Source: Blastococcus sp. CCUG 61487 (GTDB lineage Bacteria; Actinomycetota; Actinomycetes; Mycobacteriales; Geodermatophilaceae). Taken from it: 64,000 nucleotides of DNA. Numbering within the stretch: position 1 is the stretch's first letter; every line of letters begins with the position of its first letter. The stretch is taken from assembly GCF_005222955.1 (NCBI RefSeq), contig NZ_LWUA01000221.1, positions 1 to 64,000 of the forward strand, given 5' to 3'. Below the pieces are notes generated by a model. That model had not been told where the DNA came from and searched no databases. It worked only from the letters and a program-made list of their open reading frames with translations. Shown in pieces: positions 1-64,000 of this stretch. The position numbers and the translations under genes were made by a program.

Positions 1-129
1 GAGCAGCGCCGCGCAGAGCAGGACGAGGGGCAGCCACAGGCGCCGGCCGGCGTCGCGGGACGCCCGCCGCGCGGCGACCAGGCGGGGCGAGGCCGGCTCG
101 GGGGCGCGATGGCGCGCGGGGCGGGACAC
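1..129 (-). CDS. Membrane protein, N-terminal fragment (runs off left edge)
   Basis: Only the first 43 codons are in the window. A GTG start at 129-127 is preceded by a GAGGAG ribosome-binding site about 5 nt away. The reading frame gives an Arg/Pro-rich cytoplasmic stretch of about 28 residues followed by a hydrophobic run (LWLPLVLLCAALL) that looks like the beginning of a membrane segment or signal anchor. The function cannot be judged from so little. It is transcribed leftward, downstream of the Nudix gene, with a gap of about 55 bp, so the two could share a transcript. Confidence 0.55.
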   Translation of the reverse strand, partial: MSRPARHRAPEPASPRLVAARRASRDAGRRLWLPLVLLCAALL

Positions 130-184
130 GGGGCTCCTCGGAGAAGTTCGGGCTCCGCGCCGTTGTGCCCCGCGTTCGTCCGAA

Positions 185-685
185 TTACGCGTGCGGCCGT
201 CTCCCCCGGCGTGTCGCCGGACCCTCGATCAGCACGCGCAGCCGCTCCAGCGAGGCCGCCAGGCCCGGGTGCAGCGGCACCGCGTGCAGGCCGTCCAGCG
301 GCAGCCAGGCCGCGCCGTCGCTCTCGCCGTCCAGCCGCAGGTCACCGGGCTCGATCGGACGGGCGGGCCGGGCCAGGACCGTCGTGTAGGCCCAGCCGCC
401 GTGGTCGTCGACTGACCTGTCCCCCAGGACGACGTCCTCGGGCCCGAGCCCCAGCTCCTCGCGGACCTCGCGCAGCGCGCCGACGTGCGGCTCCTCGCCG
501 GCGTGCAGCGCGCCGCCCGGCGTCCCCCAGGTGCCACCGTGGTGCGACCAGAGGGCGCGCTGCTGCAGCAGCACCTCCGGACCAGCGGCGCCGTCCCGGT
601 GCAGGAACAGCCCGGCCGCGCCCGCGCGGCCCCAGTGCTGGTGGCCCAGCGCGCACGAGGTCCACCCGTCGGTCGAGAACAGCAC
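185..685 (-). CDS. Nudix hydrolase
   Basis: The protein has 166 residues and a full Nudix box around residues 56-79: a glycine, five residues, a glutamate, seven residues, then REVREELGL. This binds Mg2+ and hydrolyses a nucleoside diphosphate linked to another moiety. The substrate (dNTP, ADP-ribose, NADH or other) cannot be read from the box. The fold before the box (GLFLHRDG...VLLQQRA, then the GGTWGTPGG loop) is typical of small MutT/Nudix proteins. The start used is GTG at 685. No convincing Shine-Dalgarno lies in front of it, so the true start may differ by a few codons. It is divergent from the MaoC gene, and a perfect hairpin lies between them. Confidence 0.85.
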   Translation of the reverse strand: MLFSTDGWTSCALGHQHWGRAGAAGLFLHRDGAAGPEVLLQQRALWSHHGGTWGTPGGALHAGEEPHVGALREVREELGLGPEDVVLGDRSVDDHGGWAYTTVLARPARPIEPGDLRLDGESDGAAWLPLDGLHAVPLHPGLAASLERLRVLIEGPATRRGRRPHA

Positions 686-755
686 GGGTACCAGTCAAGC
701 CGAGATCGGCGTCGCGCGCCGCTGTCCGGGAGCACGGACATGGTGCGGCGGAAGC

Positions 756-789
756 TCGGTCTCTGCTTCCAGGGGGAAGCAGAGACCGA
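756..789. promoter_or_regulatory. Perfect 15-bp hairpin between divergent Nudix and MaoC genes
   Basis: Positions 756-770 (TCGGTCTCTGCTTCC) are exactly complementary to 775-789, with a 4-nt AGGG loop. There is no T-tract on either strand. The hairpin lies 80 bp upstream of the MaoC start and 71 bp upstream of the Nudix start, so it sits in the shared promoter or 5' leader region rather than behind a gene. An operator or a leader-RNA structure is more plausible than a simple terminator. The role is inferred; the symmetry is directly visible. Confidence 0.55.
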
Positions 790-868
790 CTCCGGCGGAA
801 ACCCTGACGAGGGCAGCACGTAGGTTCCAGGGAAAGCACCCCACCGCTGCGCCTGACGGAGGACCTCC

Positions 869-1327
869 ATGAGCACCACCACGACCATGGCCGAGCTGGA
901 CGGGCTCGTCGGCACCGAGCTGGGCACCAGCGAGTGGTACGAGGTCACCCAGCAGCACGTGAACCTCTTCGCCGACGCGACCGGTGACCACCAGTGGATC
1001 CACGTGGACCCGGAGCGCGCCACCAAGGAGAGCCCCTTCGGCGGCCCGATCGCCCACGGCTACCTGACCCTCTCGCTGCTGGTCCCCCTGTTCGGCAGCG
1101 TGCTGCGGGTCACCGACACCGTCATGGGCGTCAACTACGGCCTGAACAAGGTCCGCTTCCCCTCCCCGGTGCCGGTGGGCTCGAAGGTGCGCCTCACCGC
1201 CACGCTCGCCAAGGTCGAGGAGATCTCCGGCGGCAAGCAGCTCACCTTCTCCTGCGTCATCGAGCGCGAGGGCGGCGACAAGCCGGTCTGCATCGCCGAG
1301 CCGGTCTACCGCTACTACGGCGGCTGA
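869..1327 (+). CDS. MaoC-family (R)-specific enoyl-CoA hydratase
   Basis: A 152-residue single hot-dog protein. The hydratase-2 signature is clear: FADATGDHQWIHVDPERA followed by PFGGPIAHGYLTLSL, giving the Asp and His of the catalytic pair around residues 37-42 and the GxxxHG turn. The family hydrates trans-2-enoyl-CoA to (R)-3-hydroxyacyl-CoA, feeding beta-oxidation, polyester or fatty-acid pathways. The length fits the one-domain subgroup, which works as a dimer. ATG start with GGAGGA about 7 nt upstream. A close paralogue lies at 38088-38549 on the other strand. A hairpin follows the stop codon, so it is probably monocistronic. Confidence 0.9.
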   Translation: MSTTTTMAELDGLVGTELGTSEWYEVTQQHVNLFADATGDHQWIHVDPERATKESPFGGPIAHGYLTLSLLVPLFGSVLRVTDTVMGVNYGLNKVRFPSPVPVGSKVRLTATLAKVEEISGGKQLTFSCVIEREGGDKPVCIAEPVYRYYGG

Positions 1328-1334
1328 CCCCCTC

Positions 1335-1362
1335 AGGGGCCAAAAGCGTGCTTTTGGCCCCT
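1335..1362. terminator. Hairpin repeat, family H copy 1
   Basis: AGGGGCCAAAAGC at 1335-1347 pairs with GCTTTTGGCCCCT at 1350-1362. It lies 8 bp after the MaoC stop and 30 bp before the next gene on the same strand. It has no T-tract, as is common for terminators in very GC-rich actinobacteria. Related hairpins occur at 26577, 28425, 30783 and 55019. Confidence 0.6.
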
Positions 1363-1392
1363 CATGGGGTGGGTGGGCCTAGCGTCGGCGGG

Positions 1393-2508
1393 GTGGAGCA
1401 CTGGGACGTCGTCGTCGTGGGCGCGGGCCCGGCCGGCTCCGCCGCGGCGCTGGCCGCCCGGCGGGCAGCGCCCGGCGCGCGGGTGCTCCTGCTCGACCGC
1501 GCCGACTTCCCGCGGGACAAGGTCTGCGGCGACGGCATCGCGCCCGAGGCGATCGACGTCCTGGCCCGGCTGGGCGTCGACGCGGCCGCGCTGACCGACG
1601 GGTTCGCCCCCGTGCCGCGGCTGCGGCTGCGCTCCCCCGGCGGCGCGGCGGTCGAGCGGCCGATGCCCCGGCCGGCGCACGTCGTCCCCCGGCAGGTGTT
1701 GGACGCCCGCATCCTGGCCGCCGCGCAGCGCGCCGGCGCGGAGCTGCGCCGCCACCAGGTGCGCCGGCTCACCGTGCAGCCGGATCGGGTCGACGTCGAC
1801 GGCGTCCTGACCGCGGACGTCGTCATCGGTGCCGACGGCGCGGAGTCCGTCGTGCGCCGCGCCCTCGGCCGCCCGCCCAACCGGCCCGACCGGATGGCCG
1901 TCGCGCTGCGCGGCTACGCCCCCGAGCTGCCCGGGCAGCGCGGCGTGCAAGTCATCGCCACGACCGAGCAGCGCTGGCCGGCCTACGCCTGGTCGTTCCC
2001 GCTCGGCGACGGCCGGGCCAACGTCGGCTACGGCGAACTGGTCTCCGGCGGCGCCAGCCGGGCGGCGCTCACCGAGGGCCTGCACCGGCTGCTGCCGGGC
2101 GTCGAGCCCGACGGGCTGCGCGCGCACCGGCTGCCGCTGTCCACCGAGCGGCCGCGCCAGCCCGACGGGCGGGTGCTGCTGGCCGGCGACGCGGCGTCGC
2201 TGATCAACCCGCTCACCGGCGAGGGCATCTTCTACGCGGTGCTCTCCGGCGCGTTGGCCGGCTCCGCCGCGGTGCACGGCCCCCAGGCCGGCCGGGCCTA
2301 CCGCACCGCGCTGCGCCGCCGGCTGGGCCGGCACCTGCGGCACTCCACGGCCGCCTCGGCGCTCAGCCGGTGGCCGCGGATCATGGACGCCGCGTTCCGC
2401 GCCGCCGCGGCCGAGCAGCGGGTGTTCGACGACGTCGTCGACCTGGGGCTGGCCGACGGCCGGCTCACCGCGCGCACGCTCGCCGCCGCGGCCCGCCACC
2501 TCCGCTGA
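1393..2508 (+). CDS. FAD-dependent geranylgeranyl-reductase-family oxidoreductase (MenJ-like)
   Basis: A 371-residue flavoprotein. The N-terminal FAD fold has VVVVGAGPAGSAAALAAR at residues 7-24. It is followed by the KVCGDGIAPEAIDVL segment characteristic of the geranylgeranyl reductase family, then IGADGAESVVRRALG, and GDAASLINPLTGEGIFYAVLSG-type residues for the second FAD contact. Family members saturate isoprenoid double bonds. In actinobacteria the best-studied one, MenJ, reduces an isoprene unit of menaquinone. No menaquinone genes are adjacent, so that substrate is an inference. GTG start at 1393 chosen because it sits just before the dinucleotide fold; the frame is open upstream but overlaps the MaoC gene. 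Confidence 0.8.
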   Translation: MEHWDVVVVGAGPAGSAAALAARRAAPGARVLLLDRADFPRDKVCGDGIAPEAIDVLARLGVDAAALTDGFAPVPRLRLRSPGGAAVERPMPRPAHVVPRQVLDARILAAAQRAGAELRRHQVRRLTVQPDRVDVDGVLTADVVIGADGAESVVRRALGRPPNRPDRMAVALRGYAPELPGQRGVQVIATTEQRWPAYAWSFPLGDGRANVGYGELVSGGASRAALTEGLHRLLPGVEPDGLRAHRLPLSTERPRQPDGRVLLAGDAASLINPLTGEGIFYAVLSGALAGSAAVHGPQAGRAYRTALRRRLGRHLRHSTAASALSRWPRIMDAAFRAAAAEQRVFDDVVDLGLADGRLTARTLAAAARHLR

Positions 2509-2529
2509 CCCACACGAGATCTGGAGCCG

Positions 2530-3171
2530 TCAGTCCGCGGGCTCGACCGGCGGCTCGACCGGCTCGGGTGGTGGCGGAGCGGGGGACGACGGCACGAGGA
2601 CGTCGGCGAAGTCCGCGGCGGTGAGCGGATCGGTGGTGAGCTCGCCGCCGGGCAGCGGTGCCTCGATCCGCTCCCCGTTGAGCTCGAGCAGCACCGCGCG
2701 GATGCCCGGCACGCTGGTGGCGGTCAGCACGATCTGCGCCACCGACCGGCGGCCGGCGACCCCGGAGGGCGCCTGGCCGGGAGCGGTGATCCGCACGGTG
2801 GCCACCCCGTCGCGCACGGAGCCCACCGACAGGCCCGCCTCCGGGGGCAGGGCGCTGGAGAGCTGCTGGTCCCGCTCGGCCGGGGTGGGGCCTTCGGCCA
2901 GCTTGTCCAGCAGCTCGGCCAGCCGCTCCCGGCGCGAGCCGCCGCTGAGCTCCCGGCCGCGGGGCACGAGCACGTCGCCCGGCGAGATCAGGTACACCCG
3001 CGAGGTGTCCGGGAGGTCGTCCGGCGGCTCCGTGGTCGCGGACGGGGCGCTGGGTTCGGCGAGGCCGTAGGGGATGTCCGACGACGGGATGGTCGACGGC
3101 GCACCACCCGTCGGGACCCCGCACCCGACGAGGAGCAGCCCCAGCGCGAGCACCACGCCCCGGCGGATCAC
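2530..3171 (-). CDS. GerMN-domain lipoprotein of the two-component operon
   Basis: A 213-residue exported lipoprotein. The N-terminus MIRRGVVLALGLLLVGC ends in a lipobox with Cys17. A Pro/Ser/Thr-rich spacer follows, then a GerMN (sporulation/germination-type) domain at about residues 55-185. The tail is Pro/Glu-rich. It is the last gene of a leftward operon with a response regulator and kinase, overlapping the kinase stop by 4 bp. The layout mirrors mtrA-mtrB-lpqB, but LpqB is much longer with a C-terminal propeller. This is a reduced GerMN-only version. A periplasmic accessory of the kinase is a reasonable inference. Confidence 0.8.
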   Translation of the reverse strand: MIRRGVVLALGLLLVGCGVPTGGAPSTIPSSDIPYGLAEPSAPSATTEPPDDLPDTSRVYLISPGDVLVPRGRELSGGSRRERLAELLDKLAEGPTPAERDQQLSSALPPEAGLSVGSVRDGVATVRITAPGQAPSGVAGRRSVAQIVLTATSVPGIRAVLLELNGERIEAPLPGGELTTDPLTAADFADVLVPSSPAPPPPEPVEPPVEPAD

Positions 3172-4541
3172 GGGTCCACCGCCGGCAGCGACAGGGAGAA
3201 GCGGGCGCCGCCACCGGGAGCGTCGGCCACCCAGGCCGCACCACCGTGCCGGGACGCCGTCTCCGCGACGATCGCCAGCCCCAGGCCGGCGCCGGGCAGC
3301 GACCGGCGCGCGGCGCCGGCTCCGCGCGCGAACCGCTCGAACACCCGCTCCCGGTCCTCGACGGGAACGCCGGGCCCGGCGTCGTCCACGGTGACGACGA
3401 CGGTGTCCTCGCGCCGGCGCACCCCCACGGCGACGGCGCCCCCGGCGTGCCGGTCGGCGTTGTCGAGCAGGTTGCGGACGGCGCGCTCCAGGCTGGTCTT
3501 GTCCCCGCGCACGATGGTCAGCTCCTCGGGGTCGGCGCTCAGGAGGTCAGCCGGCCGGCCGGTGACGGCCAGGACCTCGCGGACCAGGGCCGTCATGGGC
3601 AGCGGCCGGGCGGACTCCACCGCGGCCGCGTCGTCCAGCCGGGCCAGCTGCAGCAGGTCGTCGAGGGTACGACGGAACCGGCCCAGCTCGCCCTCGACCA
3701 GGGTCAGCGCCTGCTGCCCGCGGGGGCTGAGCTCCCCGCGGCGCGCGCCGAGCACCTCGACGCTGGTCACCAGGGTGGTCAGCGGGCTGCGCAGCTCGTG
3801 GCTCACGTCGCCGACGAAGCGCGCGTCCCGGTCGATCCGGGCCGCCAGCGCGTCCACCATGCTGTTGAAGCCACCGACGATGGCCACCAGGTCCGGGTCG
3901 TCGGTCGGGGGCAGGCGGGTGGTCAGCTCGCCGCCGGCGATGCGGGTCGCCGCCCCGGCCACCTGCTCCAGCGGCTGCACCGCCCGCCGTCCCGCCCACA
4001 CACCGAAGCCGGCGCCGGCGACGGTCGCCGCGACCGCGGCCGCGCCGAGCACCACGGACAGGGTCCGGAGCACCTCCCCCAGCTCCTGCAGCGGCGCGAC
4101 CTCGTAGTACTCGACCCCTGCCGAGTGCAGCGGGAGGCCGACCACGAGCGCGGGGCCCTCGACGGTCTCGATGAAGGCCGTGCCGGCGTCGCCACCGGTC
4201 ACGATGCCGCGCAGCTGCTCGGGGACGTCCCGGGCGCCGACGTCGAGGCTCGAGGAGTACCAGGACTCACCGCTGCGGACCACCACGTCGGCCCCGCCCG
4301 AGGGCACCAGCTCGGCCAGGAGCTGCCCGACGTCGGCGCCGGCGGTGGCCAGCCGGCTGTTGAACACGTTGGCGTCGGCGAAGGCCTGCCGGGTGAGCGA
4401 GGACTCCCGCTGGTCGAGCAGGTAGCTGCGGGCCGCGAGGAACGTCGTCGCCACCAGGACGATCGAGACGAGCAGGGTCACCGCGGCGAACCCGAGGACG
4501 ATCCGCGCCCGGAGCCCGCGCGGCCCGAGCGCGAGCCTCAC
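3168..4541 (-). CDS. Sensor histidine kinase (MtrB-like)
   Basis: A 457-residue membrane kinase. It has a transmembrane helix at about 10-35, an extracytoplasmic sensor region at about 36-160, a second helix at about 162-185, and a HAMP linker. The HisKA dimerisation helix carries the phospho-acceptor His in FVGDVSHELRSPLTTL at about residue 247. The HATPase domain has an N-box (NLLDNADRH), a G1 box (DAGPGVP) and a G2 box (GAGLGLAIV). The FVGDVSHELRSPLTT segment resembles MtrB. Translation is coupled to the regulator upstream (4-bp overlap) and to the lipoprotein downstream (4-bp overlap). Confidence 0.92.
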   Translation of the reverse strand: MRLALGPRGLRARIVLGFAAVTLLVSIVLVATTFLAARSYLLDQRESSLTRQAFADANVFNSRLATAGADVGQLLAELVPSGGADVVVRSGESWYSSSLDVGARDVPEQLRGIVTGGDAGTAFIETVEGPALVVGLPLHSAGVEYYEVAPLQELGEVLRTLSVVLGAAAVAATVAGAGFGVWAGRRAVQPLEQVAGAATRIAGGELTTRLPPTDDPDLVAIVGGFNSMVDALAARIDRDARFVGDVSHELRSPLTTLVTSVEVLGARRGELSPRGQQALTLVEGELGRFRRTLDDLLQLARLDDAAAVESARPLPMTALVREVLAVTGRPADLLSADPEELTIVRGDKTSLERAVRNLLDNADRHAGGAVAVGVRRREDTVVVTVDDAGPGVPVEDRERVFERFARGAGAARRSLPGAGLGLAIVAETASRHGGAAWVADAPGGGARFSLSLPAVDP

Positions 4542-5251
4542 TGCGGGTCCAGCCGGTAGCCCAGGCCGCGCACGGTGACGACGAGCCGAGGCGCGCTGGG
4601 GTCGGTCTCCACCTTGGTGCGCAGCCGCCGCACGTGGACGTCGACGATCCGCTCGTCGCCGAAGAACCCGTGCTCCCAGACCCGCTCGAGGAGCGCCTGC
4701 CGGCTGAACACCCGCCCGGGCGAGGCGGCGAGCTCGCAGAGCAGCCGGAACTCCGTGAGGGTGAGCGGCAGCTGGGTGGCGCCGCGGTGCACGGTGCCGC
4801 GGCCCTCGTTGAGCACCAGCGGGGCGTCCGGGTCGGAGTCGAGCACGATCTCGCCGGGGGCCGGGTCGGGGGTGCCGCTGCCGGCCCGGCGCCGCAGCGC
4901 CCGCAGCCGCGCCGTGATCACCTTGACCTCGAACGGTTTCGTCACGTAGTCATCGGCGCCGGCCTCCAGCGCCTCGACGATGTCCTGGCTGTCCGCGCGG
5001 GCGCTCACCACGATGATCGGGATGTCGTGGTCGCGGCGGACCTCGCGGATGACCGTCAGCCCGTCCATCGAGCCGAGCATGAGGTCGACGACCATCAGGT
5101 CGGGGGCGGCGACGGCGACCGCACGGAGGGCGTCCTCACCCGAGGCGGCCTCGGCGACGTCGTACCCCTCGTCCTCCAGCGCCCAGCGCAGGGCGGTCCG
5201 GATCGAGTCGTCGTCCTCGACGACCAGCAGACGCAACGCCACGGCCGCCAT
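4538..5251 (-). CDS. OmpR/PhoB-family response regulator
   Basis: A 237-residue protein with an N-terminal receiver domain and a C-terminal winged helix. The receiver has acidic residues near 13-15, phospho-acceptor Asp56 (MVVDLMLG) and Lys105 (VTKPF). The winged helix covers about residues 145-235, with LTLTEFRLLCELA and VHVRRLRTKVE typical of PhoB-type DNA binding. ATG start at 5251 chosen because the longer frame upstream encodes only low-complexity shadow sequence and overlaps the divergent STAS gene. It is the first gene of the regulator-kinase-lipoprotein operon. Confidence 0.92.
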   Translation of the reverse strand: MAAVALRLLVVEDDDSIRTALRWALEDEGYDVAEAASGEDALRAVAVAAPDLMVVDLMLGSMDGLTVIREVRRDHDIPIIVVSARADSQDIVEALEAGADDYVTKPFEVKVITARLRALRRRAGSGTPDPAPGEIVLDSDPDAPLVLNEGRGTVHRGATQLPLTLTEFRLLCELAASPGRVFSRQALLERVWEHGFFGDERIVDVHVRRLRTKVETDPSAPRLVVTVRGLGYRLDPQ

Positions 5252-5387
5252 GCTGCCACCGGCGCCGCGCGGGACTCCGGGGCGGTCGGGGCCGTCATCG
5301 AATCGCAAAGCGACGGCCGGGTGGATCGCAACCTGGCCGGGCCAGGCTGGAGCCGTACCACCCGCTGTCGTCCGAGGAGCCCGTGCC

Positions 5388-5741
5388 ATGACCGCCGCCC
5401 CCGTCCGCGCCGCCGCCCGCAGCCGGCTGGACGCCACGGGCGACCAGGTCACGATCGAGCTCGACGACGACCTGCTCGCCGACGGGCTGGCCGACGTGCG
5501 CTGGCTGCTGCACGACGCCCTGCTCGCCGGGGCGCGGCGGCTGGTGGTGGACCTGACCCGCGTCCAGAACCTCTCGAGCACGGCGGTGGCCAGCTTCCTG
5601 TGGGCGCACCGCATCTGCCGGGCCCGGGGCGGAACCGTCGTCCTCCGTGGCGCCAACCGGCGCACCCTCGACCTCCTCCGGCGCACCGGGCTGTGGCGCG
5701 TGCTGCGGCTGGAGACCCCCCGCGGAAGGAACGTGGCGTGA
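5388..5741 (+). CDS. STAS-domain protein, anti-sigma-factor-antagonist type
   Basis: A 117-residue single STAS domain. The middle stretch LVVDLTRVQNLSSTAVASFL corresponds to the SpoIIAA/RsbV segment that carries the phosphorylated serine. Serines are present there, so phospho-switching is possible. Such proteins sequester anti-sigma kinases. ATG at 5388 with GAGGAG 8 nt upstream. It is divergent from the response regulator and overlaps the next STAS gene by about one base, so the two are probably co-translated. No anti-sigma kinase gene is adjacent. Confidence 0.8.
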   Translation: MTAAPVRAAARSRLDATGDQVTIELDDDLLADGLADVRWLLHDALLAGARRLVVDLTRVQNLSSTAVASFLWAHRICRARGGTVVLRGANRRTLDLLRRTGLWRVLRLETPRGRNVA

Positions 5742-6004
5742 TGATGTCGGAGACCGTCGACCTGCGGACCGGCCTGATCCGGGCCAGCGGACACCTCACG
5801 GCGCAGGGCGCCGATCTGCTCCGCGGAACCGCCGACTCTCTCCGCGAGGGCGGCCACCGCCGCGTCGTCCTCGACCTGGCCGGAATCCGGGAGGCCGACG
5901 ACGCCGGCGTCGCCGAGCTGCACAGCCTGCGCGACCGCTTCGCCGCCGACGGCGCCGAGCTCGTCCTGCGGCACGCCACCCAGGTCACCGCCGAACCCGT
6001 CTGA
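5741..6004 (+). CDS. Second STAS-domain protein with Asp at the switch position
   Basis: An 87-residue STAS protein: VDLRTGLIRASGHLT, then RRVVLDLAGIREADDAGVAE. Aligned by eye with SpoIIAA, the usual D-S-S-G becomes D-D-A-G, so the phosphorylatable Ser appears replaced by Asp. If correct, this copy could not be regulated by serine phosphorylation. Start candidates are GTG 5738, ATG 5741 and ATG 5744, all in frame. GGAAGGA at 5724-5730 serves any of them; 5741 is used here. Confidence 0.7.
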   Translation: MMSETVDLRTGLIRASGHLTAQGADLLRGTADSLREGGHRRVVLDLAGIREADDAGVAELHSLRDRFAADGAELVLRHATQVTAEPV

Positions 6005-6010
6005 GCGTCC

Positions 6011-6051
6011 GGGCCCGACCGGCCCGGCACGGGGGTGGGCCGGTCGCGCCC
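6011..6051. terminator. Hairpin between convergent STAS and membrane-protein genes
   Basis: GGGCCCGACCGGCCC at 6011-6025 pairs with 6037-6051, with one mismatch in 15 and an 11-nt loop. It lies just after the STAS stop and 44 bp beyond the end of the convergent leftward gene, so it could serve both strands. Confidence 0.5.
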
Positions 6052-6094
6052 CGGCATCTCACCGCGGTGCCGTCACCTCACCGCAGCGCTCACC

Positions 6095-7069
6095 TCACCG
6101 CATCGCCGTCACCAGCGCGCACCGGGTGTCGCCCACCGGCTGGACGACGAAGCCGAGCTGCTCGAGCACGTCGGTGATCGCGGCGTTCATCAGCTGCTGG
6201 ACCGCGTCGTCGGCGGTGCCGCCGCGCACCTGCTGCACGCTGAGCCGGTCGTGCGGGCGCCAGCTGACCAGCAGGCCGGTGGCGTCCTGGTCGGGGACCA
6301 GGCAGACGCCGCCCTGGGAGCGGGTCGCCCCGGCGTCGTGCAGCGGCAGCCCCGCCTCCACCAGCGCGGCGGCGACCTCCACCACCAGCGTGGTCAGCGG
6401 ATCGGTGTCGGTGAGCAGCGTGTCCCACTCGGCCGGCAGCCGGTCGAGGTGCCGGCCCAGCTCGCCCAGCCAGGCCCGCTCCTCCGGCGAGGGCTTGGGG
6501 CGGACCCGGCCGTCGGCGCGGCGGACCCCGTAGACGGCGACGGCGGACAGCTCGTCGGCCAGCGCGGCCCAGTCGGCGTCGACGCGGTCGGCGAAGGGGC
6601 CGGCCAGCACCTGCGCGGACTCCCCGACCAGCCACCAGGCGGGGCCGGTCTCGGTGGCGGGGGCGGTCCGCGGGGCGGTCCTGGGGGCGCTCCGGTGCGT
6701 GGCCGCCGGGGCGGCGTTCGAGGTGGCGTCGGAGGCGGCGCGCGAGGTGGCCCGCGAAGTGGCCCGGGACCTGGCTCGCGGGGTCGCCCGCGACGTCGCC
6801 TTCGGCGCGGTGCGAACGGCGACGCCGCCCGCCCGGGCGGACCGAGGCCGTGCGGAACGCGCCTCGGGGGCCCGCTCGGGGGCCGCGCGGCGGCCGGCGG
6901 GGTGGTTGCCGGAACGCTGGGCAGCGGTCCGCTCCTGGGTCCGGGCGCCACCGCGCTCGAACTCGTAGCGGGCCGTCGAACTGGTGCCGAGGAGAACCAC
7001 GATCCCGGTGACGAACAGGAAGCCCAGCACCACCACCGTCGGCCACACCAACGTCGCGCCCATGCTCAC
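6095..7069 (-). CDS. Uncharacterised single-pass membrane protein with Ala/Arg/Thr-rich linker
   Basis: A 324-residue protein of no family I recognise. Residues 5-28 form one membrane helix (LVWPTVVVLGFLFVTGIVVLL). Residues 35-145 are a low-complexity positively charged linker with tandem Ala-Thr-Ser-Arg-like units (SRATSRATSRAAS). Residues 145-324 look folded, mixed alpha/beta, with a CLVPDQDATGLLVSWRPHD segment. The topology suggests a cytoplasmic C-terminal domain tethered to the membrane. GTG start at 7069, with GGAGGT about 9 nt upstream; an in-frame ATG two codons later is possible. The 268 bp upstream (7070-7337) hold no gene I can support. Confidence 0.6.
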   Translation of the reverse strand: MSMGATLVWPTVVVLGFLFVTGIVVLLGTSSTARYEFERGGARTQERTAAQRSGNHPAGRRAAPERAPEARSARPRSARAGGVAVRTAPKATSRATPRARSRATSRATSRAASDATSNAAPAATHRSAPRTAPRTAPATETGPAWWLVGESAQVLAGPFADRVDADWAALADELSAVAVYGVRRADGRVRPKPSPEERAWLGELGRHLDRLPAEWDTLLTDTDPLTTLVVEVAAALVEAGLPLHDAGATRSQGGVCLVPDQDATGLLVSWRPHDRLSVQQVRGGTADDAVQQLMNAAITDVLEQLGFVVQPVGDTRCALVTAMR

Positions 7070-7337
7070 GCGAGAACCACCTCCGCGCCCCTGCCGCGAC
7101 GGGGAAGTGTCGCGGACCAGTCAGACGCTAGGGCTCTCCGGGCTCGTCATCGGCACTCTGCGACCGGCCCATGACCGGCCCGTCACCTGATCGTTGTGGT
7201 GCCCCTCCCGGGCGGGTGGTGACCCTGCTCCCGGTGCACCGTCTTGTCGACAAACCGCAGCGTGACCTGCGCGGATGCGGTCACCGGGCGGTCGGTCACC
7301 TCTGCCGGCCGATCCGCGCGCGGCGTGTCGGAGGGCC

Positions 7338-7595
7338 TCAGAGGAGGTCGAGCCGCGCCATGTGCCGCCAGAGCTCCTGGTCGTCGCTGGACAGGTGGTC
7401 CCAGTCCTCGAAGCTGTTCGCGGCGTGCATCTCCCGCGCCCGGTTCTCCACCCGGGAGTCGTCCACCATCCGGGCGCGCGTCTTGAACACCGCGAGGTGC
7501 TGGATGACCGGGTTGGGGTCCTCCTGCTCCTCCTCGGAGATCTCGGCGAAGCCACCGGGGAGCTGTCGTGCATGGTCTGGCCGTGGTCGGGTCAT
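7338..7595 (-). CDS. Small acidic cytoplasmic protein
   Basis: An 85-residue soluble protein rich in Glu/Asp, predicted mostly helical, ending LWRHMARLDLL. I recognise no family. ATG at 7595 is preceded by GGAGGAGG about 4 nt upstream, a strong ribosome site. Its start overlaps the stop of the small membrane protein before it by 4 bp (ATGA), so the two form a translationally coupled pair. Confidence 0.6.
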   Translation of the reverse strand: MTRPRPDHARQLPGGFAEISEEEQEDPNPVIQHLAVFKTRARMVDDSRVENRAREMHAANSFEDWDHLSSDDQELWRHMARLDLL

Positions 7596-7783
7596 CTCGC
7601 CTCCTCCGATACAGGATCGGCAGGATCGTCGGGCCGCTTGAGGCGAGCACGGGTGACGAGGACGACGGCGGTGATGCCGAGCAGCAGACCGATCCCCTGC
7701 AGACCCGGGGAGTCGTCGGCCTCGCCGAACACGAGGGCGGCCGCTCCGAGCGCGAGGAGCAGGGCGGCGGCGAGATGGCGCAC
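7592..7783 (-). CDS. Small two-helix membrane protein
   Basis: A 63-residue protein with two predicted membrane helices, LAAALLLALGAAALVFG and GIGLLLGITAVVLVTRAR, and a charged C-terminus. GTG start at 7783 with GGAGGA 5 nt upstream. It is the first gene of a two-gene leftward unit that is divergent from the DUF2975/HTH operon, so the AT-richer region at 7826-7868 probably drives both directions. Function unknown. Confidence 0.55.
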   Translation of the reverse strand: MRHLAAALLLALGAAALVFGEADDSPGLQGIGLLLGITAVVLVTRARLKRPDDPADPVSEEAR

Positions 7784-7833
7784 GAGGTTCCTCCGTGGCT
7801 GGGCGGGTGAGGAGGACACGATCGCACAACCTA

Positions 7834-7868
7834 TTGACTTTCGATAGGTCATCATCGACATTCGATAC
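7834..7868. promoter_or_regulatory. Divergent promoter/operator with two TTCGATA repeats
   Basis: This is a small AT-richer island in otherwise very GC-rich DNA. TTGACT at 7834-7839 resembles a -35 box. TTCGATA occurs at 7840-7846 and again at 7861-7867, 21 bp apart, i.e. two helical turns. CCTAT/ATAGG form an additional inverted pair. The second repeat abuts the ATG at 7869, so that gene may be leaderless or translated from a very short leader. The HTH protein encoded two genes downstream is the obvious candidate ligand (inference). Confidence 0.45.
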
Positions 7869-8348
7869 ATGCTCGAAGTCCGACGGGTCGTCGTCCCTCT
7901 CCGCGTCTTCCTGGTGCTGCTGTTCGCCCTGCTGGTGATGCTGCAGACGTTCTCGCTGCCAGGGCAGTTCGCGCACATGGCCGAGGAGTCACCCGAGGAC
8001 GCCCACCTCCGCTGGCCGCTGACGGCGCTGGCGGTGTTCTGGGTGCTGTGCGTGCAGGTCGTCGTCGTCTGCACCTGGCGGCTGCTCACGCTGGTGCAGC
8101 GCGACGAGATCTTCAGCGCCGGGGCGCTGCGCTGGGTCGACGGGATCGTCGCCGCGATCGCCGCCGCCTGGGTGGTGCTCGTGGGGGTGTTCCTCCTCGT
8201 CGGCTTCACCGCCGACGACCCCGGGCTGCCGCTGCTGCTCTTCCTGGTCGTGCTGGTCGGCGCGGTGCTCGGGCTGCTCATGGTGGTGATGCGGGCGCTG
8301 CTCCGGCAGGCCACGACGCTGCGCACCGACATGGAAGCGGTCATCTGA
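7869..8348 (+). CDS. DUF2975 four-helix membrane protein
   Basis: A 159-residue membrane protein with four predicted helices (about residues 8-28, 50-75, 98-120 and 124-148). The arrangement matches DUF2975. Such proteins are regularly encoded directly upstream of a small Cro/CI-type HTH protein, and that is seen here with a 1-bp overlap. The function is not established. By analogy with other membrane-protein/HTH pairs, a membrane-linked control of the regulator is conceivable. No Shine-Dalgarno is visible before the ATG. Confidence 0.75.
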   Translation: MLEVRRVVVPLRVFLVLLFALLVMLQTFSLPGQFAHMAEESPEDAHLRWPLTALAVFWVLCVQVVVVCTWRLLTLVQRDEIFSAGALRWVDGIVAAIAAAWVVLVGVFLLVGFTADDPGLPLLLFLVVLVGAVLGLLMVVMRALLRQATTLRTDMEAVI

Positions 8349-8599
8349 TGCCGATCGTCGTGCGCATCGACGTGGAACTGGCCAAGCGGAAGATGAGCGT
8401 CGGGGAGTTCGCCGAGCGGATCGGCCTGACGCCGGCCAACGTCGCCGTCCTGAAGAACGGGCGGGCCAAGGCGGTGCGCTTCAGCACGCTCGAGGCCATG
8501 TGCCGGGTGCTGGAGTGCCAGCCCGGCGACCTGCTGGAGTGGGTGGACGACGAACCCGCGACAGAGGGCGCGGATGTGCACTTCTCCCGGCAGGAATGA
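8348..8599 (+). CDS. Small Cro/CI-type HTH regulator (YozG-like)
   Basis: An 83-residue DNA-binding protein. The helix-turn-helix is MSVGEFAERIGLTPANVAVL plus KNGRAKAVRF. It is followed by STLEAMCRVLECQPGDLLEW, the diagnostic end of the HTH_26/YozG group. ATG overlaps the stop of the DUF2975 gene (TGATG), so translation is coupled. Likely an autoregulator of its own operon through the repeats upstream of the pair. Confidence 0.85.
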   Translation: MPIVVRIDVELAKRKMSVGEFAERIGLTPANVAVLKNGRAKAVRFSTLEAMCRVLECQPGDLLEWVDDEPATEGADVHFSRQE

Positions 8600-8638
8600 C
8601 GCATCCGCGCACACTGTCGACGGTGCCGGCCGAGCGAG

Positions 8639-8726
8639 CGGAGGGCGTGGGATTCGAACCCACGAGGAGCTGTGAACTCCTAGCGGTTTTCAAGACCGCC
8701 GCCATCGGCCACTAGGCGAGCCCTCC
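8639..8726 (-). tRNA. tRNA-Ser (anticodon TGA)
   Basis: On the minus strand GGAGGGC at the 5' end pairs with GCCCTCC at the 3' end, with a G discriminator. The anticodon stem GCGGT/ACCGC encloses CTTGAAA, giving anticodon TGA. A long variable arm (AGGAGTTCACAGCTCCT) is typical of a class II tRNA, and the T-loop GGTTCGAATCC is intact. The 88-nt length fits tRNA-Ser. CCA is not encoded. It sits between the HTH gene and a thioesterase gene. Confidence 0.95.
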
Positions 8727-8773
8727 TGGCCCTCGCACTCTAGGCGTCAGCCCAGCCCGCTCGTGCCCGCCCG

Positions 8774-9601
8774 TCACACTTCCTTCACCGAGAGCGGCGC
8801 GCCGCTCGGGCCGCGGACCAGGATGCTCTGGGCGCAGGAGCCGAGGGGCCCCGCGTCGTCGTAGAGGTGGGCGCTGCTGGTGCCGGCGCCGAGCGAGCCG
8901 GTGTGGGCGGTCGTCCGGAGGCCCAGCCAGCTGCCCGACATGGGCCGGAAGGTGTTGATCGTCGTGTCGGCGTTGATCGCGTAGACGGTGCGGGCCGGCG
9001 GGGGTCCTCCCCGGGCGTTGCGGGCGAGGTGGGGCGTCGCGTAGGTCCAGTCCGCGATGGCGGCGACCGTGACGAAGCTGGAGGTCTCCTCCCCCTCCAC
9101 GACCGGCGCGGTGAGCCGGAACCACACGACGTCGCCGTCGACGTGGACGTCGATGGCGTGGTGGAAGCCCGGCCGCTCGGGGCCCGCCTTGGTGAAGGGC
9201 GACTCGCCGACGTGGTCGGGCGCCGGAGGGAGCGGGTGCTCCGCGGCCTCGGGCTCGTCGACGGCGAGGTCGGCCGTCCGCATCCGGAGCGCGGTGCCCC
9301 GGACGAACAGCTCGTCGTCGGCGTACATGGCGATGTCCACGAAGTCGATGTTCTTCCCGCCTCGGGCGGTCGCCGTCTCGACCCGGAGGGGGGCCATCGG
9401 CGCGGCCCGCATCATGTCGACGGTCAGCCGGACGACCTGGCGGTCCACCGTGCTGGGGTGGCGCTCGGCGGCGCGGCCCATGGCGGCGAGCATGGCGCTG
9501 CCGTGCAGCGTGCCGGGGTACCAGGGTCCCGTCGTCAGCGGCCCGGGGACGAGGAGGTCGCCGTCCCGGCGGAACAGGGCCTCGGCACCGGGGTTCACCA
9601 C
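8774..9601 (-). CDS. Acyl-CoA thioesterase, TesB-like double hot-dog
   Basis: A 275-residue protein laid out as two hot-dog halves. The first half has WYPGTLHGSAMLAAMGRAAE and VVRLTVDMMRAAPMAPLRVE. The second half ends with TVYAINADTTINTFRP, GSWLGLRTTAHTGSLGAGTS and YDDAGPLGSCAQSILV, motifs of the TesB/4HBT_3-type thioesterases that cleave acyl-CoA to free acid and CoA. Substrate chain length cannot be judged. It ends close to the GGDEF-EAL gene upstream (32-bp gap, same strand), so the two might be co-transcribed. Confidence 0.75.
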   Translation of the reverse strand: MVNPGAEALFRRDGDLLVPGPLTTGPWYPGTLHGSAMLAAMGRAAERHPSTVDRQVVRLTVDMMRAAPMAPLRVETATARGGKNIDFVDIAMYADDELFVRGTALRMRTADLAVDEPEAAEHPLPPAPDHVGESPFTKAGPERPGFHHAIDVHVDGDVVWFRLTAPVVEGEETSSFVTVAAIADWTYATPHLARNARGGPPPARTVYAINADTTINTFRPMSGSWLGLRTTAHTGSLGAGTSSAHLYDDAGPLGSCAQSILVRGPSGAPLSVKEV

Positions 9602-9633
9602 CGGGTCAGCCTAGGTGGTCGGCCCGGACGCCC

Positions 9634-12285
9634 TCATGACGACGGTGCGACGGCGTCCCGGCGCGCGCACGCGGCCGCCTCGGCGGGCAGCGGCCGCGAC
9701 AGCAGGTAGCCCTGGGCGAAGTCGCAGTTCTCGGTGCGCAGCCACTCGAGCTGCTCCGGCTCCTCGACGCCCTCGGCCACCACGGTGAGCCCGAAGGTGT
9801 GCGCCGCGCGGATGATCAGCGCCACCAGCTCGGCCTGGCCCGGAGCAGCGGAGGAGATGAAGCTGCGGTCGATCTTCAGCGTGTCCACCGGCATGCCCGC
9901 GAGCTGGCCGATCGAGGTGTAGCCGGTGCCGAAGTCGTCGAGCGCGATCGTGACGCCGAGGGCGCGCAGCGCGGCCAGGTGGCCGAAGGCGGCGGGCTCG
10001 TTGACGAGCACCGTCTCGGTCACCTCGAGGATCAGCAGCTCCGCGGGCAGGCCGGAGGCGGCGAGGGCGTCGGTGACGTCCTCGACCACCCGCGGATCGG
10101 CGAGGTGCCGGCCGGAGATGTTCACCGCGACGGTGAAGTCCCGGCCGTCGCCCTCCTGCGCACGCCACTCGGCCACCTGACGGGTCGCCTCGTGCAGCAC
10201 CCAGCGGTCCAGGTCGCAGATCAACCGGCTGGCCTCGGCGACCGGGATGAAGTCGTTCGGCGGCACCAGGCCGACGCCGGGGCGGTTCCAGCGCACCAGC
10301 GCCTCGTAGCCCTCGAGCCGGCCCGTGCCCAGCTCGACGACCGGCTGGTAGTGGACCTGCAGCTCGCCATCGGCCAGACCCGCGACGAGCGCGGCCTCGA
10401 GCTCGGCGTGGGCGTGCAGCTGGGTGCGCAGCGCCTCGTCGAAGAGCTCGGCGCGACCGCGGCCGCCCGCCTTCGCGCGGTACGCGGCGGTGTCGGCCTC
10501 GGCGAACAGGGCGTCGGCGTCGACGGCGGCGTCCCTGTCGACGGCGATGCCGACGCTGGCGCCCACCCGGAGCTCCCGGCCGCCGTCGACGATCGGCGCG
10601 CTGACCGCCGCGATGAGCCGGTCGGCGAGGTCGAGCAGTTCGCGCTCGCCCGCCGTCCGCTCGACGAGGACGACGAACTCGTCCCCGCCCAGCCGGCACA
10701 CGACGTCACCCGGGCGCAGCGCGGCGCGCAGCCGCCCGGCCACCTCCTGCAGCACCACGTCACCCGTGGCGTGCCCGTGCCTGTCGTTGACCGCCTTGAA
10801 CCCGTCCAGGTCGACGAACAGCAGGCCGGTCATGTCGCCCGAGCGGCGGGCGCGGTGCAGCGCCGCGGTGACCAGGATCCGGGCCTGGGCGCGGTTGGGG
10901 AGCTCGGTGAGCGGGTCGTGCGCGGCCTGGTGGGCGAGCGCGGCCTGCAGCTGCTCGCGCTGGCGGACCGACTCCACGAGCTGCTCCACCGAGGCGTGCA
11001 ATAGCTCACCCAGCGGGCCGGGCAGCGCCTCGGCCAGCACGGGGGCCGACAGGTCACCGCGGGTCACCGCACCGGCCTGGGCCTGAATGCGGCGCAGACC
11101 GGCGACTGTCGCCGCGAGCGCCGCGGAGACGGTGCGCGCCTCGCGCGGTCCGCCACCGGTGATGTCGACCAGCTGTCCGTGGCTGATCTGCTCGGCCTGG
11201 TCGGCGAGCTGCCCGAGCGCCCGGGAGACGGCGCGTCCCACGAGGACGGCGCCGGCCACCGAGGCGAGCACCAGGCCGACGGCGACGGCGAGGAGCAGGT
11301 CCCGGCGCTGGTTGGCGGCGTCCCGGTCGGCGGCCGACAGCGACTGCGCGGAGTCGACCGCCGCATCGAGCAGGTCGGTCAGGGCGGCGTCCCGCTCCAT
11401 GGTCTGCGCGACGAGCGTGATCAGGTCCAGGACCGGCATCGGACCGGTGGCCGTTCCGTCGTCGTACGCGTCCAGCACGGTGTCGATCGCCACCATGTCC
11501 GGCGAGGCGGCCAGCTCCTGCCACTGCTGCTGCAGGGAGGGTTGGGAGAGGTCGGCCAGCTGCTGCTGCGCGGCCAGGTACGTCCGCCAGCTGGCCTGCC
11601 AGTCCGGCGACTCGACCGAGGCGGAGCCGATGAGCTGGCCGGCGACGAACTCAGGCACGACCCGGCTGGCGATCGTGGCGGTGTCGGCGATGAGCTGGAC
11701 GTCCTCGGCGGCCGCCCGCGTCTCGGCCGGCGCCTCCTCCGACCCGGTGTTCCGCGTCGCGGCACGCTGCTCGTCGGCGAGGTCGTCGGCCAGCCGCCAG
11801 AAGTCGGCGTAGATCTGCCCGATGTCCGGGTCGCCGCCGTCCACGGCGGCACGCAGCACCGTGAGCCGCCGCTGGACCTCTCTGGCGGTGTCCTCGCCGT
11901 CGGCGACGGCGGTCAGCCGGCGGAGCGCCTCGTCGGTGACGGCGCGGCTGTCGACCATCACCCCCTCGGCCAGACCTCGCTGGTCGAGCAGGGCGTCGGT
12001 GTCCGACGACCGCATGGTGCCGCTGGCCGTCGCGTTGATGACGGCGAGGGAGAGGGAGGGGACGATCTCGCGGACCACCGCGCTGCGGGTGGCGTGCAGG
12101 CGGGAGAGGCTGCCGATCGCGGCCTCCGACCGCACGGCGACCTGCGACTCCTGCACGGCGACGCGCACGATCGCCGTCGTCAGTGCGACGACACCGACGA
12201 GGGGCACGAGCACCAGGGCCGTGTGGTACGCCCACAGCGGGATGCCGCGCCGTCGTCGGGTCGCAGGCCCCCGCTTGGTCCGCAT
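9634..12285 (-). CDS. Membrane GGDEF-EAL protein (diguanylate cyclase/phosphodiesterase)
   Basis: An 883-residue protein. It has a membrane helix at about 18-40, a helical extracytoplasmic sensor of about 280 residues, a second helix at about 330-355, and a HAMP-like linker. The GGDEF domain has RLGGDEFVVL near residue 531, preceded five residues earlier by RPGD, an intact RxxD inhibitory site. The EAL domain has YEALVRW near 660, VNIS, EVTETV, DDFGTGYTS, KIDRSF, AEGVEE and AQGYLLSRPL, so all metal and catalytic residues appear present. It could make or degrade c-di-GMP; sequence alone does not say which activity dominates. Repeat R1 lies upstream. Confidence 0.92.
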   Translation of the reverse strand: MRTKRGPATRRRRGIPLWAYHTALVLVPLVGVVALTTAIVRVAVQESQVAVRSEAAIGSLSRLHATRSAVVREIVPSLSLAVINATASGTMRSSDTDALLDQRGLAEGVMVDSRAVTDEALRRLTAVADGEDTAREVQRRLTVLRAAVDGGDPDIGQIYADFWRLADDLADEQRAATRNTGSEEAPAETRAAAEDVQLIADTATIASRVVPEFVAGQLIGSASVESPDWQASWRTYLAAQQQLADLSQPSLQQQWQELAASPDMVAIDTVLDAYDDGTATGPMPVLDLITLVAQTMERDAALTDLLDAAVDSAQSLSAADRDAANQRRDLLLAVAVGLVLASVAGAVLVGRAVSRALGQLADQAEQISHGQLVDITGGGPREARTVSAALAATVAGLRRIQAQAGAVTRGDLSAPVLAEALPGPLGELLHASVEQLVESVRQREQLQAALAHQAAHDPLTELPNRAQARILVTAALHRARRSGDMTGLLFVDLDGFKAVNDRHGHATGDVVLQEVAGRLRAALRPGDVVCRLGGDEFVVLVERTAGERELLDLADRLIAAVSAPIVDGGRELRVGASVGIAVDRDAAVDADALFAEADTAAYRAKAGGRGRAELFDEALRTQLHAHAELEAALVAGLADGELQVHYQPVVELGTGRLEGYEALVRWNRPGVGLVPPNDFIPVAEASRLICDLDRWVLHEATRQVAEWRAQEGDGRDFTVAVNISGRHLADPRVVEDVTDALAASGLPAELLILEVTETVLVNEPAAFGHLAALRALGVTIALDDFGTGYTSIGQLAGMPVDTLKIDRSFISSAAPGQAELVALIIRAAHTFGLTVVAEGVEEPEQLEWLRTENCDFAQGYLLSRPLPAEAAACARRDAVAPSS

Positions 12286-12367
12286 GCCCCGTCAGTCGGC
12301 GCGTGGGCCGGCGTCCTTGAACGCGATCTCCCTCCTTGGAGCGACACCGGCGGAGGGGGGCGGCGAC

Positions 12368-12445
12368 GATCAGGGAACCTGATCCGAGCGCCTCCTCCCT
12401 CGCGGTGGGCGGTGAGGGAGGACGCTCGGAGGTGAGGGAGGACGG
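12368..12445 (+). repeat. Mosaic repeat family R, locus R1
   Basis: A GATCAGGGAACCTGATC palindrome (12368-12384) is followed by CCTCCCTC and then GAGGGAGGAC twice. It is intergenic, between the GGDEF-EAL gene start and the end of the ABC-transporter operon. Same architecture as the loci at 37994, 39491, 40058, 47070 and 48240. Confidence 0.8.
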
Positions 12446-12449
12446 CGGT

Positions 12450-13481
12450 TCAGGGCTCCGCGGTCACGCCCTCGGGGGTGCGGGTCACCGGCGTGCCGAC
12501 GACGCCGTGCAGGTGGCACGCCGCCTGCTGCCCCGGCGCCCCCACCGGCTGCAGCGCGGGATCGACGTCGTCGCACGGCTCGAAGACGTACGGGCAGCGG
12601 GTGCGGAACCGGCACCCGCTCGGGACGGCGGACGGCGAGGGGACGTCGCCGGTGAGCACCGTCCGCTGCCGCTCCCGCTCCAACGCGGGGTGCGGCACGG
12701 GCACCGCCGAGAGCAGCGCCTGCGTGTACGGCATCTGCGGATCGCTGCCGACCGCCGCGGCGGGGCCGATCTCGACGATGCGCCCGAGGTACATCACGGC
12801 GATCCGGTCGGCGATGTAGCGCACCGCCGACAGGTCGTGCGAGATGAACAGCAGGGTGAGCCCGAGCCGGTCCTGCAGCCGGCGCAGCAGGTTGAGCACC
12901 TGCGCCTGCACGCTCACGTCCAGCGACGCGATCGCCTCGTCGCAGACCAGGAAGTCCGGCTCCCCGGCCAGCGCGCGGGCGATGCCGACCCGCTGCCGCT
13001 GCCCTCCGGAGAACTCGTGCGGGTACCGGGCCGCCACCCCCGCGTCCAGCCCCACCAGCTCCAGCAGCTCGCCGATCCGGGCGGCCTTCTCGCGGCCCTT
13101 CCGCAGCCCGTGCACCTCCAGCGGCTCGCCCACCGTCTGCGCGACGGTGCGCCGCGGGTCCAGCGACGCGAACGGGTCCTGGAACACCATCCCGGCCCGG
13201 CGCCGCAGCTCCTTGAGCCGCCGGCCGTCCAGCCCGGTGATGTCGGTGCCGTCGAAGGAGATCGAGCCGCCGGTCGCGGGCACCAACCGAAGCAGCGCGT
13301 TGCCGAGCGTCGACTTCCCGCAGCCGGACTCGCCCACCAGCCCCAGCGTCTCGCCGCGGCGGATGTCCAGGTCCACGCCGTCGACGGCGCGCAGCACGCC
13401 GCCGGCCTTCTTCCGCACCCCGCGCCCGCCGGTCGGGAAGTGCACCTCCAGACCCCGGGCGGAGACCAGCACGTCATGCAT
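12450..13481 (-). CDS. Oligopeptide/dipeptide ABC transporter ATP-binding protein (OppF/DppF type)
   Basis: A 343-residue ATPase. The Walker A motif is GESGCGKST near residue 50. The Q-loop is VFQDPFASLDPR. The ABC signature FSGGQRQRVGIARAL is near 160, followed by Walker B LVCDEAIASLD. The C-terminal oligo_HPY region has CRFRTRCPYVFEPCDD, the cysteine pattern of the family's 4Fe-4S-like or structural motif. It powers the permease encoded upstream. ATG at 13481 overlaps the end of the OppD gene by 8 bp. Last gene of the leftward operon. Confidence 0.93.
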   Translation of the reverse strand: MHDVLVSARGLEVHFPTGGRGVRKKAGGVLRAVDGVDLDIRRGETLGLVGESGCGKSTLGNALLRLVPATGGSISFDGTDITGLDGRRLKELRRRAGMVFQDPFASLDPRRTVAQTVGEPLEVHGLRKGREKAARIGELLELVGLDAGVAARYPHEFSGGQRQRVGIARALAGEPDFLVCDEAIASLDVSVQAQVLNLLRRLQDRLGLTLLFISHDLSAVRYIADRIAVMYLGRIVEIGPAAAVGSDPQMPYTQALLSAVPVPHPALERERQRTVLTGDVPSPSAVPSGCRFRTRCPYVFEPCDDVDPALQPVGAPGQQAACHLHGVVGTPVTRTPEGVTAEP

Positions 13482-14538
13482 GGCCGCCCCCGCGGGGACT
13501 TTCGGTACCGAAAGCCTCAAGGCCTTCGGTACCGAGAGTCCCCTCGGCGCACCAGGTCGCGGCGCGGTGGGGCAGCGCACCGGACGACGGGCCGATCGGC
13601 ACGAGGGGCGGCTGCTCGGTCTCGCAGCGGACGTCGCCACGCACCGGGCAGCGCGGCCAGAACACGCACCCCTCCGGCAGGTCGGTGGGTGCCGGCGGGA
13701 CGCCGGGCACCGTCGCCAGCTCGGGCAGCGAGCCGTCGGGCAGGGGGCGCGCGAGATCGGGCAGCGCGCCCAGCAGCCCGCGGGTGTACGGGTGCGCCGG
13801 GTGCTCCAGGACGTCGTCCACCGTGCCGTCCTCGACGCAGCGGCCGCCGTACATCACCAGCACCCGGTCGGCGATGCCCGCGACCACCCCCAGGTCGTGG
13901 GTGATCCAGATGACGCCGGTCCCCCGCTCCTGCTTGAGCTTCTCGACCAGGTCGATGATCTGCGCCTGCACGGTGACGTCCAGCGCCGTCGTCGCCTCGT
14001 CGGCGATGAGCAGTTCCGGTGAGTTCGACAGCGCGATGGCGATGATGACCCGCTGCCGCATGCCGCCGGACAGCTCGTGCGGATACCGGTCCAGCGCCCC
14101 CTCCGGGTCGGGCAGGCCCACCTCGCCGAGCAGCTCGGCGGCCCGCCGGCGGGCGGTGGCCTTGTCGACGTCGCCGTGCGCGCGGATGCCCTCGACCAGC
14201 TGGCGGCCGACGGTGAGCACCGGGTTGAGCGAGGTCATCGGGTCCTGGAAGACCATGCCCGCCCCGGCTCCGCGCACCTCCCGCAGCCGGGCAGGCTTCA
14301 TGGTGAGCAGGTCCTCGCCCTGCAGCAGCGCCCGGCCGGTCACCGTCGCGATCCGCGCCGGCAGCAGCCCGAGCAGGGCCAGCACCGAGACGCTCTTGCC
14401 GCTGCCGGACTCCCCGACGACGGCGACCGTCTCGCCGGGCCCGACGCTGTAGGACAGCCCGTTGACGACGTCGGCCGGTCCCCGCGGGGTCCGCAGCCGC
14501 ACCCGCAGGTCCTCGACCTCCAGCACCGGCCGGGTCAC
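13474..14538 (-). CDS. Oligopeptide/dipeptide ABC transporter ATP-binding protein (OppD/DppD type)
   Basis: A 354-residue ATPase paired with the OppF-type subunit. It has Walker A GESGSGKSVS, VFQDPMTSLNPV, signature LSGGMRQRVIIAIAL, Walker B LLIADEATTALD, and the C-terminal CVFWPRCP motif. GTG at 14538 overlaps the permease stop by 4 bp. The last ~25 codons are unusual: they contain a 22-bp imperfect inverted repeat (13495-13542) that encodes a Gly-Thr-Glu-rich tail and falls just ahead of the next gene's start codon. Confidence 0.93.
   Translation of the reverse strand: MTRPVLEVEDLRVRLRTPRGPADVVNGLSYSVGPGETVAVVGESGSGKSVSVLALLGLLPARIATVTGRALLQGEDLLTMKPARLREVRGAGAGMVFQDPMTSLNPVLTVGRQLVEGIRAHGDVDKATARRRAAELLGEVGLPDPEGALDRYPHELSGGMRQRVIIAIALSNSPELLIADEATTALDVTVQAQIIDLVEKLKQERGTGVIWITHDLGVVAGIADRVLVMYGGRCVEDGTVDDVLEHPAHPYTRGLLGALPDLARPLPDGSLPELATVPGVPPAPTDLPEGCVFWPRCPVRGDVRCETEQPPLVPIGPSSGALPHRAATWCAEGTLGTEGLEAFGTESPRGGGHA
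13495..13542. repeat. Inverted repeat with paired CGGTACCG palindromes at the OppD/OppF junction
   Basis: Positions 13495-13516 and 13521-13542 are complementary at 20 of 22 positions with a 4-nt loop. Each arm carries the self-palindrome CGGTACCG. In the mRNA this hairpin would lie within the end of the oppD-type reading frame and immediately upstream of the oppF-type start at 13481. It could therefore affect coupling or relative expression (inference). Confidence 0.6.
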
Positions 14539-15533
14539 CGGCCACCTCCCGCCATGAGCGTCCGCTGCCGCGGGTCGAGCACGTCGCGCAGCCCGTCGCC
14601 GAGCAGGTTGAAGCAGAGCACGGTCAGGAAGATCGCCATCCCGGGGAAGAACGCCAGCCACCAGGCGTCCTGGATGAAGGCGCGGCCCTCGGCGAGCATC
14701 CGCCCCCACGAGGGGTTCGGCGGCTGGGTGCCCAGGCCGAGGAAGGACAGCGCCGCCTCGGCCAGCACGGCGAACGCGAGGCTGATCGAGGTCTGCACGA
14801 TGATCGGCGGCGCGGCGTTGGGCAGCACGTGCCGGGTGATCAGCCGGAAGTCCGAGGCGCCCACCGAGCGGGAGGCCCGGACGTACACCTCCTCCCGGAC
14901 GGCGAGCACGCTGGCCCGCGTCACCCGGGCGAAGATCGGGATGTAGACGATGCCGATCGCCATCGCGGTGTTGCCCGAGCCCGGCCCGCGGACGGCGAGG
15001 ATCGCGATCGCCAGCAGCACCGCCGGGAACGCGAAGAACATGTCCATGACCCGCATGAGGACGTCGTCGACCCAGCGCCCGTAGTACCCGGCGAGCAGCC
15101 CGATCAGCGTCCCGATGACCAGCGCGATGGCGACGGCGAGGAACCCGACCCGCAGCGAGACCCCGGCGCCCAGGATCACCCGGGACAGGATGTCGCGGCC
15201 GAGGTCGTCGGTGCCGAACGGGTGCTCCCAGCTCGGCGGCTGCAGCCGGTCGGGGACCGAGGTGACGTTCGGCCCCTGCGGCGCGAGCGCCTCGTCGAAG
15301 ATCGACATCAGCACGATCCCGATCAGCACCATGGCGGCGACGGCGGCCGTCGGGTTGCGCGCCAGCAGGCCGAGCGTCTCCCGCCAGCGCGGGCGGGCCG
15401 GGCGCAGCGTCGTCGGCCCTCCCGAGGGGCCCATTTCGTGCTCGTGGCCCTGGAGGGGGCCGGTGCGGGAGTCCTTCGCGTCGCCCTGCGCGGCGACCGG
15501 GGTGTCCGGCGGGGGCAGCGGCTGGCCGGTCAT
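14535..15533 (-). CDS. ABC transporter permease (OppC/DppC type)
   Basis: A 332-residue inner-membrane subunit with a charged N-terminal extension of about 50 residues, then six predicted helices. The first is LLARNPTAAVAAMVLIGIVL. The binding-protein-dependent transport signature is in the cytoplasmic loop around VRASRSVGASDFRLITRHVL, which contacts the ATPases. The DppC-type PFGTDDLGRDILSRVI motif after helix 1 is present. Overlaps the OppD-type gene by 4 bp and lies 16 bp after the OppB-type gene. Confidence 0.93.
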   Translation of the reverse strand: MTGQPLPPPDTPVAAQGDAKDSRTGPLQGHEHEMGPSGGPTTLRPARPRWRETLGLLARNPTAAVAAMVLIGIVLMSIFDEALAPQGPNVTSVPDRLQPPSWEHPFGTDDLGRDILSRVILGAGVSLRVGFLAVAIALVIGTLIGLLAGYYGRWVDDVLMRVMDMFFAFPAVLLAIAILAVRGPGSGNTAMAIGIVYIPIFARVTRASVLAVREEVYVRASRSVGASDFRLITRHVLPNAAPPIIVQTSISLAFAVLAEAALSFLGLGTQPPNPSWGRMLAEGRAFIQDAWWLAFFPGMAIFLTVLCFNLLGDGLRDVLDPRQRTLMAGGGR

Positions 15534-15549
15534 CGCAGCAGGCCCGATG

Positions 15550-16491
15550 TCATCGCCGGATCCTCGGGTCGATCGCGGTGTACAGCAGGTCGACGACCAG
15601 GTTGATCACCAGGAAGACGACGGCGAACAGCAGGATCGCCCCCTGCAGCACCGGGTAGTCGCGGGCCTGGACCGCCTGCAGGGCGAGCTGCCCCAGCCCC
15701 GGCCAGGCGAAGACGATCTCCACGACGACCACCCCGGACAGCAGGTAGGCCAGTTGCACGCCGGTGACTGTCACCAGCGGCAGCAGCGCGTTGCGCAGCA
15801 CGTGCCAGCCGAACACCTGCCGCTGCGGCAACCCCTTCGCCTGCGCCGTCCGCACGTGGTCGGAGCCCAGCGCCTCCAGGACGCTGGACCTGACGAACCT
15901 GGTGATCACCGAGCCGGAGACCAGCCCGGTCACCAGCGCCGGCATGACGAGCCGCTGCAGCCAGCCCAGCGGGTCCTCGCCGAGCGGCACGTAGCCGCCC
16001 GACGGCAGCCAGCCCAGCGTCCCGGCGAAGACCAGGATGAGCACGATCGCCATCCAGAAGTCGGGCACCGAGATGCCGAACTGGCTGATCACCGTGGCGA
16101 ACCTGTCGACCAGGGAACGCGGCCGCAGCGCCGAGATCGTGCCGAGCGGGATGGCGATGAGCAGCGCCACGAGGATCGAGGCGAAGGCCAGGGCGAGGGT
16201 GGCCGGCAGTCGCTCGGCGATGAGCGAGGTGACGGTGTCCCCGCTGCGGAAGCTCACGCCGAGGTCGCCGGTCAGCGCCCCACCCAGCCAGCTGAAGAAC
16301 TGCGTGATCAGCGGCTGGTCGAGCCCGGAGCGCTCGCGCAGCGCGTCGTAGGTCTCCTGGTTGAACCGGGTGCCCAGCGCGAGCCGCACCGGATCGCCCG
16401 GCACGAGGTGCACCAGGGCGAAGACGATGACGCTGACCCCCGCCAGCACCACCACCGATTGGCCGGTGCGGCGGAGGAGGTACCCGGTCAG
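15550..16491 (-). CDS. ABC transporter permease (OppB/DppB type), CTG start
   Basis: A 313-residue six-helix permease. The N-terminus TGYLLRRTGQSVVVLAGVSV followed by HLVPGDPV is the standard DppB beginning. The EAA-type loop is AQAKGLPQRQVFGWHVLRNA. In this frame there is no ATG, GTG or TTG at the expected position. A CTG at 16491-16489 fits both the protein start and a 4-bp CTGA overlap with the upstream binding-protein gene, so I take CTG with translational coupling. A later GTG (within QSVVV) would cut into helix 1. Confidence 0.9.
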   Translation of the reverse strand: MTGYLLRRTGQSVVVLAGVSVIVFALVHLVPGDPVRLALGTRFNQETYDALRERSGLDQPLITQFFSWLGGALTGDLGVSFRSGDTVTSLIAERLPATLALAFASILVALLIAIPLGTISALRPRSLVDRFATVISQFGISVPDFWMAIVLILVFAGTLGWLPSGGYVPLGEDPLGWLQRLVMPALVTGLVSGSVITRFVRSSVLEALGSDHVRTAQAKGLPQRQVFGWHVLRNALLPLVTVTGVQLAYLLSGVVVVEIVFAWPGLGQLALQAVQARDYPVLQGAILLFAVVFLVINLVVDLLYTAIDPRIRR

Positions 16492-18014
16492 GGCAGCTCC
16501 ACGTTCTCGAAGTTGATCGCCTTGTCCGCGCGGATCTGGTAGCCCGACAGCCCGGGCGCCCACGCCTGCACGACGTCGGGGTTGTAGAGGTAGAGGTAGG
16601 AGACGTCGTCGACGATGAGCTGCGCGGCCTGGTCGTAGATCTCCTTGCGCGCCTCGTCGTCGGTCTCCGTGGAGCCCTGCACCAGCAGCTCGTCGACCTG
16701 CGGGTTGCTGTAGCCCTGGTAGTTGTTCGGGCCGTCGGTCTGGTGCTGCTCCTGGTAGTAGGCCGCCGGGTCCAGGTTGCCCAGCCAGCCCAGGTAGAAG
16801 GCGTCGAAGTCGCCCTCGCCCTGGCGGTCCAGCCAGGCGGCGAAGTCCAGCGTCTCGATCTCCACCTGGACGCCGATCTCCTCGAGCTGGCTGGCGATGA
16901 CCTGCGCCGCCGTCACCGTCTCGGGGTACTCGTCGGTGACCATGAGCCCCATGGTCAGCGGGGTCGCGACGCCGGCCTGCTCGAGCAGCTGCCGCGCCTG
17001 GTCGACGTCCCGCTCGAACGGCTCGTAGTCGTAGTAGAAGAAGCTGTCCTCGGGGATCGCGGTCTGGTTGGGCTCGGCCGCGCCGAACCAGGCGGCCTCG
17101 GCCACCGCCTCGCGGTCGATCGCGAAGGAGATCGCCCGCCGGACGTCTCGGTTGTCGAACGGCGGCCGGTCGTAGTTCATGGACATGTACCAGTAGTCGA
17201 CGCTCGGCGTGGTCTGCAGCGCGACCGAGTCGTCGTCGGCCAGCGCCTCGATCCGCTGCGGCGGCACGTTGTCGGTCCACTGCACCTCGCCGTTCTGCAG
17301 CGCGGTCAGCGCCGCGGCCGGCTCGGTGATGTAGCGGAACTCGACCCCGCCGATGCTCGGCTCCCCGCCCCAGTAGTCCTCGAACGCGGTCAGCGTGGTG
17401 CGGCTGGCGTCGGACCCTTCCAGCCGGAACGGACCGGTCCCGTTCGCCTCGGTCTGCAGGTCGAGGTCCTCGGCGGCACCCTCGGGGAGGATCGCCATCC
17501 CCTTGAACGAGCCGATCCGCTCCAGCAGGTTCGGGGTCGGCTGGGAGAGCGTGATGACGACGGTCTGCGGGCCGTCGGCCTCGACGGACTCGACGTTCTG
17601 GAACCTGAAGGAGTTGCTCAGCTCCTCGTCGATGATCCGGTTGTAGGAGTAGACGACGTCGGCGGAGTCGAACTCGCTGCCGTCGTGGAAGGTGACGTCG
17701 TCGCGGAGGGTGAACGTCCAGGTCAGCTGGTCGTCGCTGGTCTCCCACGACTCGGCGAGGCTGGCCTCCATCGTGAGGTCCTCGGCGCTGGGGGCGACCA
17801 GGGTGTCGTAGACGTTCTCCAGCACCTGGAAGCTCGCGTACGCCGTCGTGACGTGCGGGTCCAACTGGTCGGGCTGGGCGCTGACGGCGGCGACCAGCGT
17901 CTCGCCGTCGCCACCCCCTCCCCCGCCGCCCGTGTCGACGGACTCACCACCTCCGCAGGCGGTGAGCAGCAGGGCGCCGGTGGCGGCGAGGGCGAGAGGT
18001 CGGGTGGCGCGCAC
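16488..18014 (-). CDS. Peptide/solute-binding lipoprotein (family 5)
   Basis: A 508-residue extracellular lipoprotein. The signal peptide ends in the lipobox LLTACGGG (Cys about 19), followed by a Gly-rich spacer. The SBP_bac_5 fold then starts with LVAAVSAQPDQLDPHVTTAY and has WTFTLRDDVTFHDGSEFDSADVV-type residues near 100-125. It captures peptides or related solutes for the permease. GTG at 18014 chosen because GGAGG lies 5 nt upstream; a longer frame adds an implausible N-terminus. First gene of the five-gene importer operon; substrate unknown. Confidence 0.92.
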   Translation of the reverse strand: MRATRPLALAATGALLLTACGGGESVDTGGGGGGGDGETLVAAVSAQPDQLDPHVTTAYASFQVLENVYDTLVAPSAEDLTMEASLAESWETSDDQLTWTFTLRDDVTFHDGSEFDSADVVYSYNRIIDEELSNSFRFQNVESVEADGPQTVVITLSQPTPNLLERIGSFKGMAILPEGAAEDLDLQTEANGTGPFRLEGSDASRTTLTAFEDYWGGEPSIGGVEFRYITEPAAALTALQNGEVQWTDNVPPQRIEALADDDSVALQTTPSVDYWYMSMNYDRPPFDNRDVRRAISFAIDREAVAEAAWFGAAEPNQTAIPEDSFFYYDYEPFERDVDQARQLLEQAGVATPLTMGLMVTDEYPETVTAAQVIASQLEEIGVQVEIETLDFAAWLDRQGEGDFDAFYLGWLGNLDPAAYYQEQHQTDGPNNYQGYSNPQVDELLVQGSTETDDEARKEIYDQAAQLIVDDVSYLYLYNPDVVQAWAPGLSGYQIRADKAINFENVELP

Positions 18015-18146
18015 GGTGGCCTCCGGAGCATCGAGGTTCGTCGTCCGCCCTCGACCATTCCCCCGTTCGCGCAGGTCGGCCAGCCGAGATGCGCCCTGCG
18101 CCACATCGTTGCGGCTTCGCAACCTCCGCCGCGACGTTCCGTTTGC

Positions 18147-18967
18147 TCAGTCGATCGTCGGTTGGCTGCTCGAGCTGTCGTGGAGAGCGGTGGGTCCGTA
18201 CGGGTGCTGCGCCTTGCTCAGCGGCCCGCCGTCCAGCCGGGCGTGGATGACCAGCCGCTGCCGCGCGGAGTACTCGGGGTGGCAGGTGGTCAGCGTCAGG
18301 TAGGCGCCGGTCGCGGGCGCGCTCGTCGCGGCGTCCGGCGTCGGCGAGATGACCTCGATGTCGGTCGGCCGGACGATCCGCCGCCCCGGGATGCCGCTGG
18401 GGTCGGCACCGAGATCACCCGTCGCGGCGTCGCCGAGCACCCGGTAGACGAACCAGCTGTCCACCGTCTCGACGACGATCGGGTCTCCCGCCTGCAGGAG
18501 GTCGAGCTCCAGGAACGGGGACCCCTTGCCGACCCGGTGCCCGGCCAGCGCGACGTTGCCCTGCTGCCCCGGCATCGCGGTGCCGGCGTAGTGGCCGGGT
18601 CCCTGGCCAGCACCTCGTCGCTGGTGCCTTCGAGGACGACGCGCGCGTAGTCCTGCCCCAGCCGCGGGATGCGCAGGACGCCGAAGGCGTCGCCGATCTC
18701 GATGCGGGTGATCGACGGCGGCCCCTCGGCGGCGCGCTCGCCGACGCGATCCCACTCCTCGTACAGCTCCTGGCTGAGCCGGTCCTGCTGCCGATCGGCC
18801 ACCACGTCGGTGACGACGAGTTCGTAGCCCACGAACAGCAGCGCGACCAGGCCTCCGGTCACGAGGAGCTCGCCGACGGTCCGGACGATCGCCGGCCAGC
18901 GCGGCGGGCGCGTCCGGGAGACGACCTGCGGCGGGTCCAGCCCGTCCGCGGGTTCGGTGTGCGTCAT
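18147..18967 (-). pseudogene. Class E sortase, frameshifted copy
   Basis: It is closely similar along its length to the intact sortase at 20696-21490. It shares the start (MTHTEP), an N-terminal membrane helix (TVGELLVTGGLVALLFVGYE), IEIGDAFGVLRIPRLGQDYA, and, in a second frame, GHYAGTAMPGQQGNVALAGH and TLTTCHPEYSARQRLVIHAR with catalytic His, Cys and Arg. The frame breaks near 18606, where one base is missing relative to the intact copy; adding a G restores LAQGPGHY. The total length is 821 nt, not a multiple of three. It is either a recent pseudogene or a sequencing error in a short G run. Lies downstream of LAATG protein 1. Confidence 0.85.
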
Positions 18968-19003
18968 GTACCTCGTCGTCCCAGTGCTCGACGGGCGGGC
19001 CTG

Positions 19004-19041
19004 CCGGGACCCGGGATCGAGCCGGAGGGCTCGGGTCCCGG
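19004..19041 (-). terminator. Hairpin between LAATG protein 1 and its sortase
   Basis: CCGGGACCCG at 19004-19013 pairs perfectly with CGGGTCCCGG at 19032-19041, with an inner AGCC/GGCT stem. It lies 17 bp after the surface-protein stop and about 37 bp before the sortase start. It probably attenuates read-through so that more substrate than sortase is made (inference). The second cassette has an equivalent hairpin. Confidence 0.6.
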
Positions 19042-19058
19042 GTCCGCGAGGGGATGGG

Positions 19059-20204
19059 TCAGGCGGCGGCGCGGCGACGGGCCACGACGATCAGACCTGC
19101 ACCCAGGCCGAGGGCGGCGAGACCACCGATGACCGGGACGGCGACGTCGGCGCCGGTCGCCGCGAGGGTCGCCTGCGCGGCAGTCACCTGCCCGACCGTC
19201 GCGACACCGCCGGCGGACACCGTGATGGGCAGGGTGACGTGCCTGAGAGCACCGTTGGAGTCGTGCCCCGACGCGACCAGGGTGTGGGCGCCCGCCGCCA
19301 GCCCGGCCGGGACGGTGACCTCGACGGAGAACGCGCCGTCCGGACCGGCGACGATCGTGGTCAGCACCTGGGGCGTGGAGTAGACGGAGACGGTGACGGT
19401 GGACCCGGGCGCGTAGCCCTGACCCGTGACCCGCACCTTGGCACCCGGCTGGACGGCCCCGGGGGCCGCGCCGGTCATCGTCAGGTCACCGTTCTTCGCC
19501 GGCACCGACGCGGGCGGGGCGAGCGCCGGGATCTTGCCGGTACGCGCCGCGGCGACCGACTCCTCGCCCTCGTTCCCCTTGGCGTCGATGGCGCGGACCA
19601 GGAACAGGTAGTCGTAGCCCGCGATCGGCATGACCGAGCAGGTGAGCGCCGAGGTGAGGCACGACTCCACGTACCCGTCCTCGCCGACGACGGCGTCCAC
19701 CTGGTAGCCGGCCAGCGGATAGGTGCCCGTGGACGTGGGCGCGGTCCAGGAGACGACGAGCATGCCGTCGACCAGCTCCGCCGTGGGGACGCCGGGCACG
19801 CCCGGGCGCACGAAGGGCGTGCCCTTGGCCTCCGCCGACCAGTCGTAGCCCGGTGCGCCCACACGCACCGTGTACTCGGTGCCGTTCACCAGCGGGTCGC
19901 CGCTCGCGAGCTGGTCGATCTCGAAGACGGCGTCGAAGCCGTTCGCCGGCTCCGGGTCGACCGCGGGGATGGGGTCGCTGCCGTTGATCGAGTACTCCCA
20001 GCTGGTCGGCACGGGATCGTCGTCGGAGTCGTAGCTGACGAAGACGACCAGGCCCTGGTCGACGCCTTCGACGGCCTGGATCGTGGGCGCGGGGTAGCCG
20101 GCGGCCTGGGCCACCCCGGTCGCGCCCAGCAGGGCCGTTGACAGTCCGATCGTGGCGGCGGCCAGGACGCCGAGCGCACGACGGGGTGATGACGTGAGCT
20201 GCAC
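19059..20204 (-). CDS. LAATG cell-wall-anchored surface protein 1 (sortase E substrate)
   Basis: A 381-residue exported protein. The signal peptide (RRALGVLAAATIGLSTALL ending VAQAAG) covers residues 1-31. Two fibronectin-III-like beta domains follow (about 35-130 and 135-235, each with YxxxVRA/VxxVDAVV strands and one Cys pair), then an Ig/IPT-like domain (about 250-335). The sorting signal LAATG at 347-351 precedes a hydrophobic stretch and the tail VARRRAAA. Class E sortases prefer LAxTG, so the downstream sortase is its presumed partner. GTG start with a GGAG-type site. Nearly the same architecture as protein 2. Confidence 0.85.
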   Translation of the reverse strand: MQLTSSPRRALGVLAAATIGLSTALLGATGVAQAAGYPAPTIQAVEGVDQGLVVFVSYDSDDDPVPTSWEYSINGSDPIPAVDPEPANGFDAVFEIDQLASGDPLVNGTEYTVRVGAPGYDWSAEAKGTPFVRPGVPGVPTAELVDGMLVVSWTAPTSTGTYPLAGYQVDAVVGEDGYVESCLTSALTCSVMPIAGYDYLFLVRAIDAKGNEGEESVAAARTGKIPALAPPASVPAKNGDLTMTGAAPGAVQPGAKVRVTGQGYAPGSTVTVSVYSTPQVLTTIVAGPDGAFSVEVTVPAGLAAGAHTLVASGHDSNGALRHVTLPITVSAGGVATVGQVTAAQATLAATGADVAVPVIGGLAALGLGAGLIVVARRRAAA

Positions 20205-20527
20205 GTCCTGCTCCCTCTGAGGTTCCCGGAGTGCCGGGGAATGGGCGGCCGGTGCTCCGGACCGGGGAGCACGACACCACGCGGACGCCGCCCGCGCCAT
20301 GCGCGGAGCGCACCGTTACGAAACTGACATGTCCGCACGAAGGTGCAGGTCACCGGCGGGCGTTCCGGAGCCGGAACCCGACGAAGCGCCGCCCGTCGCG
20401 TTGTCCGATGTTGTCGACGCCGCCGCCCTCTCGCAGTTGATCATCGTCTGCGTGCAGCTGGCCGCGGCGCGCCGTGCCGTGTCGCGTGCAGCGAGACGAT
20501 GATCAACTCGGGAAGGAGGCGCCGAAC
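20205..20527. other. 323-bp spacer between the two sortase cassettes
   Basis: No gene seen. It must contain the promoter of LAATG protein 1 at its left side and carries the 74-bp inverted repeat at 20435-20508. The remainder is GC-rich sequence without other recognisable structure. Confidence 0.5.
20435..20508. repeat. 74-bp inverted repeat, copy 1
   Basis: AGTTGATCATCGTCT at 20435-20449 pairs perfectly with 20494-20508. The outer arms and the overall 74-bp length are identical to the element at 58144-58217. It lies 19 bp beyond the end of the small membrane-protein gene, so it could act as the terminator of the second sortase cassette. The conservation of both arms at two distant sites suggests a dispersed element. 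Confidence 0.75.
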
Positions 20528-20683
20528 TCAGTCGACCGTCACCTCGTTGAACGGCAACCGCGGCTCCACCCACGGGAAGACGACGAACAGCAGCAGCGCC
20601 ACCACCGCGAACACGAGCACGAGGGCCTGCGCCGTCTTCAGTGCCGTGCCGCCGGGCAGGTGCCGCCAGATCCAGCCGTACAT
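20528..20683 (-). CDS. 51-residue single-pass membrane protein downstream of sortase
   Basis: A short gene: MYGWIWRHLPGGTALKTAQA, then a hydrophobic helix (LVLVFAVVALLLFVVFPWV), then PRLPFNEVTVD. ATG at 20683 with GGAGA 6 nt upstream and 12 bp after the sortase stop, so it is clearly in the operon. I recall similar tiny proteins (MYxWIWRxLPG ... FPWVEPxLPF) next to class E sortases in other actinobacteria, though no function is assigned. An assembly or anchoring partner of the sortase is a possibility only. The frameshifted sortase cassette has no such gene. Confidence 0.8.
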   Translation of the reverse strand: MYGWIWRHLPGGTALKTAQALVLVFAVVALLLFVVFPWVEPRLPFNEVTVD

Positions 20684-20695
20684 GCTCGTCTCCTG

Positions 20696-21490
20696 TCAGC
20701 GCTCGTAGAGGGCCGCGGGCCCGTCCGGCCACTCCACCTTGCTCAGCGGTCCGCCGTCCAGCCGGGCGTGGATGATCAACCGCTGCCGCGCGGAGTACTC
20801 GGGGTGGCAGGTGGTCAGCGTCAGGTACGCGCCGGTCGCCGGCGCGCTCGCCGCGGCCTCCGGCGTCGGCGAGATGACCTCGATGTCGGTCGGCCGGACG
20901 ATGTGCCGTCCGGGGATCCCGCTGGGGTCGGCGTCCAGGTCACCGGTCGCGGCGTCGCCGAGCACCCGGTAGACGAACCAGCTGTCCACCGTCTCGACGA
21001 CGATCGGGTCACCGGCCTGCAGGAGGTCGAGTTCCAGGAACGGCGACCCCTTGCCCACCCGGTGCCCGGCCAGCGCGACGTTGCCCTGCTCCCCCGGCAT
21101 CGCCGTCCCGGCGTAGTGGCCCGGGCCCTGCGCGAGCACCGTCTCGCTGGTGCCCTCGAGGATCACGCGGGCGTAGTCCTGGCCCAATCGCGGGATGCGG
21201 ATGACACCGAAGGCGTCGCCGATCTCGACGCGGGTGAGCTCCTGCGGCTGCACGTCCGCCCGGTCCCACTCCTCGTACAGCTCCTGGCTGAGCTGCTCCT
21301 GCGTGCGCTCGGCGATCACATCGGTCACGAGCAGTTCGTAGACCACGAAGAGCAGCGCGACCAGACCTCCGGTCACGAGGAGCTCACCGGCGGTGCGGAT
21401 GACCCCCGGCCAGCGCGACGGACGAGTCCGGGCGACGACCCGCGGAGGGGGCGGTGGCCCCACTCGATCCATGGGCTCGGTGTGTGTCAT
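20696..21490 (-). CDS. Class E sortase, intact copy
   Basis: A 264-residue membrane-anchored transpeptidase. A cytoplasmic Pro-rich N-terminus is followed by a membrane helix at about 30-52, then the sortase barrel. Catalytic residues are His in ALAGHRVG (about 143), Cys in TLTTCHPEYS (about 227) and Arg in SARQR about 8 residues later. The TLTTC motif and the N-terminal anchor mark class E. It should cleave LAxTG signals and attach the protein to peptidoglycan. It follows LAATG protein 2 by 119 bp, with a hairpin between, and precedes the 51-residue membrane protein. Confidence 0.93.
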   Translation of the reverse strand: MTHTEPMDRVGPPPPPRVVARTRPSRWPGVIRTAGELLVTGGLVALLFVVYELLVTDVIAERTQEQLSQELYEEWDRADVQPQELTRVEIGDAFGVIRIPRLGQDYARVILEGTSETVLAQGPGHYAGTAMPGEQGNVALAGHRVGKGSPFLELDLLQAGDPIVVETVDSWFVYRVLGDAATGDLDADPSGIPGRHIVRPTDIEVISPTPEAAASAPATGAYLTLTTCHPEYSARQRLIIHARLDGGPLSKVEWPDGPAALYER

Positions 21491-21556
21491 CTGCCTCGTC
21501 GTCCTGGTGCTCGTCGCACTCGGGGTGCCCGTCGTACTCGGTGCTCGTCGTGCCGG

Positions 21557-21596
21557 GGACCCGGACCCCGAGCCGAAGGGCTGGGGGTCCGGGTCC
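21557..21596 (-). terminator. Hairpin between LAATG protein 2 and its sortase
   Basis: GGACCCGGACCCC at 21557-21569 pairs perfectly with 21584-21596, with an inner AGCC/GGCT stem in the loop. It lies 13 bp after the surface-protein stop and 66 bp before the sortase start. Same position and same inner loop as the hairpin of cassette 1, but the stem sequence has diverged while keeping pairing, which supports a functional RNA or terminator. Confidence 0.65.
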
Positions 21597-21609
21597 GCGA
21601 GGGGATGGA

Positions 21610-22752
21610 TCAGGCGGCGGCGCGGCGGCGAGCCACGACGATCAGCCCGCCGCCCAGCCCGAGAGCGACGATGCCACCCAGCACCGGAAGGGCGACGTCG
21701 GCACCCGTGGCGGCGAGGGTCGCCTCCGCGGCCACCGTGGCGACGCCCGCGTCGGACACCGTGATCGGCAGGTTGACGTAGCGGAGCACGCCGCTGGCGT
21801 CGACGCCGGAGGCGACCAGCGTGTGGTTGCCCTTCGCGAGCCCGGCCGGGACGGTCACCTCGACGGAGAACTTCCCGTCGGGGCCGGCGACGGCCGTCGT
21901 CAGGACCTGGGGGGTCGAGTAGACGGCGATCGAGACGGTCGAGCCAGGGGCGTAGCCCTCACCGCTCACTGTCACCTTCGCACCCGGGGCGACGGCGCCG
22001 GGCTGCGCGCCGGTGATCGTCAGGTCGCCGTTCTTGGCCGGCACCGAGGCCGGGGTGGAGATGGCCGGGATCTTGCCGGTCGGAGCCGCGGCGCCGGCCT
22101 CGTCCCCCACGTTGCCCTTGTCGTCCACGGCCGAGACGAAGAAGTGGTACGACCAGCCCGGGACCACGGGGACGGTGCAGGTGAGCGCAGCGGTACGGCA
22201 CTGCTCCGCGTGGCCGCCCCCCTCGCCCATGGTCACGCCGGCGCCGACGACGTACTCCTTGATCGGGTAGGTACCCACGACGGTGGCCGCGGTCCACGTG
22301 AGAGTGGCTGTGCCGTTGCCGAGCTGCACGGTCGGGACGCCGGGCACACCCGGGCGCGCGAACGGCGTGCCGCTCTTCGGCGCGGACCAGGGACCCGCGT
22401 GGTCCTCGTCCTCGACACCGCGGACGACGACGTCGTACTCGTCACCGTTCGCGAGCCCGTCGATCTCGAAGACGGCGTCGAAACCGCTCTGGTCGTCGGG
22501 GTCGGTCACCGCCGCGACGGGCGTCGTCCCGCCGTCCAGCGAGTACTCCCAGCTCGACGGGTAGATGCCGTCCGCGTCGGCGCTGACGAAGACCCGCAGG
22601 CCTTCGTCGATGCCCTCGACGGCCTCGATGGTGGGCGTGCCGATGCCGGCGGCCTGGGCCACCCCGGTGACACCGAGCAATGCCGTGGACAGCCCGACCG
22701 TGCCGGCGGCCAGGAGGCCGAGCGCACGACGGGGTGATGACGTGAGCTGCAC
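21610..22752 (-). CDS. LAATG cell-wall-anchored surface protein 2 (sortase E substrate)
   Basis: A 380-residue protein, paralogue of surface protein 1. The signal peptide is RRALGLLAAGTVGLSTALL (ending VAQAAG). Two fibronectin-III-like domains follow, with WEYSLDGGTTPV and WSYHFFVSAVDDKGN as typical strands and a Cys pair (EQCRTAALTC). A third Ig/IPT-like domain contains GAKVTVSGEGYAPGSTVSI. The sorting signal LAATG at 346-350 is followed by a hydrophobic helix and VARRRAAA. GTG start with a GGGAG site. First gene of the intact cassette; its promoter must lie within the 295 bp up to the acyl-CoA dehydrogenase stop, where I see nothing else apart from a terminator. Confidence 0.85.
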   Translation of the reverse strand: MQLTSSPRRALGLLAAGTVGLSTALLGVTGVAQAAGIGTPTIEAVEGIDEGLRVFVSADADGIYPSSWEYSLDGGTTPVAAVTDPDDQSGFDAVFEIDGLANGDEYDVVVRGVEDEDHAGPWSAPKSGTPFARPGVPGVPTVQLGNGTATLTWTAATVVGTYPIKEYVVGAGVTMGEGGGHAEQCRTAALTCTVPVVPGWSYHFFVSAVDDKGNVGDEAGAAAPTGKIPAISTPASVPAKNGDLTITGAQPGAVAPGAKVTVSGEGYAPGSTVSIAVYSTPQVLTTAVAGPDGKFSVEVTVPAGLAKGNHTLVASGVDASGVLRYVNLPITVSDAGVATVAAEATLAATGADVALPVLGGIVALGLGGGLIVVARRRAAA

Positions 22753-23004
22753 GTCGACTCCCTCTGTGGGTTCCCCGGAGCGCCGGGGCGGGCGTCCGGC
22801 GATCCGGACGCGACAAGAAACCACGGCGCGCCCTCCTGCCCACGCCACGCCACGCGTCCGCAGTACGCGTGTTGCACAGCGCAACGAAAATGACGTCCCG
22901 GGGTGAACGCGCAGCTCACGAGGGTGCGATCTGAACCCGAAACCCCGACGAAGCGGAACGCTCCGGTTGTCGAATGCTGTGCCCGAGGGACCCGGGAACG
23001 ACGA

Positions 23005-23038
23005 CGGCCGCCGTCCCCAGGGTGGGGGACGGCGGCCG
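23005..23038 (-). terminator. Terminator hairpin after acyl-CoA dehydrogenase
   Basis: CGGCCGCCGTCCCC at 23005-23018 pairs perfectly with 23025-23038 around a 6-nt loop, starting 9 bp after the stop codon of the leftward dehydrogenase gene. No T-tract. Confidence 0.7.
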
Positions 23039-23047
23039 ACGCGGACG

Positions 23048-24262
23048 TCAGCGGATGTGCACGCCCGAGATGGTGCGCGCGATGACCAGCCGCTGGATCT
23101 CCGAGGTGCCCTCGAAGATCGTGTAGATCTTGGCGTCGCGCGCCATCCGCTCGACCGGGTAGTCGCGGGTGTAGCCGTTGCCGCCCAGGATCTGCATCGC
23201 CTGCTCGGTCACCCGCACGGCGGTCTCGCCGGCGACGAGCTTGGACATCGAGCCCTCGGCCGCGGTGAACTGCTGGCCGTTCTGCGCCATCCACGCGGCC
23301 CGCCAGACCAGCAGCCGGGCGGCGTCGATGGAGGTCCTCATGTCGGCGAGCATGAAGGCGATCGCCTGGTTCTCGATGATCGCGCGGCCGAACTGCTCGC
23401 GCTGCTTGGCGTACTCGAGCGCGTACTCGTAGGCCGCCCGCGCGACGCCGACGGCCTGCGCGCCCACCGCGGGCCGGGTGCGCTCGAAGGTCGCCATCGA
23501 CGGCTGGGTGCGGCCGGTCTTCGCGCCCTCCCGGGCGCGGGCGAGCCGCTCCTCGAGCTTCTCCCGGCCGCCGAGCAGGCAGTTCCCCGGGATCCGGCAG
23601 TCCTCGAGCACGACCTCGGCCGTGTGCGAGGCCCGGATGCCGTGCTTGAGGAACTTCTGCCCCTGCGACAGCCCCTTCGTGCCGGGCGGGACGATGAAGC
23701 TGGCGTGCCCGCGGGCCTTGAGCTCCGGGTCGACGACGGCGCTGACGACGTGGATGTCGGCGATGCCGCCGTTGGTCGCCCACGTCTTCGTGCCGTTGAG
23801 CACCCACTCGTCGGTCTTCTCGTCGTAGACCGCGCGGGTGCGCATCGCGGCGACGTCGGACCCCGCGTCGGGCTCGGACGAGCAGAACGCGGCCACCTTG
23901 GGCTCGGCCTCGGTGCCGAACATCTGCGGCACCCACTCCCCCACCTGCTCGGGCGTGCCGTTCGCGCTCACGCCCGCGGCGGCCAGCGCCGTGCCGACGA
24001 TCGCGAGGCCGATGCCGGCGTCACCCCAGAAGAGCTCCTCCAGGGCGATCGGCAGCCCGAGCCCGGACTCCTCGAAGGACTGCGCGGCGAAGAAGTCGAT
24101 CGAGTACAGGCCGACCTTGGCCGCCTCCTGGAGGATCTCCCAGGGGGTCTCCTCCCGCTCGTCCCATTCGTGGGCCGCGGGACGGATGACGTCCTCGGCG
24201 AACTGGTGCACCCACTTCTGCAGCTCGATCTGGTCCTCGGTCAGCCCGAACGACACGGCCAT
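23048..24262 (-). CDS. Acyl-CoA dehydrogenase
   Basis: A 404-residue flavoenzyme. It has the N-terminal helical domain, the middle beta domain with [18 protein letters not shown] and [14 protein letters not shown], and the C-terminal helical domain with [20 protein letters not shown] and [21 protein letters not shown]. It ends [17 protein letters not shown], where the Glu of FEGTSE is the catalytic base position. Oxidises acyl-CoA to trans-2-enoyl-CoA using FAD. ATG at 24262 chosen at the canonical beginning of the helical domain. It lies 59 bp beyond the hydratase gene on the same strand, making it the likely last gene of the beta-oxidation operon. Confidence 0.93.
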
Positions 24263-24321
24263 CAGGTGGAACCCCTCTTCATGTCCTGGTTTGCCTACCG
24301 GGCCCGTGCGGACCCGCTGTC

Positions 24322-25179
24322 TCAGCGCGTGCGGATCGTCCCGACCAGGTGGTCGGTGCCGGCCGTGGCGTTGCGCACCGCGACGTCCCAGCCCTCCGCC
24401 ACCTGGGCGGTGGACACCTCGACGGTCGAGGGGAGGAACAGCGGCTTCCTGAAGGCGACGTCGACGTCGATCGCGTCCGGCAGCCGGCCGGCGAGCGTAC
24501 CGAGCACCCGGGCCTTGACCCACATGCCGTGCGCGATCGCCCGCTTGAACCCGAACGCCTTCGCAGTCAGCCCCGACAGGTGGATCGGGTTCACGTCACC
24601 GGAGACCTTCGCATAGCGGCGCCCGGCGTCGTCCGGGACCCGCCAGGTCGCGGCCACCCGGCCCAGCGCGCCCACGGGCACGTCGAGGTCGGCCTCGGGC
24701 GCTCCGGCGGGCGCCGTCGCACCGCGGGAGAGGTAGGTCGAGCGGGAGCGCCAGACCTCCTGCCCGGCGACAGCGACGCGCGCGCACAGGTCGACGCTCG
24801 CCCCGCTGCGGTGGTTGGCGAAGCGCTCGGCCCACACCTCGAGGTCCAGCGCCTCGTCCGCACGCACCCCGCGCAGCACCTCGATCCGGTTGCGGACGTG
24901 CACCAGGCCCGGCAGCGCCAGCGGGAACGCGCGGTCGGTCATCAGCGCCATCTGCAGCGGGAAGGTGAGCATGTGCGGATAGGTCGCCGGGAGGACGTCG
25001 CCCAGCGGCAGCCGGCACACCCGCGTGTACGCCGCGAGGTGGTCGCGGTCGACGGTGACTCCGTGCCGGGCCAGGTGCGTGTCCGGCAGGTCGCCGCCCC
25101 GGCCGCGCGCGGTGACGGCGGCCTTCGCGTACAGCGCGCCCAGGTTCGGTGCGTCGTCCAGCACCGTGGTGGCGGGCAT
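24322..25179 (-). CDS. MaoC-type (R)-3-hydroxyacyl thioester dehydratase (HtdX-like)
   Basis: A 285-residue double hot-dog protein. The N-terminal half is degenerate ([20 protein letters not shown]). The C-terminal half carries the hydratase-2 motif [30 protein letters not shown] with the Asp/His pair. In mycobacteria an HtdX gene sits beside FabG4 and FadA2 in the same order seen here. ATG overlaps the FabG4-like stop by 4 bp (ATGA). Likely interconverts (R)-3-hydroxyacyl and enoyl thioesters, linking the dehydrogenase to the reductase. Confidence 0.88.
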
Positions 25180-26546
25180 CAGGCCCCCAGCAGCGACTGG
25201 CCGCAGACCCGCACGGTCTGGCCGTTGACGCCCGCGGCACCCGGCTGCGACAGCCACGCGATCGTCTCGGCGACGTCGACCGGCAGCCCGCCCTGCTGCA
25301 GCGAGTTCAGCCGCGCGCCGATCTCGCGGGTGCCGAACGGCATCTTCGCCGTCATCTCGGTGACGATGAAGCCCGGCGCGACGGCGTTGATCGTGGCGCC
25401 GCGCTCGGCGAACTCCGGCGCCCAGGCGCGCACCATGCCGATGACGCCGGCCTTCGACGCGGCGTAGTTCGTCTGGCCACGGTTGCCGGCGATGCCCGAC
25501 TGCGAGCTCACCGCCACCACGCGCGCGCCGGGGTTCAACGCGTCGCTGTCGAGCAGCGCCCGGGTGATGTCCAGTTGCGCCTGCAGGTTGACGGCCATGA
25601 CGCTGTTCCAGCGGGCGGCGTCCATGTTGACCAGCAGCTTGTCGCGGGTGATCCCGGCGTTGTGGACGACGATGTCGGCGCCCTTCCTCCCGCCCGCGGA
25701 GTGCCGCTCCTTCAGGTGCTCGACGAGCCGCTGCGGGGCGTCGTCGGCGGTGATGTCCAGCTGCAGCGCCGTCCCGCCGATCGCGTTCGCGACCTTGGCC
25801 AGGCTGTCGCCGGCGGCCGGGATGTCGACGGCGACGACGTGCGCGCCGTCCCGGGCCATGACCTCCGCGATCGCCGCCCCGATGCCGCGCGCGGCTCCGG
25901 TGACGACGGCGACCTTGCCGCCCAGCGGCCTGTCGTCGTCCTGGCCCGTGGGCACGTCGGCGGCCGACAGGGTGACGCCCTGCCCGTCGACGTAGGCCGA
26001 GCGGCCGGAGAGGAAGAAGGTGAGCGGGGAGGCGACCGAGGCCTCGGCGCCCTCGGGCACGTAGATGGCGTTGGCCGTCGAGCCGTCGCGCAGCTCCTTG
26101 CCGATCGAGCGGGTCAGCCCGTCGATCGCCTGGCGGGCGGCGGCCTGGGCCGGGGAGTCGGCGGCGGCCGGCGGGTCGGCGAGGACGACGACCCGGCCGC
26201 TGGGCCGCAGCCGCTTGAGCGCGGGGGCGAGGAAGTCGTGGGCGGCGGCGAGGTCGGCCGGGCCGGTCAGCCCGGTCGCGTCGAGGACGATCGCGCCGTA
26301 CTTCTCGCCGTCGGTGTCGCCGTCGGCCGTGACCGGCGAGAGCACCGTGACCCCGGCGTCCCGGAGCACCGTCGTCACCGTGTCGCGCAGCCGGCCCTGG
26401 CCGGCCGAGCCGACCACGACCGGGCCCGGCAGCAGCGGCTGCCCAGGCTCGTACCGGCGCAGGACGGCGGGCCGGGGCAGGCCGAGCTGCTTGGTGACGG
26501 TCGTGCCGACGCCGGAGTTGACGAAGTTCGTGTACCAGTCAGCCAC
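25179..26546 (-). CDS. FabG4-like 3-oxoacyl-[acyl carrier]/CoA reductase
   Basis: A 455-residue long-form FabG. An N-terminal flavodoxin-like domain of about 200 residues precedes a classical short-chain reductase domain with TGAARGIGAAIAEVMARDG (NAD(P) binding), HNAGITRD, SSQSGIAGNRGQTNYAASKAG (Ser, Tyr and Lys of the active site), and AVAPGFIVTEMT. The length and the two-domain build match FabG4 (high-molecular-weight FabG, about 454 residues), which prefers NADH and CoA substrates. GTG at 26546. Lies between the thiolase and the hydratase on the same strand. Confidence 0.9.
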   Translation of the reverse strand: MADWYTNFVNSGVGTTVTKQLGLPRPAVLRRYEPGQPLLPGPVVVGSAGQGRLRDTVTTVLRDAGVTVLSPVTADGDTDGEKYGAIVLDATGLTGPADLAAAHDFLAPALKRLRPSGRVVVLADPPAAADSPAQAAARQAIDGLTRSIGKELRDGSTANAIYVPEGAEASVASPLTFFLSGRSAYVDGQGVTLSAADVPTGQDDDRPLGGKVAVVTGAARGIGAAIAEVMARDGAHVVAVDIPAAGDSLAKVANAIGGTALQLDITADDAPQRLVEHLKERHSAGGRKGADIVVHNAGITRDKLLVNMDAARWNSVMAVNLQAQLDITRALLDSDALNPGARVVAVSSQSGIAGNRGQTNYAASKAGVIGMVRAWAPEFAERGATINAVAPGFIVTEMTAKMPFGTREIGARLNSLQQGGLPVDVAETIAWLSQPGAAGVNGQTVRVCGQSLLGA

Positions 26547-26576
26547 GGGGAGCTGTTCCCTTCGATCGGGTGCCGA

Positions 26577-26610
26577 CCGAGGGGCCGAAATCGTGCTTCT
26601 GGCCCCTCGG
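26577..26610. repeat. Hairpin repeat, family H copy 2
   Basis: CCGAGGGGCC at 26577-26586 pairs with GGCCCCTCGG at 26601-26610 around a loop containing ATCGTGC. It is placed between the thiolase stop (26618) and the FabG4-like start (26546), so it may trim read-through within the operon. Confidence 0.55.
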
Positions 26611-26617
26611 GGCGGGG

Positions 26618-27928
26618 TCAGGACTCGAGGATGGCGACGACGCCCTGGCCGCCGGCGGCGCAGATGGAGATCAGGCCGCGCTTGCCCGGACCCGCCTCGT
26701 GCAGCATCTTCGCCAGCGACGCGACGATCCGGCCGCCGGTCGCGGCGAACGGGTGCCCGGCCGCCAGCGACGAGCCGTTCACGTTCAGCTTCGACCTGTC
26801 GATCGAGCCCAGCGGGGCGTCCAGGCCCAGCTTCTCCTTGCAGAACGCCGGGTCCTCCCACGCCTTGAGCGTGGCGAGCACCGTCGAGGCGAACGCCTCG
26901 TGGATCTCGTAGAAGTCGAAGTCCTGCAGGGTCAGGCCGTTGCGGGCCAGCATCACGGGCATCGCGTAGACCGGCGCCATGAGCAGGCCCTCGCCGCCGT
27001 GCACGTAGTCGACGGCGGCGGTCTGCGCGTCGACCAGGTGGGCGAGCACCGGAAGCCCCTTGGTCTGCGCCCACTCGTCCGAGGCCAGCAGCACCGCCGA
27101 GGCCCCGTCGGTGAGCGGGGTGGAGTTGGCCGCGGTCATCGTGGCGCCCTCGCCCTTGCCGAAGACCGGCGTGAGCTTCGCCAGCTTCTCCAGCGACGAG
27201 TCGGGCCGCAGGTTGTTGTCCCGGGTCAGGCCGAGGTACGGCGTCACCAGGTCGTCGAAGAAGCCGCGCTCGTAGGCCGCGGCCATGTTGCGGTGCGAGC
27301 GGACGGCGAGCTCGTCCTGCTCCTCCCGGCCGATCTGCCACTCCGCGGCGGTGATCGCGGCGTGGTCGCCCATCGCCAGGCCGGTGCGCGGCTCGGCGTT
27401 GCGCGGGATCTCCGGCACGAGCTGGCCGGGGCGGATCCGCGCCAGCGCCTTGAGCCGGTCCTGCAGGGTCTTGGCGCTGTTCAGTGAGATGAGCACCCGG
27501 CGCAGGTCGTCGCCGACGGCGAGCGGCGCGTCGGACGTGGTGTCCACGCCACCGGCGATGCCGGACTCGATCTGGCCCAGCGCGATCTTGTTGGCGACGA
27601 GCACCGCGGCCTCGAGGCCCGTGCCGCACGCCTGCTGGACGTCGTAGGCCGGGGTGGTGGCCGAGAGCGTGGAGCCGAGCACGGACTCGCGGGTCAGGTT
27701 GAAGTCCCGGGCGTGCTTGAGGACGGCGCCGGCCACGACCTCGCCCAGCTGCTCGCCCTGCAGCCCGAACCGGGCGACCAGCCCGTCGAGGGTGGCGGTG
27801 AGCATGTCCTGGTTGGACGCCTGCGCGTAGGCGGAGTTGGACCGGGCGAACGGGATCCGGTTCCCGCCGACGATCGCGGCTCGACGGACACCGGTGGGGC
27901 GCGGAGCAGCGTTCGGGGTGGCAGCCAT
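26618..27928 (-). CDS. Acetyl-CoA C-acyltransferase, thiolase (FadA2/FadI-like)
   Basis: A 436-residue thiolase. The nucleophilic cysteine is in VQQACGTGLEAA near residue 95. The C-terminal motifs are EIHEAFASTVLA (His), GHPFAATGGR and CAAGGQG with the second Cys. GHPFAATGGR deviates slightly from the common GHPxGATG. The length and N-terminal RRAAIVGGNRIPFARS match the FadI/FadA2 type, which cleaves 3-ketoacyl-CoA. ATG at 27928 with GGAGGT 4 nt upstream. It is divergent from the TetR gene with a palindromic operator between, so the operon starting here is probably TetR-controlled. Confidence 0.92.
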   Translation of the reverse strand: MAATPNAAPRPTGVRRAAIVGGNRIPFARSNSAYAQASNQDMLTATLDGLVARFGLQGEQLGEVVAGAVLKHARDFNLTRESVLGSTLSATTPAYDVQQACGTGLEAAVLVANKIALGQIESGIAGGVDTTSDAPLAVGDDLRRVLISLNSAKTLQDRLKALARIRPGQLVPEIPRNAEPRTGLAMGDHAAITAAEWQIGREEQDELAVRSHRNMAAAYERGFFDDLVTPYLGLTRDNNLRPDSSLEKLAKLTPVFGKGEGATMTAANSTPLTDGASAVLLASDEWAQTKGLPVLAHLVDAQTAAVDYVHGGEGLLMAPVYAMPVMLARNGLTLQDFDFYEIHEAFASTVLATLKAWEDPAFCKEKLGLDAPLGSIDRSKLNVNGSSLAAGHPFAATGGRIVASLAKMLHEAGPGKRGLISICAAGGQGVVAILES

Positions 27929-27960
27929 GGAGACCTCCGGGGGTCGGTTCGACGCGTGGC

Positions 27961-27984
27961 CGGTACCGAGGGTACGCGGTACCG
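27961..27984. promoter_or_regulatory. Palindromic operator between thiolase and TetR genes
   Basis: CGGTACCG occurs at 27961-27968 and again at 27977-27984, each self-complementary, with a further GTAC at 27972-27975. The whole is a near-symmetric 24-bp element 33 bp from the thiolase start and 9 bp from the TetR start. The position and symmetry fit a TetR operator that controls both divergent units. Confidence 0.65.
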
Positions 27985-27992
27985 TCATTCAC

Positions 27993-28721
27993 ATGAAAGC
28001 CGAGGCGGTGAGACGCTCGTCGCAGGTGCGTGTACCGGCAGACAAGATCGCCCAGGGCGATCAGCGCCGCGAGTCGAAGGCGCGTGATCGCCGCGATTCC
28101 CGCTGGGACGAGCACCGCCGGGCCCGCCGCGAGCAGCTCGTCGACGCCGCCGTCGCCGCCGTCGGCAAGCACGGCGCGGGCGTCGGCATGGAGGAGATCG
28201 CCGCCGAGGCGGGGACCAGCAAGACCGTCGTCTACCGCCACTTCACCGACCGCACCGACCTGTACCTCGCCGTCTGCAGCCGGGTCGCGGGCTCCCTGCT
28301 GGCCGAGCTGCGCGCGGCGATGGACCGCAGCGACACCCCGCGCGGCACCCTCGCCGCGGCGGTCGAGACGTACCTGGCGTTCATCGAGGCCGACCCGGAG
28401 CTCTACCGGTTCGTCGTCCACCCCCAGGGCCACAATCGTGCTTTTGGCCCTGATCCGATCGAGGGACTGTCCGACCTCGTCGGCGACCAGGCGACGGCGA
28501 TCCTGGCCGAGGCGCTGCAGCAGGCGGGGCGCGAGCCGGCCGCCGCGCAGCCCTGGGGGCACGGCGTCGTCGGCATGGTCCGGGCCGCCGCCGACTGGTG
28601 GCTGCGCGCCGGCCGCCCCATGCTCCGGACCGAGCTCGCCGCGCATCTGACCGACCTCGCCTGGGCAGGACTGTCCGGCGTCGTCACCACCGAAGCAGGC
28701 CCCACGGAGGAGGAACTGTGA
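27993..28721 (+). CDS. TetR-family regulator of the fatty-acid cluster
   Basis: A 242-residue regulator. A basic N-terminal extension of about 40 residues precedes the TetR helix-turn-helix: REQLVDAAVAAVGKHGAGVG, then IAAEAGTSKTVVYRHFTDR. A helical ligand domain follows. It is divergent from the thiolase operon and overlaps the oxidase-like gene by 4 bp, so it likely regulates both, with an acyl-CoA as the plausible inducer (inference). Residues near 145-154 (QGHNRAFGPD) are encoded by a family H hairpin lying inside the reading frame, probably an inserted repeat. No Shine-Dalgarno before the ATG, so translation may be leaderless. Confidence 0.88.
   Translation: MKAEAVRRSSQVRVPADKIAQGDQRRESKARDRRDSRWDEHRRARREQLVDAAVAAVGKHGAGVGMEEIAAEAGTSKTVVYRHFTDRTDLYLAVCSRVAGSLLAELRAAMDRSDTPRGTLAAAVETYLAFIEADPELYRFVVHPQGHNRAFGPDPIEGLSDLVGDQATAILAEALQQAGREPAAAQPWGHGVVGMVRAAADWWLRAGRPMLRTELAAHLTDLAWAGLSGVVTTEAGPTEEEL
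28425..28452. repeat. Hairpin repeat, family H copy 3, inside the TetR coding sequence
   Basis: CAGGGCCA at 28425-28432 pairs with TGGCCCTG at 28445-28452 around CAATCGTGCTTT. The core matches the intergenic copies (CGTGCTTTTGGCCC). Within the TetR frame it encodes about ten residues of the ligand domain without breaking the frame. Confidence 0.7.
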
Positions 28722-30775
28722 CCAGCACCCACCCCTCGACGGCCGCCGCCGTCGACCCGGCCCGGATCACCGAGGTCATGGACGGCCGGTGGGCGCACAT
28801 CCGCCGCGACGCCCGCGAGAACCTGCACGACCCCGACTTCCTGCCCGTCTACGGGGAGTCGATGGCCGAGGCCCGCGCGCGGGTCACCCGCGCCGCGAAG
28901 AAGCTCGCCGCCTCCGGCCAGGTCGGCTACGGCTTCCCGAAGCAGTACGGCGGCGAGGACGACATGGGCGGCTCGGTCACCTCGATCGAGATGCTGGCCT
29001 TCGGCGACCTCTCGCTCATGGTGAAGGCCGGCGTCCAGTGGGGCCTGTTCGGCGGAGCGATGCAGCTGCTGGGCACCCAGGAGCAGCACGACAGGTACCT
29101 GGCCGACGCGATGAGCTTCGACCTGCCCGGCTGCTTCGCGATGACCGAGACCGGCCACGGCTCCGACGTCCAGCAGCTGCGCACGACGTGCACCTACGAC
29201 CCGGCGACGCAGTGCTTCGACCTGCACACCCCGCACGAGGCCGCGCGCAAGGACTACATCGGCAACGCCGCCCAGGACGGCCGCATGGCGGTGGTGTTCG
29301 CGCAGCTGATCACCCAGGGGAAGAACCACGGCGTGCACGCCTGGCTGGTGCCGATCCGCGACGCCGACGGGAACCCGATGCCGGGCGTGACCATCGGCGA
29401 CGACGGCCCGAAGGCCGGCCTGTCCGGCGTGGACAACGGCCGGCTGACCTTCGACCACGTGCAGGTCCCGCGGGACATGCTGCTCGACCGCTACGGCCAG
29501 GTCGCCGAGGACGGCACCTACACGTCGAGCATCGAGAACGAGACCCGCCGCTTCTTCACCACCCTGGGCACGCTGGTCCGCGGCCGGGTCAGCGTCGGCG
29601 GCTCCGCGGCGTCGGCGACCAAGCTGGCGCTGGACATCGCGGTCCGCTACGGCGAGGTGCGCCGCCAGTTCGCCGCCCCCGGCGAGGACCGCGAGATCAG
29701 GATCAACGACTACCTCGTCCACCAGCGCAAGCTGCTGCCGGCGCTGGCCACCACCTACGCGCTGCACTTCGCGCAGGGCGCGCTCGTCGAGGCGATGCAC
29801 GACATCCAGTCCGCCGTCCACGTGGAGGGCAAGGAGGTCGACGAGCAGGCGCAGCGGGAGCTCGAGTCACGTGCCGCCGGGCTGAAGGTCGCCCAGACCG
29901 CCCACGCCACGAAGACCATCCAGATGTGCCGGGAGGCCTGCGGGGGCGCGGGCTACCTGCAGGAGAACCGGCTGCCGCACCTCAAGGCCGACACCGACGT
30001 CTTCACCACGTTCGAGGGCGACAACACCGTCCTGCTCCAGCTCGTGGCCAAGGGCCTGCTCACCGGCTACCGCGACGCGTTCGGCTCCCTGGAGGGATGG
30101 GGCAAGGTCGGGTTCGTCGCCGACCTCGTGCGCGAGACGGTGCTGGAGCGGACGGCGGCCCGCGCGCTGATCGCCCGCCTCGTCGACGCCGTCCCGGGTG
30201 TGGACGACGTCCCGATGCTCGAGCGCGGCTGGCAGCTGAAGATGTTCGAGTTCCGCGAGAAGCACTCGCTGGAGGGCGCGATCCGGCGGCTGCGGAAGAA
30301 CTCGACGACCGACGGCATGGAGCCGTTCGACATGTTCAACGACGTCCAGGACCACGTGCTCAAGACCGCGCAGACGCACATCGACCGGATCGTGCTCGAG
30401 GCGTTCGTCGACGCCGTCGACCGCACGACCGACCCCGCGACCCGCGAGCTGCTGGACAAGGTCTGCGACCTCTACGCGCTGTCGGTCATCGAGGCGGACA
30501 AGGCCTGGTTCCTCGAGCACGGCCAGCTCACCCCCGCCCGCGGGAAGCTGCTCACCGCGAACGTCAACCAGCTGCTCAAGGAGCTGCGGCCGCACATGAT
30601 CACGCTGGTCGACGCGTTCGCCATCCCCGAGGGGTGGAAGGCGGCGAAGATCCTCGAGGAGGAGGCCGACCGCCAGGAGGCGATGGCCGCCCGCGACGCC
30701 GAGCTGCGGGCGCAGAACGCCGAGAACACCCCGGAGGGCACCGCCACCGACCTGGACGTCCCGCCCGGTCAATGA
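28718..30775 (+). CDS. Acyl-CoA oxidase/dehydrogenase-family flavoprotein
   Basis: A 685-residue protein, longer than a typical acyl-CoA dehydrogenase and built like acyl-CoA oxidases. Residues 1-130 are helical. The FAD/beta domain has GCFAMTETGHGSDVQQLRTT (about 145-164) and KDYIGNAAQDGRMAVVFAQL. The helical core has YGEVRRQFAAPGEDREIRIN. A segment CGGAGYLQENRLPHLKADTD is followed by TTFEGDNTVLLQLVAKGLL, whose Glu is the catalytic base position of oxidases. The C-terminal ACOX-like extension runs to about 650. GTG start overlaps TetR by 4 bp, preceded by GGAGGAGG. Whether it uses O2 or an electron-transfer flavoprotein cannot be told. Confidence 0.85.
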   Translation: MTSTHPSTAAAVDPARITEVMDGRWAHIRRDARENLHDPDFLPVYGESMAEARARVTRAAKKLAASGQVGYGFPKQYGGEDDMGGSVTSIEMLAFGDLSLMVKAGVQWGLFGGAMQLLGTQEQHDRYLADAMSFDLPGCFAMTETGHGSDVQQLRTTCTYDPATQCFDLHTPHEAARKDYIGNAAQDGRMAVVFAQLITQGKNHGVHAWLVPIRDADGNPMPGVTIGDDGPKAGLSGVDNGRLTFDHVQVPRDMLLDRYGQVAEDGTYTSSIENETRRFFTTLGTLVRGRVSVGGSAASATKLALDIAVRYGEVRRQFAAPGEDREIRINDYLVHQRKLLPALATTYALHFAQGALVEAMHDIQSAVHVEGKEVDEQAQRELESRAAGLKVAQTAHATKTIQMCREACGGAGYLQENRLPHLKADTDVFTTFEGDNTVLLQLVAKGLLTGYRDAFGSLEGWGKVGFVADLVRETVLERTAARALIARLVDAVPGVDDVPMLERGWQLKMFEFREKHSLEGAIRRLRKNSTTDGMEPFDMFNDVQDHVLKTAQTHIDRIVLEAFVDAVDRTTDPATRELLDKVCDLYALSVIEADKAWFLEHGQLTPARGKLLTANVNQLLKELRPHMITLVDAFAIPEGWKAAKILEEEADRQEAMAARDAELRAQNAENTPEGTATDLDVPPGQ

Positions 30776-30782
30776 CCCGCGA

Positions 30783-30816
30783 CCGGGGGGCCAAAAGCGT
30801 GCTTTTGGCCCCCCGG
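30783..30816. terminator. Hairpin repeat, family H copy 4 (convergent terminator)
   Basis: A 16-bp perfect stem, 30783-30798 with 30801-30816, containing GGCCAAAAGC/GCTTTTGGCC. It is positioned between the ends of the convergent oxidase-like (30775) and SpoIIE (30829) genes, the best placed terminator of the family. Confidence 0.7.
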
Positions 30817-30828
30817 GCGCGGGTCGGC

Positions 30829-33555
30829 TCAGGCCAGGCGGACGGCGAGGACGGCGACGTCGTCCTCCGCGTCGGGGAGGAACATCTCCCCCAGCACGCG
30901 GTCGCACAGCTCCTCCAGCGGCAGGCCGGCGTTCTGCCGCAGCACCGCGAGCAGCTCGGCGGTCCCGGCGTCGATGTCGCGGTCGCGGCGCTCGACCAGC
31001 CCGTCGGTGTAGAGCAGCACGGTGGCGCCGGGGCGCAGCGGCTCGGTGCGGTCCGCGCGGACCGCTCCCGGGTCGACGCCGAGCAGCAGGTCGGTCGACG
31101 AGCCCTCCAGCAGCCGCACCTCGCCCCCGGCGTCGACGACCACCGGCGGCGGGTGGCCGGCGCTGGCCCACCGCAGCAGCACGCCGCCCACGGGCCCGGG
31201 CTCCAGGTGCGCCACCAGCGCGGTCGCCATCGTGTGCAGCGCCAGCCCGCGCAGCGCCCGGTCGAGCTCGCCGAGCACCTCCGCCGGGCCCGCCCCGCTG
31301 GAGAAGCTGATGCCGCGCAGCAGCCCGCGGACCTGACCCATCGCGGCGGCGGCCCGGGTGTCGTGCCCGACGACGTCGCCGATCGCGAGGACCGTGGTGC
31401 CGGTGGACTGCTGGAACGCGTCGTACCAGTCGCCGCCGATCTCGGCGCCCTCGGCCGCGGGCACGTACCGCACGACGATCTCGCAGTCCTCGAGCCGCGG
31501 CGGCTCGGTGAGCATGCTGCGCTGCAGGGCGTCGGCGAGGTCGCGCTGCTGGCCGAACAGGCGGGCGTGGTGCAGCGCCATCCCGGCCCGGCGGCCGATC
31601 TCGACGGCGGTCTCGACGTCGGCCGGTGAGTGCGCGCCGCGCTCGGCGCCGTTGAGCAGGCACAGCACGCCGACGGTCTGGCCCCGGCTGGTCAGCGGGA
31701 CGGCGACGGCGGACCGCGGGTCCAGCGCCATCAGGGCGGCGCGCGCCTCGGTGTCGGGGAGCGACAGCGCGATGCGCTCGGGCGTCAGCTCGGTCAGCAC
31801 CAGCGGCTGCCCGGTGCGGAAGACCAGCCGCGGCGCCCCCTCGGCGCCGACCGTCTGGACCATCTGCCGGACGTAGTCGGCGACCGCGCCCGCCCGCGAG
31901 CGATCGCGGTGCGCGCTGGCCGACTCGTGCAGCCGGCCGTGCTCGTCGGTGGTCACCAGCCAGCACCAGTCGCCCAGCCGGGGGACGACGAGCGACGAGA
32001 GCCGCTGCAGCTGCTCGCCGATGTCGAGGGTGCTCGCCAGCACGCGCCCCACCTCGGCCAGCAGCTCCAGCCGCTGGTTGGCGTCGGTCATCGCGGCGAC
32101 GGCGGCGGCCCGGTCGGCGTCGGCCTGCAGCCGGGAGATGCTCAGCGCCATCTGCGCGGCGAGCCCCTCGAGCAGGCGGAGCTCCTCGTCGTCGAAGGTG
32201 TGCTCCGTCGTCCAGTAGACGACGAAGCTGCCGAGCAGCCGGCCCTCCACCAGCAGCGGCAGCGTGGCCAGCGCCCGGGCGCCGAGCACCTCGCTGATCC
32301 GGGCCATCGCCGGGAACCGCTCCACCGCCTCCTCGGCGCTCGGGAACAGCACCCGCTCGCCGGTGCGGGCCGTGTACTGGACGGGCAGCGCGTCGTCGAG
32401 CTGGAGGACGAGCATCCCGTCAGCGGTCACCTCGGCCGCCGTCTGCGCGCGGACGGCGTCGGCGACCTGGCGGCCCAGGTACACCCCGGCCGTCACCCCG
32501 TCCCGGGCCAGGACGGCGATGCCGCCGGAGACCGCGCCGAGCACCTCCGCGCCGCGGAGGGTGATCTCGGCCAGCTCCCCGATCCCGGTGGCGTTGGCGA
32601 CCTCCGCCGCGACCGCCGTCACCGCCGCGCTCCGCTGCACCGCGATCAGCCGCGCCTCGGCCTGCGCGCGCGCCTCGGTGACGTCGAGGACGGTGCCGAG
32701 GATCCGCTCGGGCTCGCCGTCGGACCCGCTGAGCACCCGACCGCGGCAGACGATCCAGCGGACGGCGCCGTCGAGACGCCGGATGCGCAGCTCCACCGTG
32801 TACTGCGCGCGGGCCTCGATCGCCTCCTGCATGACCTGCTCGCTCGGCTCGCGGTCCTCCGGGTGCACGTAGCCGGCCATCAGCTCGTCCAGGGGCAGCC
32901 GCACGGCGCCCTCGTGGCCGAAGATCACCCCGCTGCGCTCGTCCCAGTCCATGAGGCCGCGGCGCAGGTCGACCTCCCAGATGCCGACCGAGCTGGCCTC
33001 CAGGGCGATGCCCAGGCGGCGCGTGGAGACGGTGACGTCGGCCTTGGCCGCGGCGAGCTCCAGCTCCGCGACGACGGAGGCCGCCAGCTGGCGCAGCAGC
33101 TGGGCCTCGTCGTCGCTCCACGCGCGCGGCTCGGCGTCGTAGAGCGCCAGCACCCCCACCACGTGCCCGGACGCCGACAGCAGCGGGGAGCCCAGGTAGG
33201 CGCCCACCTGTCCCGAGGTCACCGCCGGGAGGTGGGCCACGCGCGCGTCGGCCGGCGCGTCGGGGACGGCGAGCGGGACACCGGTGGCGACGACGATCGC
33301 CGAGAGGGCGCCGGTCAGCAGCGCGGGTCCGCCGACCACCCCGGGCGGCAGGCCGTGCCCGCCGACGACGGTGTCCTGGTCGGTGAACAGGGTGACCTTC
33401 GCGTGGCCCGCGCCCACGAGCCGGGCGGCCAGGCCCGAGAGCCGGTCGTAGGCGGCCGGCCCGGGCACCTCGGAGAGCAGCCGCCGGGCGGCGGCGACGC
33501 GCAGGGGATGGGCGAGGACGTCGTCGGGGGACGGGACGGTTCGCGGGCCGGGCAC
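30829..33555 (-). CDS. GAF/PAS-domain SpoIIE-type serine phosphatase
   Basis: A 908-residue cytoplasmic signalling phosphatase. In order: a GAF domain (about 25-185), a PAS domain with PAC (about 200-330, VGIWEVDLRRGLMDWDERSG), two further GAF domains (about 345-500 and 530-670), then a PP2C/SpoIIE domain (about 685-905). The metal-binding residues are in EIGGDWYDAF, IGDVVGHD and EDDVAVLAV. Such proteins dephosphorylate STAS anti-sigma antagonists in partner switching, with GAF/PAS sensing redox, light or small ligands. The STAS proteins at 5388-6004 are candidate targets but lie far away. GTG at 33555 chosen near a GGGGGA site. Divergent from the EAL gene. Confidence 0.9.
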   Translation of the reverse strand: MPGPRTVPSPDDVLAHPLRVAAARRLLSEVPGPAAYDRLSGLAARLVGAGHAKVTLFTDQDTVVGGHGLPPGVVGGPALLTGALSAIVVATGVPLAVPDAPADARVAHLPAVTSGQVGAYLGSPLLSASGHVVGVLALYDAEPRAWSDDEAQLLRQLAASVVAELELAAAKADVTVSTRRLGIALEASSVGIWEVDLRRGLMDWDERSGVIFGHEGAVRLPLDELMAGYVHPEDREPSEQVMQEAIEARAQYTVELRIRRLDGAVRWIVCRGRVLSGSDGEPERILGTVLDVTEARAQAEARLIAVQRSAAVTAVAAEVANATGIGELAEITLRGAEVLGAVSGGIAVLARDGVTAGVYLGRQVADAVRAQTAAEVTADGMLVLQLDDALPVQYTARTGERVLFPSAEEAVERFPAMARISEVLGARALATLPLLVEGRLLGSFVVYWTTEHTFDDEELRLLEGLAAQMALSISRLQADADRAAAVAAMTDANQRLELLAEVGRVLASTLDIGEQLQRLSSLVVPRLGDWCWLVTTDEHGRLHESASAHRDRSRAGAVADYVRQMVQTVGAEGAPRLVFRTGQPLVLTELTPERIALSLPDTEARAALMALDPRSAVAVPLTSRGQTVGVLCLLNGAERGAHSPADVETAVEIGRRAGMALHHARLFGQQRDLADALQRSMLTEPPRLEDCEIVVRYVPAAEGAEIGGDWYDAFQQSTGTTVLAIGDVVGHDTRAAAAMGQVRGLLRGISFSSGAGPAEVLGELDRALRGLALHTMATALVAHLEPGPVGGVLLRWASAGHPPPVVVDAGGEVRLLEGSSTDLLLGVDPGAVRADRTEPLRPGATVLLYTDGLVERRDRDIDAGTAELLAVLRQNAGLPLEELCDRVLGEMFLPDAEDDVAVLAVRLA

Positions 33556-33731
33556 GCGTCCCCCTCTCTCGTGGCGGTCCCCGAGGTGGGCACCGAACGG
33601 ATCATGGTTGCACGGCGGTCCACCCGCGCCGCCGTCCGTCAGCCGGTGGGGGGACGCGCCGCCCTGCCCCGGCCGGGTGACGTCGCCCACGGCGGGTCAA
33701 GAGCTGGTCCGGACGAGCCGATCCCCTGCCC

Positions 33732-34829
33732 ATGCCCGGCACCCGCACGGCCGGCCTGCCGGACTGCCGTCCGCTGCTGGCCGACCACGACGACCTGACG
33801 CTGGTGTTCCAGCCGATCGTCGACCTCGCCACCGGAACGGTGGCGGGGTACGAGGCGCTGGCCCGGTTCCCGGGCGCCGCCGGGCCGGACGTCTGGTTCG
33901 CCGCGGCCGCCGAGGCCGGCGTCGCCGCCGAGCTGGAGGCGCTGGCGATCCACAAGGCGCTGGCCGTCGTCCCCGACCTGCCGGCCGACACCTTCCTGAC
34001 CGTGAACGTCAGCCCGCACCTGCTCGGCACCGCTCCGGTCCAGGCGGCGCTCGCCGTGCGGGCGGACCTGCACCGCGTCGTCGTCGAGCTCACCGAGCAC
34101 ACCCCCGTCGACGATCTGGACGCACTGCGCGCCCAGATCGCGCTGCTGCGCGGCCGCGGCGCGCTCATCGCCCTGGACGACGCCGGCAGCGGCTACTCCG
34201 GCCTGCAGCAGATGGCCGCGCTGCGCCCGCAGCTGGTCAAGCTCGACCGGGCGCTGGTCGCCGACGCCGACGCCGACCCCGTGCGCATGGCGCTGGCCGA
34301 GATGGTCGGCGAGTTCGCCGGCCGCATCGACGCCTGGCTGCTCGCCGAGGGCGTCGAGACCGCCGCGGAGCTCGCCGCCTTCGCCCAGCTCGGCGTCCCG
34401 CTGGCCCAGGGCTGGCTGCTGGGCCGCCCGGCCCGGACCTTCGAACCGCTGGACCCCGACGTGCAGCGGCTGGTGCGCGCCCAGGTCGCCCGGGCGCGAC
34501 TCACCGAGAGCGTGGCCAGCGTGGTCCGCCCGGTGCGCCAGTACGCCGAGGGCGAGGAGCTCCCCTCCGTGCCGCCGGCGCTGCTGCTCGGGCCGCACGG
34601 CGTCCCCACCGCGCTGCTCCTGGCCGACCTGCGCACCGGCGAGGTCTACACCGCTCCGGTCACGCTGCGCGTGCACCCGTCGACCGACATCCAGGAGACG
34701 CTGCAGCGGGCGCTGACCCGGCCGCCGGCGCACCGGTTCGAGCCCGTCGTCTGCACCGATCCCAGCGGTTCCGTCCTCGGCATGATCCGCGTCGAGGACC
34801 TCGTCGGCGCCCGCCGCAGGAGCCGCTGA
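33732..34829 (+). CDS. EAL-domain c-di-GMP phosphodiesterase with C-terminal CBS-like region
   Basis: A 365-residue soluble protein. The EAL domain spans about 15-240 with catalytic-site motifs present: YEALARF, VNVSPHLL, VELTEH, LDDAGSGYSG (a variant of DDFGTGYS with Phe to Ala and Thr to Ser), VKLDRAL, AEGVET and QGWLLGRP. Residues 250-360 look like a degenerate CBS or ligand-binding region. Likely hydrolyses c-di-GMP. The DDxGxGYS loop contributes to dimer-dependent control, so the change may alter regulation. ATG at 33732, 176 bp from the divergent SpoIIE phosphatase start. Confidence 0.88.
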   Translation: MPGTRTAGLPDCRPLLADHDDLTLVFQPIVDLATGTVAGYEALARFPGAAGPDVWFAAAAEAGVAAELEALAIHKALAVVPDLPADTFLTVNVSPHLLGTAPVQAALAVRADLHRVVVELTEHTPVDDLDALRAQIALLRGRGALIALDDAGSGYSGLQQMAALRPQLVKLDRALVADADADPVRMALAEMVGEFAGRIDAWLLAEGVETAAELAAFAQLGVPLAQGWLLGRPARTFEPLDPDVQRLVRAQVARARLTESVASVVRPVRQYAEGEELPSVPPALLLGPHGVPTALLLADLRTGEVYTAPVTLRVHPSTDIQETLQRALTRPPAHRFEPVVCTDPSGSVLGMIRVEDLVGARRRSR

Positions 34830-34894
34830 ACCCCAGACCCTCCCTGCATCCGAGCAGCGGAGCCGTACCACCCACCACCCAAGGAGCACCGTTC

Positions 34895-35068
34895 ATGAAG
34901 CGATTCGCGTGCGGCGACGTCATCCCCGGATGCGGCGCCACCTTCACCGCCGCCGACGAGGCCGGCATCTTCGCCCAGGCCGTTCCGCACGCGGCCGCCG
35001 AGCACGGGATCGACGAGGTGACCCCCGAGCTGGAAGCCACCGTCCGCGGCCTGATCCGCACCGTCTGA
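34895..35068 (+). CDS. DUF1059 small protein
   Basis: A 57-residue protein beginning MKRFACGDVIPGCGATFTAA. Two cysteines flank a VIPGC turn, and a helical second half ends with EVTPELEATVRGLIRTV. This is the DUF1059 pattern of small, often stress-associated proteins in actinobacteria. Function unknown. AAGGAG lies 8 nt before the ATG. Confidence 0.8.
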   Translation: MKRFACGDVIPGCGATFTAADEAGIFAQAVPHAAAEHGIDEVTPELEATVRGLIRTV

Positions 35069-35108
35069 ACCCCGCCCGGGTGCCGGCGTCCACCTCGGGC
35101 GCCGGCAC

Positions 35109-36032
35109 CTAGGGGGCGCTGGCGTCGTCCAGGGCCTTGCGCTCGGCGTCGGTGAGCACCAGATCCCGCATCGGCAGCAGGTCCGCCAGCTGCTCGACCG
35201 ACCGTCCCGAGGCGATCGGCGCGACCACGGTCGGCTGGTCGGCGAGCCAGCGCAGCGCTACCGCCGGCATCGGGACCTGGTGCACCCGGGCGATCTCGCC
35301 GAGCGCCGTCAGCACCCGGTCACCGCGCTCCCCGACGTACGCCGAGGCGCCTTTGGCCCGCGGTGAGTCCACCTGCTCCCCCGCCCGGTACTTGCCGGTG
35401 AGGAAGCCCTTGGCCAGCGCGAAGTACGGCAGCGTGCCGATGCCCTGGTCGCGCACCGCGTCGCGCAGCTCGCCCTCGTAGCCGGCGCGCTCCATCAGGT
35501 TGTAGTGCGTCTGCAGCGCCACGTACCCGGTCACGCCCAGCCGCTGCGCGGTCTCCCGCGCCTCGGTCAGCCGCGCCGCGGAGTAGTTCGACGCCGCGAC
35601 GTAGCGCACCTTCCCGGCCTGCACCAGCTCGTCGAACGCCGTCAGCGTCTCCTCCAGCGGCGTCGTCTCGTCGTCGTAGTGGGCGTAGTAGAGGTCGATC
35701 CGGTCGGTCTGCAGCCGGCGCAGCGACTGCTCCGCCGCCGTCCTGATCTCCCCGGCCGCCAGCGGGTGCTCCTTGTCCATGCGGGACGCCTTGGTGGCCA
35801 CCACGATCCGGTCGCGCACGCCACGCGCGGCCATCCAGTCACCCAGGATCTGCTCCGAGGCGCCGTTGCCGTACGACTCGGAGGTGTCGACGAACGCCGG
35901 CTGCGGCTCCACGGCGTCCAGGAAGCGGTCGAGGACGGCGAAGGACGTCGGCGCGTCCGCCGTCCAGCCGAACACGTTGCCGCCGAAGCAGAGGTCGCTG
36001 ACGGCCAGGTCGGTCCCGGGGAGCTGCGGCAT
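35109..36032 (-). CDS. Aldo-keto reductase
   Basis: A 307-residue (alpha/beta)8 oxidoreductase. The catalytic tetrad is Asp and Tyr in FVDTSESYGNGASE, Lys in VVATKAS, and His in DLYYAHYDDE. The NADPH phosphate-binding end has ALRWLADQP and APIASGRSVEQL. The QTDRIDLYYAHYDDETTPLEETL motif group places it with the general oxidoreductase/YajO-Tas-like AKRs; the natural substrate is unknown. ATG at 36032 follows GGGAG. Convergent with the DUF1059 gene. Confidence 0.9.
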   Translation of the reverse strand: MPQLPGTDLAVSDLCFGGNVFGWTADAPTSFAVLDRFLDAVEPQPAFVDTSESYGNGASEQILGDWMAARGVRDRIVVATKASRMDKEHPLAAGEIRTAAEQSLRRLQTDRIDLYYAHYDDETTPLEETLTAFDELVQAGKVRYVAASNYSAARLTEARETAQRLGVTGYVALQTHYNLMERAGYEGELRDAVRDQGIGTLPYFALAKGFLTGKYRAGEQVDSPRAKGASAYVGERGDRVLTALGEIARVHQVPMPAVALRWLADQPTVVAPIASGRSVEQLADLLPMRDLVLTDAERKALDDASAP

Positions 36033-36307
36033 GGCTCCCACGCTAGGCGGACCCGGCGGACGCGGCTCGGCGGCCGCTGTGGTGGATGTGACCTGGGAGC
36101 CGCCGGACACGGCCGAAAACCCACCCCCCTGGCGGATCCCGGGGGCGACGTGGCACCGTGCCCGGGGTCCGGCTCTCGCCCGGCCGGTCCTGGGCCGCGC
36201 CGTTGGCGCGGAGCGGGACACCCCGCCGGCGCGACCCGCGTCCCGGGGCCGAGGACGAGCCGGCCAGGTGCCGCAGGCACCAGCCATCCCGACTGAAAGG
36301 TTTCTCC

Positions 36308-36595
36308 ATGAACAAGGCCGAACTGGTCTCCGCCATCGCCAAGCGCGCCGACGTGCCCGCCTCCACCGTGGACGCGGTCATCGCCGGCCTCCAGGACGAG
36401 CTGGTCGACGCCATCACCCGCGGTGACAAGGTCGCCGTCTCCGGCCTGCTCACCGTCGAGCGCACCCAGCGCTCCGCCCGCACGGGCCGCAACCCGCAGA
36501 CCGGCGAGGCGATCGAGATCGCAGCCGCGAACACCGTCAAGGTGACCGCCGGCTCGAACCTCAAGAAGGCTGCGGCGGCCGTTCCGGTCTCCTGA
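36308..36595 (+). CDS. HU-family DNA-binding protein
   Basis: A 95-residue nucleoid protein: MNKAELVSAIAKRADVPAST at the start, the GDKVAVSGLLTVERTQRSAR saddle strand, and the DNA-intercalating arm RTGRNPQTGEAIEIAA with the Pro of NPQTG. It has the short HU form, without the long Lys/Ala/Pro tail of mycobacterial HupB. Preceded by 275 bp with no gene, which must hold its promoter. Confidence 0.95.
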   Translation: MNKAELVSAIAKRADVPASTVDAVIAGLQDELVDAITRGDKVAVSGLLTVERTQRSARTGRNPQTGEAIEIAAANTVKVTAGSNLKKAAAAVPVS

Positions 36596-36725
36596 CCGAC
36601 CCGCTCGGCTGACCGCCGTCGGGCGTCGCGCCGCCCCCGTGTGGTCCGGGCCACAGAGCCATGGGCCAGGATGCGGGGCAGGCGCCGCCCGACGGCGGAC
36701 GGCGCACAGGGCAGCGGAGGTCCAC

Positions 36726-37982
36726 GTGGGCAGTGATCTGACCGTCAGCACCGACCCGGCCGAGGTCGGGTTCGACGCCGGCCGCCTGGAGCGGCTCGAC
36801 CGGCGGCTGGCCCGCTGGGTCGACGACGGCCAGCTGCCCGGCTTCCTCGTGACCGTGGCCCGCCACGGCAAGCTGGTGCACGTCGGCAAGGGCGGCCTCC
36901 GGGACATGGAGGCCGGGCTCCCCGTCGAGGACGACACCCGCTGGCGCATCTTCTCGATGACCAAGCCGATCACCTCGGTCGCGGCGATGATGCTGTACGA
37001 GGAGGGGGCCTTCGAGCTCACCGACCCGATCAGCAGGTGGCTGCCCGAGTTCGCCGAGACCCGCGTCTACGTGGCGGGCTCCGCGCAGAAGCCGGTGACC
37101 GTGCCGCAGATCGAGCCGATTCGCGTGTGGCACCTGCTCACCCACACCTCCGGGCTGACCTACGGCTTCCACCACGCGCACCCGGTGGACGCGATCTACC
37201 GCGCCATGGGCCACGAGTGGGGCACCCCGCGCGGCGCCGACTCCGCCGAGGTCTGCCGCCAGTGGGCCTCCGCGCCGCTGGTGTTCCAGCCGGGCAGCGA
37301 GTGGAACTACGGCGTCTCCACCGACGTCCTGGGCCGGCTGGTCGAGGTGGTCTCCGGGCAGACGCTGGGCGAGTTCTTCGCCGCGCGGATCTTCGCGCCG
37401 CTGGGCATGCGCGACACCTCGTTCGGACTGCGCCCCGAGGACGACCCGGAGTCAATGGCCCGCCTCTACCTGGCGACGCCGGGCACCCCGGGTGGCCCGT
37501 CGTCCGGCATGACCTTCAGCGAGGCGATGGACCGCGGCGCGCACAAGGCGCCGGCGTTCGAGTCCGGCGGCGGCGGGCTGGTCTCCACCGCGGGTGACTA
37601 CCTGCGGTTCGTCGAGATGCTCCGCCGCGGCGGCTCCTACGACGGCGGGCGCCTGCTCAGCCCCCGCACGATCCGGCAGATGCGGACCAACCACCTGCCC
37701 GGGAACGTGGACCTCGCGACGTACGGCCGGCCGTTGTTCGCCGAGACCCCCATGCGCGGCGTCGGCTTCGGGCTCGGCTTCTCGATGGTGCTGGACCCGG
37801 CGGCGTACGGCGTGGTCTCCAGCCCCGGCGACTACAGCTGGGGCGGCGCGGCGTCGACGGCGTTCTACGTGGACCCGGTCGAGGACGTGACGGTCGGCTT
37901 CTACACGCAGCTGCTGCCCTCGAGCACCCTGCCGATCCGCAACTACCTGCGCCAACTGGTCAACCAGGCCCTCGTCGACTGA
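36726..37982 (+). CDS. Serine hydrolase of the beta-lactamase (class C/esterase) fold
   Basis: A 418-residue protein. The nucleophile motif is FSMTKPI (Ser-Met-Thr-Lys) near residue 78. LLTHTSGLTYGF and WNYGVSTDVLG provide the Tyr-containing second motif. The third motif lies near YSWGGAASTAFYVDP. There is no signal peptide, so a cytoplasmic esterase, transesterase or peptidase role is more likely than a beta-lactamase. GTG at 36726 with GGAGG 5 nt upstream. Confidence 0.9.
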   Translation: MGSDLTVSTDPAEVGFDAGRLERLDRRLARWVDDGQLPGFLVTVARHGKLVHVGKGGLRDMEAGLPVEDDTRWRIFSMTKPITSVAAMMLYEEGAFELTDPISRWLPEFAETRVYVAGSAQKPVTVPQIEPIRVWHLLTHTSGLTYGFHHAHPVDAIYRAMGHEWGTPRGADSAEVCRQWASAPLVFQPGSEWNYGVSTDVLGRLVEVVSGQTLGEFFAARIFAPLGMRDTSFGLRPEDDPESMARLYLATPGTPGGPSSGMTFSEAMDRGAHKAPAFESGGGGLVSTAGDYLRFVEMLRRGGSYDGGRLLSPRTIRQMRTNHLPGNVDLATYGRPLFAETPMRGVGFGLGFSMVLDPAAYGVVSSPGDYSWGGAASTAFYVDPVEDVTVGFYTQLLPSSTLPIRNYLRQLVNQALVD

Positions 37983-37993
37983 CCCGCGGCCGG

Positions 37994-38073
37994 GATCAGG
38001 TGACCTGATCGTGCAGCGTCCTCCCTCACGTCCCACGGTGAGGGAGGACCGTCGGGGATCAGGTCACCTGATC
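37994..38073. repeat. Mosaic repeat family R, locus R2 (most complete copy)
   Basis: GATCAGGTGACCTGATC (37994-38010), then a perfect 12-bp hairpin GTCCTCCCTCAC / GTGAGGGAGGAC (38018-38029 with 38038-38049), then GATCAGGTCACCTGATC (38057-38073). It fills the gap between convergent genes, so terminator activity is possible. Confidence 0.85.
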
Positions 38074-38087
38074 ATCGCGGAGGCGGG

Positions 38088-38549
38088 TCAGACGTAGCGG
38101 CGGGAGACCGTCGTTGCGACGCAGGCCGGCTTGCTGCCGCCCTCGATCTCGATGGTCGCCGTCACGACCATGTGCAGGCCGCCGTCGATCGGCGTCACCG
38201 AGTCCAGCGTCGCCCCGGCCCGGATCCGGCTGCCCACGGGCACCGGCGAGGGGAACCGCACCTTGTCGCTGCCGTAGTTGACGCCCATCCGGAAGCCGGT
38301 GGTCTCGAGGATCTGCGGCATCAGCATCGGCAGCATCGACAGCGTCAGGTAGCCGTGCGCGATCGGGCCGCCGAAGGGGCTCTCCTTCTTCGCGCGCTCC
38401 GGGTCGACGTGGATCCACTGGTGGTCGCCGGTGGCCTCCGCGAACTGGTTTACCCGCTCCTGCGTGACCTCCACCCAGTCGCTGTACCCGAGGTGCTGCC
38501 CGACCAGCGCCTGGACGCCCTCGACACCGTGCGCCGTCGTCTTCGCCAT
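38088..38549 (-). CDS. MaoC-family (R)-specific enoyl-CoA hydratase, second copy
   Basis: A 153-residue single hot-dog protein with EATGDHQWIHVDPERA and PFGGPIAHGYLTLSM, nearly identical in the active-site region to the protein at 869-1327. The flanks also match (FRMGVNYGSDKVRFPSPVPVGS). It is therefore a paralogue, presumably with different acyl preference. ATG at 38549. Divergent from folP2, sharing a very short intergenic region. Confidence 0.9.
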   Translation of the reverse strand: MAKTTAHGVEGVQALVGQHLGYSDWVEVTQERVNQFAEATGDHQWIHVDPERAKKESPFGGPIAHGYLTLSMLPMLMPQILETTGFRMGVNYGSDKVRFPSPVPVGSRIRAGATLDSVTPIDGGLHMVVTATIEIEGGSKPACVATTVSRRYV

Positions 38550-38619
38550 GTGCTCTCTCCCCTTCCGAGCGGTCTGATTGGCTGACCCCATCACATCGGC
38601 CTCGTCGAGGGGGAACGGG

Positions 38620-39480
38620 TTGCTCCGGATCGGTGGGCTGGACGTCCCGGACGGCGGCTTCGTCCTCATGGCGATCGTGAACCGGACACCCGACTCGTTC
38701 TACGACCGGGGCGCCACGTTCGCGATGGCCGCGGCGCTGGGGCGGGTGGACCAGGTCGTGGCCGAGGGCGCGGACATGGTCGACGTCGGCGGGGTCAAGG
38801 CGGCGCCCGGTGACGACGTCGACCCCGCGGAGGAGATCCGCCGGACCGTCGACCTGGTCGCCGCCATCCGCGCCGCGCACCCGACGCTGCCGCTGTCGAT
38901 CGACACCTGGCGGGCGGAGGTCGCGCGCGAGGCGCTGGCCGCCGGCGCCGACGTCGTCAACGACGCCTGGGGCGGGGTGGACCCGGACCTCGCCGCCGTG
39001 GCCGCGGAGGCGGGTGCCGGCCTCGTGTGCACGCACGCCGGCGGGCTGCCGCCGCGCACCCGGCCGCACCGGGTGCAGTACGACGACGTCGTCGCCGACA
39101 TCGTCGCCCGGACGACGGCGCTGGCCGAGGCCGCCGTCGCCGCGGGGGTGGACCGCGAGCGGGTGATGATCGACCCGGGGCACGACTTCGGGAAGAACAC
39201 CCGGCACTCGCTGGAGGCGACGCGGCGGCTCGACGAGATGGTCGCGACGGGCTGGCCGGTGCTGGTGGCGCTGTCGAACAAGGACTTCGTCGGCGAGACG
39301 CTCGGCGTCCCGCTGGAGGAGCGGCTGACCGGCACGCTCGCGGCGACGGCGGTCAGCGCCTGGCTGGGGGCGCGGGTGTTCCGGGCGCACGACGTCGCCG
39401 CGACCCGGCAGACGCTGGACATGGTGGCCTCGATCCGGGGCACCCGCCCGCCGGTGCGGACCGTCCGCGGCCTCGCCTGA
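38620..39480 (+). CDS. folP2: Dihydropteroate synthase homologue, FolP2 type
   Basis: A 286-residue TIM barrel. The N-terminal loop is MAIVNRTPDSFYDRGATF. VDVGGVKAAPGDDVDP replaces the usual GGxSTRPG of active FolP1 enzymes. LSIDTWRAEVAREALAAGA and VLVALSNKDFVGETLGVPLEERLTGT follow. VGGVKAxPG and TWGGVDP-like segments are typical of the mycobacterial FolP2 branch, which lacks ordinary dihydropteroate synthase activity and is usually beside glucosyl-3-phosphoglycerate synthase. That neighbour is absent here. TTG at 38620 chosen because GAGGGGGA lies about 5 nt upstream; another TTG at 38578 is possible but would leave only 28 bp to the divergent gene. Confidence 0.85.
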   Translation: MLRIGGLDVPDGGFVLMAIVNRTPDSFYDRGATFAMAAALGRVDQVVAEGADMVDVGGVKAAPGDDVDPAEEIRRTVDLVAAIRAAHPTLPLSIDTWRAEVAREALAAGADVVNDAWGGVDPDLAAVAAEAGAGLVCTHAGGLPPRTRPHRVQYDDVVADIVARTTALAEAAVAAGVDRERVMIDPGHDFGKNTRHSLEATRRLDEMVATGWPVLVALSNKDFVGETLGVPLEERLTGTLAATAVSAWLGARVFRAHDVAATRQTLDMVASIRGTRPPVRTVRGLA

Positions 39481-39490
39481 ACGCGGCGAC

Positions 39491-39567
39491 GATCAGGTGA
39501 CCTGATCGTGGCGCCTCCTCCCCCACGGTGTGCGCTGAGGGAGGACGCTGCACGGGGAGGGAGGACG
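39491..39567 (+). repeat. Mosaic repeat family R, locus R3
   Basis: GATCAGGTGACCTGATC at 39491-39507, then CCTCCTCCCCCAC, CTGAGGGAGGAC and a second GGGAGGGAGGAC. It lies 10 bp after folP2 and upstream of the VOC gene on the same strand. Confidence 0.8.
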
Positions 39568-39661
39568 GCGTCGCGGCGGCCTGCGAACGTCTTCCGCGTC
39601 CCCCATCGACGGGTCTAGCGTGCGCCGCGTCAGAGAGGCCACATCCCCCGAGGAGGCCGCC

Positions 39662-40045
39662 ATGAGCGGTCGGGTCGTGCACTTCGAGGTCCCGTTCGAC
39701 GACGCGGACCGCGCGCGCAGCTTCTACGCGAACGCCTTCGGCTGGCAGCTCCTGGAGATGCCGGAGATGGGCTACACGATCGTGACGACGGGGCCCAGCG
39801 GCGACGAGGGGCCGACCGAGAAGGGCTTCATCAACGGCGGCATGCTCTCCCGGTCGGACTCGGCCGCCAGCGGACCCGTCCTCGTGCTGGACGTGGAGAG
39901 CATCGACGAGTCGCTGCGCCGGATCGGTGACCTGGGCGGCGCCACCGTCGTCGGGCGGACCCCTGTCGGCGACATGGGCTTCGCCGCCTACTTCACCGAC
40001 CCCGAGGGCAACGTGATGGGCCTCTGGGAGACCGCCACCGGCTGA
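39662..40045 (+). CDS. VOC-family (glyoxalase-fold) protein
   Basis: A 127-residue protein with two betaalphabetabetabeta units: VVHFEVPFDDADRARSFYAN at the start and DMGFAAYFTDPEGNVMGLWE at the end, giving the His and terminal Glu of a metal site. The substrate is unknown; such small single-domain VOC proteins include epimerases, dioxygenases and resistance proteins. ATG at 39662 with GAGGAGG upstream. Flanked by R-family repeats on both sides. Confidence 0.85.
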   Translation: MSGRVVHFEVPFDDADRARSFYANAFGWQLLEMPEMGYTIVTTGPSGDEGPTEKGFINGGMLSRSDSAASGPVLVLDVESIDESLRRIGDLGGATVVGRTPVGDMGFAAYFTDPEGNVMGLWETATG

Positions 40046-40057
40046 CGCCGCCCTCCC

Positions 40058-40143
40058 CCTGATGATCAGGGAACCTGATCATCAGGCGTCCTCCCTCAGT
40101 GTCGGACGTGAGGGAGGCGGCAGAACGACCAGGGAACCTGATC
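40058..40143. repeat. Mosaic repeat family R, locus R4
   Basis: Here the palindrome is extended to 13-bp arms (CCTGATGATCAGG ... CCTGATCATCAGG, 40058-40086). A CTCCCTCA / TGAGGGAGG hairpin follows, then a second, slightly altered palindrome (GACCAGGGAACCTGATC, 40127-40143). Between the VOC and PaaI genes, same strand. Confidence 0.82.
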
Positions 40144-40176
40144 GTCATCGCCCCAGCGGCGGTTAGGTTGCCGGGC

Positions 40177-40602
40177 ATGGCCGCCACGGGATTCCTCACC
40201 GCCGACGAGCTCAACGACCTGCTCCCGGGCACCTTCCCCGGACTGCTCGGCATCGTCGTCGACACCCACGAGCCCGGGCGGCTGTCCAGCCACCTCGACA
40301 TCCGCCCCGAACTGCTCGCGCCCAACGGCTACCTGCACGCCGGCACGGTCGTCACGCTCGCCGACACCTCCTGCGGGCTGCCCACCCGCGCCCTGCTGCC
40401 CGAGGGGTCCAGCGGCTTCACCACCATCGAGCTCAAGAGCAACCACCTGGGGACGGCGCGCGAGGGGCGGATCACCTGCACGGCGACCAACGTGCACGCG
40501 GGCCGGACGACGCAGGTGTGGGACGCCGTGGTCTCGAACGCCGCGAACGGGAAGACGATCGCGCTGTTCCGGTGCACCCAGTCGGTGCTCTGGCCGCGCT
40601 GA
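40177..40602 (+). CDS. PaaI-type hot-dog thioesterase
   Basis: A 141-residue protein with NGYLHAGTVVTLADTSCGLP, where the Asp in LADTSCG replaces the usual active-site Asp/Glu position, and FTTIELKSNHLGTAREGRIT, as in PaaI thioesterases. It would hydrolyse short or aromatic acyl-CoA. ATG at 40177. It stands 86 bp before an acyl-CoA ligase gene on the same strand, and a ligase/thioesterase pairing makes biochemical sense. Confidence 0.87.
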   Translation: MAATGFLTADELNDLLPGTFPGLLGIVVDTHEPGRLSSHLDIRPELLAPNGYLHAGTVVTLADTSCGLPTRALLPEGSSGFTTIELKSNHLGTAREGRITCTATNVHAGRTTQVWDAVVSNAANGKTIALFRCTQSVLWPR

Positions 40603-40688
40603 CCCGGAGGTCCGCCCGGTCAACCCCCTCGTGACGGGCGCCACGCCGGATGTGAGACTGGCGCCACACCAGCATCGAGGAGGAACCC

Positions 40689-42284
40689 GTGGCACTGGCC
40701 AGCCCGTATCCCGAGGTCGAGATCCCGAACACGTCCGTCCCGGAGGCCGTCCTCGCCGCCGGCAGGGAGCGCCCCGATGCGCCCGCGCTGGTCGACGGGC
40801 TCAAGGGCGACGTCATCACCCACGGGCAGCTGGCCCAGTACGTCGACCGCGTCGCGGCCAACCTGCACGCCCGGGGCCTGCGGAAGGGCGACGTCGTCGC
40901 CGTCTTCTGCCCCAACACCCAGTGGTTCCCCGTGGTCTTCCACGGCATCGCGGCCGCCGGCTGCGTGATGAGCCCGATCAACTCGCTCTACACGCCCGAC
41001 GAGATCGCCTTCCAGCTCAAGGACTCCGGCGCGAAGATCCTGATCACGATCTCGCTGTTCATGGACCGGGCGACGGCGGCGGCCGAGAAGTCCCCGGTCG
41101 ACGAGATCATCGTCCTCGACGGCGCGGAGGGGCACGCCAACCTCTTCGACCTGCTCGGCGCGGACGCGCCCAGCGTCACGGTCGACTTCGACCCGGCGAA
41201 CGACCTGGTCACGCTGCCCTACTCCAGCGGCACCACGGGGCTGCCCAAGGGCGTCATGCTCACCCACCGCAACCTGGTCGCGAACGTGACCCAGTGCCTG
41301 CCGCTGCTCAAGACGACGGCGGACGAGCGGATCATCGCCGTCCTGCCGTTCTTCCACATCTACGGCCTGACCGTGCTCATGAACCAGGGCCTGGCGCTCG
41401 GCGGCACCGTGGTGACCCTGCCCCGGTTCGAGCTCGAGGACTTCCTCCGCACCATCCAGGACCACAAGATCACCCGGGCGTTCGTGGCGCCGCCCATCCT
41501 GCTGGCGCTGGCCAAGCACCCGATGGTCGACCAGTACGACCTGAGCTCGCTGACCTCCATCCTCTCCGGCGCCGCGCCGCTGGACGAGCAGCTGGCGCTG
41601 GCGGTCGAGCAGCGGCTGCGGGCGAAGGGCGGGGAGGTCATCGTCGCCCAGGGCTACGGCATGACCGAGCTGTCGCCGGTCTCGCACACCTCCCCCGACC
41701 CCGGCGCGCTGCCCCCGGGCTTCACGGGCGAGGTGCCCAAGGGCTCGGTCGGCTTCGCGATCCCGAACACCGAGTGCCGGCTGGTCGACCCGGCCACGGG
41801 TCAGGACGCCGCCCCGGGCGAGCGGGGTGAGCTGTGGGTCCGGGGGCCGCAGGTCATGAAGGGCTACCTCAACAACGAGGAGGCCACCCGGTCCACCGTG
41901 GACGCCGAGGGCTGGCTGCACACCGGCGACGTCGCCGTGGTCGACGAGCACGGCATCTACACCGTCGTCGACCGGGTGAAGGAGCTGATCAAGTACAAGG
42001 GCTACCAGGTGGCCCCCGCCGAGCTCGAGGCCGTGCTGCTCAACCACCCGGAGATCGCCGACGCGGCGGTCATCGGCGTCCCGGACAAGGAGAGCGGCGA
42101 GGAGCTGCCCAAGGCCTACGTCGTCCGCGCCGCGGGCTCCGACCTCTCCGAGGAGTCGGTCATGGCCTTCATGGCCGAGCGGGTCGCGCCGCACAAGAAG
42201 ATCCGCTTCGTCGAGTTCATCGACGAGGTGCCGAAGTCGTCGGCGGGCAAGATCCTCCGCAAGGAGCTCAAGGCCCGCGCCTGA
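40689..42284 (+). CDS. AMP-binding acyl-CoA synthetase (4-coumarate-CoA-ligase-like)
   Basis: A 531-residue adenylating enzyme. The P-loop is LPYSSGTTGLPKGVMLTH near 180. The adenine motif is GYGMTELSPVSH near 325. The hinge and CoA site are VVDRVKELIKYKGYQVAPAE near 430. The catalytic Lys is in SSAGKILRKELK at the C-terminus. The overall layout matches plant 4CL and bacterial aryl/fatty acyl-CoA ligases; the acid substrate is not predictable. GTG start with GAGGAGG upstream. Followed by a strong terminator hairpin. Confidence 0.93.
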   Translation: MALASPYPEVEIPNTSVPEAVLAAGRERPDAPALVDGLKGDVITHGQLAQYVDRVAANLHARGLRKGDVVAVFCPNTQWFPVVFHGIAAAGCVMSPINSLYTPDEIAFQLKDSGAKILITISLFMDRATAAAEKSPVDEIIVLDGAEGHANLFDLLGADAPSVTVDFDPANDLVTLPYSSGTTGLPKGVMLTHRNLVANVTQCLPLLKTTADERIIAVLPFFHIYGLTVLMNQGLALGGTVVTLPRFELEDFLRTIQDHKITRAFVAPPILLALAKHPMVDQYDLSSLTSILSGAAPLDEQLALAVEQRLRAKGGEVIVAQGYGMTELSPVSHTSPDPGALPPGFTGEVPKGSVGFAIPNTECRLVDPATGQDAAPGERGELWVRGPQVMKGYLNNEEATRSTVDAEGWLHTGDVAVVDEHGIYTVVDRVKELIKYKGYQVAPAELEAVLLNHPEIADAAVIGVPDKESGEELPKAYVVRAAGSDLSEESVMAFMAERVAPHKKIRFVEFIDEVPKSSAGKILRKELKARA

Positions 42285-42297
42285 CGCACCGCCCCGT

Positions 42298-42331
42298 CGG
42301 CCCGGCCCCGCGACCGCGTGGGGCCGGGCCG
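42298..42331. terminator. Convergent terminator hairpin
   Basis: CGGCCCGGCCCC at 42298-42309 pairs perfectly with GGGGCCGGGCCG at 42320-42331. It lies between the stop codons of the ligase gene and the leftward AraC-type gene. Confidence 0.75.
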
Positions 42332-42338
42332 GCGCGCG

Positions 42339-43283
42339 TCAGTCGACGGCCCGCACGGTGACCGGGGGCACCCCGGTCACCCGCTTGTAGGCCCGGGAGA
42401 ACGCCGCCTCGGACTCGTACCCCAGCCGCCGGGCGACCTCGCCCACCCGCGCGCCGCGGGCGAGGTCGGCGGTGGCCAGGTGCATCCGCCAGCGGGTGAC
42501 GTAGCGCAGGGCCGGCTCACCGGCCAGCTCGGTGAACCGGGCGGCGAACGCGGACCGGGACATCCGCGCCTCCGCCGCCAGCCGGTCCAGCGTCCAGGCC
42601 GCGCCCGGCTCGCGGTGCACCCGGGCCACCGCACGCCCGACCTGCGGGTCGCGCAGCGCGCGCAGCCAGCCCGGGCCGTGCTCGCCGCTGTCCAGCCAGC
42701 CCCGGATCGCCTGGACGACGACGACGTCGGCGAGCCGGGTGACGACCGCCTCCGCTCCCGGCCGGTCGTGCCGGACCTCGTCGGCGATCATCCCGAGCAG
42801 CACGGTCAACCAGCCGCCCCGCGCGGCGTCGGCGGTGTCCACGAGCAGCACCGGCGGCAGCAGCCCCAGCAGGTGCCCGGCGCCCGGACGCTCCGGCTCC
42901 AGCACACCGCACACCAGGCGGGCCGGTGCGCCACCGCCGTCCAACCGCAGCACGGAGTAGTGCTCGCCCAGGTACTCCTGCGGCAGCAGATCGGCACGGC
43001 CCTCGATCCGCGCGCCGGCGTCGCTGCGCAGCACGTGCCCGCGGCCGTGCGGCACCAGCGCGAGATCACCGGAGCGCAGCGGGTGGGTCTCGCCGTCGAC
43101 CTCGAGCAGGCAGCTCCCCTCGGTGACGAGGTGGAAGCTCACGCAGGCCGGCAGCGCCGGCATCTCCACACCCCACGGAGCACTGCCCTCGGCCCGGCAG
43201 TAGAAGGTCCCCCGCATGCGCAGGTCCCCCAGCACGGGTCCGAGGGGGTCGACGGGCGCCCACGGGGCGGCGGGGTCGGGCAC
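42339..43283 (-). CDS. AraC-family regulator with cupin sensor
   Basis: A 314-residue regulator. The N-terminal cupin-6-type ligand domain has VSFHLVTEGSCLLEVDGETH and LRSGDLALVPHGRGH. The C-terminal double helix-turn-helix covers about residues 205-310, with WTLDRLAAEARMSRSAFAAR and VARRLGYESEAAFSRAYKRV. Members of this group commonly control a divergent oxidoreductase, and here it faces an NAD(P)-binding protein gene with 153 bp between them. Confidence 0.92.
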   Translation of the reverse strand: MPDPAAPWAPVDPLGPVLGDLRMRGTFYCRAEGSAPWGVEMPALPACVSFHLVTEGSCLLEVDGETHPLRSGDLALVPHGRGHVLRSDAGARIEGRADLLPQEYLGEHYSVLRLDGGGAPARLVCGVLEPERPGAGHLLGLLPPVLLVDTADAARGGWLTVLLGMIADEVRHDRPGAEAVVTRLADVVVVQAIRGWLDSGEHGPGWLRALRDPQVGRAVARVHREPGAAWTLDRLAAEARMSRSAFAARFTELAGEPALRYVTRWRMHLATADLARGARVGEVARRLGYESEAAFSRAYKRVTGVPPVTVRAVD

Positions 43284-43436
43284 CGGCTCAGTCTCGTCGT
43301 GGACGACCGGCGGCGTCCAGATGCACTGGACGAACGGTCATGAAATCCGGACGCTCGACCGTTCTTCGCTGCCGGTCGTCCCGCGACGCTGGACCGTGCC
43401 GGTCGCAGGGGCCGGCGCCGAGCAAGGGAGCGAGTC

Positions 43437-44111
43437 ATGCAGGTGCTGGTCGTGGGTGCGACGGGTGGATCGGGCCGGGCGGCAGTGGCCGCTCTGGCCG
43501 CGGAGGGGCACGGGGTGACCGCGCTGGCCCGGCGGGCGAGCACGGAGCTGGCCGGGCTGCCGGGCGTCCGGCCGGTCGACGGCGACGCCACGGTGCCCGA
43601 CGACGTCGACGCCGCGGTGCGAGGCCAGGACGCCGTGGTGGTGACGCTCGGGATCACGGAGAGCGCGCTGCGGGTCCGGCTGCGGGGCAGCTCGGGCACG
43701 CCGGCCGACGTCCGGTCGCGGGGCACGGCCGCGGTCGTCGCGGCCATGCGACGGCACGGGGTGCGGCGGCTGGTCGTCCAGTCCTCCTACGGCGTGGGCG
43801 AGACCCGTCACCTGCTGCCGTTGTCGGCGCGGCTGGTCTTCGCCTTGCTGCTGAGGCCGCAGATCGCCGACCACGAGGTGCAGGAGGACGTCGTTCGCAG
43901 CAGCGGGCTGGACTGGACGCTGGTGCAGCCGGTCTACCTCACCGACGGCGACGAGCCGGCGGTGCTCACCACCGACGGCTCGGTCGAGGGGATGAAGGTC
44001 TCGCGGCGCGCGGTCGGCGGGGTCCTGGCCCGGCTGGCCACGGGTGGCGACGACGTCGGCCGCTGCGTCGCGGTCTCCGGCGGCGTCCCGGTGGCCGCGG
44101 GCGCGGCCTAG
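43437..44111 (+). CDS. NAD(P)-binding NmrA-like oxidoreductase (atypical SDR)
   Basis: A 224-residue Rossmann protein. The dinucleotide motif VLVVGATGGSGRAAVAALAA is at the N-terminus; AVVVTLGIT and LVVQSSYGVGE are in the middle; and LDWTLVQPVYLTDG is the typical atypical-SDR-7/NmrA end. It is short and lacks YxxxK, so it may be a redox sensor or a reductase of quinones or flavins. ATG at 43437. Divergent from the AraC-type regulator, its likely controller. Confidence 0.88.
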   Translation: MQVLVVGATGGSGRAAVAALAAEGHGVTALARRASTELAGLPGVRPVDGDATVPDDVDAAVRGQDAVVVTLGITESALRVRLRGSSGTPADVRSRGTAAVVAAMRRHGVRRLVVQSSYGVGETRHLLPLSARLVFALLLRPQIADHEVQEDVVRSSGLDWTLVQPVYLTDGDEPAVLTTDGSVEGMKVSRRAVGGVLARLATGGDDVGRCVAVSGGVPVAAGAA

Positions 44112-44120
44112 GGTCGGGGC

Positions 44121-45113
44121 ATGCGTGCGGTGACGATCAGCGAACCCGGCGGCCCCGAGGTGCTCGGCTGGGCGGAGGTGCCCGACCCGGTCTGCGGCCC
44201 GGGTGAGGTGATCGTCGACGTCGCCGCCACCGCGGTGAACCGGGCCGACCTGCTCCAGCGTCAGGGCTTCTACCCGCCGCCGAAGGGCGCCAGCGAGATC
44301 CTCGGGCTGGAGTGCAGCGGCGTCATCAGCGAGGTCGGCGAGGGCGTCGAGGGCTGGTCGGTCGGCGACGAGGTGTGCGCGCTGCTGTCGGGCGGCGGGT
44401 ACGCCGAGCGGGTCGCCGTCCCGGCCGGCCAGCTGCTGCCCCGGCCCGCGGGCGTCGAGCTGGCGACGGCGGCCGCGCTGCCCGAGGTCGTCTGCACCGT
44501 GTGGTCCAACGTCTTCCTGCTCGCCGCGCTGCGCCGCGGCGACAGCTTCCTCGTCCACGGCGGTTCGAGCGGCATCGGCACCATGGCCATCCAGCTCGCC
44601 GCCCGCGCCGGCGCGCGCGTGTTCACCACGGCCGGGACGGCGGCCAAGCTCGACGTCTGCCGGGAACTGGGCGCGGAGGTGGCGATCAACTACCGCGAGG
44701 AGGACTTCGTCGAGCGGGTGCGCGAGGCGACCGGCGGCCGCGGGGTCGACGTCCTCCTGGACAACATGGGCGCCAAGTACCTGGACCGGAACATCGACGC
44801 CCTCGCCACGGGCGGCCGGCTGGTCGTGATCGGCATGCAGGGCGGCAGCAAGGCGGAGCTGAACCTCGGCAAGCTGCTGGCCAAGCGCGCCGCGGTGCAC
44901 GCCACCACGCTGCGTTCCCGGCCGGCGACCGGGCCCGGCGGCAAGGCCGAGATCGTCGCCGCGGTCCGCCACGACGTGTGGCCGGACGTCGAGCGCGGCT
45001 CGGTGCGACCCATCGTCGACCGCCGACTGCCGATGTCGCGGGCCGCCGAGGCACATCGGGTGGTGGAGGCCAGCGAGCACGTCGGCAAGGTGCTGCTCCT
45101 GCCGGCGGACTGA
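44121..45113 (+). CDS. NAD(P)H quinone oxidoreductase, PIG3 family
   Basis: A 330-residue zinc-less medium-chain reductase. The N-terminal GroES-like domain has VNRADLLQRQGFYPPPKGAS and ILGLECSGVISEVG. The Rossmann domain has VHGGSSGIGTMAIQLAARAG. The PIG3-type insertion VVIGMQGGSKAELNLGKLLA and the C-terminal VDRRLPMSRAAEAHRVVEAS are present. Reduces quinones or enones. ATG at 44121 lies 9 bp after the NmrA-like gene, so they probably form an operon. Confidence 0.93.
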   Translation: MRAVTISEPGGPEVLGWAEVPDPVCGPGEVIVDVAATAVNRADLLQRQGFYPPPKGASEILGLECSGVISEVGEGVEGWSVGDEVCALLSGGGYAERVAVPAGQLLPRPAGVELATAAALPEVVCTVWSNVFLLAALRRGDSFLVHGGSSGIGTMAIQLAARAGARVFTTAGTAAKLDVCRELGAEVAINYREEDFVERVREATGGRGVDVLLDNMGAKYLDRNIDALATGGRLVVIGMQGGSKAELNLGKLLAKRAAVHATTLRSRPATGPGGKAEIVAAVRHDVWPDVERGSVRPIVDRRLPMSRAAEAHRVVEASEHVGKVLLLPAD

Positions 45114-45141
45114 CGCAGGACCAGCGGCTGACCAGCGCGGG

Positions 45142-46368
45142 CTAGCGCACCGCCGAGCGGGCCCGGAGGGCGGCGACGGCGTCGATCACCAGGCCGACCT
45201 CGTCCGGGGTGTTGTAGTGCAGCAGGCCGATCCGGACCGCTCCGCCGCTCTCGGTCACGCCGAGGGCGTCGAACAGCTCGCGGGCGTAGGCGTCGCCGTC
45301 CCAGACGCAGATGCCCTGCCGGTTGAGCTCGGCGGCGACCTGGCGCGGGCGCATGCCGTCGACGCGGAAGGCGAGGGTCGGCGTCGTCCGCTCCGGGCGG
45401 CCGATCACCTGGACGTGCCGCATGGCACGCAAGGCCTGGTCCAGCCAGCCGAACAGCTCGCCCTCGTACCGGGCGACGGCGGCCATCGAGGCGCGCAGCC
45501 GCTCGCGGCGCGACCCCGGCGTCTCCCCCGACAGCGCGGCCAGGTGGTCGACCGCCGCGGAGACGCCGGCGTACAGCTCGTGCGGCGCGCTGCCGGCCTC
45601 GAAGCGGTCGGGCACCTTGTCCGACGACGGCACGAGCTTGTCGGGGTGGAGGTGGGCCAGCAGCTGCGGGTCCGCGACCACCGCGCCCACGTGCGGCCCG
45701 CCCCACTTCGACGCGGAGAGCGCCAGGAAGTCCGCGCCGAGAGCCGTGCGGTCCAGGTACAGGTGCGGGGCGGCGTGCGCGGCGTCGACGTAGACCATCG
45801 CGCCGACGGCGTGCGCCCGGTGCGAGATCTCGGCGACCTCGGGGCAGGTGCCGATCGCGCTGCTCGCCGCGGTGAGCGCCACCAGGCGGGTCCGGCGGGA
45901 GAGCAGGTCGGCGTACTGCCAGGCGGGCAGCTCCCCGGTCTCGATGTCCACCTCGGCCCAGCGCACCTCGACACCCCGTTCCGCGGCCACCTGCACCCAC
46001 GGGCGGATGTTGGCATCGTGGTCCAGCCGGCTCACCACGATCTCGTCGCCCGGCCGCCAGGTCTTCCCGATCGCGCGCGCCATCGTGTACGTCACGGCGG
46101 TCATGCTCGGGCCCAGCACGACGCCGGCGGGGGCTCCGCCCACCAGGTCGGCCAGCGCCGACCGCGCCCCGCTCACCAGCGCCTCGGCCCGCGCGGAGGC
46201 GGCGAACACCCCGCCCCGCTCGGCCAGCGGGATGCGCAGCGCGTGCCCGACCGCGCGGGCGACGTCCTCGGGCACGAGCGAGCCGGCCGGGCCGTCGACG
46301 TGCACGTATCCGTCGGCCAGGGCGGGGAAGAGGCCGCGGACCCGAGCGACGTCCAGCCGGGCCTCCAT
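45142..46368 (-). CDS. Class V aminotransferase, cysteine-desulfurase-like (VC1184 subfamily)
   Basis: A 408-residue PLP enzyme. MVYVDAAHAAPHLYLD supplies the Asp/His pair that holds the cofactor ring, and FLALSASKWGGPHVGA carries the PLP-binding Lys near residue 220. The N-terminal FPALADGYVHVDGPAGSLVP and the MTAVTYTMARAIGKTW segment match the cysteine-desulfurase-like subgroup rather than IscS/SufS. No Fe-S assembly genes are nearby, and I see no obvious SufS-type active-site Cys loop. The true reaction is uncertain. Confidence 0.88.
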   Translation of the reverse strand: MEARLDVARVRGLFPALADGYVHVDGPAGSLVPEDVARAVGHALRIPLAERGGVFAASARAEALVSGARSALADLVGGAPAGVVLGPSMTAVTYTMARAIGKTWRPGDEIVVSRLDHDANIRPWVQVAAERGVEVRWAEVDIETGELPAWQYADLLSRRTRLVALTAASSAIGTCPEVAEISHRAHAVGAMVYVDAAHAAPHLYLDRTALGADFLALSASKWGGPHVGAVVADPQLLAHLHPDKLVPSSDKVPDRFEAGSAPHELYAGVSAAVDHLAALSGETPGSRRERLRASMAAVARYEGELFGWLDQALRAMRHVQVIGRPERTTPTLAFRVDGMRPRQVAAELNRQGICVWDGDAYARELFDALGVTESGGAVRIGLLHYNTPDEVGLVIDAVAALRARSAVR

Positions 46369-46467
46369 GCCTGCGCACCCTAGTTGCCCGCGCCTCCTCC
46401 ACGGGGGTGGACGGGGCGGCGCCGGACTCGCGGTGAGGCGTCGGCGGGCGGGGGGCAGGATGGGGCC

Positions 46468-47031
46468 ATGACGGCACCCGGGAACAGCAGCGAACGTCGG
46501 CAGCAGGTGCTCGTGGTGGGCCCCGACGGGCAGCCGGTGGGCGCCCTCCCGATGGCCCCCTCGTCCGGCACCGGCGAGAACGGTGACGACGGCGACGACG
46601 GCGCGCTGCAGGTGAACGAGATGGTGGAGCAGCCGGCCAAGGTCATGCGCATCGGCACGATGATCAAGCAGTTGCTAAAGGAGGTGCGGGCCGCGCCCCT
46701 CGACGAGGCGAGCCGCAACCGGCTGCGCGACATCCACGCCTCGTCGATCCGCGAGCTGGAGCAGGGCCTCGCGCCCGAGCTGCGGGAGGAGCTGGAGCGG
46801 ATCACGCTGCCGTTCAGCGAGGACTCCACGCCCACGGACGCCGAGCTGCGGATCGCCCAGGCCCAGCTGGTCGGCTGGCTGGAAGGTGTCTTCCACGGCA
46901 TCCAGACCGCGCTGTTCGCCCAGCAGATGGCCGCGCGGGCGCAGCTGGAGGAGATGCGCCGCAAGGCCCTCCCCGGCGGCCTGCCCCAGCAGCAGCCCGA
47001 CGCGCGCCCCGGCGGCGGCCAGTACCTCTGA
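46468..47031 (+). CDS. bpa: Bacterial proteasome activator Bpa (DUF2587)
   Basis: A 187-residue protein. A low-complexity acidic N-terminus of about 50 residues is followed by a four-helix region with PAKVMRIGTMIKQLLKEVRA, RDIHASSIRELEQGLAPEL and LRIAQAQLVGWLEGVFHGIQ, the Bpa/PafE core. The C-terminus ends GGGQYL, the GQYL/HbYX-like motif that docks into 20S proteasome pockets and opens the gate without ATP. Known Bpa forms a dodecameric ring that delivers unfolded substrates such as HspR. The proteasome genes are not in this window. ATG at 46468 follows a GG-rich leader. Confidence 0.93.
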   Translation: MTAPGNSSERRQQVLVVGPDGQPVGALPMAPSSGTGENGDDGDDGALQVNEMVEQPAKVMRIGTMIKQLLKEVRAAPLDEASRNRLRDIHASSIRELEQGLAPELREELERITLPFSEDSTPTDAELRIAQAQLVGWLEGVFHGIQTALFAQQMAARAQLEEMRRKALPGGLPQQQPDARPGGGQYL

Positions 47032-47069
47032 GGCCGTCGGCCGCCCTCCCCGCCCGCCCCCGCGGCTGG

Positions 47070-47146
47070 GATCAGGTCACCTGATCATCGAGTGTCCTCC
47101 CACGTGGTGCGCGCTGAGGGTGGACGCGCTACGACGAGGGAGGACG
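47070..47146 (+). repeat. Mosaic repeat family R, locus R5 (forward)
   Basis: GATCAGGTCACCTGATC at 47070-47086, then TGTCCTCCCAC, CTGAGGGTGGAC and GAGGGAGGAC. It lies left of the AbiEi-like gene. R6, on the other side of that gene, is in the opposite orientation. Confidence 0.8.
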
Positions 47147-47229
47147 CGGCGGGCTGTGGGTGAACAGGGTTCGTCCACAGATCGGTCCACGCCGTTCTGC
47201 CCCGCACGCCGTCGCCCGATCGTGGCCGC

Positions 47230-48234
47230 GTGCATCCCGACCTCGCCTTCGCCATCCGTCGACGCGGCGGCGTCTTCACCGTCGCCGACGCCCGCCGCGC
47301 CGGTTACCGCCCCGACGAGGTCCGCGCCGCCGTCGGCAGCGGCGCCTGGTACCGGCTGCGGCGCGGTATCTACGTCACCGCGCAGACCTGGGCCGAGGCG
47401 ACCGACGACCGCTCGCGCCACGTCCTCCACGCGCTCGCCACGCTCACCGCGCTCGGACCCGGACCCGTCCTCAGCCACACCTCGGCTGCGCGGTTCCACG
47501 GGTTCCTACTCCCCCGTGGCGTCGACACCGACGTCCGGCTCACCCACCCCGACCAGTGGCGGACCGGCCCGGGCTACCGGATCACCGCAGCCACGTTGAC
47601 CGCGGACGACGTCCTCCGCGCCGGCGCCCTGTCCGTCACCTCGGCCGCCCGCACCCTCGTGGACTGTGCCCGAGAGTGGGACCCGGCCGACGCCGTCGTC
47701 GCCATGGACGCCGCGCTCCACGCGGAGCGGGTCCGGCGCCGGGACCTGGTCGCCACGGTGATGGCGCAGAGCCACTGGCTCGGTATCGGCGGGGCGGCCC
47801 GGGCGGTCCAGCTGACCGACGGGCGGGCGGAGTCTCCGCTGGAGACCCGGGGCCGGCTCGGTCTGCTGGCAGCCGGTTTCCGCAGCTTCGAATCGCAGGT
47901 GGAGCTGCACGGCCCCGCGGGGTTCGTCGCCCGGCTCGACGGCTGGTTGGACGACCTGGGGGTGGCCGTCGAGTTCGACGGCTTCGTGAAGTACGCCGAT
48001 CCGCGGGACCAGCGCACTCCGGCCGAAGTGGCGTGGGACGAGAAGCGGCGCGAGGACCTCATCCGCGATCTCGACGTCCCGGTCGTGCGCATCGTGCAGG
48101 CCGACCTGCCGCGACTGGAGCGGCCGATCCGGCGGCTGGACGAACTGCGGACCCGGCCCCTGCCCGGCCCGCGTCGATACCGCATCGTCCGTACACCGGA
48201 GCCCGGTTCCGACGACGGCGACGCGGCCGCCTGA
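47230..48234 (+). CDS. AbiEi-antitoxin-like domain protein with C-terminal DUF559/Vsr-like region
   Basis: A 334-residue protein. Residues 1-50 are the winged-helix AbiEi N-terminal domain: AFAIRRRGGVFTVADARRAG, then WYRLRRGIYV. The middle region has ALGPGPVLSHTSAARFHGF and ALSVTSAARTLVDCAREW, typical of this actinobacterial family. The C-terminal ~100 residues (ESPLETRGRLGLLAAGF, VAVEFDGFVKYADP, DLDVPVVRI) resemble an endonuclease-like DUF559/Vsr fold with possible E...D/E-x-K residues. No AbiEii nucleotidyltransferase toxin is adjacent, so it is not a standard type IV toxin-antitoxin pair. Bracketed by inverted R-family repeats; possibly mobile. Confidence 0.8.
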   Translation: MHPDLAFAIRRRGGVFTVADARRAGYRPDEVRAAVGSGAWYRLRRGIYVTAQTWAEATDDRSRHVLHALATLTALGPGPVLSHTSAARFHGFLLPRGVDTDVRLTHPDQWRTGPGYRITAATLTADDVLRAGALSVTSAARTLVDCAREWDPADAVVAMDAALHAERVRRRDLVATVMAQSHWLGIGGAARAVQLTDGRAESPLETRGRLGLLAAGFRSFESQVELHGPAGFVARLDGWLDDLGVAVEFDGFVKYADPRDQRTPAEVAWDEKRREDLIRDLDVPVVRIVQADLPRLERPIRRLDELRTRPLPGPRRYRIVRTPEPGSDDGDAAA

Positions 48235-48239
48235 GCCCC

Positions 48240-48314
48240 TCCTCCCTCAGCGCCGAGCGTCCTCCCTCACCGCACACCACGAGGGAGGACGCTCGACGAT
48301 CAGGTCACCTGATC
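48240..48314 (-). repeat. Mosaic repeat family R, locus R6 (inverted)
   Basis: Read on the plus strand: CTCCTCCCTCAG, GTCCTCCCTCAC, CGAGGGAGGACGCTCG, then GATCAGGTCACCTGATC (48298-48314). That is the R5 order reversed. It lies between the AbiEi-like gene and the convergent chemoreceptor gene. Confidence 0.8.
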
Positions 48315-48333
48315 CCAGCCCGGAAGAACGGGG

Positions 48334-49998
48334 TCAGACGGAGAAGCGGGCGATGGCCTCCTGCAGCTCACCGCTCATCCGGGACAGCTCTCGCGCGGCC
48401 TGCTGCGCCTCGGCCACCCGCTGGTTGGTCTCCTGCGTACCAGCGGCCAGCCCGGAGATCGCGGCGGCGATGCCCTGGGTGCCGCTGGCGGCCTCGGCCA
48501 CGTTGCGGTTCATCTCGTTGGTGGTCGCCGTCTGCTCCTCGACCGCCGCGGCGATGGTCGCCTGGAAGTCGTTGATCTCGCCGATGACCGTGGAGATCTG
48601 ACCGATCGCGTCGACCGCGCCGGCGGTGTCGGCCTGGATGGCCTCGACCCGCTGCGAGATGTCCTCGGTGGCCCGGGCGGTCTCCTGCGCCAGCTCCTTG
48701 ACCTCGCTGGCGACGACGGCGAAGCCCTTGCCGGCCTCCCCGGCCCGCGCCGCCTCGATCGTGGCGTTGAGGGCCAGCAGGTTGGTCTGCTCGGCGATGC
48801 CGTTGATCAGCTTGATGACCGTGGCGATCTCCTGCGAGGAGTCGCCCAGCTTGCCGACGGTCCGCGTGGTGTTCTCCGCGACCGACACGGCCTGACCGGC
48901 GATCCGGGCGGCCTCGGTGGCGTTGTGCGCGATCTCGCGGATCGCAGACTCCATCTGGGAGGAGCCGGTGGCCACGGTGTCGACGCTCGAGGCGACCGCG
49001 CCGGCCGAGGAGACGACCTCGTCGGCCTGGCCGGCAGCGGTCTCCGCGTTGAGCCGCATGCCCTCGCTCACCGAGCTGAGCTGGGAGGACGCCGCCGCGA
49101 GGCGGGTCGAGGAGTCGTTGACCAGCACCAGCACGTCGCCGATCGCGTCCAGCGTCTCGTCCAGGGACGCCGCCATGTCCTGCAGCTCGGCGCCTCCGGT
49201 CCGGCCGGCGCGCACGGTCATGTCCCCGGCCGCGACCTGGCCGAGCACCTCGCGGATCCGCTGGACCGGCCGGGTGACGCCGCGGGAGACGACGGTGGCC
49301 AGGACGACGCTGATCAGCAGCCCGGCGGCCATGATCGCGAGGGTGAGGTTGCGGGCCGCGGCGTACGCGTCGGCCGCCTCGGCGGCAGTCGTCGAGGCCT
49401 CCTGCGCCGCGGCGGCGGTGGCCGCCTCGATCGACTCCTTGATGATCGTCTCGTTCTCGCCCATGAGCGCGAGCAGTTCCAGGGCACGCGCCGGGTTGGC
49501 GGCGATGAAGCCGGGCTGCGAGAGCTCGGCCAGCGCGGGCAGGTAGGTCTCCACGGCCGTGGCGAAGGCGGTGAACGCCGCGCGCGCGTCCGCGGACAGC
49601 GGCATGGCGTCGACGGCGGCGGTGCGGTCGGCCAGGATCTGCATGTACGCCGCGGCGTTCTCCTTCGCCGTGGCGATGGTGGTCTCCGGCAGCAGGGTGA
49701 CGTTGGACCGGGCGACGTTCGCCGACAGCTGCCACCAATCGGCCTCGAGCCGGCGCAGGCCGTCCAGCGGGACGGCGCCGCGGTCGTAGACCTCCTGCGC
49801 GTTGTCGCTCAGCTGCGCCATCCGTTGGATGCCGAAGGCGCCGACGCCGATGGTGGTCAGCGCGACCACGAGGATCGCGGCGAGCATCCGGGTCCGCAGG
49901 CCGATGCGGGCGGTGCGGGCGGGGTCCGGCTGGAGCGGCGTCGTGCCGTCGCCGGTGCCCTCACCGGCCGGTGCGTCCGGGTCGTACGCCTGCTCCAT
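48334..49998 (-). CDS. Methyl-accepting chemotaxis protein
   Basis: A 554-residue receptor. A cytoplasmic N-terminus of about 30 residues is followed by a membrane helix at about 38-58, a four-helix-bundle sensor at about 60-205 (MCP_4HB type), a second helix at about 215-238, a HAMP domain, and a long signalling coiled coil. The hairpin tip [20 protein letters not shown] and the conserved [20 protein letters not shown] / [11 protein letters not shown] region are intact, so it should contact CheA/CheW. No che genes are in the window, so it is an orphan receptor here. ATG at 49998. Confidence 0.93.
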
Positions 49999-50104
49999 GC
50001 CTGCCTGCTCTCCTGAGTGCCGAACGATGCGGGTGGGACCTCGCAGTCCTTTCGGCACCGCCGCGGCTTTGTTGAGCCGGTGTCTCGATCGCCGGGGAGA
50101 GTCG

Positions 50105-50908
50105 TTACACGGAGGCCAGGAAGGCGGCGACGCCGTCCTCGTCGTTGCCGTCGGTCACGTCGGTGGCGACGGCGAGCAGCGCGGGATGGGCGTGCGCCAT
50201 CGCGACCGCCCGCCCGCCGCCGGCGCGCACCCACTCGAAGGCGGCGATGTCGTTGGGCATGTCCCCGAAGACGACGACGTCCTCCGGGCCCACCCCGTGC
50301 TCGGCGGCGACGCGCTCGATGCCGGAGGCCTTGGTGACGCCGAGCGCGGAGATCTCGGCGAGCGCGTCGGGGCCGGAGTGGGTGACGGTGGCCCGGCCGC
50401 CGACGACCTCCTCGACCAGGCCGACGAACTCGTCGCGCGGCAGCTCCTCGTGCCGGGCCAGCAGCTTGGCCACCGGTTGGGCGACCATCTCCTCGAGGGT
50501 GGCCACCGCGACACCGGGCGCGTTCACGTCCCAGCGCGGCCGGTAGATCGGTTCGTGACGGAACTCCAGCCCGTACTCGACCGCGAACCAGGTGTCCGGC
50601 TGGCGGCCGCGCAGCTCGTCGGTGACCGAGCGGAGGACGTCGGGATCGACCGGCTCCTCGTGCAGGATCTCGAAGCTCGCCAGGTCCAGCAGCACCGCGC
50701 CGTTGCAGCAGACCGCCGTCCCGTGCTCGAGGACCCTGCGGATCCGGTGCATCCAGCGCGGCGGCCGGCCGGTGGCCAGCACGACGGGGACGCCGTCGGC
50801 GCGCCACCGGTCCAGCTCGGCGAGGGTGGCGTCGCTGACGGTGTCGTCGCTGCGCAGCAGGGTGCCGTCCATGTCGCTGGCGATGAGCCGGGGCTTCCAG
50901 TCAGACAC
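50105..50908 (-). CDS. HAD-superfamily Cof-type phosphatase (2)
   Basis: A 267-residue HAD hydrolase of the Cof/IIB type. Motif I is [15 protein letters not shown], motif II is VLATGRPP, and the C-terminal motif is [16 protein letters not shown] with paired Asp. The IIB cap lies between. Such enzymes dephosphorylate sugar phosphates, flavin or PLP; the substrate is not predictable. The GTG start overlaps the upstream HAD gene by 8 bp. Third gene of the serS operon. Confidence 0.9.
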
Positions 50909-51812
50909 CGGGAAGCACCGCCTCCAGGTAGCGGGCGACGCCGTCGGCCCGGTGCCCGCTGGTGAGGTGCGGCGTCAGCGCCCGGACCTCGGGGTGCGCG
51001 TTGGCCACCGCGACGGCGCGGCCCCCGGCGTCCTGCACGGCGGCGAGCATCGGCAGGTCGTTGGGCATGTCGCCGAAGACGAGGACGTCGCCGAACCCGA
51101 CGCCGTACCTGTCCAGGGCCATCTGCAGCCCGCTGGCCTTGGTGATCCCGGGCGGCAGCACCTCGATGAAGCCAAGGCCGGCGTGGGTGACCTCGGCGTC
51201 GGCCGGGTCGACGACGGCCCGCGCGTGCGCGAGCAGCTGGTCCTGGTCGAGGGTGTCCGAGCGCAGGAAGACCTTGAGGACGGCGCCCTCCGGCATCACC
51301 TCGCCGCGCTCGAGGACGTGGGAGAGCTCGGGATAGGGCCAGTCGAACCCGTTCTCCACGCGCAGCCGGGTGCGCACCTCGCCCTGCTCCGCGGCGTCCT
51401 CCACGGCGATCGTGACGTCGCCGGCGACGCCTTCGATCGCCTCGATCACCCGGACGGCGTGCTCGCGGGGCATCGCGACCGTCCGCAGCACCTCCTCGCG
51501 CTCGAGGTCGACGACGAACCCGCCCTGGCTCAGCACGGCGATGCCGCGGCCGCCGAGGGCGTCGTGCACGGTCTCGAGCAACCGGGGGCCGCGGCCGGTG
51601 ACGCCGACGACGGGGATGCCCGCCGCCCAGCACGCGTCGAGGGCCTCCCGGGTGCGGGCGCTGACCCGGCCGTGCTCGTCGAGCAGCGTGCCGTCGAGGT
51701 CGCTGGCCACGAGCTTCGGCCGCCACGGGTCGAGCTTCCCGAGGTCGACCACCCGGTCCGCGCCCGGCAGGATCCCGTGCGGCCGGATGGCCCGTGGCGG
51801 GCGCGCGGTCAT
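50901..51812 (-). CDS. HAD-superfamily Cof-type phosphatase (1)
   Basis: A 303-residue HAD hydrolase, paralogue of the next gene. Motif I is [17 protein letters not shown], motif II is VVGVTGRGP, and the last motif is [17 protein letters not shown]. It has an N-terminal extension of about 30 residues. ATG overlaps the serS stop by 4 bp (ATGA), so all three genes are translationally coupled. Confidence 0.9.
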
Positions 51813-53104
51813 GCGCTCGGCACTGCCGCGGCGAGGGTCATGCCCGGGGTGAGCACCTCGACGCCGCCCAGCCACGGGCGCAGCGCGACCGGCACGTGCA
51901 CCGAGCCATCGGCGCGCTGGTGCACCTCGAGCAGGCAGGCGATCGTGCGGGCGATCGCGCAGAGGGTGCCGTTGAGCGTGGCGGCGGTCTGGTTCCTGCC
52001 GTCCGCGTCGCGGTAGCGGATGTTGAGCCTCCGGGCCTGGAACGTGGTGCAGTCCGACGTCGAGGTGAGCTCCCGGTAGGTGCCCTGGGAGGGGAACCAC
52101 GCCTCGATGTCGTACTTGCGCGCGGCGCTCGTGCCCAGGTCACCGGCGGCGATGTCGACCACCCGGTAGGGCAGCTCCAGCGCCTGCAGGAACTCCTCCT
52201 CCCACTGCAGCAGCCGGAGGTGCTCGGCGGCGGCGTCCTCGGGTGCACAGAAGGTGAACATCTCGACCTTGTCGAACCAGTGCACGCGGATGATGCCGCG
52301 GGTGTCCTTGCCGTAGGACCCGGCCTCGCGGCGGAAGCAGGACGACCACCCGGCGTAGCGCTTCGGCCCGCTCGCGAGGTCGAGCACCTCGTTCGCGTGC
52401 ATCCCGGCGAGGGCGACCTCCGAGGTGCCGACGAGGTAGAGGTCGTCGCGCTCGATCCGGTACACCTCCTCGTCGTGCTCGCCGAGGAAGCCGGTGCCCT
52501 CCATCGCCTCGGGCTTGACCAGCGCCGGGGCGACGACGGGGGTGAGACCGGCGGCCACGGCCCGGCTGATGGCCAGCTGGGCGAGCGCGAACTCGAGCAG
52601 CGCGCCCGGGCCGGTGAGGAAGTAGAAGCGGGAGCCCGACACCTTGGCGCCGCGCTCCATGTCGATCGCGCCCAGCTTCTCGCCGATCTCCAGGTGGTCG
52701 CGCACCTCGAAGTCGTAGGCCGGCACCTCACCGACGGTGCGCAGGGTGACCGCGTCGTCCTCACCGCCGGGGGGGACCTCGTCGTGGACGACGTTGGCGA
52801 GCTTCAGGTGGACCTCGCGCAGCGCGGCGTCCGCCTCGCGCTGGGCGGCCTCGGCGTCCTTGACCTCCGCGGCGAGCGCCTTGGCCTTCTCGAGGACCGC
52901 CGGCCGCTCCTCCGGGCTCGCCTTCTTCACCGACTGGGAGACGGCCTTCTGCTCGGCGCGCAGGTCGTCGGCCCGCTTGACCGCCTCGCGGCGGGCGGCG
53001 TCGGCGGCCAGCAGCGCGTCCACGAGGGACTCGTCGGCGCCCCGGGCCCGCTGGCTGGCACGGACGACGTCGGGGTTCTCGCGCACGAGTCGCAGGTCGA
53101 TCAC
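51809..53104 (-). CDS. serS: Seryl-tRNA synthetase
   Basis: A 431-residue class II synthetase. The N-terminal tRNA-binding coiled coil is at about 35-105. The catalytic core has motif 2 ([20 protein letters not shown]) and motif 3 at [38 protein letters not shown] forms part of the serine site. Start taken at GTG 53104 because [10 protein letters not shown] is the canonical SerS beginning; GTG 53110 is also possible. First gene of an operon with two HAD phosphatases. A tRNA-Ser gene lies elsewhere in the window, unlinked. Confidence 0.96.
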
Positions 53105-53122
53105 GCGCACAACACTAGGTGA

Positions 53123-54661
<1,539 letters not shown>

Positions 54662-54668
54662 CGACGGC

Positions 54669-55016
54669 GTGAGGCCACTCCCGCTGCCGGTCTTCGAGGC
54701 GCTGGTCGCCGACGCCCTCGACCAGGTGCCGCCCGAGCTCATGCGGCTCATGGACAACGTCGTCGTCCTCGTCGAGGACCGGAACCCCGACGAGCCCGAG
54801 CTGCTCGGGCTCTACGAAGGGTTCGCGCTGACCGAGCGCGGCTGGGACTACGGCGGGGCGCTGCCCGACCGGATCATGATCTACCGCGAGGCGATCTGCG
54901 ACATCTGCGAGACGGCCGAGGAGATCGTCGAGGAGGTCACGATCACCGTCGTCCACGAGATCGCGCACCACTTCGGCATCGAGGAGGACCGCCTCCACGA
55001 ACTCGGCTGGGGCTGA
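54669..55016 (+). CDS. Metallopeptidase-like zincin (HExxH)
   Basis: A 115-residue protein with [20 protein letters not shown]: a HExxH zinc site followed by a further Glu/His, as in small zincin-like proteins of the DUF1025 type. The N-terminal part is [20 protein letters not shown]. The substrate is unknown. GTG at 54669, 7 bp after guaB1, so they are probably co-transcribed. A family H hairpin follows. Confidence 0.85.
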
Positions 55017-55018
55017 GC

Positions 55019-55044
55019 AGGGCCATAAGCACGCAAATGGCCCT
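55019..55044. repeat. Hairpin repeat, family H copy 5
   Basis: AGGGCCAT at 55019-55026 pairs with ATGGCCCT at 55037-55044; the loop AAGCACGCAA is the reverse-complement form of the family core. It begins 2 bp after the zincin stop and contains an ATG that should not be taken as the start of the next gene. Confidence 0.6.
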
Positions 55045-55072
55045 TCCGGGAGCCCGGGTAGCGTTCCGGGAC

Positions 55073-55408
55073 GTGCCCGAGAACATCGCCGCCACCGGCA
55101 AGCTGCCGATCAAGATGCTGCACGACCGCATCCTGGTCGCGCTCCGCAAGGAGGACGGCGACCGCCGCTCGAGCGGCGGCATCCTCATCCCCGCCACCGC
55201 GCAGGTCGCCAAGCGACTGGTCTGGGGCGAGGCCAGGGGCGTGGGCCCGACCGTGCGGCAGGTGAAGGTCGGCGACCAGGTGCTCTTCTCCCCCGAGGAC
55301 CAGCACGAGGTCGAGGTGCACGGCGAGGACCTGATCATCCTGCGCGAGCGCGACGTCCACGCCGTCGCCGCCGAGCGCATCGAGGAGTCGACCGGCCTCT
55401 ACCTCTGA
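55073..55408 (+). CDS. GroES-family protein, non-canonical, without groEL
   Basis: A 111-residue protein. KLPIKMLHDRILVALRKEDG, SSGGILIPATAQ, VKVGDQVLFSPEDQHEVEVH and GEDLIILRERDVHAV form the Cpn10 fold, including a mobile-loop equivalent (DRRSSGGILIP). It is slightly longer than groES and has an N-terminal and a C-terminal extension. No groEL is adjacent. GTG at 55073 chosen because the upstream ATG at 55037 lies within the hairpin repeat. Whether it still works with GroEL is open. Confidence 0.8.
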   Translation: MPENIAATGKLPIKMLHDRILVALRKEDGDRRSSGGILIPATAQVAKRLVWGEARGVGPTVRQVKVGDQVLFSPEDQHEVEVHGEDLIILRERDVHAVAAERIEESTGLYL

Positions 55409-55413
55409 CGCGC

Positions 55414-55471
55414 GATCGTGCGCTCATGGACCTCTCGGCGCTCGAATGAGGGCCGTCAGCGCACAACGATC
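55414..55471. repeat. Imperfect inverted repeat between convergent genes
   Basis: GATCGTGCGCTCA at 55414-55426 pairs with TCAGCGCACAACGATC at 55456-55471, with a 2-nt bulge and one mismatch. It spans the gap between the GroES-like stop and the MarR stop. Terminator-like; not the same family as the 74-bp element. Confidence 0.45.
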
Positions 55472-55931
55472 ATGATTCCCGGGCGTGGCGGGTGACGACG
55501 TCGGTCATGTCCAGCAGGAACCGGTGGACGACGGCGAGCTCCTCGTCGTCGTAGCCCTCCATCGCGGCGGCCAGATCCGCGGCCAGCCCACCGAAGTGCT
55601 CGCCGCCGGCGGCCATCGCCGAGTCCGACATCTCCAGCACCACGCGCCGGCGGTCGACGTCGTCCCGGATCCGGCGCAGGTGCCCGACCCGCTCCAGCCT
55701 GTCGACCAGCGCGGTCACCGAGGCCGAGCGCAGCTCCACCGCCTCGCCGAGCCGGCCCGGCGTCATCGGCTCCCCCCGCCGCGTGGCGTCCATGATCGCG
55801 ACCAGCGCCCGCACGTCGGTGCGGTTGAGCCCGTGCAGATGGGCGAATCTCTGCCCGACTGCATCCAGTTCGACGTTCAACCGCCGAAGGAGCAGTGCCA
55901 CCTCCCGGCGGACGTCGTCCTGCGGTGCCAT
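55470..55931 (-). CDS. MarR-family regulator
   Basis: A 153-residue winged-helix regulator. The DNA-binding region is PMTPGRLGEAVELRSASVTA, then LVDRLERVGHLRRIRDDVDR (wing) and RRVVLEMSD. The flanking helices are for dimerisation. ATG at 55931, divergent from the MmpL-type exporter with a near-palindromic operator between, the common arrangement for a local repressor of an efflux pump. Confidence 0.93.
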   Translation of the reverse strand: MAPQDDVRREVALLLRRLNVELDAVGQRFAHLHGLNRTDVRALVAIMDATRRGEPMTPGRLGEAVELRSASVTALVDRLERVGHLRRIRDDVDRRRVVLEMSDSAMAAGGEHFGGLAADLAAAMEGYDDEELAVVHRFLLDMTDVVTRHARES

Positions 55932-55967
55932 CGGTCACCTCCGTTCGCGCGTCGTCGGGATCCACCC

Positions 55968-55990
55968 TAATCTCTCGATGATCGAGATTA
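55968..55990. promoter_or_regulatory. MarR operator candidate
   Basis: TAATCTC at 55968-55974 and GAGATTA at 55984-55990 form an inverted repeat with a 9-bp centre (TCGATGATC) in an AT-richer patch. It is located 19 bp before the MmpL start and 36 bp from the MarR start. The position and symmetry fit the MarR binding site controlling both genes. Confidence 0.7.
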
Positions 55991-56009
55991 TCGACCGACG
56001 AAGGACATC

Positions 56010-58139
56010 ATGCGCAGCCGAACCTCGCTCCTCCGCTGGCTGATACCGGCGCTCGTCGCGATCGCCTGGCTGGCGCTCGCCGGACCGCTGGGCTCGTTCA
56101 GCGGCAAGCTCGGCGAGGTCTCGGAGAACGACTCCGCCGCCTTCCTCCCCGACAGCGCCGAGTCCACCCAGGTCACCGAACTGAGCCGGGAGTTCCAGTC
56201 CGAGCGCACCCTGCCGGTCATCCTGTTCTGGGAGAGCGACGACGGCGCGCTGGACCCCGCCGCGCAGGGCGAGGCGCAGGAGCGGCTGGACGAGGCGATC
56301 GCCATCGCCGAGGACGCCGGCGCGCTCGAGGGCGACCCCTCCCCGGTCATCCCGTCGGAGGACGGTGAGGCGCTGCAGGCCGTGCTCCCGTTCAACCCCG
56401 ACCTCGGTGACACGCTCAACGAGGTCATCGCCGAACTGCGCGGCCTGGACGGGATCGACGGGACGACGGCGTACGTCACCGGCCCCGGCGCGATCTTCTC
56501 CGACTTCTCCGAGGGCTTCTCCGGCATCGACGGCCTGCTGCTGGTCGCCGCGTTCGGCGTCGTCCTGCTGATCCTGCTCGTCGTCTACCGGAGCCCGCTG
56601 CTGCCGCTGCTGGTCATCGGCACCGCCGGCCTGGCGCTGACCGTCTCGCTCGCGGTCGCCTACTTCCTCGCGAAGCAGGGCTGGATCGACGTCAACGGCC
56701 AGAGCCAGGGCATCGCCTCGATCCTCGTCGTCGGCGCGGCCACCGACTACGGCCTGTTGCTGGTCGCCCGGTACCGCGAGGAGCTGCGCCGGGAGCAGTC
56801 GAAGTACGCCGCGATGCGGGTGGCCCTCCAGCGGTCCTGGGAGCCGATCCTGGCCTCCGGCGGCACCGTCATCCTCGGCGTCCTCTGCCTGGTCTTCTCC
56901 GACCTGGGCTCCAACCGCGGGCTGGGCCCGATCTCGGCGGTCTGCATCGCGTTCGCCATGCTCGCCGCGCTCACCTTCCTGCCCGCCGTCCTGGTCCTGC
57001 TCGGCCGGGCCGCCTTCTGGCCGTTCCGCCCGAAGTACGGCCAGGAGGTCGCGCACGGCAAGGGCTGGGAGCGGATCGCGACCTCGGTGGGACGGCGCCC
57101 TCGCCGCTACCTGCTGGCCAGCGGTGGCGCGCTCATCGCCCTGTCGCTGTTCGTGCCGCTGTTCGACTCCGACGGCATCCCGCTGTCCGAGGCGGTGCGC
57201 GGCGGCTCGGAGTCCGGTGCCGGCCAGGAGGCGATCGCCCGGCACTTCGAGGCGGGCGCCGCGAGCCCGGCGATCATCATCACGCCGGCCGACGGCTGGC
57301 AGGAGGTCGCCGAGGCGGCGGCCGCTACCGACGGCGTCGCCGAGGTGGAGCCGTTCACCGGCGAGCAGGCCGGCCCGCCCGGGGCGGCCGGTGGCGAGCC
57401 GGTGGAGGTCGACGGACTCGTGCGGCTCGAGGCGACCCTGGACGACGCTCCCGACAGCGAGGCGGCGCAGAGCACGGTCTCGGACCTGCGGACGACGGTG
57501 CGCGACGTCGACCCCGACGCCCTGGTCGGCGGCTCGAGCGCCCAGGATCTCGACACCCAGGAGACGGCGGCCCGCGACCTGCTGGTCATCGTCCCGCTGG
57601 TGCTGCTGGTGATCACCGTCGTGCTGGCGCTGCTGCTGCGGGCGATCGTGGCACCGGTCCTGCTCGTCGCGACGACGGCGCTTAGCACGCTCGCGACCGT
57701 CGGCGTCGGCGCGCTGGTCTTCGAGCACCTGTTCCAGTTCCCGGGCAGCGATCCGCAGGTGCTGCTCATCGGGTTCGTGTTCCTGGTGGCGCTGGGGATC
57801 GACTACAACATCTTCCTCATGACCCGGGCGCGCGAGGAGTCGATCCGGCACGGGGCACGGGACGGCGTGCTGCGCGCGCTGGCGGTGACCGGCGGGGTGA
57901 TCACCAGCGCCGGGCTGGTGCTGGCGGCGACCTTCGGGGCGCTCACCGTGCTGCCGCTGGTCATCCTCATCCAGCTCGGGTTCCTGGTCGGGTTCGGCGT
58001 CCTGCTCGACACCTTCGTCGTCCGCACGCTGCTGGTGCCGGCCGCCGTCCACCTGATCGGCGACAAGGTCTGGTGGCCCAGCAAGCTGGCGGACGGCCCG
58101 ACCGCACCGGCGCCCGAACGCGAGCTCGAGCGCGTCTGA
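56010..58139 (+). CDS. MMPL/RND-family membrane transporter
   Basis: A 709-residue integral membrane protein with the two-fold RND/MMPL layout. Helix 1 is at about 8-28, a periplasmic loop follows to about 165, then a cluster of helices at about 170-335 with GAATDYGLLLVARYREEL. A second periplasmic loop (about 385-520) is followed by helices at about 525-690 with LGIDYNIFLMTRAREE. Both Asp-Tyr pairs are the proton-relay residues of MmpL pumps. There is no CtaB/MmpS partner next to it. The substrate may be lipids or toxic compounds; the MarR neighbour suggests efflux. Confidence 0.92.
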   Translation: MRSRTSLLRWLIPALVAIAWLALAGPLGSFSGKLGEVSENDSAAFLPDSAESTQVTELSREFQSERTLPVILFWESDDGALDPAAQGEAQERLDEAIAIAEDAGALEGDPSPVIPSEDGEALQAVLPFNPDLGDTLNEVIAELRGLDGIDGTTAYVTGPGAIFSDFSEGFSGIDGLLLVAAFGVVLLILLVVYRSPLLPLLVIGTAGLALTVSLAVAYFLAKQGWIDVNGQSQGIASILVVGAATDYGLLLVARYREELRREQSKYAAMRVALQRSWEPILASGGTVILGVLCLVFSDLGSNRGLGPISAVCIAFAMLAALTFLPAVLVLLGRAAFWPFRPKYGQEVAHGKGWERIATSVGRRPRRYLLASGGALIALSLFVPLFDSDGIPLSEAVRGGSESGAGQEAIARHFEAGAASPAIIITPADGWQEVAEAAAATDGVAEVEPFTGEQAGPPGAAGGEPVEVDGLVRLEATLDDAPDSEAAQSTVSDLRTTVRDVDPDALVGGSSAQDLDTQETAARDLLVIVPLVLLVITVVLALLLRAIVAPVLLVATTALSTLATVGVGALVFEHLFQFPGSDPQVLLIGFVFLVALGIDYNIFLMTRAREESIRHGARDGVLRALAVTGGVITSAGLVLAATFGALTVLPLVILIQLGFLVGFGVLLDTFVVRTLLVPAAVHLIGDKVWWPSKLADGPTAPAPERELERV

Positions 58140-58143
58140 CGCC

Positions 58144-58217
58144 AGTTGATCATCGTCTCCGTGCTCCGCCGGACGGCGCGCCTTCCCGTGCCGCGCGCAC
58201 GGAGACGATGATCAACT
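58144..58217. repeat. 74-bp inverted repeat, copy 2
   Basis: AGTTGATCATCGTCTCCGTG at 58144-58163 pairs perfectly over 20 bp with 58198-58217, enclosing a 34-nt GC-rich spacer. It lies between the ends of the convergent MMPL gene and the small membrane-protein gene. Same arms and same total length as the element at 20435-20508. Confidence 0.8.
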
Positions 58218-58260
58218 CGAGGGAGCGCGCATCACCGGCGCATCGCGGTCCCGACCCCGG

Positions 58261-58617
58261 TCAGCCGGCGAGCAGGATCCAGACGATCAGCCCGAGGCCG
58301 AGCAGCACCCACGGCGCCGGCGCGAGGTTGACCCACCGCGCGGCGGTCACCAGCCGGCCGGCGAACAGCGACCACGACACCGCGACCCCGGCCACGAACA
58401 CCACCGGGTAGATCCACCAGGCCAGCAGGATCAGGACGGCGAGGTCCGACTCCCAGCTCGCCAGCCCCATCGTGCCGCCGACGCCGAGGACGAACCACGG
58501 CAGCAGGAACAGCAGGTAGACGCCCTGGGCGAGGCCGAGCTCCCAGGCCGCGCGCCGCCGCGACGGGGGCGGGCCGACGGGGCCGGGCGGCGGGGGGAAC
58601 GGCGTGACGGGGAGCAC
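58261..58617 (-). CDS. Small polytopic membrane protein
   Basis: A 118-residue protein with a Pro-rich N-terminus and three to four predicted helices (LGLAQGVYLLFLLPWFVLG, LAVLILLAWWIYPVVFVAG, WVLLGLGLIVWILLAG). I recognise no family with confidence. GTG at 58617, 20 bp after the pheA stop on the same strand, so it is likely co-transcribed with pheA. No clear ribosome site. Confidence 0.55.
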   Translation of the reverse strand: MLPVTPFPPPPGPVGPPPSRRRAAWELGLAQGVYLLFLLPWFVLGVGGTMGLASWESDLAVLILLAWWIYPVVFVAGVAVSWSLFAGRLVTAARWVNLAPAPWVLLGLGLIVWILLAG

Positions 58618-58637
58618 GGCCGCGCAGCGTAGCGGCG

Positions 58638-59585
58638 CTACACCCCGCCGGACCGCAGCCGCGCGAGCCACCCCTCGGCCTCGGCGAAGGCGGCGTCCTC
58701 CGACTCCGGGGGCACCGGCACGTTCTGCCGCCCGTCGGCCCGCGGGTACGAGCCGAGGAAGCGGACGTCGTCGCAGACCCGGTGCAGGGCGGCCAGCGCC
58801 TCGCCGACCCGGGCGTCGGCGATGTGCCCCTCGCAGTCCAGCGAGAACGAGTAGACGCCCAGCCGCTCGCGCGTGGGCCGCGACTCGATCCGGGTGAGCG
58901 AGATGCCACGCGACGCGAACTCGCGCAGCAGGTCCAGCAGCGCCCCGGTCCGGTCGCCGACCACGACCACCATCGAGGTCTTGTCGTTGCCGGTCGGCTC
59001 CGGCAGCGGGCCGGGCGGGGCGACGAGCACGAACCTGGTGACGGCGCCGGCGTGGTCGGCGATGTCGTCGGCGAGGGGCTCCAGCCCGTAGCGGGCGGCG
59101 GCGATCGCGGCGCACACCGCGGCGTCGTGCTCCCCGGCGGCCACCGCCGCCGCGGCCGCCGCGGTCGAGGTCGCGGGCAGCGGGGTGATCTCCGGGAGGT
59201 TCGCCGCCAGCCAGCGGCCGGTCTGCGCGAGCGCGTGCGGATGGCTGGCCACCGAGCGCACGTCGGCCAGCGTCGTCCCCGGGCGGACGGCGAGGGTGAA
59301 CGCGACCGGGAGGAACACCTCGCGGGTGATGAGCAGCGCGTCGCCGTCGGCCAGCCCGTCCATCGTCGCCGGGACCGAACCCTCCACCGAGTTCTCCAGC
59401 GGCACCAGGGCGGCGTCGGCGTCCCCCGAACGGACGGCGGCCAGCGCCGCCGGGACACTCGGGCGGGGGGTTCGCGTTCCCTCGCTGGTGGCAACGACGC
59501 TGCTCAGGGCGGCTTCGGCGAAGGTACCCTCGGGTCCGAGATAGACGAACCGCGTCGGGGGCGTGCTGGGTCGAGTCCCGGGCAT
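58638..59585 (-). CDS. pheA: Prephenate dehydratase
   Basis: A 315-residue enzyme of phenylalanine biosynthesis, converting prephenate to phenylpyruvate. The N-terminal catalytic domain has VYLGPEGTFAEAAL, ALVPLENSVEGSV and, at about 145-165, the Ala-rich and AARYGLEPLADDIADHAG segments ending in TRFVLVAPPG (TRF motif). The C-terminal ACT domain at about 205-285, with RGISLTRIESRPTRERLGVY, binds Phe for feedback inhibition. There is no chorismate-mutase domain, as usual in actinobacteria. ATG at 59585. Confidence 0.95.
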   Translation of the reverse strand: MPGTRPSTPPTRFVYLGPEGTFAEAALSSVVATSEGTRTPRPSVPAALAAVRSGDADAALVPLENSVEGSVPATMDGLADGDALLITREVFLPVAFTLAVRPGTTLADVRSVASHPHALAQTGRWLAANLPEITPLPATSTAAAAAAVAAGEHDAAVCAAIAAARYGLEPLADDIADHAGAVTRFVLVAPPGPLPEPTGNDKTSMVVVVGDRTGALLDLLREFASRGISLTRIESRPTRERLGVYSFSLDCEGHIADARVGEALAALHRVCDDVRFLGSYPRADGRQNVPVPPESEDAAFAEAEGWLARLRSGGV

Positions 59586-59696
59586 CCGACGAGGGTAGTG
59601 CGGGCGGATCGGCCGAGACGTGATCCGGGGGAAGCTGCCTCGCTGTCCGTTCGATCCGACCGCACGACCGGACGACGACCCGCGACTGGAGGTGGC

Positions 59697-61405
59697 GTGT
59701 CCCGCGCCTCGTCACCCACCTCGTCGCCGCCGCCGTCCCCGGCCGACTCCTCGCCGGCCGCGCGGGCAGCGCTGCAGGCGGCCCTGTGGCACCTGCTGGA
59801 CGCCGGCGACCGGGAGGTCGGCGCCTTCCGGGCGGTCCTCGACGAGGTCGACGACGCCCTGTCCGGGACCGACGAGCCGTACTGGCGCGCGTGGCGGTCC
59901 GCGGTGGCGGCGCGGAGCAGCCAGGTCGACGGCGACCTCGAGGCCGTCGGCGCGGCGGTCGGCGCCGCCCGCGAGACCCTGGCCGAGTGCCTGCCGTCGG
60001 TGTGGACGGCGCTGGCGCTGGCGTACCTGGCGCACGTCGAAGCGGGCGCCGACCACGTGGACGCCGCGATGCTCATGGCGGTCGACGCCAGCCTGCTCAC
60101 CGACGAGCCGTCGGCCCAGGAGCCGTCCCGCGCTCTCCTGCAGGCACACCGCTGGCTGGCGCTGACCCTGTCCGCGCTGGACCTCGAGGAGCTCGCCGTC
60201 CTGCACGCCCGCCGCGCGCACCTCGTCGCCGCGCAGCTGCCCGGCCTGGCGGACCGGTGGCGGACCCTGCTGCTCAGCGCCGCCCAGCAGGTCGAGCTCG
60301 CCCAGACGCTGCACCGGCGCGGTGACGGGCCCCGGGCGCCGAGCTCGCCGCCGAGGCGACCGCGTGCGCCGTCGCCGCCCGGGAGCTGGACATCGACACC
60401 ACCGCGGCCGAGGCACACGCCCTCGACCTGGTGCAGGCGTGGGCGCTGGCCTGCGCCGGCGACCTCGACGGCGCGCTGGGGCCGCTGCGCAGCGTGCAGC
60501 GGCGGGTCCAGGCCGACGGCGACGTCTGGCTGCGCGGCCACACCGACCTCGTCCTCGCCCGCCTGCTCGCCCGGATGTCCGCCCGCGACGGCGATCCGAA
60601 CGCCGGCGAGGAGGCCGTGCAGCTGCTCGTCGACGCCTCCGGTGCGTTCGCCGCGACCGGCGACCGGCGCCGCTACCGCCAGTGCCTGCTCGAGCTGGGC
60701 CGCACCAGCGCCGACCTGGGCCGCTCCGCCGACGCGCTGCACTGGCTGGAGGCCTACCGCGCCGACACCGGCCGCGCGAACGCGCAGGGCCGGCAGCTGT
60801 GGGCCGAGATGTTCGTCCGTCGCAGCCGGCTCCGGGAGGCCGAGCGGCAGACCGCCGTCCTGCGCCGGCACGCGCTCGAGGACCCGCTCACCGGGCTGGG
60901 CAACCGGCGCAGCGCCGAGCGCCGGCTGGCCGGGCTGCGGCTGGGCGAGGAGCCGCTGTCGCTGGCGGTGGTCGACGTCGACAGGTTCAAGGAGGTCAAC
61001 GACGGCGCCTCGCACACCGAGGGCGACGTCGTCCTGCGCCGGGTGGCCGACCTGCTGCGCGAGCACAGCCGCACCGGCGACGAGGTGTACCGCTGGGCCG
61101 GCGACGAGTTCCTGGTCCTGCTGCCGACGGCGACCGAGGCGCAGGCCGTCGCGGTGATGGAGCGGCTGCGTGCGGCCGTCGCGGCCGCGGACTGGTCGGA
61201 CCTGCCGCTGCCCGAGCCGGTCACCGTGAGCATCGGCGTCGCCACCGCGCCCGAGGTGCCCGACGACGACCCGGAACCCGTCCTCGGCTGGCGCACGCTG
61301 TTCGAGAGCGCCGACCTGCTGCTGTTCTCCGCCAAGCGCAGCGGGCGGAACCGGGTGCGCGCCCCGGGCGGGAGCACGGGCGACGACGGCCGGCCGCGGG
61401 CATGA
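59697..61405 (+). pseudogene. Diguanylate cyclase with helical (TPR-like) N-terminus, single frameshift
   Basis: It starts at GTG 59697 with GGAGG 5 nt upstream and encodes about 210 helical residues. The frame then breaks in the GGGCCCCGGG run near 60327-60337. After one added base the sequence continues as AELAAEATACAVAARELD and so on to a complete GGDEF domain. That domain has DPLTGLGNRRS, VVDVDRFKEVND and WAGDEFLVLL (AGDEF variant), with an RTGD inhibitory site five residues before. The total length of 1709 nt is one short of a multiple of three. Either a recent frameshift or a homopolymer sequencing error; restored length would be about 569 residues. Paralogue of the next gene, with which it overlaps by 4 bp. 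Confidence 0.8.
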
Positions 61406-64000
61406 CGACGGTCCGCGGCTGGGACGCGTGGGGCACGACGGGCAGGGCGCGGCGCGTTCCCGACGACCTGCTCGACACCGAGGGGGGCGGAGTGCACAGT
61501 GCGCTCGTGCCACCGGGAACCCTGCACCAACGGGTGACCGCTGCCCTCGCCAACTGGCGGCTGGACGACGCCGAGCAGCTGCTCTCCGGCGTCGACGGCG
61601 AGCCCTCGCCCTACGAGGCGTCCGAACCGGACCCCGCCGGCGGCGCCCCGGACCTCGGCCGCGCCTGGGCCGACACCCTGCGCGCCGAGCTGCTCGTCCG
61701 CCGGCTGCGGGTCGCCGGGTTCACCCTCGTCGGCGAGCCGGTCTCCACGTCCGGCGCCGAGGCCGAGCCGGCCCTGGACCTGCACGCCGGTGTCGCCGGC
61801 CTCATCGACGGCCACGGCTCGACCGAGCAGCCCGGCGCCGACCACCGCTCCGAGTCGGCCTCCCGCGCCGCGCTGGCCATCGCCCTGGTCCGGTCGGCCA
61901 AGGCCGCCTTCGACGCCACCGACGACGACCTGCAGCGAGCGGCCGGGCTGGCCCGGCACGCGCGGATCGAGCTGCTCTCCCGGCGGATCGACGCCGCCAT
62001 GGACGAGGCCGTCGAGGCCGCCAGCCTGCTCGACCCCGCGCTGCCCCCGAGCCGGCTGCTGGTGGACACCCTCGGCACGCTGGCCGGGGTCCTGGCCGAC
62101 CTGGAGCTCATGCCGCTCGCGCTGGACTTCCAGCGCCGCGCGCACGAGGCGGCGCGCGCCGCGGCCGCCGAGCCCGACGCCCTGCAGCCGGCCGACGGCG
62201 ACCCGGACGTGCTGGTCGCCGGGGCGGCCACCCGGCTCGGCGAGCTGTGCGCCGAACTCGGCGAGGGGCTGCTCGACGACGGCTCCCCCGACGCCGCGGG
62301 CCCGCACTTCGCCGAGGCCCGCGCGCTCGCCGAGGAGGCGCTGCAGCTGCTGCCCCCGGACTCCCCGGGCCTGGTGGCGGCCCAGATCGTGCACGGCTGG
62401 GCGCTGGTCGGGCTGGGCGAGCACACCGCCGCGATCGGTCAGCTGCGCGCCGCGGTCCGGATCACCTCGGCCGTCGACGACCGCACGCAGCGCGCCGCCG
62501 CGCAGCTGGCCCTCGGCCGGGCGCTGCGCCGGCAGGGCGACTTCAGCGGCGCCGACGAGCACCTGGTCTCCACCCTCCACCTGGCCACCGAGCACGGCCT
62601 GCCCCGGCTGCGGCGGGCGGCCCTGCGGGAGCTGTGCACGCTGCACGCCGAGCTCGACGACGCCGGCCGGGCGCTGCCCTACCTGCAGACCTACCTGGCC
62701 GACGAGCTCGACCGGGTCGACGAGCGGCGCACCCGGTGGGTGGAGCTGTTCGGCCGGCGCAAGAGCCTGCTGGAGACCGAGCGGGCCGCCGGCCAGCTGC
62801 GCCGGCAGGCCTACGAGGACCCGCTGACCCACCTGCCCAACCGCCGGTACGCGGAGGCCCGACTCGACGGGCTGCTCGCCGGTGGCGGGGTGCCGGCGCT
62901 GGCCGTCGTCGACGTCGACAGGTTCAAGTCGATCAACGACGCCATCGGCCACCCGGGGGGCGACGCCGTGCTCCGGGCGGTGGCGGAGCTGCTCATCGCC
63001 GGCGTCCGCGACAGCGACGAGGTGTGCCGGTGGGCCGGTGACGAGTTCGTCGTCCTGCTGCCCGACACCACCGCCGAGCAGGCCGAACGGGCGCTCGAGC
63101 GCACCCGCAGCAAAGTGGCCGGCTACGACTGGGCCTCCCTCGGGCTGGACCAGCCGGTGACGATCAGCGTGGGGATCGCCTCGGCGGCCCGCGGGGACGA
63201 CCGTCGCACGCTGTTCGCTGCCGCCGACGGAGTGCTCTACGACGCCAAGCGCAGCGGCCGCAACCGCGTGATCCGGCTGTCGGGGGTCACGCAGAAGCGG
63301 GCCGCACCCGAGGAGCGGGGCGACGGTACGAGCCGGGAGGACGACGGCTTCGCGCCGCTGCTCGCCACGGCACCGGCCGCCGCGCCGTCGTCGCCCGCCG
63401 AGCCGCCGCTCGGGGTCGACCGGCCGGACGAGCCGCTGCTCGGCCCGCTGCCGCCTGCGCCGGTACCCGCGGTCCGCGCGGCCGCCGTGGAGCCGGAGGT
63501 CGTCTGGGCCACCGGCCGCACGACCGAGCAGGTGCTCGCCCTGGTCCGGGCGGCCCGCAGCGCCCACCCCGAGCGTCCCGTCCTCGTGCTGCGGGCCGGC
63601 GCGGACACGCTGGTCGCCCTGGCCGGCGAGCACGAGGGGTGCACGACCGTCGACGCCGCCGCGAAGGCCGCCGCCGTCGGGCCGCTGCCCCAGCCCGTCG
63701 GGCAGGTGGACGTGCTGTGCGCGGCCGCGCCGGACGCCGGGGTCGCCGCGGAGACCGCCTTCGTCGTGCGGGTCACCGGCAGCCGCGCGGTACGGCACGA
63801 CGACGTGGCCGGACCGGCGCTGCGCGCGTTGCTGGCCGACCCCGCCGTCCTCGGCGCGGCCGACTGCCTGGTCGTCGTCGCCGGGCTGGACGCGGGGGTG
63901 ACCGCGGCGGTGGCCGAGGCGACCGACGTGCCGGTCGTCGCCGTCCCGACCTCGGCCGGCCAGCCGCAGTCGCTCGGCGGCCTCGGCGCGCTGATGACGG
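61402..64000 (+). CDS. TPR-like/GGDEF protein fused to a LarB-like domain (3' end outside window)
   Basis: An open frame of 866 codons from ATG 61402 to the edge, no stop. Residues 1-460 are helical with TPR-like pairs (ALDFQRRAHEAARAAAAEP, AAIGQLRAAVRITSAV). The diguanylate cyclase domain at about 470-620 has DPLTHLPNRRY, VVDVDRFKSIND, and WAGDEFVVLLP with RDSD inhibitory site. A Pro/Ala linker of about 75 residues follows. From about 695 the sequence EVVWATGRTTEQVLALVRAA ... VVVAGLDAGVTAAVAEATDV and VPVVAVPTSAGQPQSLGGLG matches LarB, the PurE-like enzyme that carboxylates NaAD for the nickel-pincer cofactor. The LarB catalytic Cys would lie just beyond the window. ATGA overlap with the gene before. 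Confidence 0.82.
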   Translation, partial: MTTVRGWDAWGTTGRARRVPDDLLDTEGGGVHSALVPPGTLHQRVTAALANWRLDDAEQLLSGVDGEPSPYEASEPDPAGGAPDLGRAWADTLRAELLVRRLRVAGFTLVGEPVSTSGAEAEPALDLHAGVAGLIDGHGSTEQPGADHRSESASRAALAIALVRSAKAAFDATDDDLQRAAGLARHARIELLSRRIDAAMDEAVEAASLLDPALPPSRLLVDTLGTLAGVLADLELMPLALDFQRRAHEAARAAAAEPDALQPADGDPDVLVAGAATRLGELCAELGEGLLDDGSPDAAGPHFAEARALAEEALQLLPPDSPGLVAAQIVHGWALVGLGEHTAAIGQLRAAVRITSAVDDRTQRAAAQLALGRALRRQGDFSGADEHLVSTLHLATEHGLPRLRRAALRELCTLHAELDDAGRALPYLQTYLADELDRVDERRTRWVELFGRRKSLLETERAAGQLRRQAYEDPLTHLPNRRYAEARLDGLLAGGGVPALAVVDVDRFKSINDAIGHPGGDAVLRAVAELLIAGVRDSDEVCRWAGDEFVVLLPDTTAEQAERALERTRSKVAGYDWASLGLDQPVTISVGIASAARGDDRRTLFAAADGVLYDAKRSGRNRVIRLSGVTQKRAAPEERGDGTSREDDGFAPLLATAPAAAPSSPAEPPLGVDRPDEPLLGPLPPAPVPAVRAAAVEPEVVWATGRTTEQVLALVRAARSAHPERPVLVLRAGADTLVALAGEHEGCTTVDAAAKAAAVGPLPQPVGQVDVLCAAAPDAGVAAETAFVVRVTGSRAVRHDDVAGPALRALLADPAVLGAADCLVVVAGLDAGVTAAVAEATDVPVVAVPTSAGQPQSLGGLGALMT

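Follow-up and report, generated by a model that had tools for sequence, protein, structure and literature searches.

Does a reading frame at the end of a Blastococcus contig really join a diguanylate cyclase to a LarB-like domain, and if so, what does that domain do there? The window analysed here, a stretch of 64,000 nucleotides of Blastococcus sp. CCUG 61487 (contig NZ_LWUA01000221.1), holds the gene at 61402..64000 on its plus strand, on which all features of the gene given below also lie. The initial annotation had read no stop between the AGDEF motif and the LarB-like region, and the 61402 frame is indeed open up to the window end. Extension beyond the window located the stop codon about 100 bases further on, so that the gene runs from ATG at 61402 to TGA at 64099-64101 (899 codons, 899 aa; positions 1403-4102 of our locus L009). 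GC3 was 0.93-0.99 in all six segments of the gene, linker included, which is the pattern expected of one coding frame. The stop of a preceding TPR-GGDEF gene (GGDEF1; C-terminal part at 60431..61405, plus strand) overlaps the start codon of the fusion gene, and a frame change is present in GGDEF1 near 60326-60338 in the Blastococcus assembly. The divergent neighbour at 58638..59585 (minus strand) is pheA, encoding prephenate dehydratase (PF00800, 165.3 bits), which by synteny marks the ancestral pheA/larB-larC locus.

The domain order originally proposed, TPR-like region, cyclase, Pro-rich linker and LarB-like domain, was correct. The TPR-like helical region (61879..62766, approximately residues 160-455) matched TPR_MalT, TPR_12 and TPR_2 below cut-off (TPR_MalT 33.4 against 45, TPR_12 27.8 against 30.1), and the predicted model of a relative has helices there. 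The GGDEF domain at 62809..63267 (residues 470-622) was borne out by PF00990 with 126.7 bits against a cut-off of 23.8. It carries the AGDEF active-site motif (63034..63048, residues 545-549), which is AGDEY in one relative (L114), as well as RDSD (63007..63018, residues 536-539), an RxxD that is presumably the inhibitory-site motif of diguanylate cyclases and was present in every fused locus with the motif displayed. From these motifs we infer that the fusion protein has cyclase activity and would synthesise c-di-GMP. The Pro/Ala-rich linker follows (63295..63492, approximately residues 632-697), and its equivalent in the model of a relative (602-682) had pLDDT below 50. In its AGDEF and RxxD motifs and in the helical TPR-like region N-terminal of the cyclase, the protein resembles those diguanylate cyclases of the GGDEF type (PF00990) that carry accessory domains, but it adds a LarB-like domain C-terminal of the cyclase, on a disordered linker. 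A literature search of open-licence papers revealed no pairing of GGDEF with a LarB-like domain.

The same fusion recurred across Geodermatophilaceae, where it was in frame in 74 of the 80 named loci, the other 6 being cut by contig ends. In a second, overlapping set, 40 of the 46 fused-type loci were in frame, 4 lay at contig ends and 2 had a frame change in the linker; separate genes with an intervening stop, the arrangement that would have spoken against the initial annotation, were not what the fused group displayed. In-frame TGA codons in six rows (G075, G076, G077, G082, G083 and G111) were each an ordinary terminal stop, and genome G080 is not a true domain loss, as its contig ends within the linker. 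A chance open frame in GC-rich DNA was likewise ruled out, since frame, domains and constraint recur in relatives. LarB genes were unfused in sister lineages (7/7 loci from g5-g7). In a sample of 298 genomes of the order, the listed LarB matches above 90 bits outside the family lay in open frames of up to 882 aa, and 10 of the loci with longer frames had no GGDEF in the 4.3-7.0 kb examined. The data confirmed that the GGDEF-LarB fusion is real.

The LarB-like domain (residues 698-895) starts at 63493 and continues beyond the window to 64086 (63493..64000 within the window). Comparison of the fusion protein with the LarB profile NF033503 gave a match (114.5 bits, E 5e-33), but the score lies below the cut-off of 175 for a LarB proper. 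Among 28 fused copies with displayed scores, 27 were below 175 and one (L184) reached 176.9, as against 240-249 bits for unfused LarBs (4/4). The crystallised LarB 7mj0 also matched the fusion protein (E 3e-21). The domain of a relative (L128), itself 79% identical, was modelled with pLDDT 87.1, and this model superposed on crystal LarB 7mj2 with a VIA Z of 25.8 over 196 residues, and on LarB with a Foldseek TM of about 0.85 at about 34% identity. As judged from the model, the full-length LarB fold, N-terminal subdomain included, is retained. The domain therefore shares with LarB (NF033503; PDB 7mj0, 7mj1, 7mj2) the fold of both subdomains and the PTS and IDxG segments, but differs from it in several ways: the catalytic Cys is lost, as are the residues of T-S, G-x-H-R and Y-G; the D-x-x-R-x-x-R-x-G stretch N-terminal of the domain is missing; and the domain is attached to a cyclase instead of free-standing. 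Its C-terminal half has the fold of PurE/AIR carboxylase (PF00731, TIGR01162; Z about 15-17), but TIGR01162 gave only 21.5 bits for the fusion protein and its cut-off of 149.6 was not reached. A strong PF00731 match elsewhere in the Blastococcus genome was taken to be purE. Titles of structure matches to the L128 domain model included an octameric PurE; a literature search gave no paper taken to demonstrate oligomers of LarB.

At the position of Cys221 (L. plantarum numbering), which we take, from its conservation and the title of a cited paper, to be the catalytic cysteine of LarB, the fusion gene encodes Thr (64012-64014, outside the window); the cysteine sought beyond the window is thus absent. 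Alignment revealed Cys221 in 45/45 unfused LarBs and in none of the 85 fused rows with a residue at that position. Similarly, Ser127 (43/45 unfused against 0/86 fused), Tyr204 (45/45 against 0/86), Arg159 (45/45 against 1/86) and His158 (45/45 against 9/86) were lost from most or all fused rows, and Gly181 was replaced by Ala in 86/86. Where LarB has T-S-D, the fusion gene encodes A-P-D (63727..63735, residues 776-778), as had been read correctly at first. Fused relatives mostly have G-(G/A)-D at this site; the T-S of LarB has thus been lost throughout the group, and A-P-D is one form of that loss. Positions 127, 159 and 221 are varied in the fused group, mostly small residues with no conserved nucleophile. 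Retained are Asp128, Asp231, Gly233 and PTS199-201, the PTS being present in 86/86 fused and 45/45 unfused rows (V-P-T-S at 63943..63954, residues 848-851, in the fusion gene), and new conserved residues, e.g. Arg67, Glu92, His93 and Phe137, are typical of the fused group. With Cys221 and the other active-site motifs lost, the LarB half of the fusion cannot be an ordinary LarB.

Sister lineage g7 has the order pheA/larB-larC, and so does a single genome from each of three other families (f7, f9 and f14). The fused lineage has pheA/GGDEF1-GGDEF2/LarB(-larC), with two TPR-GGDEF genes inserted and the second of them joined to larB. In the tree, 15 fused rows formed one clade (support 100/100, stem length 1.25), and the forks near it are open, so that the nearest LarB group is not assigned by the tree and an origin in place rests on synteny. 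In nine g5-g7 genomes no close TPR-GGDEF precursor was found, matches that reached the helical part being 31-35% identical. As synteny suggests, a TPR-GGDEF gene pair would have arrived between pheA and larB-larC in the ancestor of most Geodermatophilaceae, and the second gene would then have been joined in frame to larB. Alignment, model and dN/dS show that the LarB part no longer has the catalytic Cys or most conserved residues of the active-site loops, that a new conserved set is present, and that the fold has been kept under purifying selection.

Pooled dN/dS over 31 disjoint pairs was 0.25 for the LarB-like domain, 0.29 for the TPR part, 0.16 for GGDEF and, highest of the four regions, 0.66 for the linker. 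The LarB-like domain is under purifying selection. We consider it probable that this domain is a retired enzyme retained as a regulatory or oligomerising part of the diguanylate cyclase. Dimers are the working form of GGDEF domains, and PurE/LarB folds associate into higher oligomers; therefore, the non-catalytic module on its flexible linker, which most likely controls the cyclase, could do so by assembling protomers. Alternatively, it may bind a nucleotide-like ligand. More specifically, the protein may be a pyridine-nucleotide-sensing diguanylate cyclase in which the decayed LarB pocket still takes up, but does not turn over, NaAD, NAD or a similar dinucleotide, with NAD-pathway status setting the c-di-GMP level in Geodermatophilaceae; this proposal is tentative and has perhaps one chance in several. 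The initial annotation had raised the possibility of a PurE-like domain taken on as a nucleotide sensor. In form this fits, as a LarB fold was recruited, lost its catalytic residues and is conserved; nucleotide sensing would be its putative role.

The new conserved set, the retained Asp128, PTS199-201, Asp231 and Gly233, and the purifying selection would also suit a domain that is still an enzyme in a bifunctional protein, carrying out a new Cys-independent reaction whose substrate is a nucleotide or a pyridine compound. We regard this as unlikely, since most residues conserved in the LarB catalytic loops are changed and positions 127, 159 and 221 offer no conserved nucleophile.

Another role, considered in the light of the lar genes in the same genomes, is that of a partner which docks onto the nickel-pincer pathway or regulates it, e.g. 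by binding intact LarB or LarC and reporting on the pathway. In many relatives larC lies 3' of the fused gene. Among 101 fused-type genomes, assigned from the match list and with the frame checked only in the sets of 80 and 46 loci, LarC was found in 73 and LarE in 62, and LarE never occurred without LarC (0/101). In 54 of the 73 genomes with LarC, larC follows the fused gene at a distance of less than 1 kb. Both this proximity and the restriction of LarE to genomes with LarC favour such a partner, and the proximity could reflect a lasting link with cofactor synthesis. However, LarC lay elsewhere in the genome in 11 of the 73, and the domain persists in 28 of the 101 genomes, each 95-100% complete and the Blastococcus genome among them, in which no LarC or LarE passed the cut-offs applied. 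Constraint in the genus was similar in both situations (median dN/dS 0.38 at loci without LarC/LarE against 0.36 at loci with both). Such a partner role is thus doubtful.

The fast change on the stem of the fused clade and the linker frame changes in 2/46 loci might point to a functionless passenger of a chance gene fusion, but this is very improbable, as dN/dS of the domain is like that of the TPR part and far below that of the linker, and the domain is present across genera after long divergence.

The initial annotation had also proposed an active LarB that would link c-di-GMP signalling to synthesis of the nickel-pincer cofactor. The LarB fold over the full length and the one scored copy in 28 that passes the NCBI cut-off (L184) speak for a working LarB, whereas fused copies have lost Cys221 together with several motifs of the active site. 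The larC and larE sought after the fusion gene did not appear either: the Blastococcus genome (98.65% complete) had no LarC match, no LarA match, no second LarB and no LarE above cut-off (weak matches of at most 38.6 bits against 150). LarE was found in 10 of the 23 genomes of the genus, and these are the same 10 that have a separate second LarB; the 7 of these LarBs that were read all keep Cys and GTSD. The coupling claim is therefore not supported, and a working LarB in the fusion is hardly credible. An assembly or frame-reading artefact, for which the frame change in GGDEF1 and the long chance frames of GC-rich sequence might be cited, is refuted by the in-frame recurrence of the fusion in many separate records.

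For annotation, a fused copy that lacks the catalytic Cys can exceed the LarB cut-off, as at least L184 does, so that profile-only counts of nickel-pincer genes can include such proteins. For this soil and stone actinobacterial family, the fusion would represent a traceable capture of a metabolic enzyme into a second-messenger protein, then retired from catalysis, with the states before and after capture both legible in living genomes, and the LarB-like domain is a candidate for a new kind of diguanylate cyclase domain, serving for input or assembly.

The fusion gene encodes a protein of 899 aa in which a TPR-like region, a GGDEF diguanylate cyclase, a Pro-rich linker and a LarB-like domain lie in one frame. 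The initial annotation had read this frame from 61402 through the end of the window without a stop; our translation agreed, and since the contig continues, the frame could be followed from the ATG at 61402 to its stop codon at 64099-64101, past the window end. Pfam search of the protein placed the GGDEF domain at residues 470-622 (126.7 bits) and gave an AIRC match slightly below cut-off, while the NCBIfam LarB model matched residues 698-895 with 114.5 bits, below its cut-off of 175. The closest solved structures were those of L. plantarum LarB (E 3e-21). GC at third codon positions was 0.93-0.99 in all six segments of the gene measured. The cyclase part carries the motifs AGDEF (AGDEY in one relative), RxxD and DxDxFKxxN.

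The same fusion was sought in related genomes. All 23 Blastococcus genomes gave a LarB-like match, in frame with GGDEF at 20 loci and cut by contig ends at three. Across Geodermatophilaceae, 111 of 112 genomes had some LarB match; the sole miss, G080, was rejected as a case lacking the domain, as its contig stops inside the linker. LarB matched 60 of 61 frame-checked loci, 46 of fused type and 14 unfused, and 40 of the 46 were in frame (39 by motif, and L114), four being cut by contig ends and two showing a frame change in the linker. Among the 80 named GTDB loci, a set sharing organisms with the 61, the fusion was in frame in 74 and cut by contig ends in six. The sister lineages g5-g7 (nine genomes) had unfused LarB in 7/7 fetched loci. 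No fusion was met outside the family among the matches listed from 298 genomes of the order, and 10 of the outside-family LarB loci with longer frames had no GGDEF. Frame changes within the linker were seen in L122 (G046) and L123 (G091); in L115 (G031) the domains are mutually in frame, but a stop lies upstream of GGDEF. L147, titled Bacillus sp. AZ43 and marked unverified, carries a Geodermatophilaceae-type domain (69% identity), which suggests that the organism is mislabelled.

We compared 86 fused domains (84 distinct) with 45 stand-alone LarBs (one gene present twice), using L. plantarum numbering. Cys221 was present in 45/45 unfused but 0/85 fused domains (Ala 65, Ser 7, Thr 7, Pro 3, Gly 3), the 86th, L195, being truncated. 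Ser127 was found in 43/45 unfused and no fused domains (Gly 42, Ala 37). His158, Arg159 and Tyr204, each 45/45 in unfused LarBs, remained in 9, 1 and 0 fused domains (Gln at 204 in 67), and Gly181, also 45/45, was Ala in all 86. Asp128 (84/86), Pro-Thr-Ser 199-201 (86/86), and Asp231 and Gly233 (85/86) were retained, and Arg67, Glu92, His93, Thr97 and Phe137, among others, had become near-invariant in the fused group. By simple counting estimates over 31 disjoint pairs, pooled dN/dS was 0.25 for the LarB-like part, 0.29 for TPR, 0.16 for GGDEF and 0.66 for the linker. The catalytic residues are gone and the domain is still conserved; it is clearly a pseudo-LarB. A fused copy without Cys in Modestobacter muralis (L184:7001-7606) scored 176.9 bits against the cut-off of 175, and would count as LarB by profile.

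The domain of L128, the closest named relative (79% identical), was modelled with pLDDT 87.1 and pTM 0.87. It matched LarB with a full-length Foldseek TM of ~0.85 and a Z of 25.8 (rmsd 2.5, 196 residues), whereas PurE reached at most 17.5, well below. The full-length model ran from a long helical region through GGDEF and a low-confidence stretch (602-682) to the LarB fold; its pLDDT was 76.6 and its pTM 0.44. The placement of domains relative to each other is unreliable.

The initial annotation had proposed a connection of c-di-GMP signalling with nickel-pincer cofactor synthesis, or a PurE-like nucleotide sensor. The fusion itself was confirmed, and this interpretation was supported in part. 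A fused-type domain was matched in 101 genomes of the family; besides g5-g7, the set leaves out G080 and G097 (72% complete). Of the 101, 28 had neither LarC nor LarE, LarC was present in 73 and LarE in 62, never without LarC. In 54 of the 73, larC followed the fusion gene within 1 kb in the same orientation; in 8 it lay farther along that contig and strand, and in the other 11 elsewhere. The fused domain is thus kept independently of the cofactor pathway. In Blastococcus, the fused-type domain occurred in 23/23 genomes, LarC in 15 and LarE above cut-off in 10 (weaker matches in 23/23); the same 10 had a separate LarB, with Cys and GTSD in 7/7 read. LarB, LarE and LarC occur together in 10/23, yet LarA (PF09861) was found in 0/23; a cofactor without known user is likewise remarked for cyanobacteria in PMC11796402. 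Five genomes (G002, G011, G013, G015, G017) kept LarC without separate LarB or LarE above cut-off, with LarC scores of 312-362 bits versus 421-439. Median dN/dS of their fused domains was lower, at 0.16, as against 0.38 without LarC/LarE (8 loci) and 0.36 with both (9), from non-independent pairs in 22/23 genomes. LarC in these five may have been repurposed along with the fusion.

In lineage g7 (L094-L097) the order is groES, divergent pheA, larB, larC; the short contig from g6 (L098) carries the larB-larC pair. In other families, pheA adjoined larB-larC in f7, f9 and f14 (one genome each), lay ~4 kb off in f12, and was not seen in f5 and f4. Fused loci read pheA (here 58638-59585), a TPR-GGDEF gene, the fusion gene, then larC if kept, and Klenkia (L189) retains groES beside pheA. 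The fused domains formed one clade (100/100) on a long stem, its attachment unresolved in the tree. Gene order and the single clade make one in-place fusion, followed by catalytic decay, the simplest history. A second LarB is often near larE in relatives (e.g. L105, L108, L111), and we infer that it would have made loss of catalysis tolerable. The preceding TPR-GGDEF gene here matches its L128 relative, a single 574-aa frame, in two frames switching near 60326-60338, either a sequencing error or a real break. Beside pheA lies an MMPL family transporter gene (56010-58139; PF03176, 397.5 bits), with a relative close to the locus in 8/13 compared fused loci.

In the open-licence literature, no description of GGDEF with LarB, AIR carboxylase or the nickel pincer was found, nor any of the fusion protein under Geodermatophilaceae diguanylate cyclase or Blastococcus GGDEF; we met no pairing like that of GGDEF and LarB fold for diguanylate cyclases. 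The architecture, motif loss, constraint and gene order are observed directly. Judging from its motifs, the cyclase would be active, and the non-catalytic LarB fold may control or assemble it. PMC8325347 reports twin-motif RsiG in 16/16 Geodermatophilaceae species examined, and RsiG is a likely c-di-GMP target in this family.
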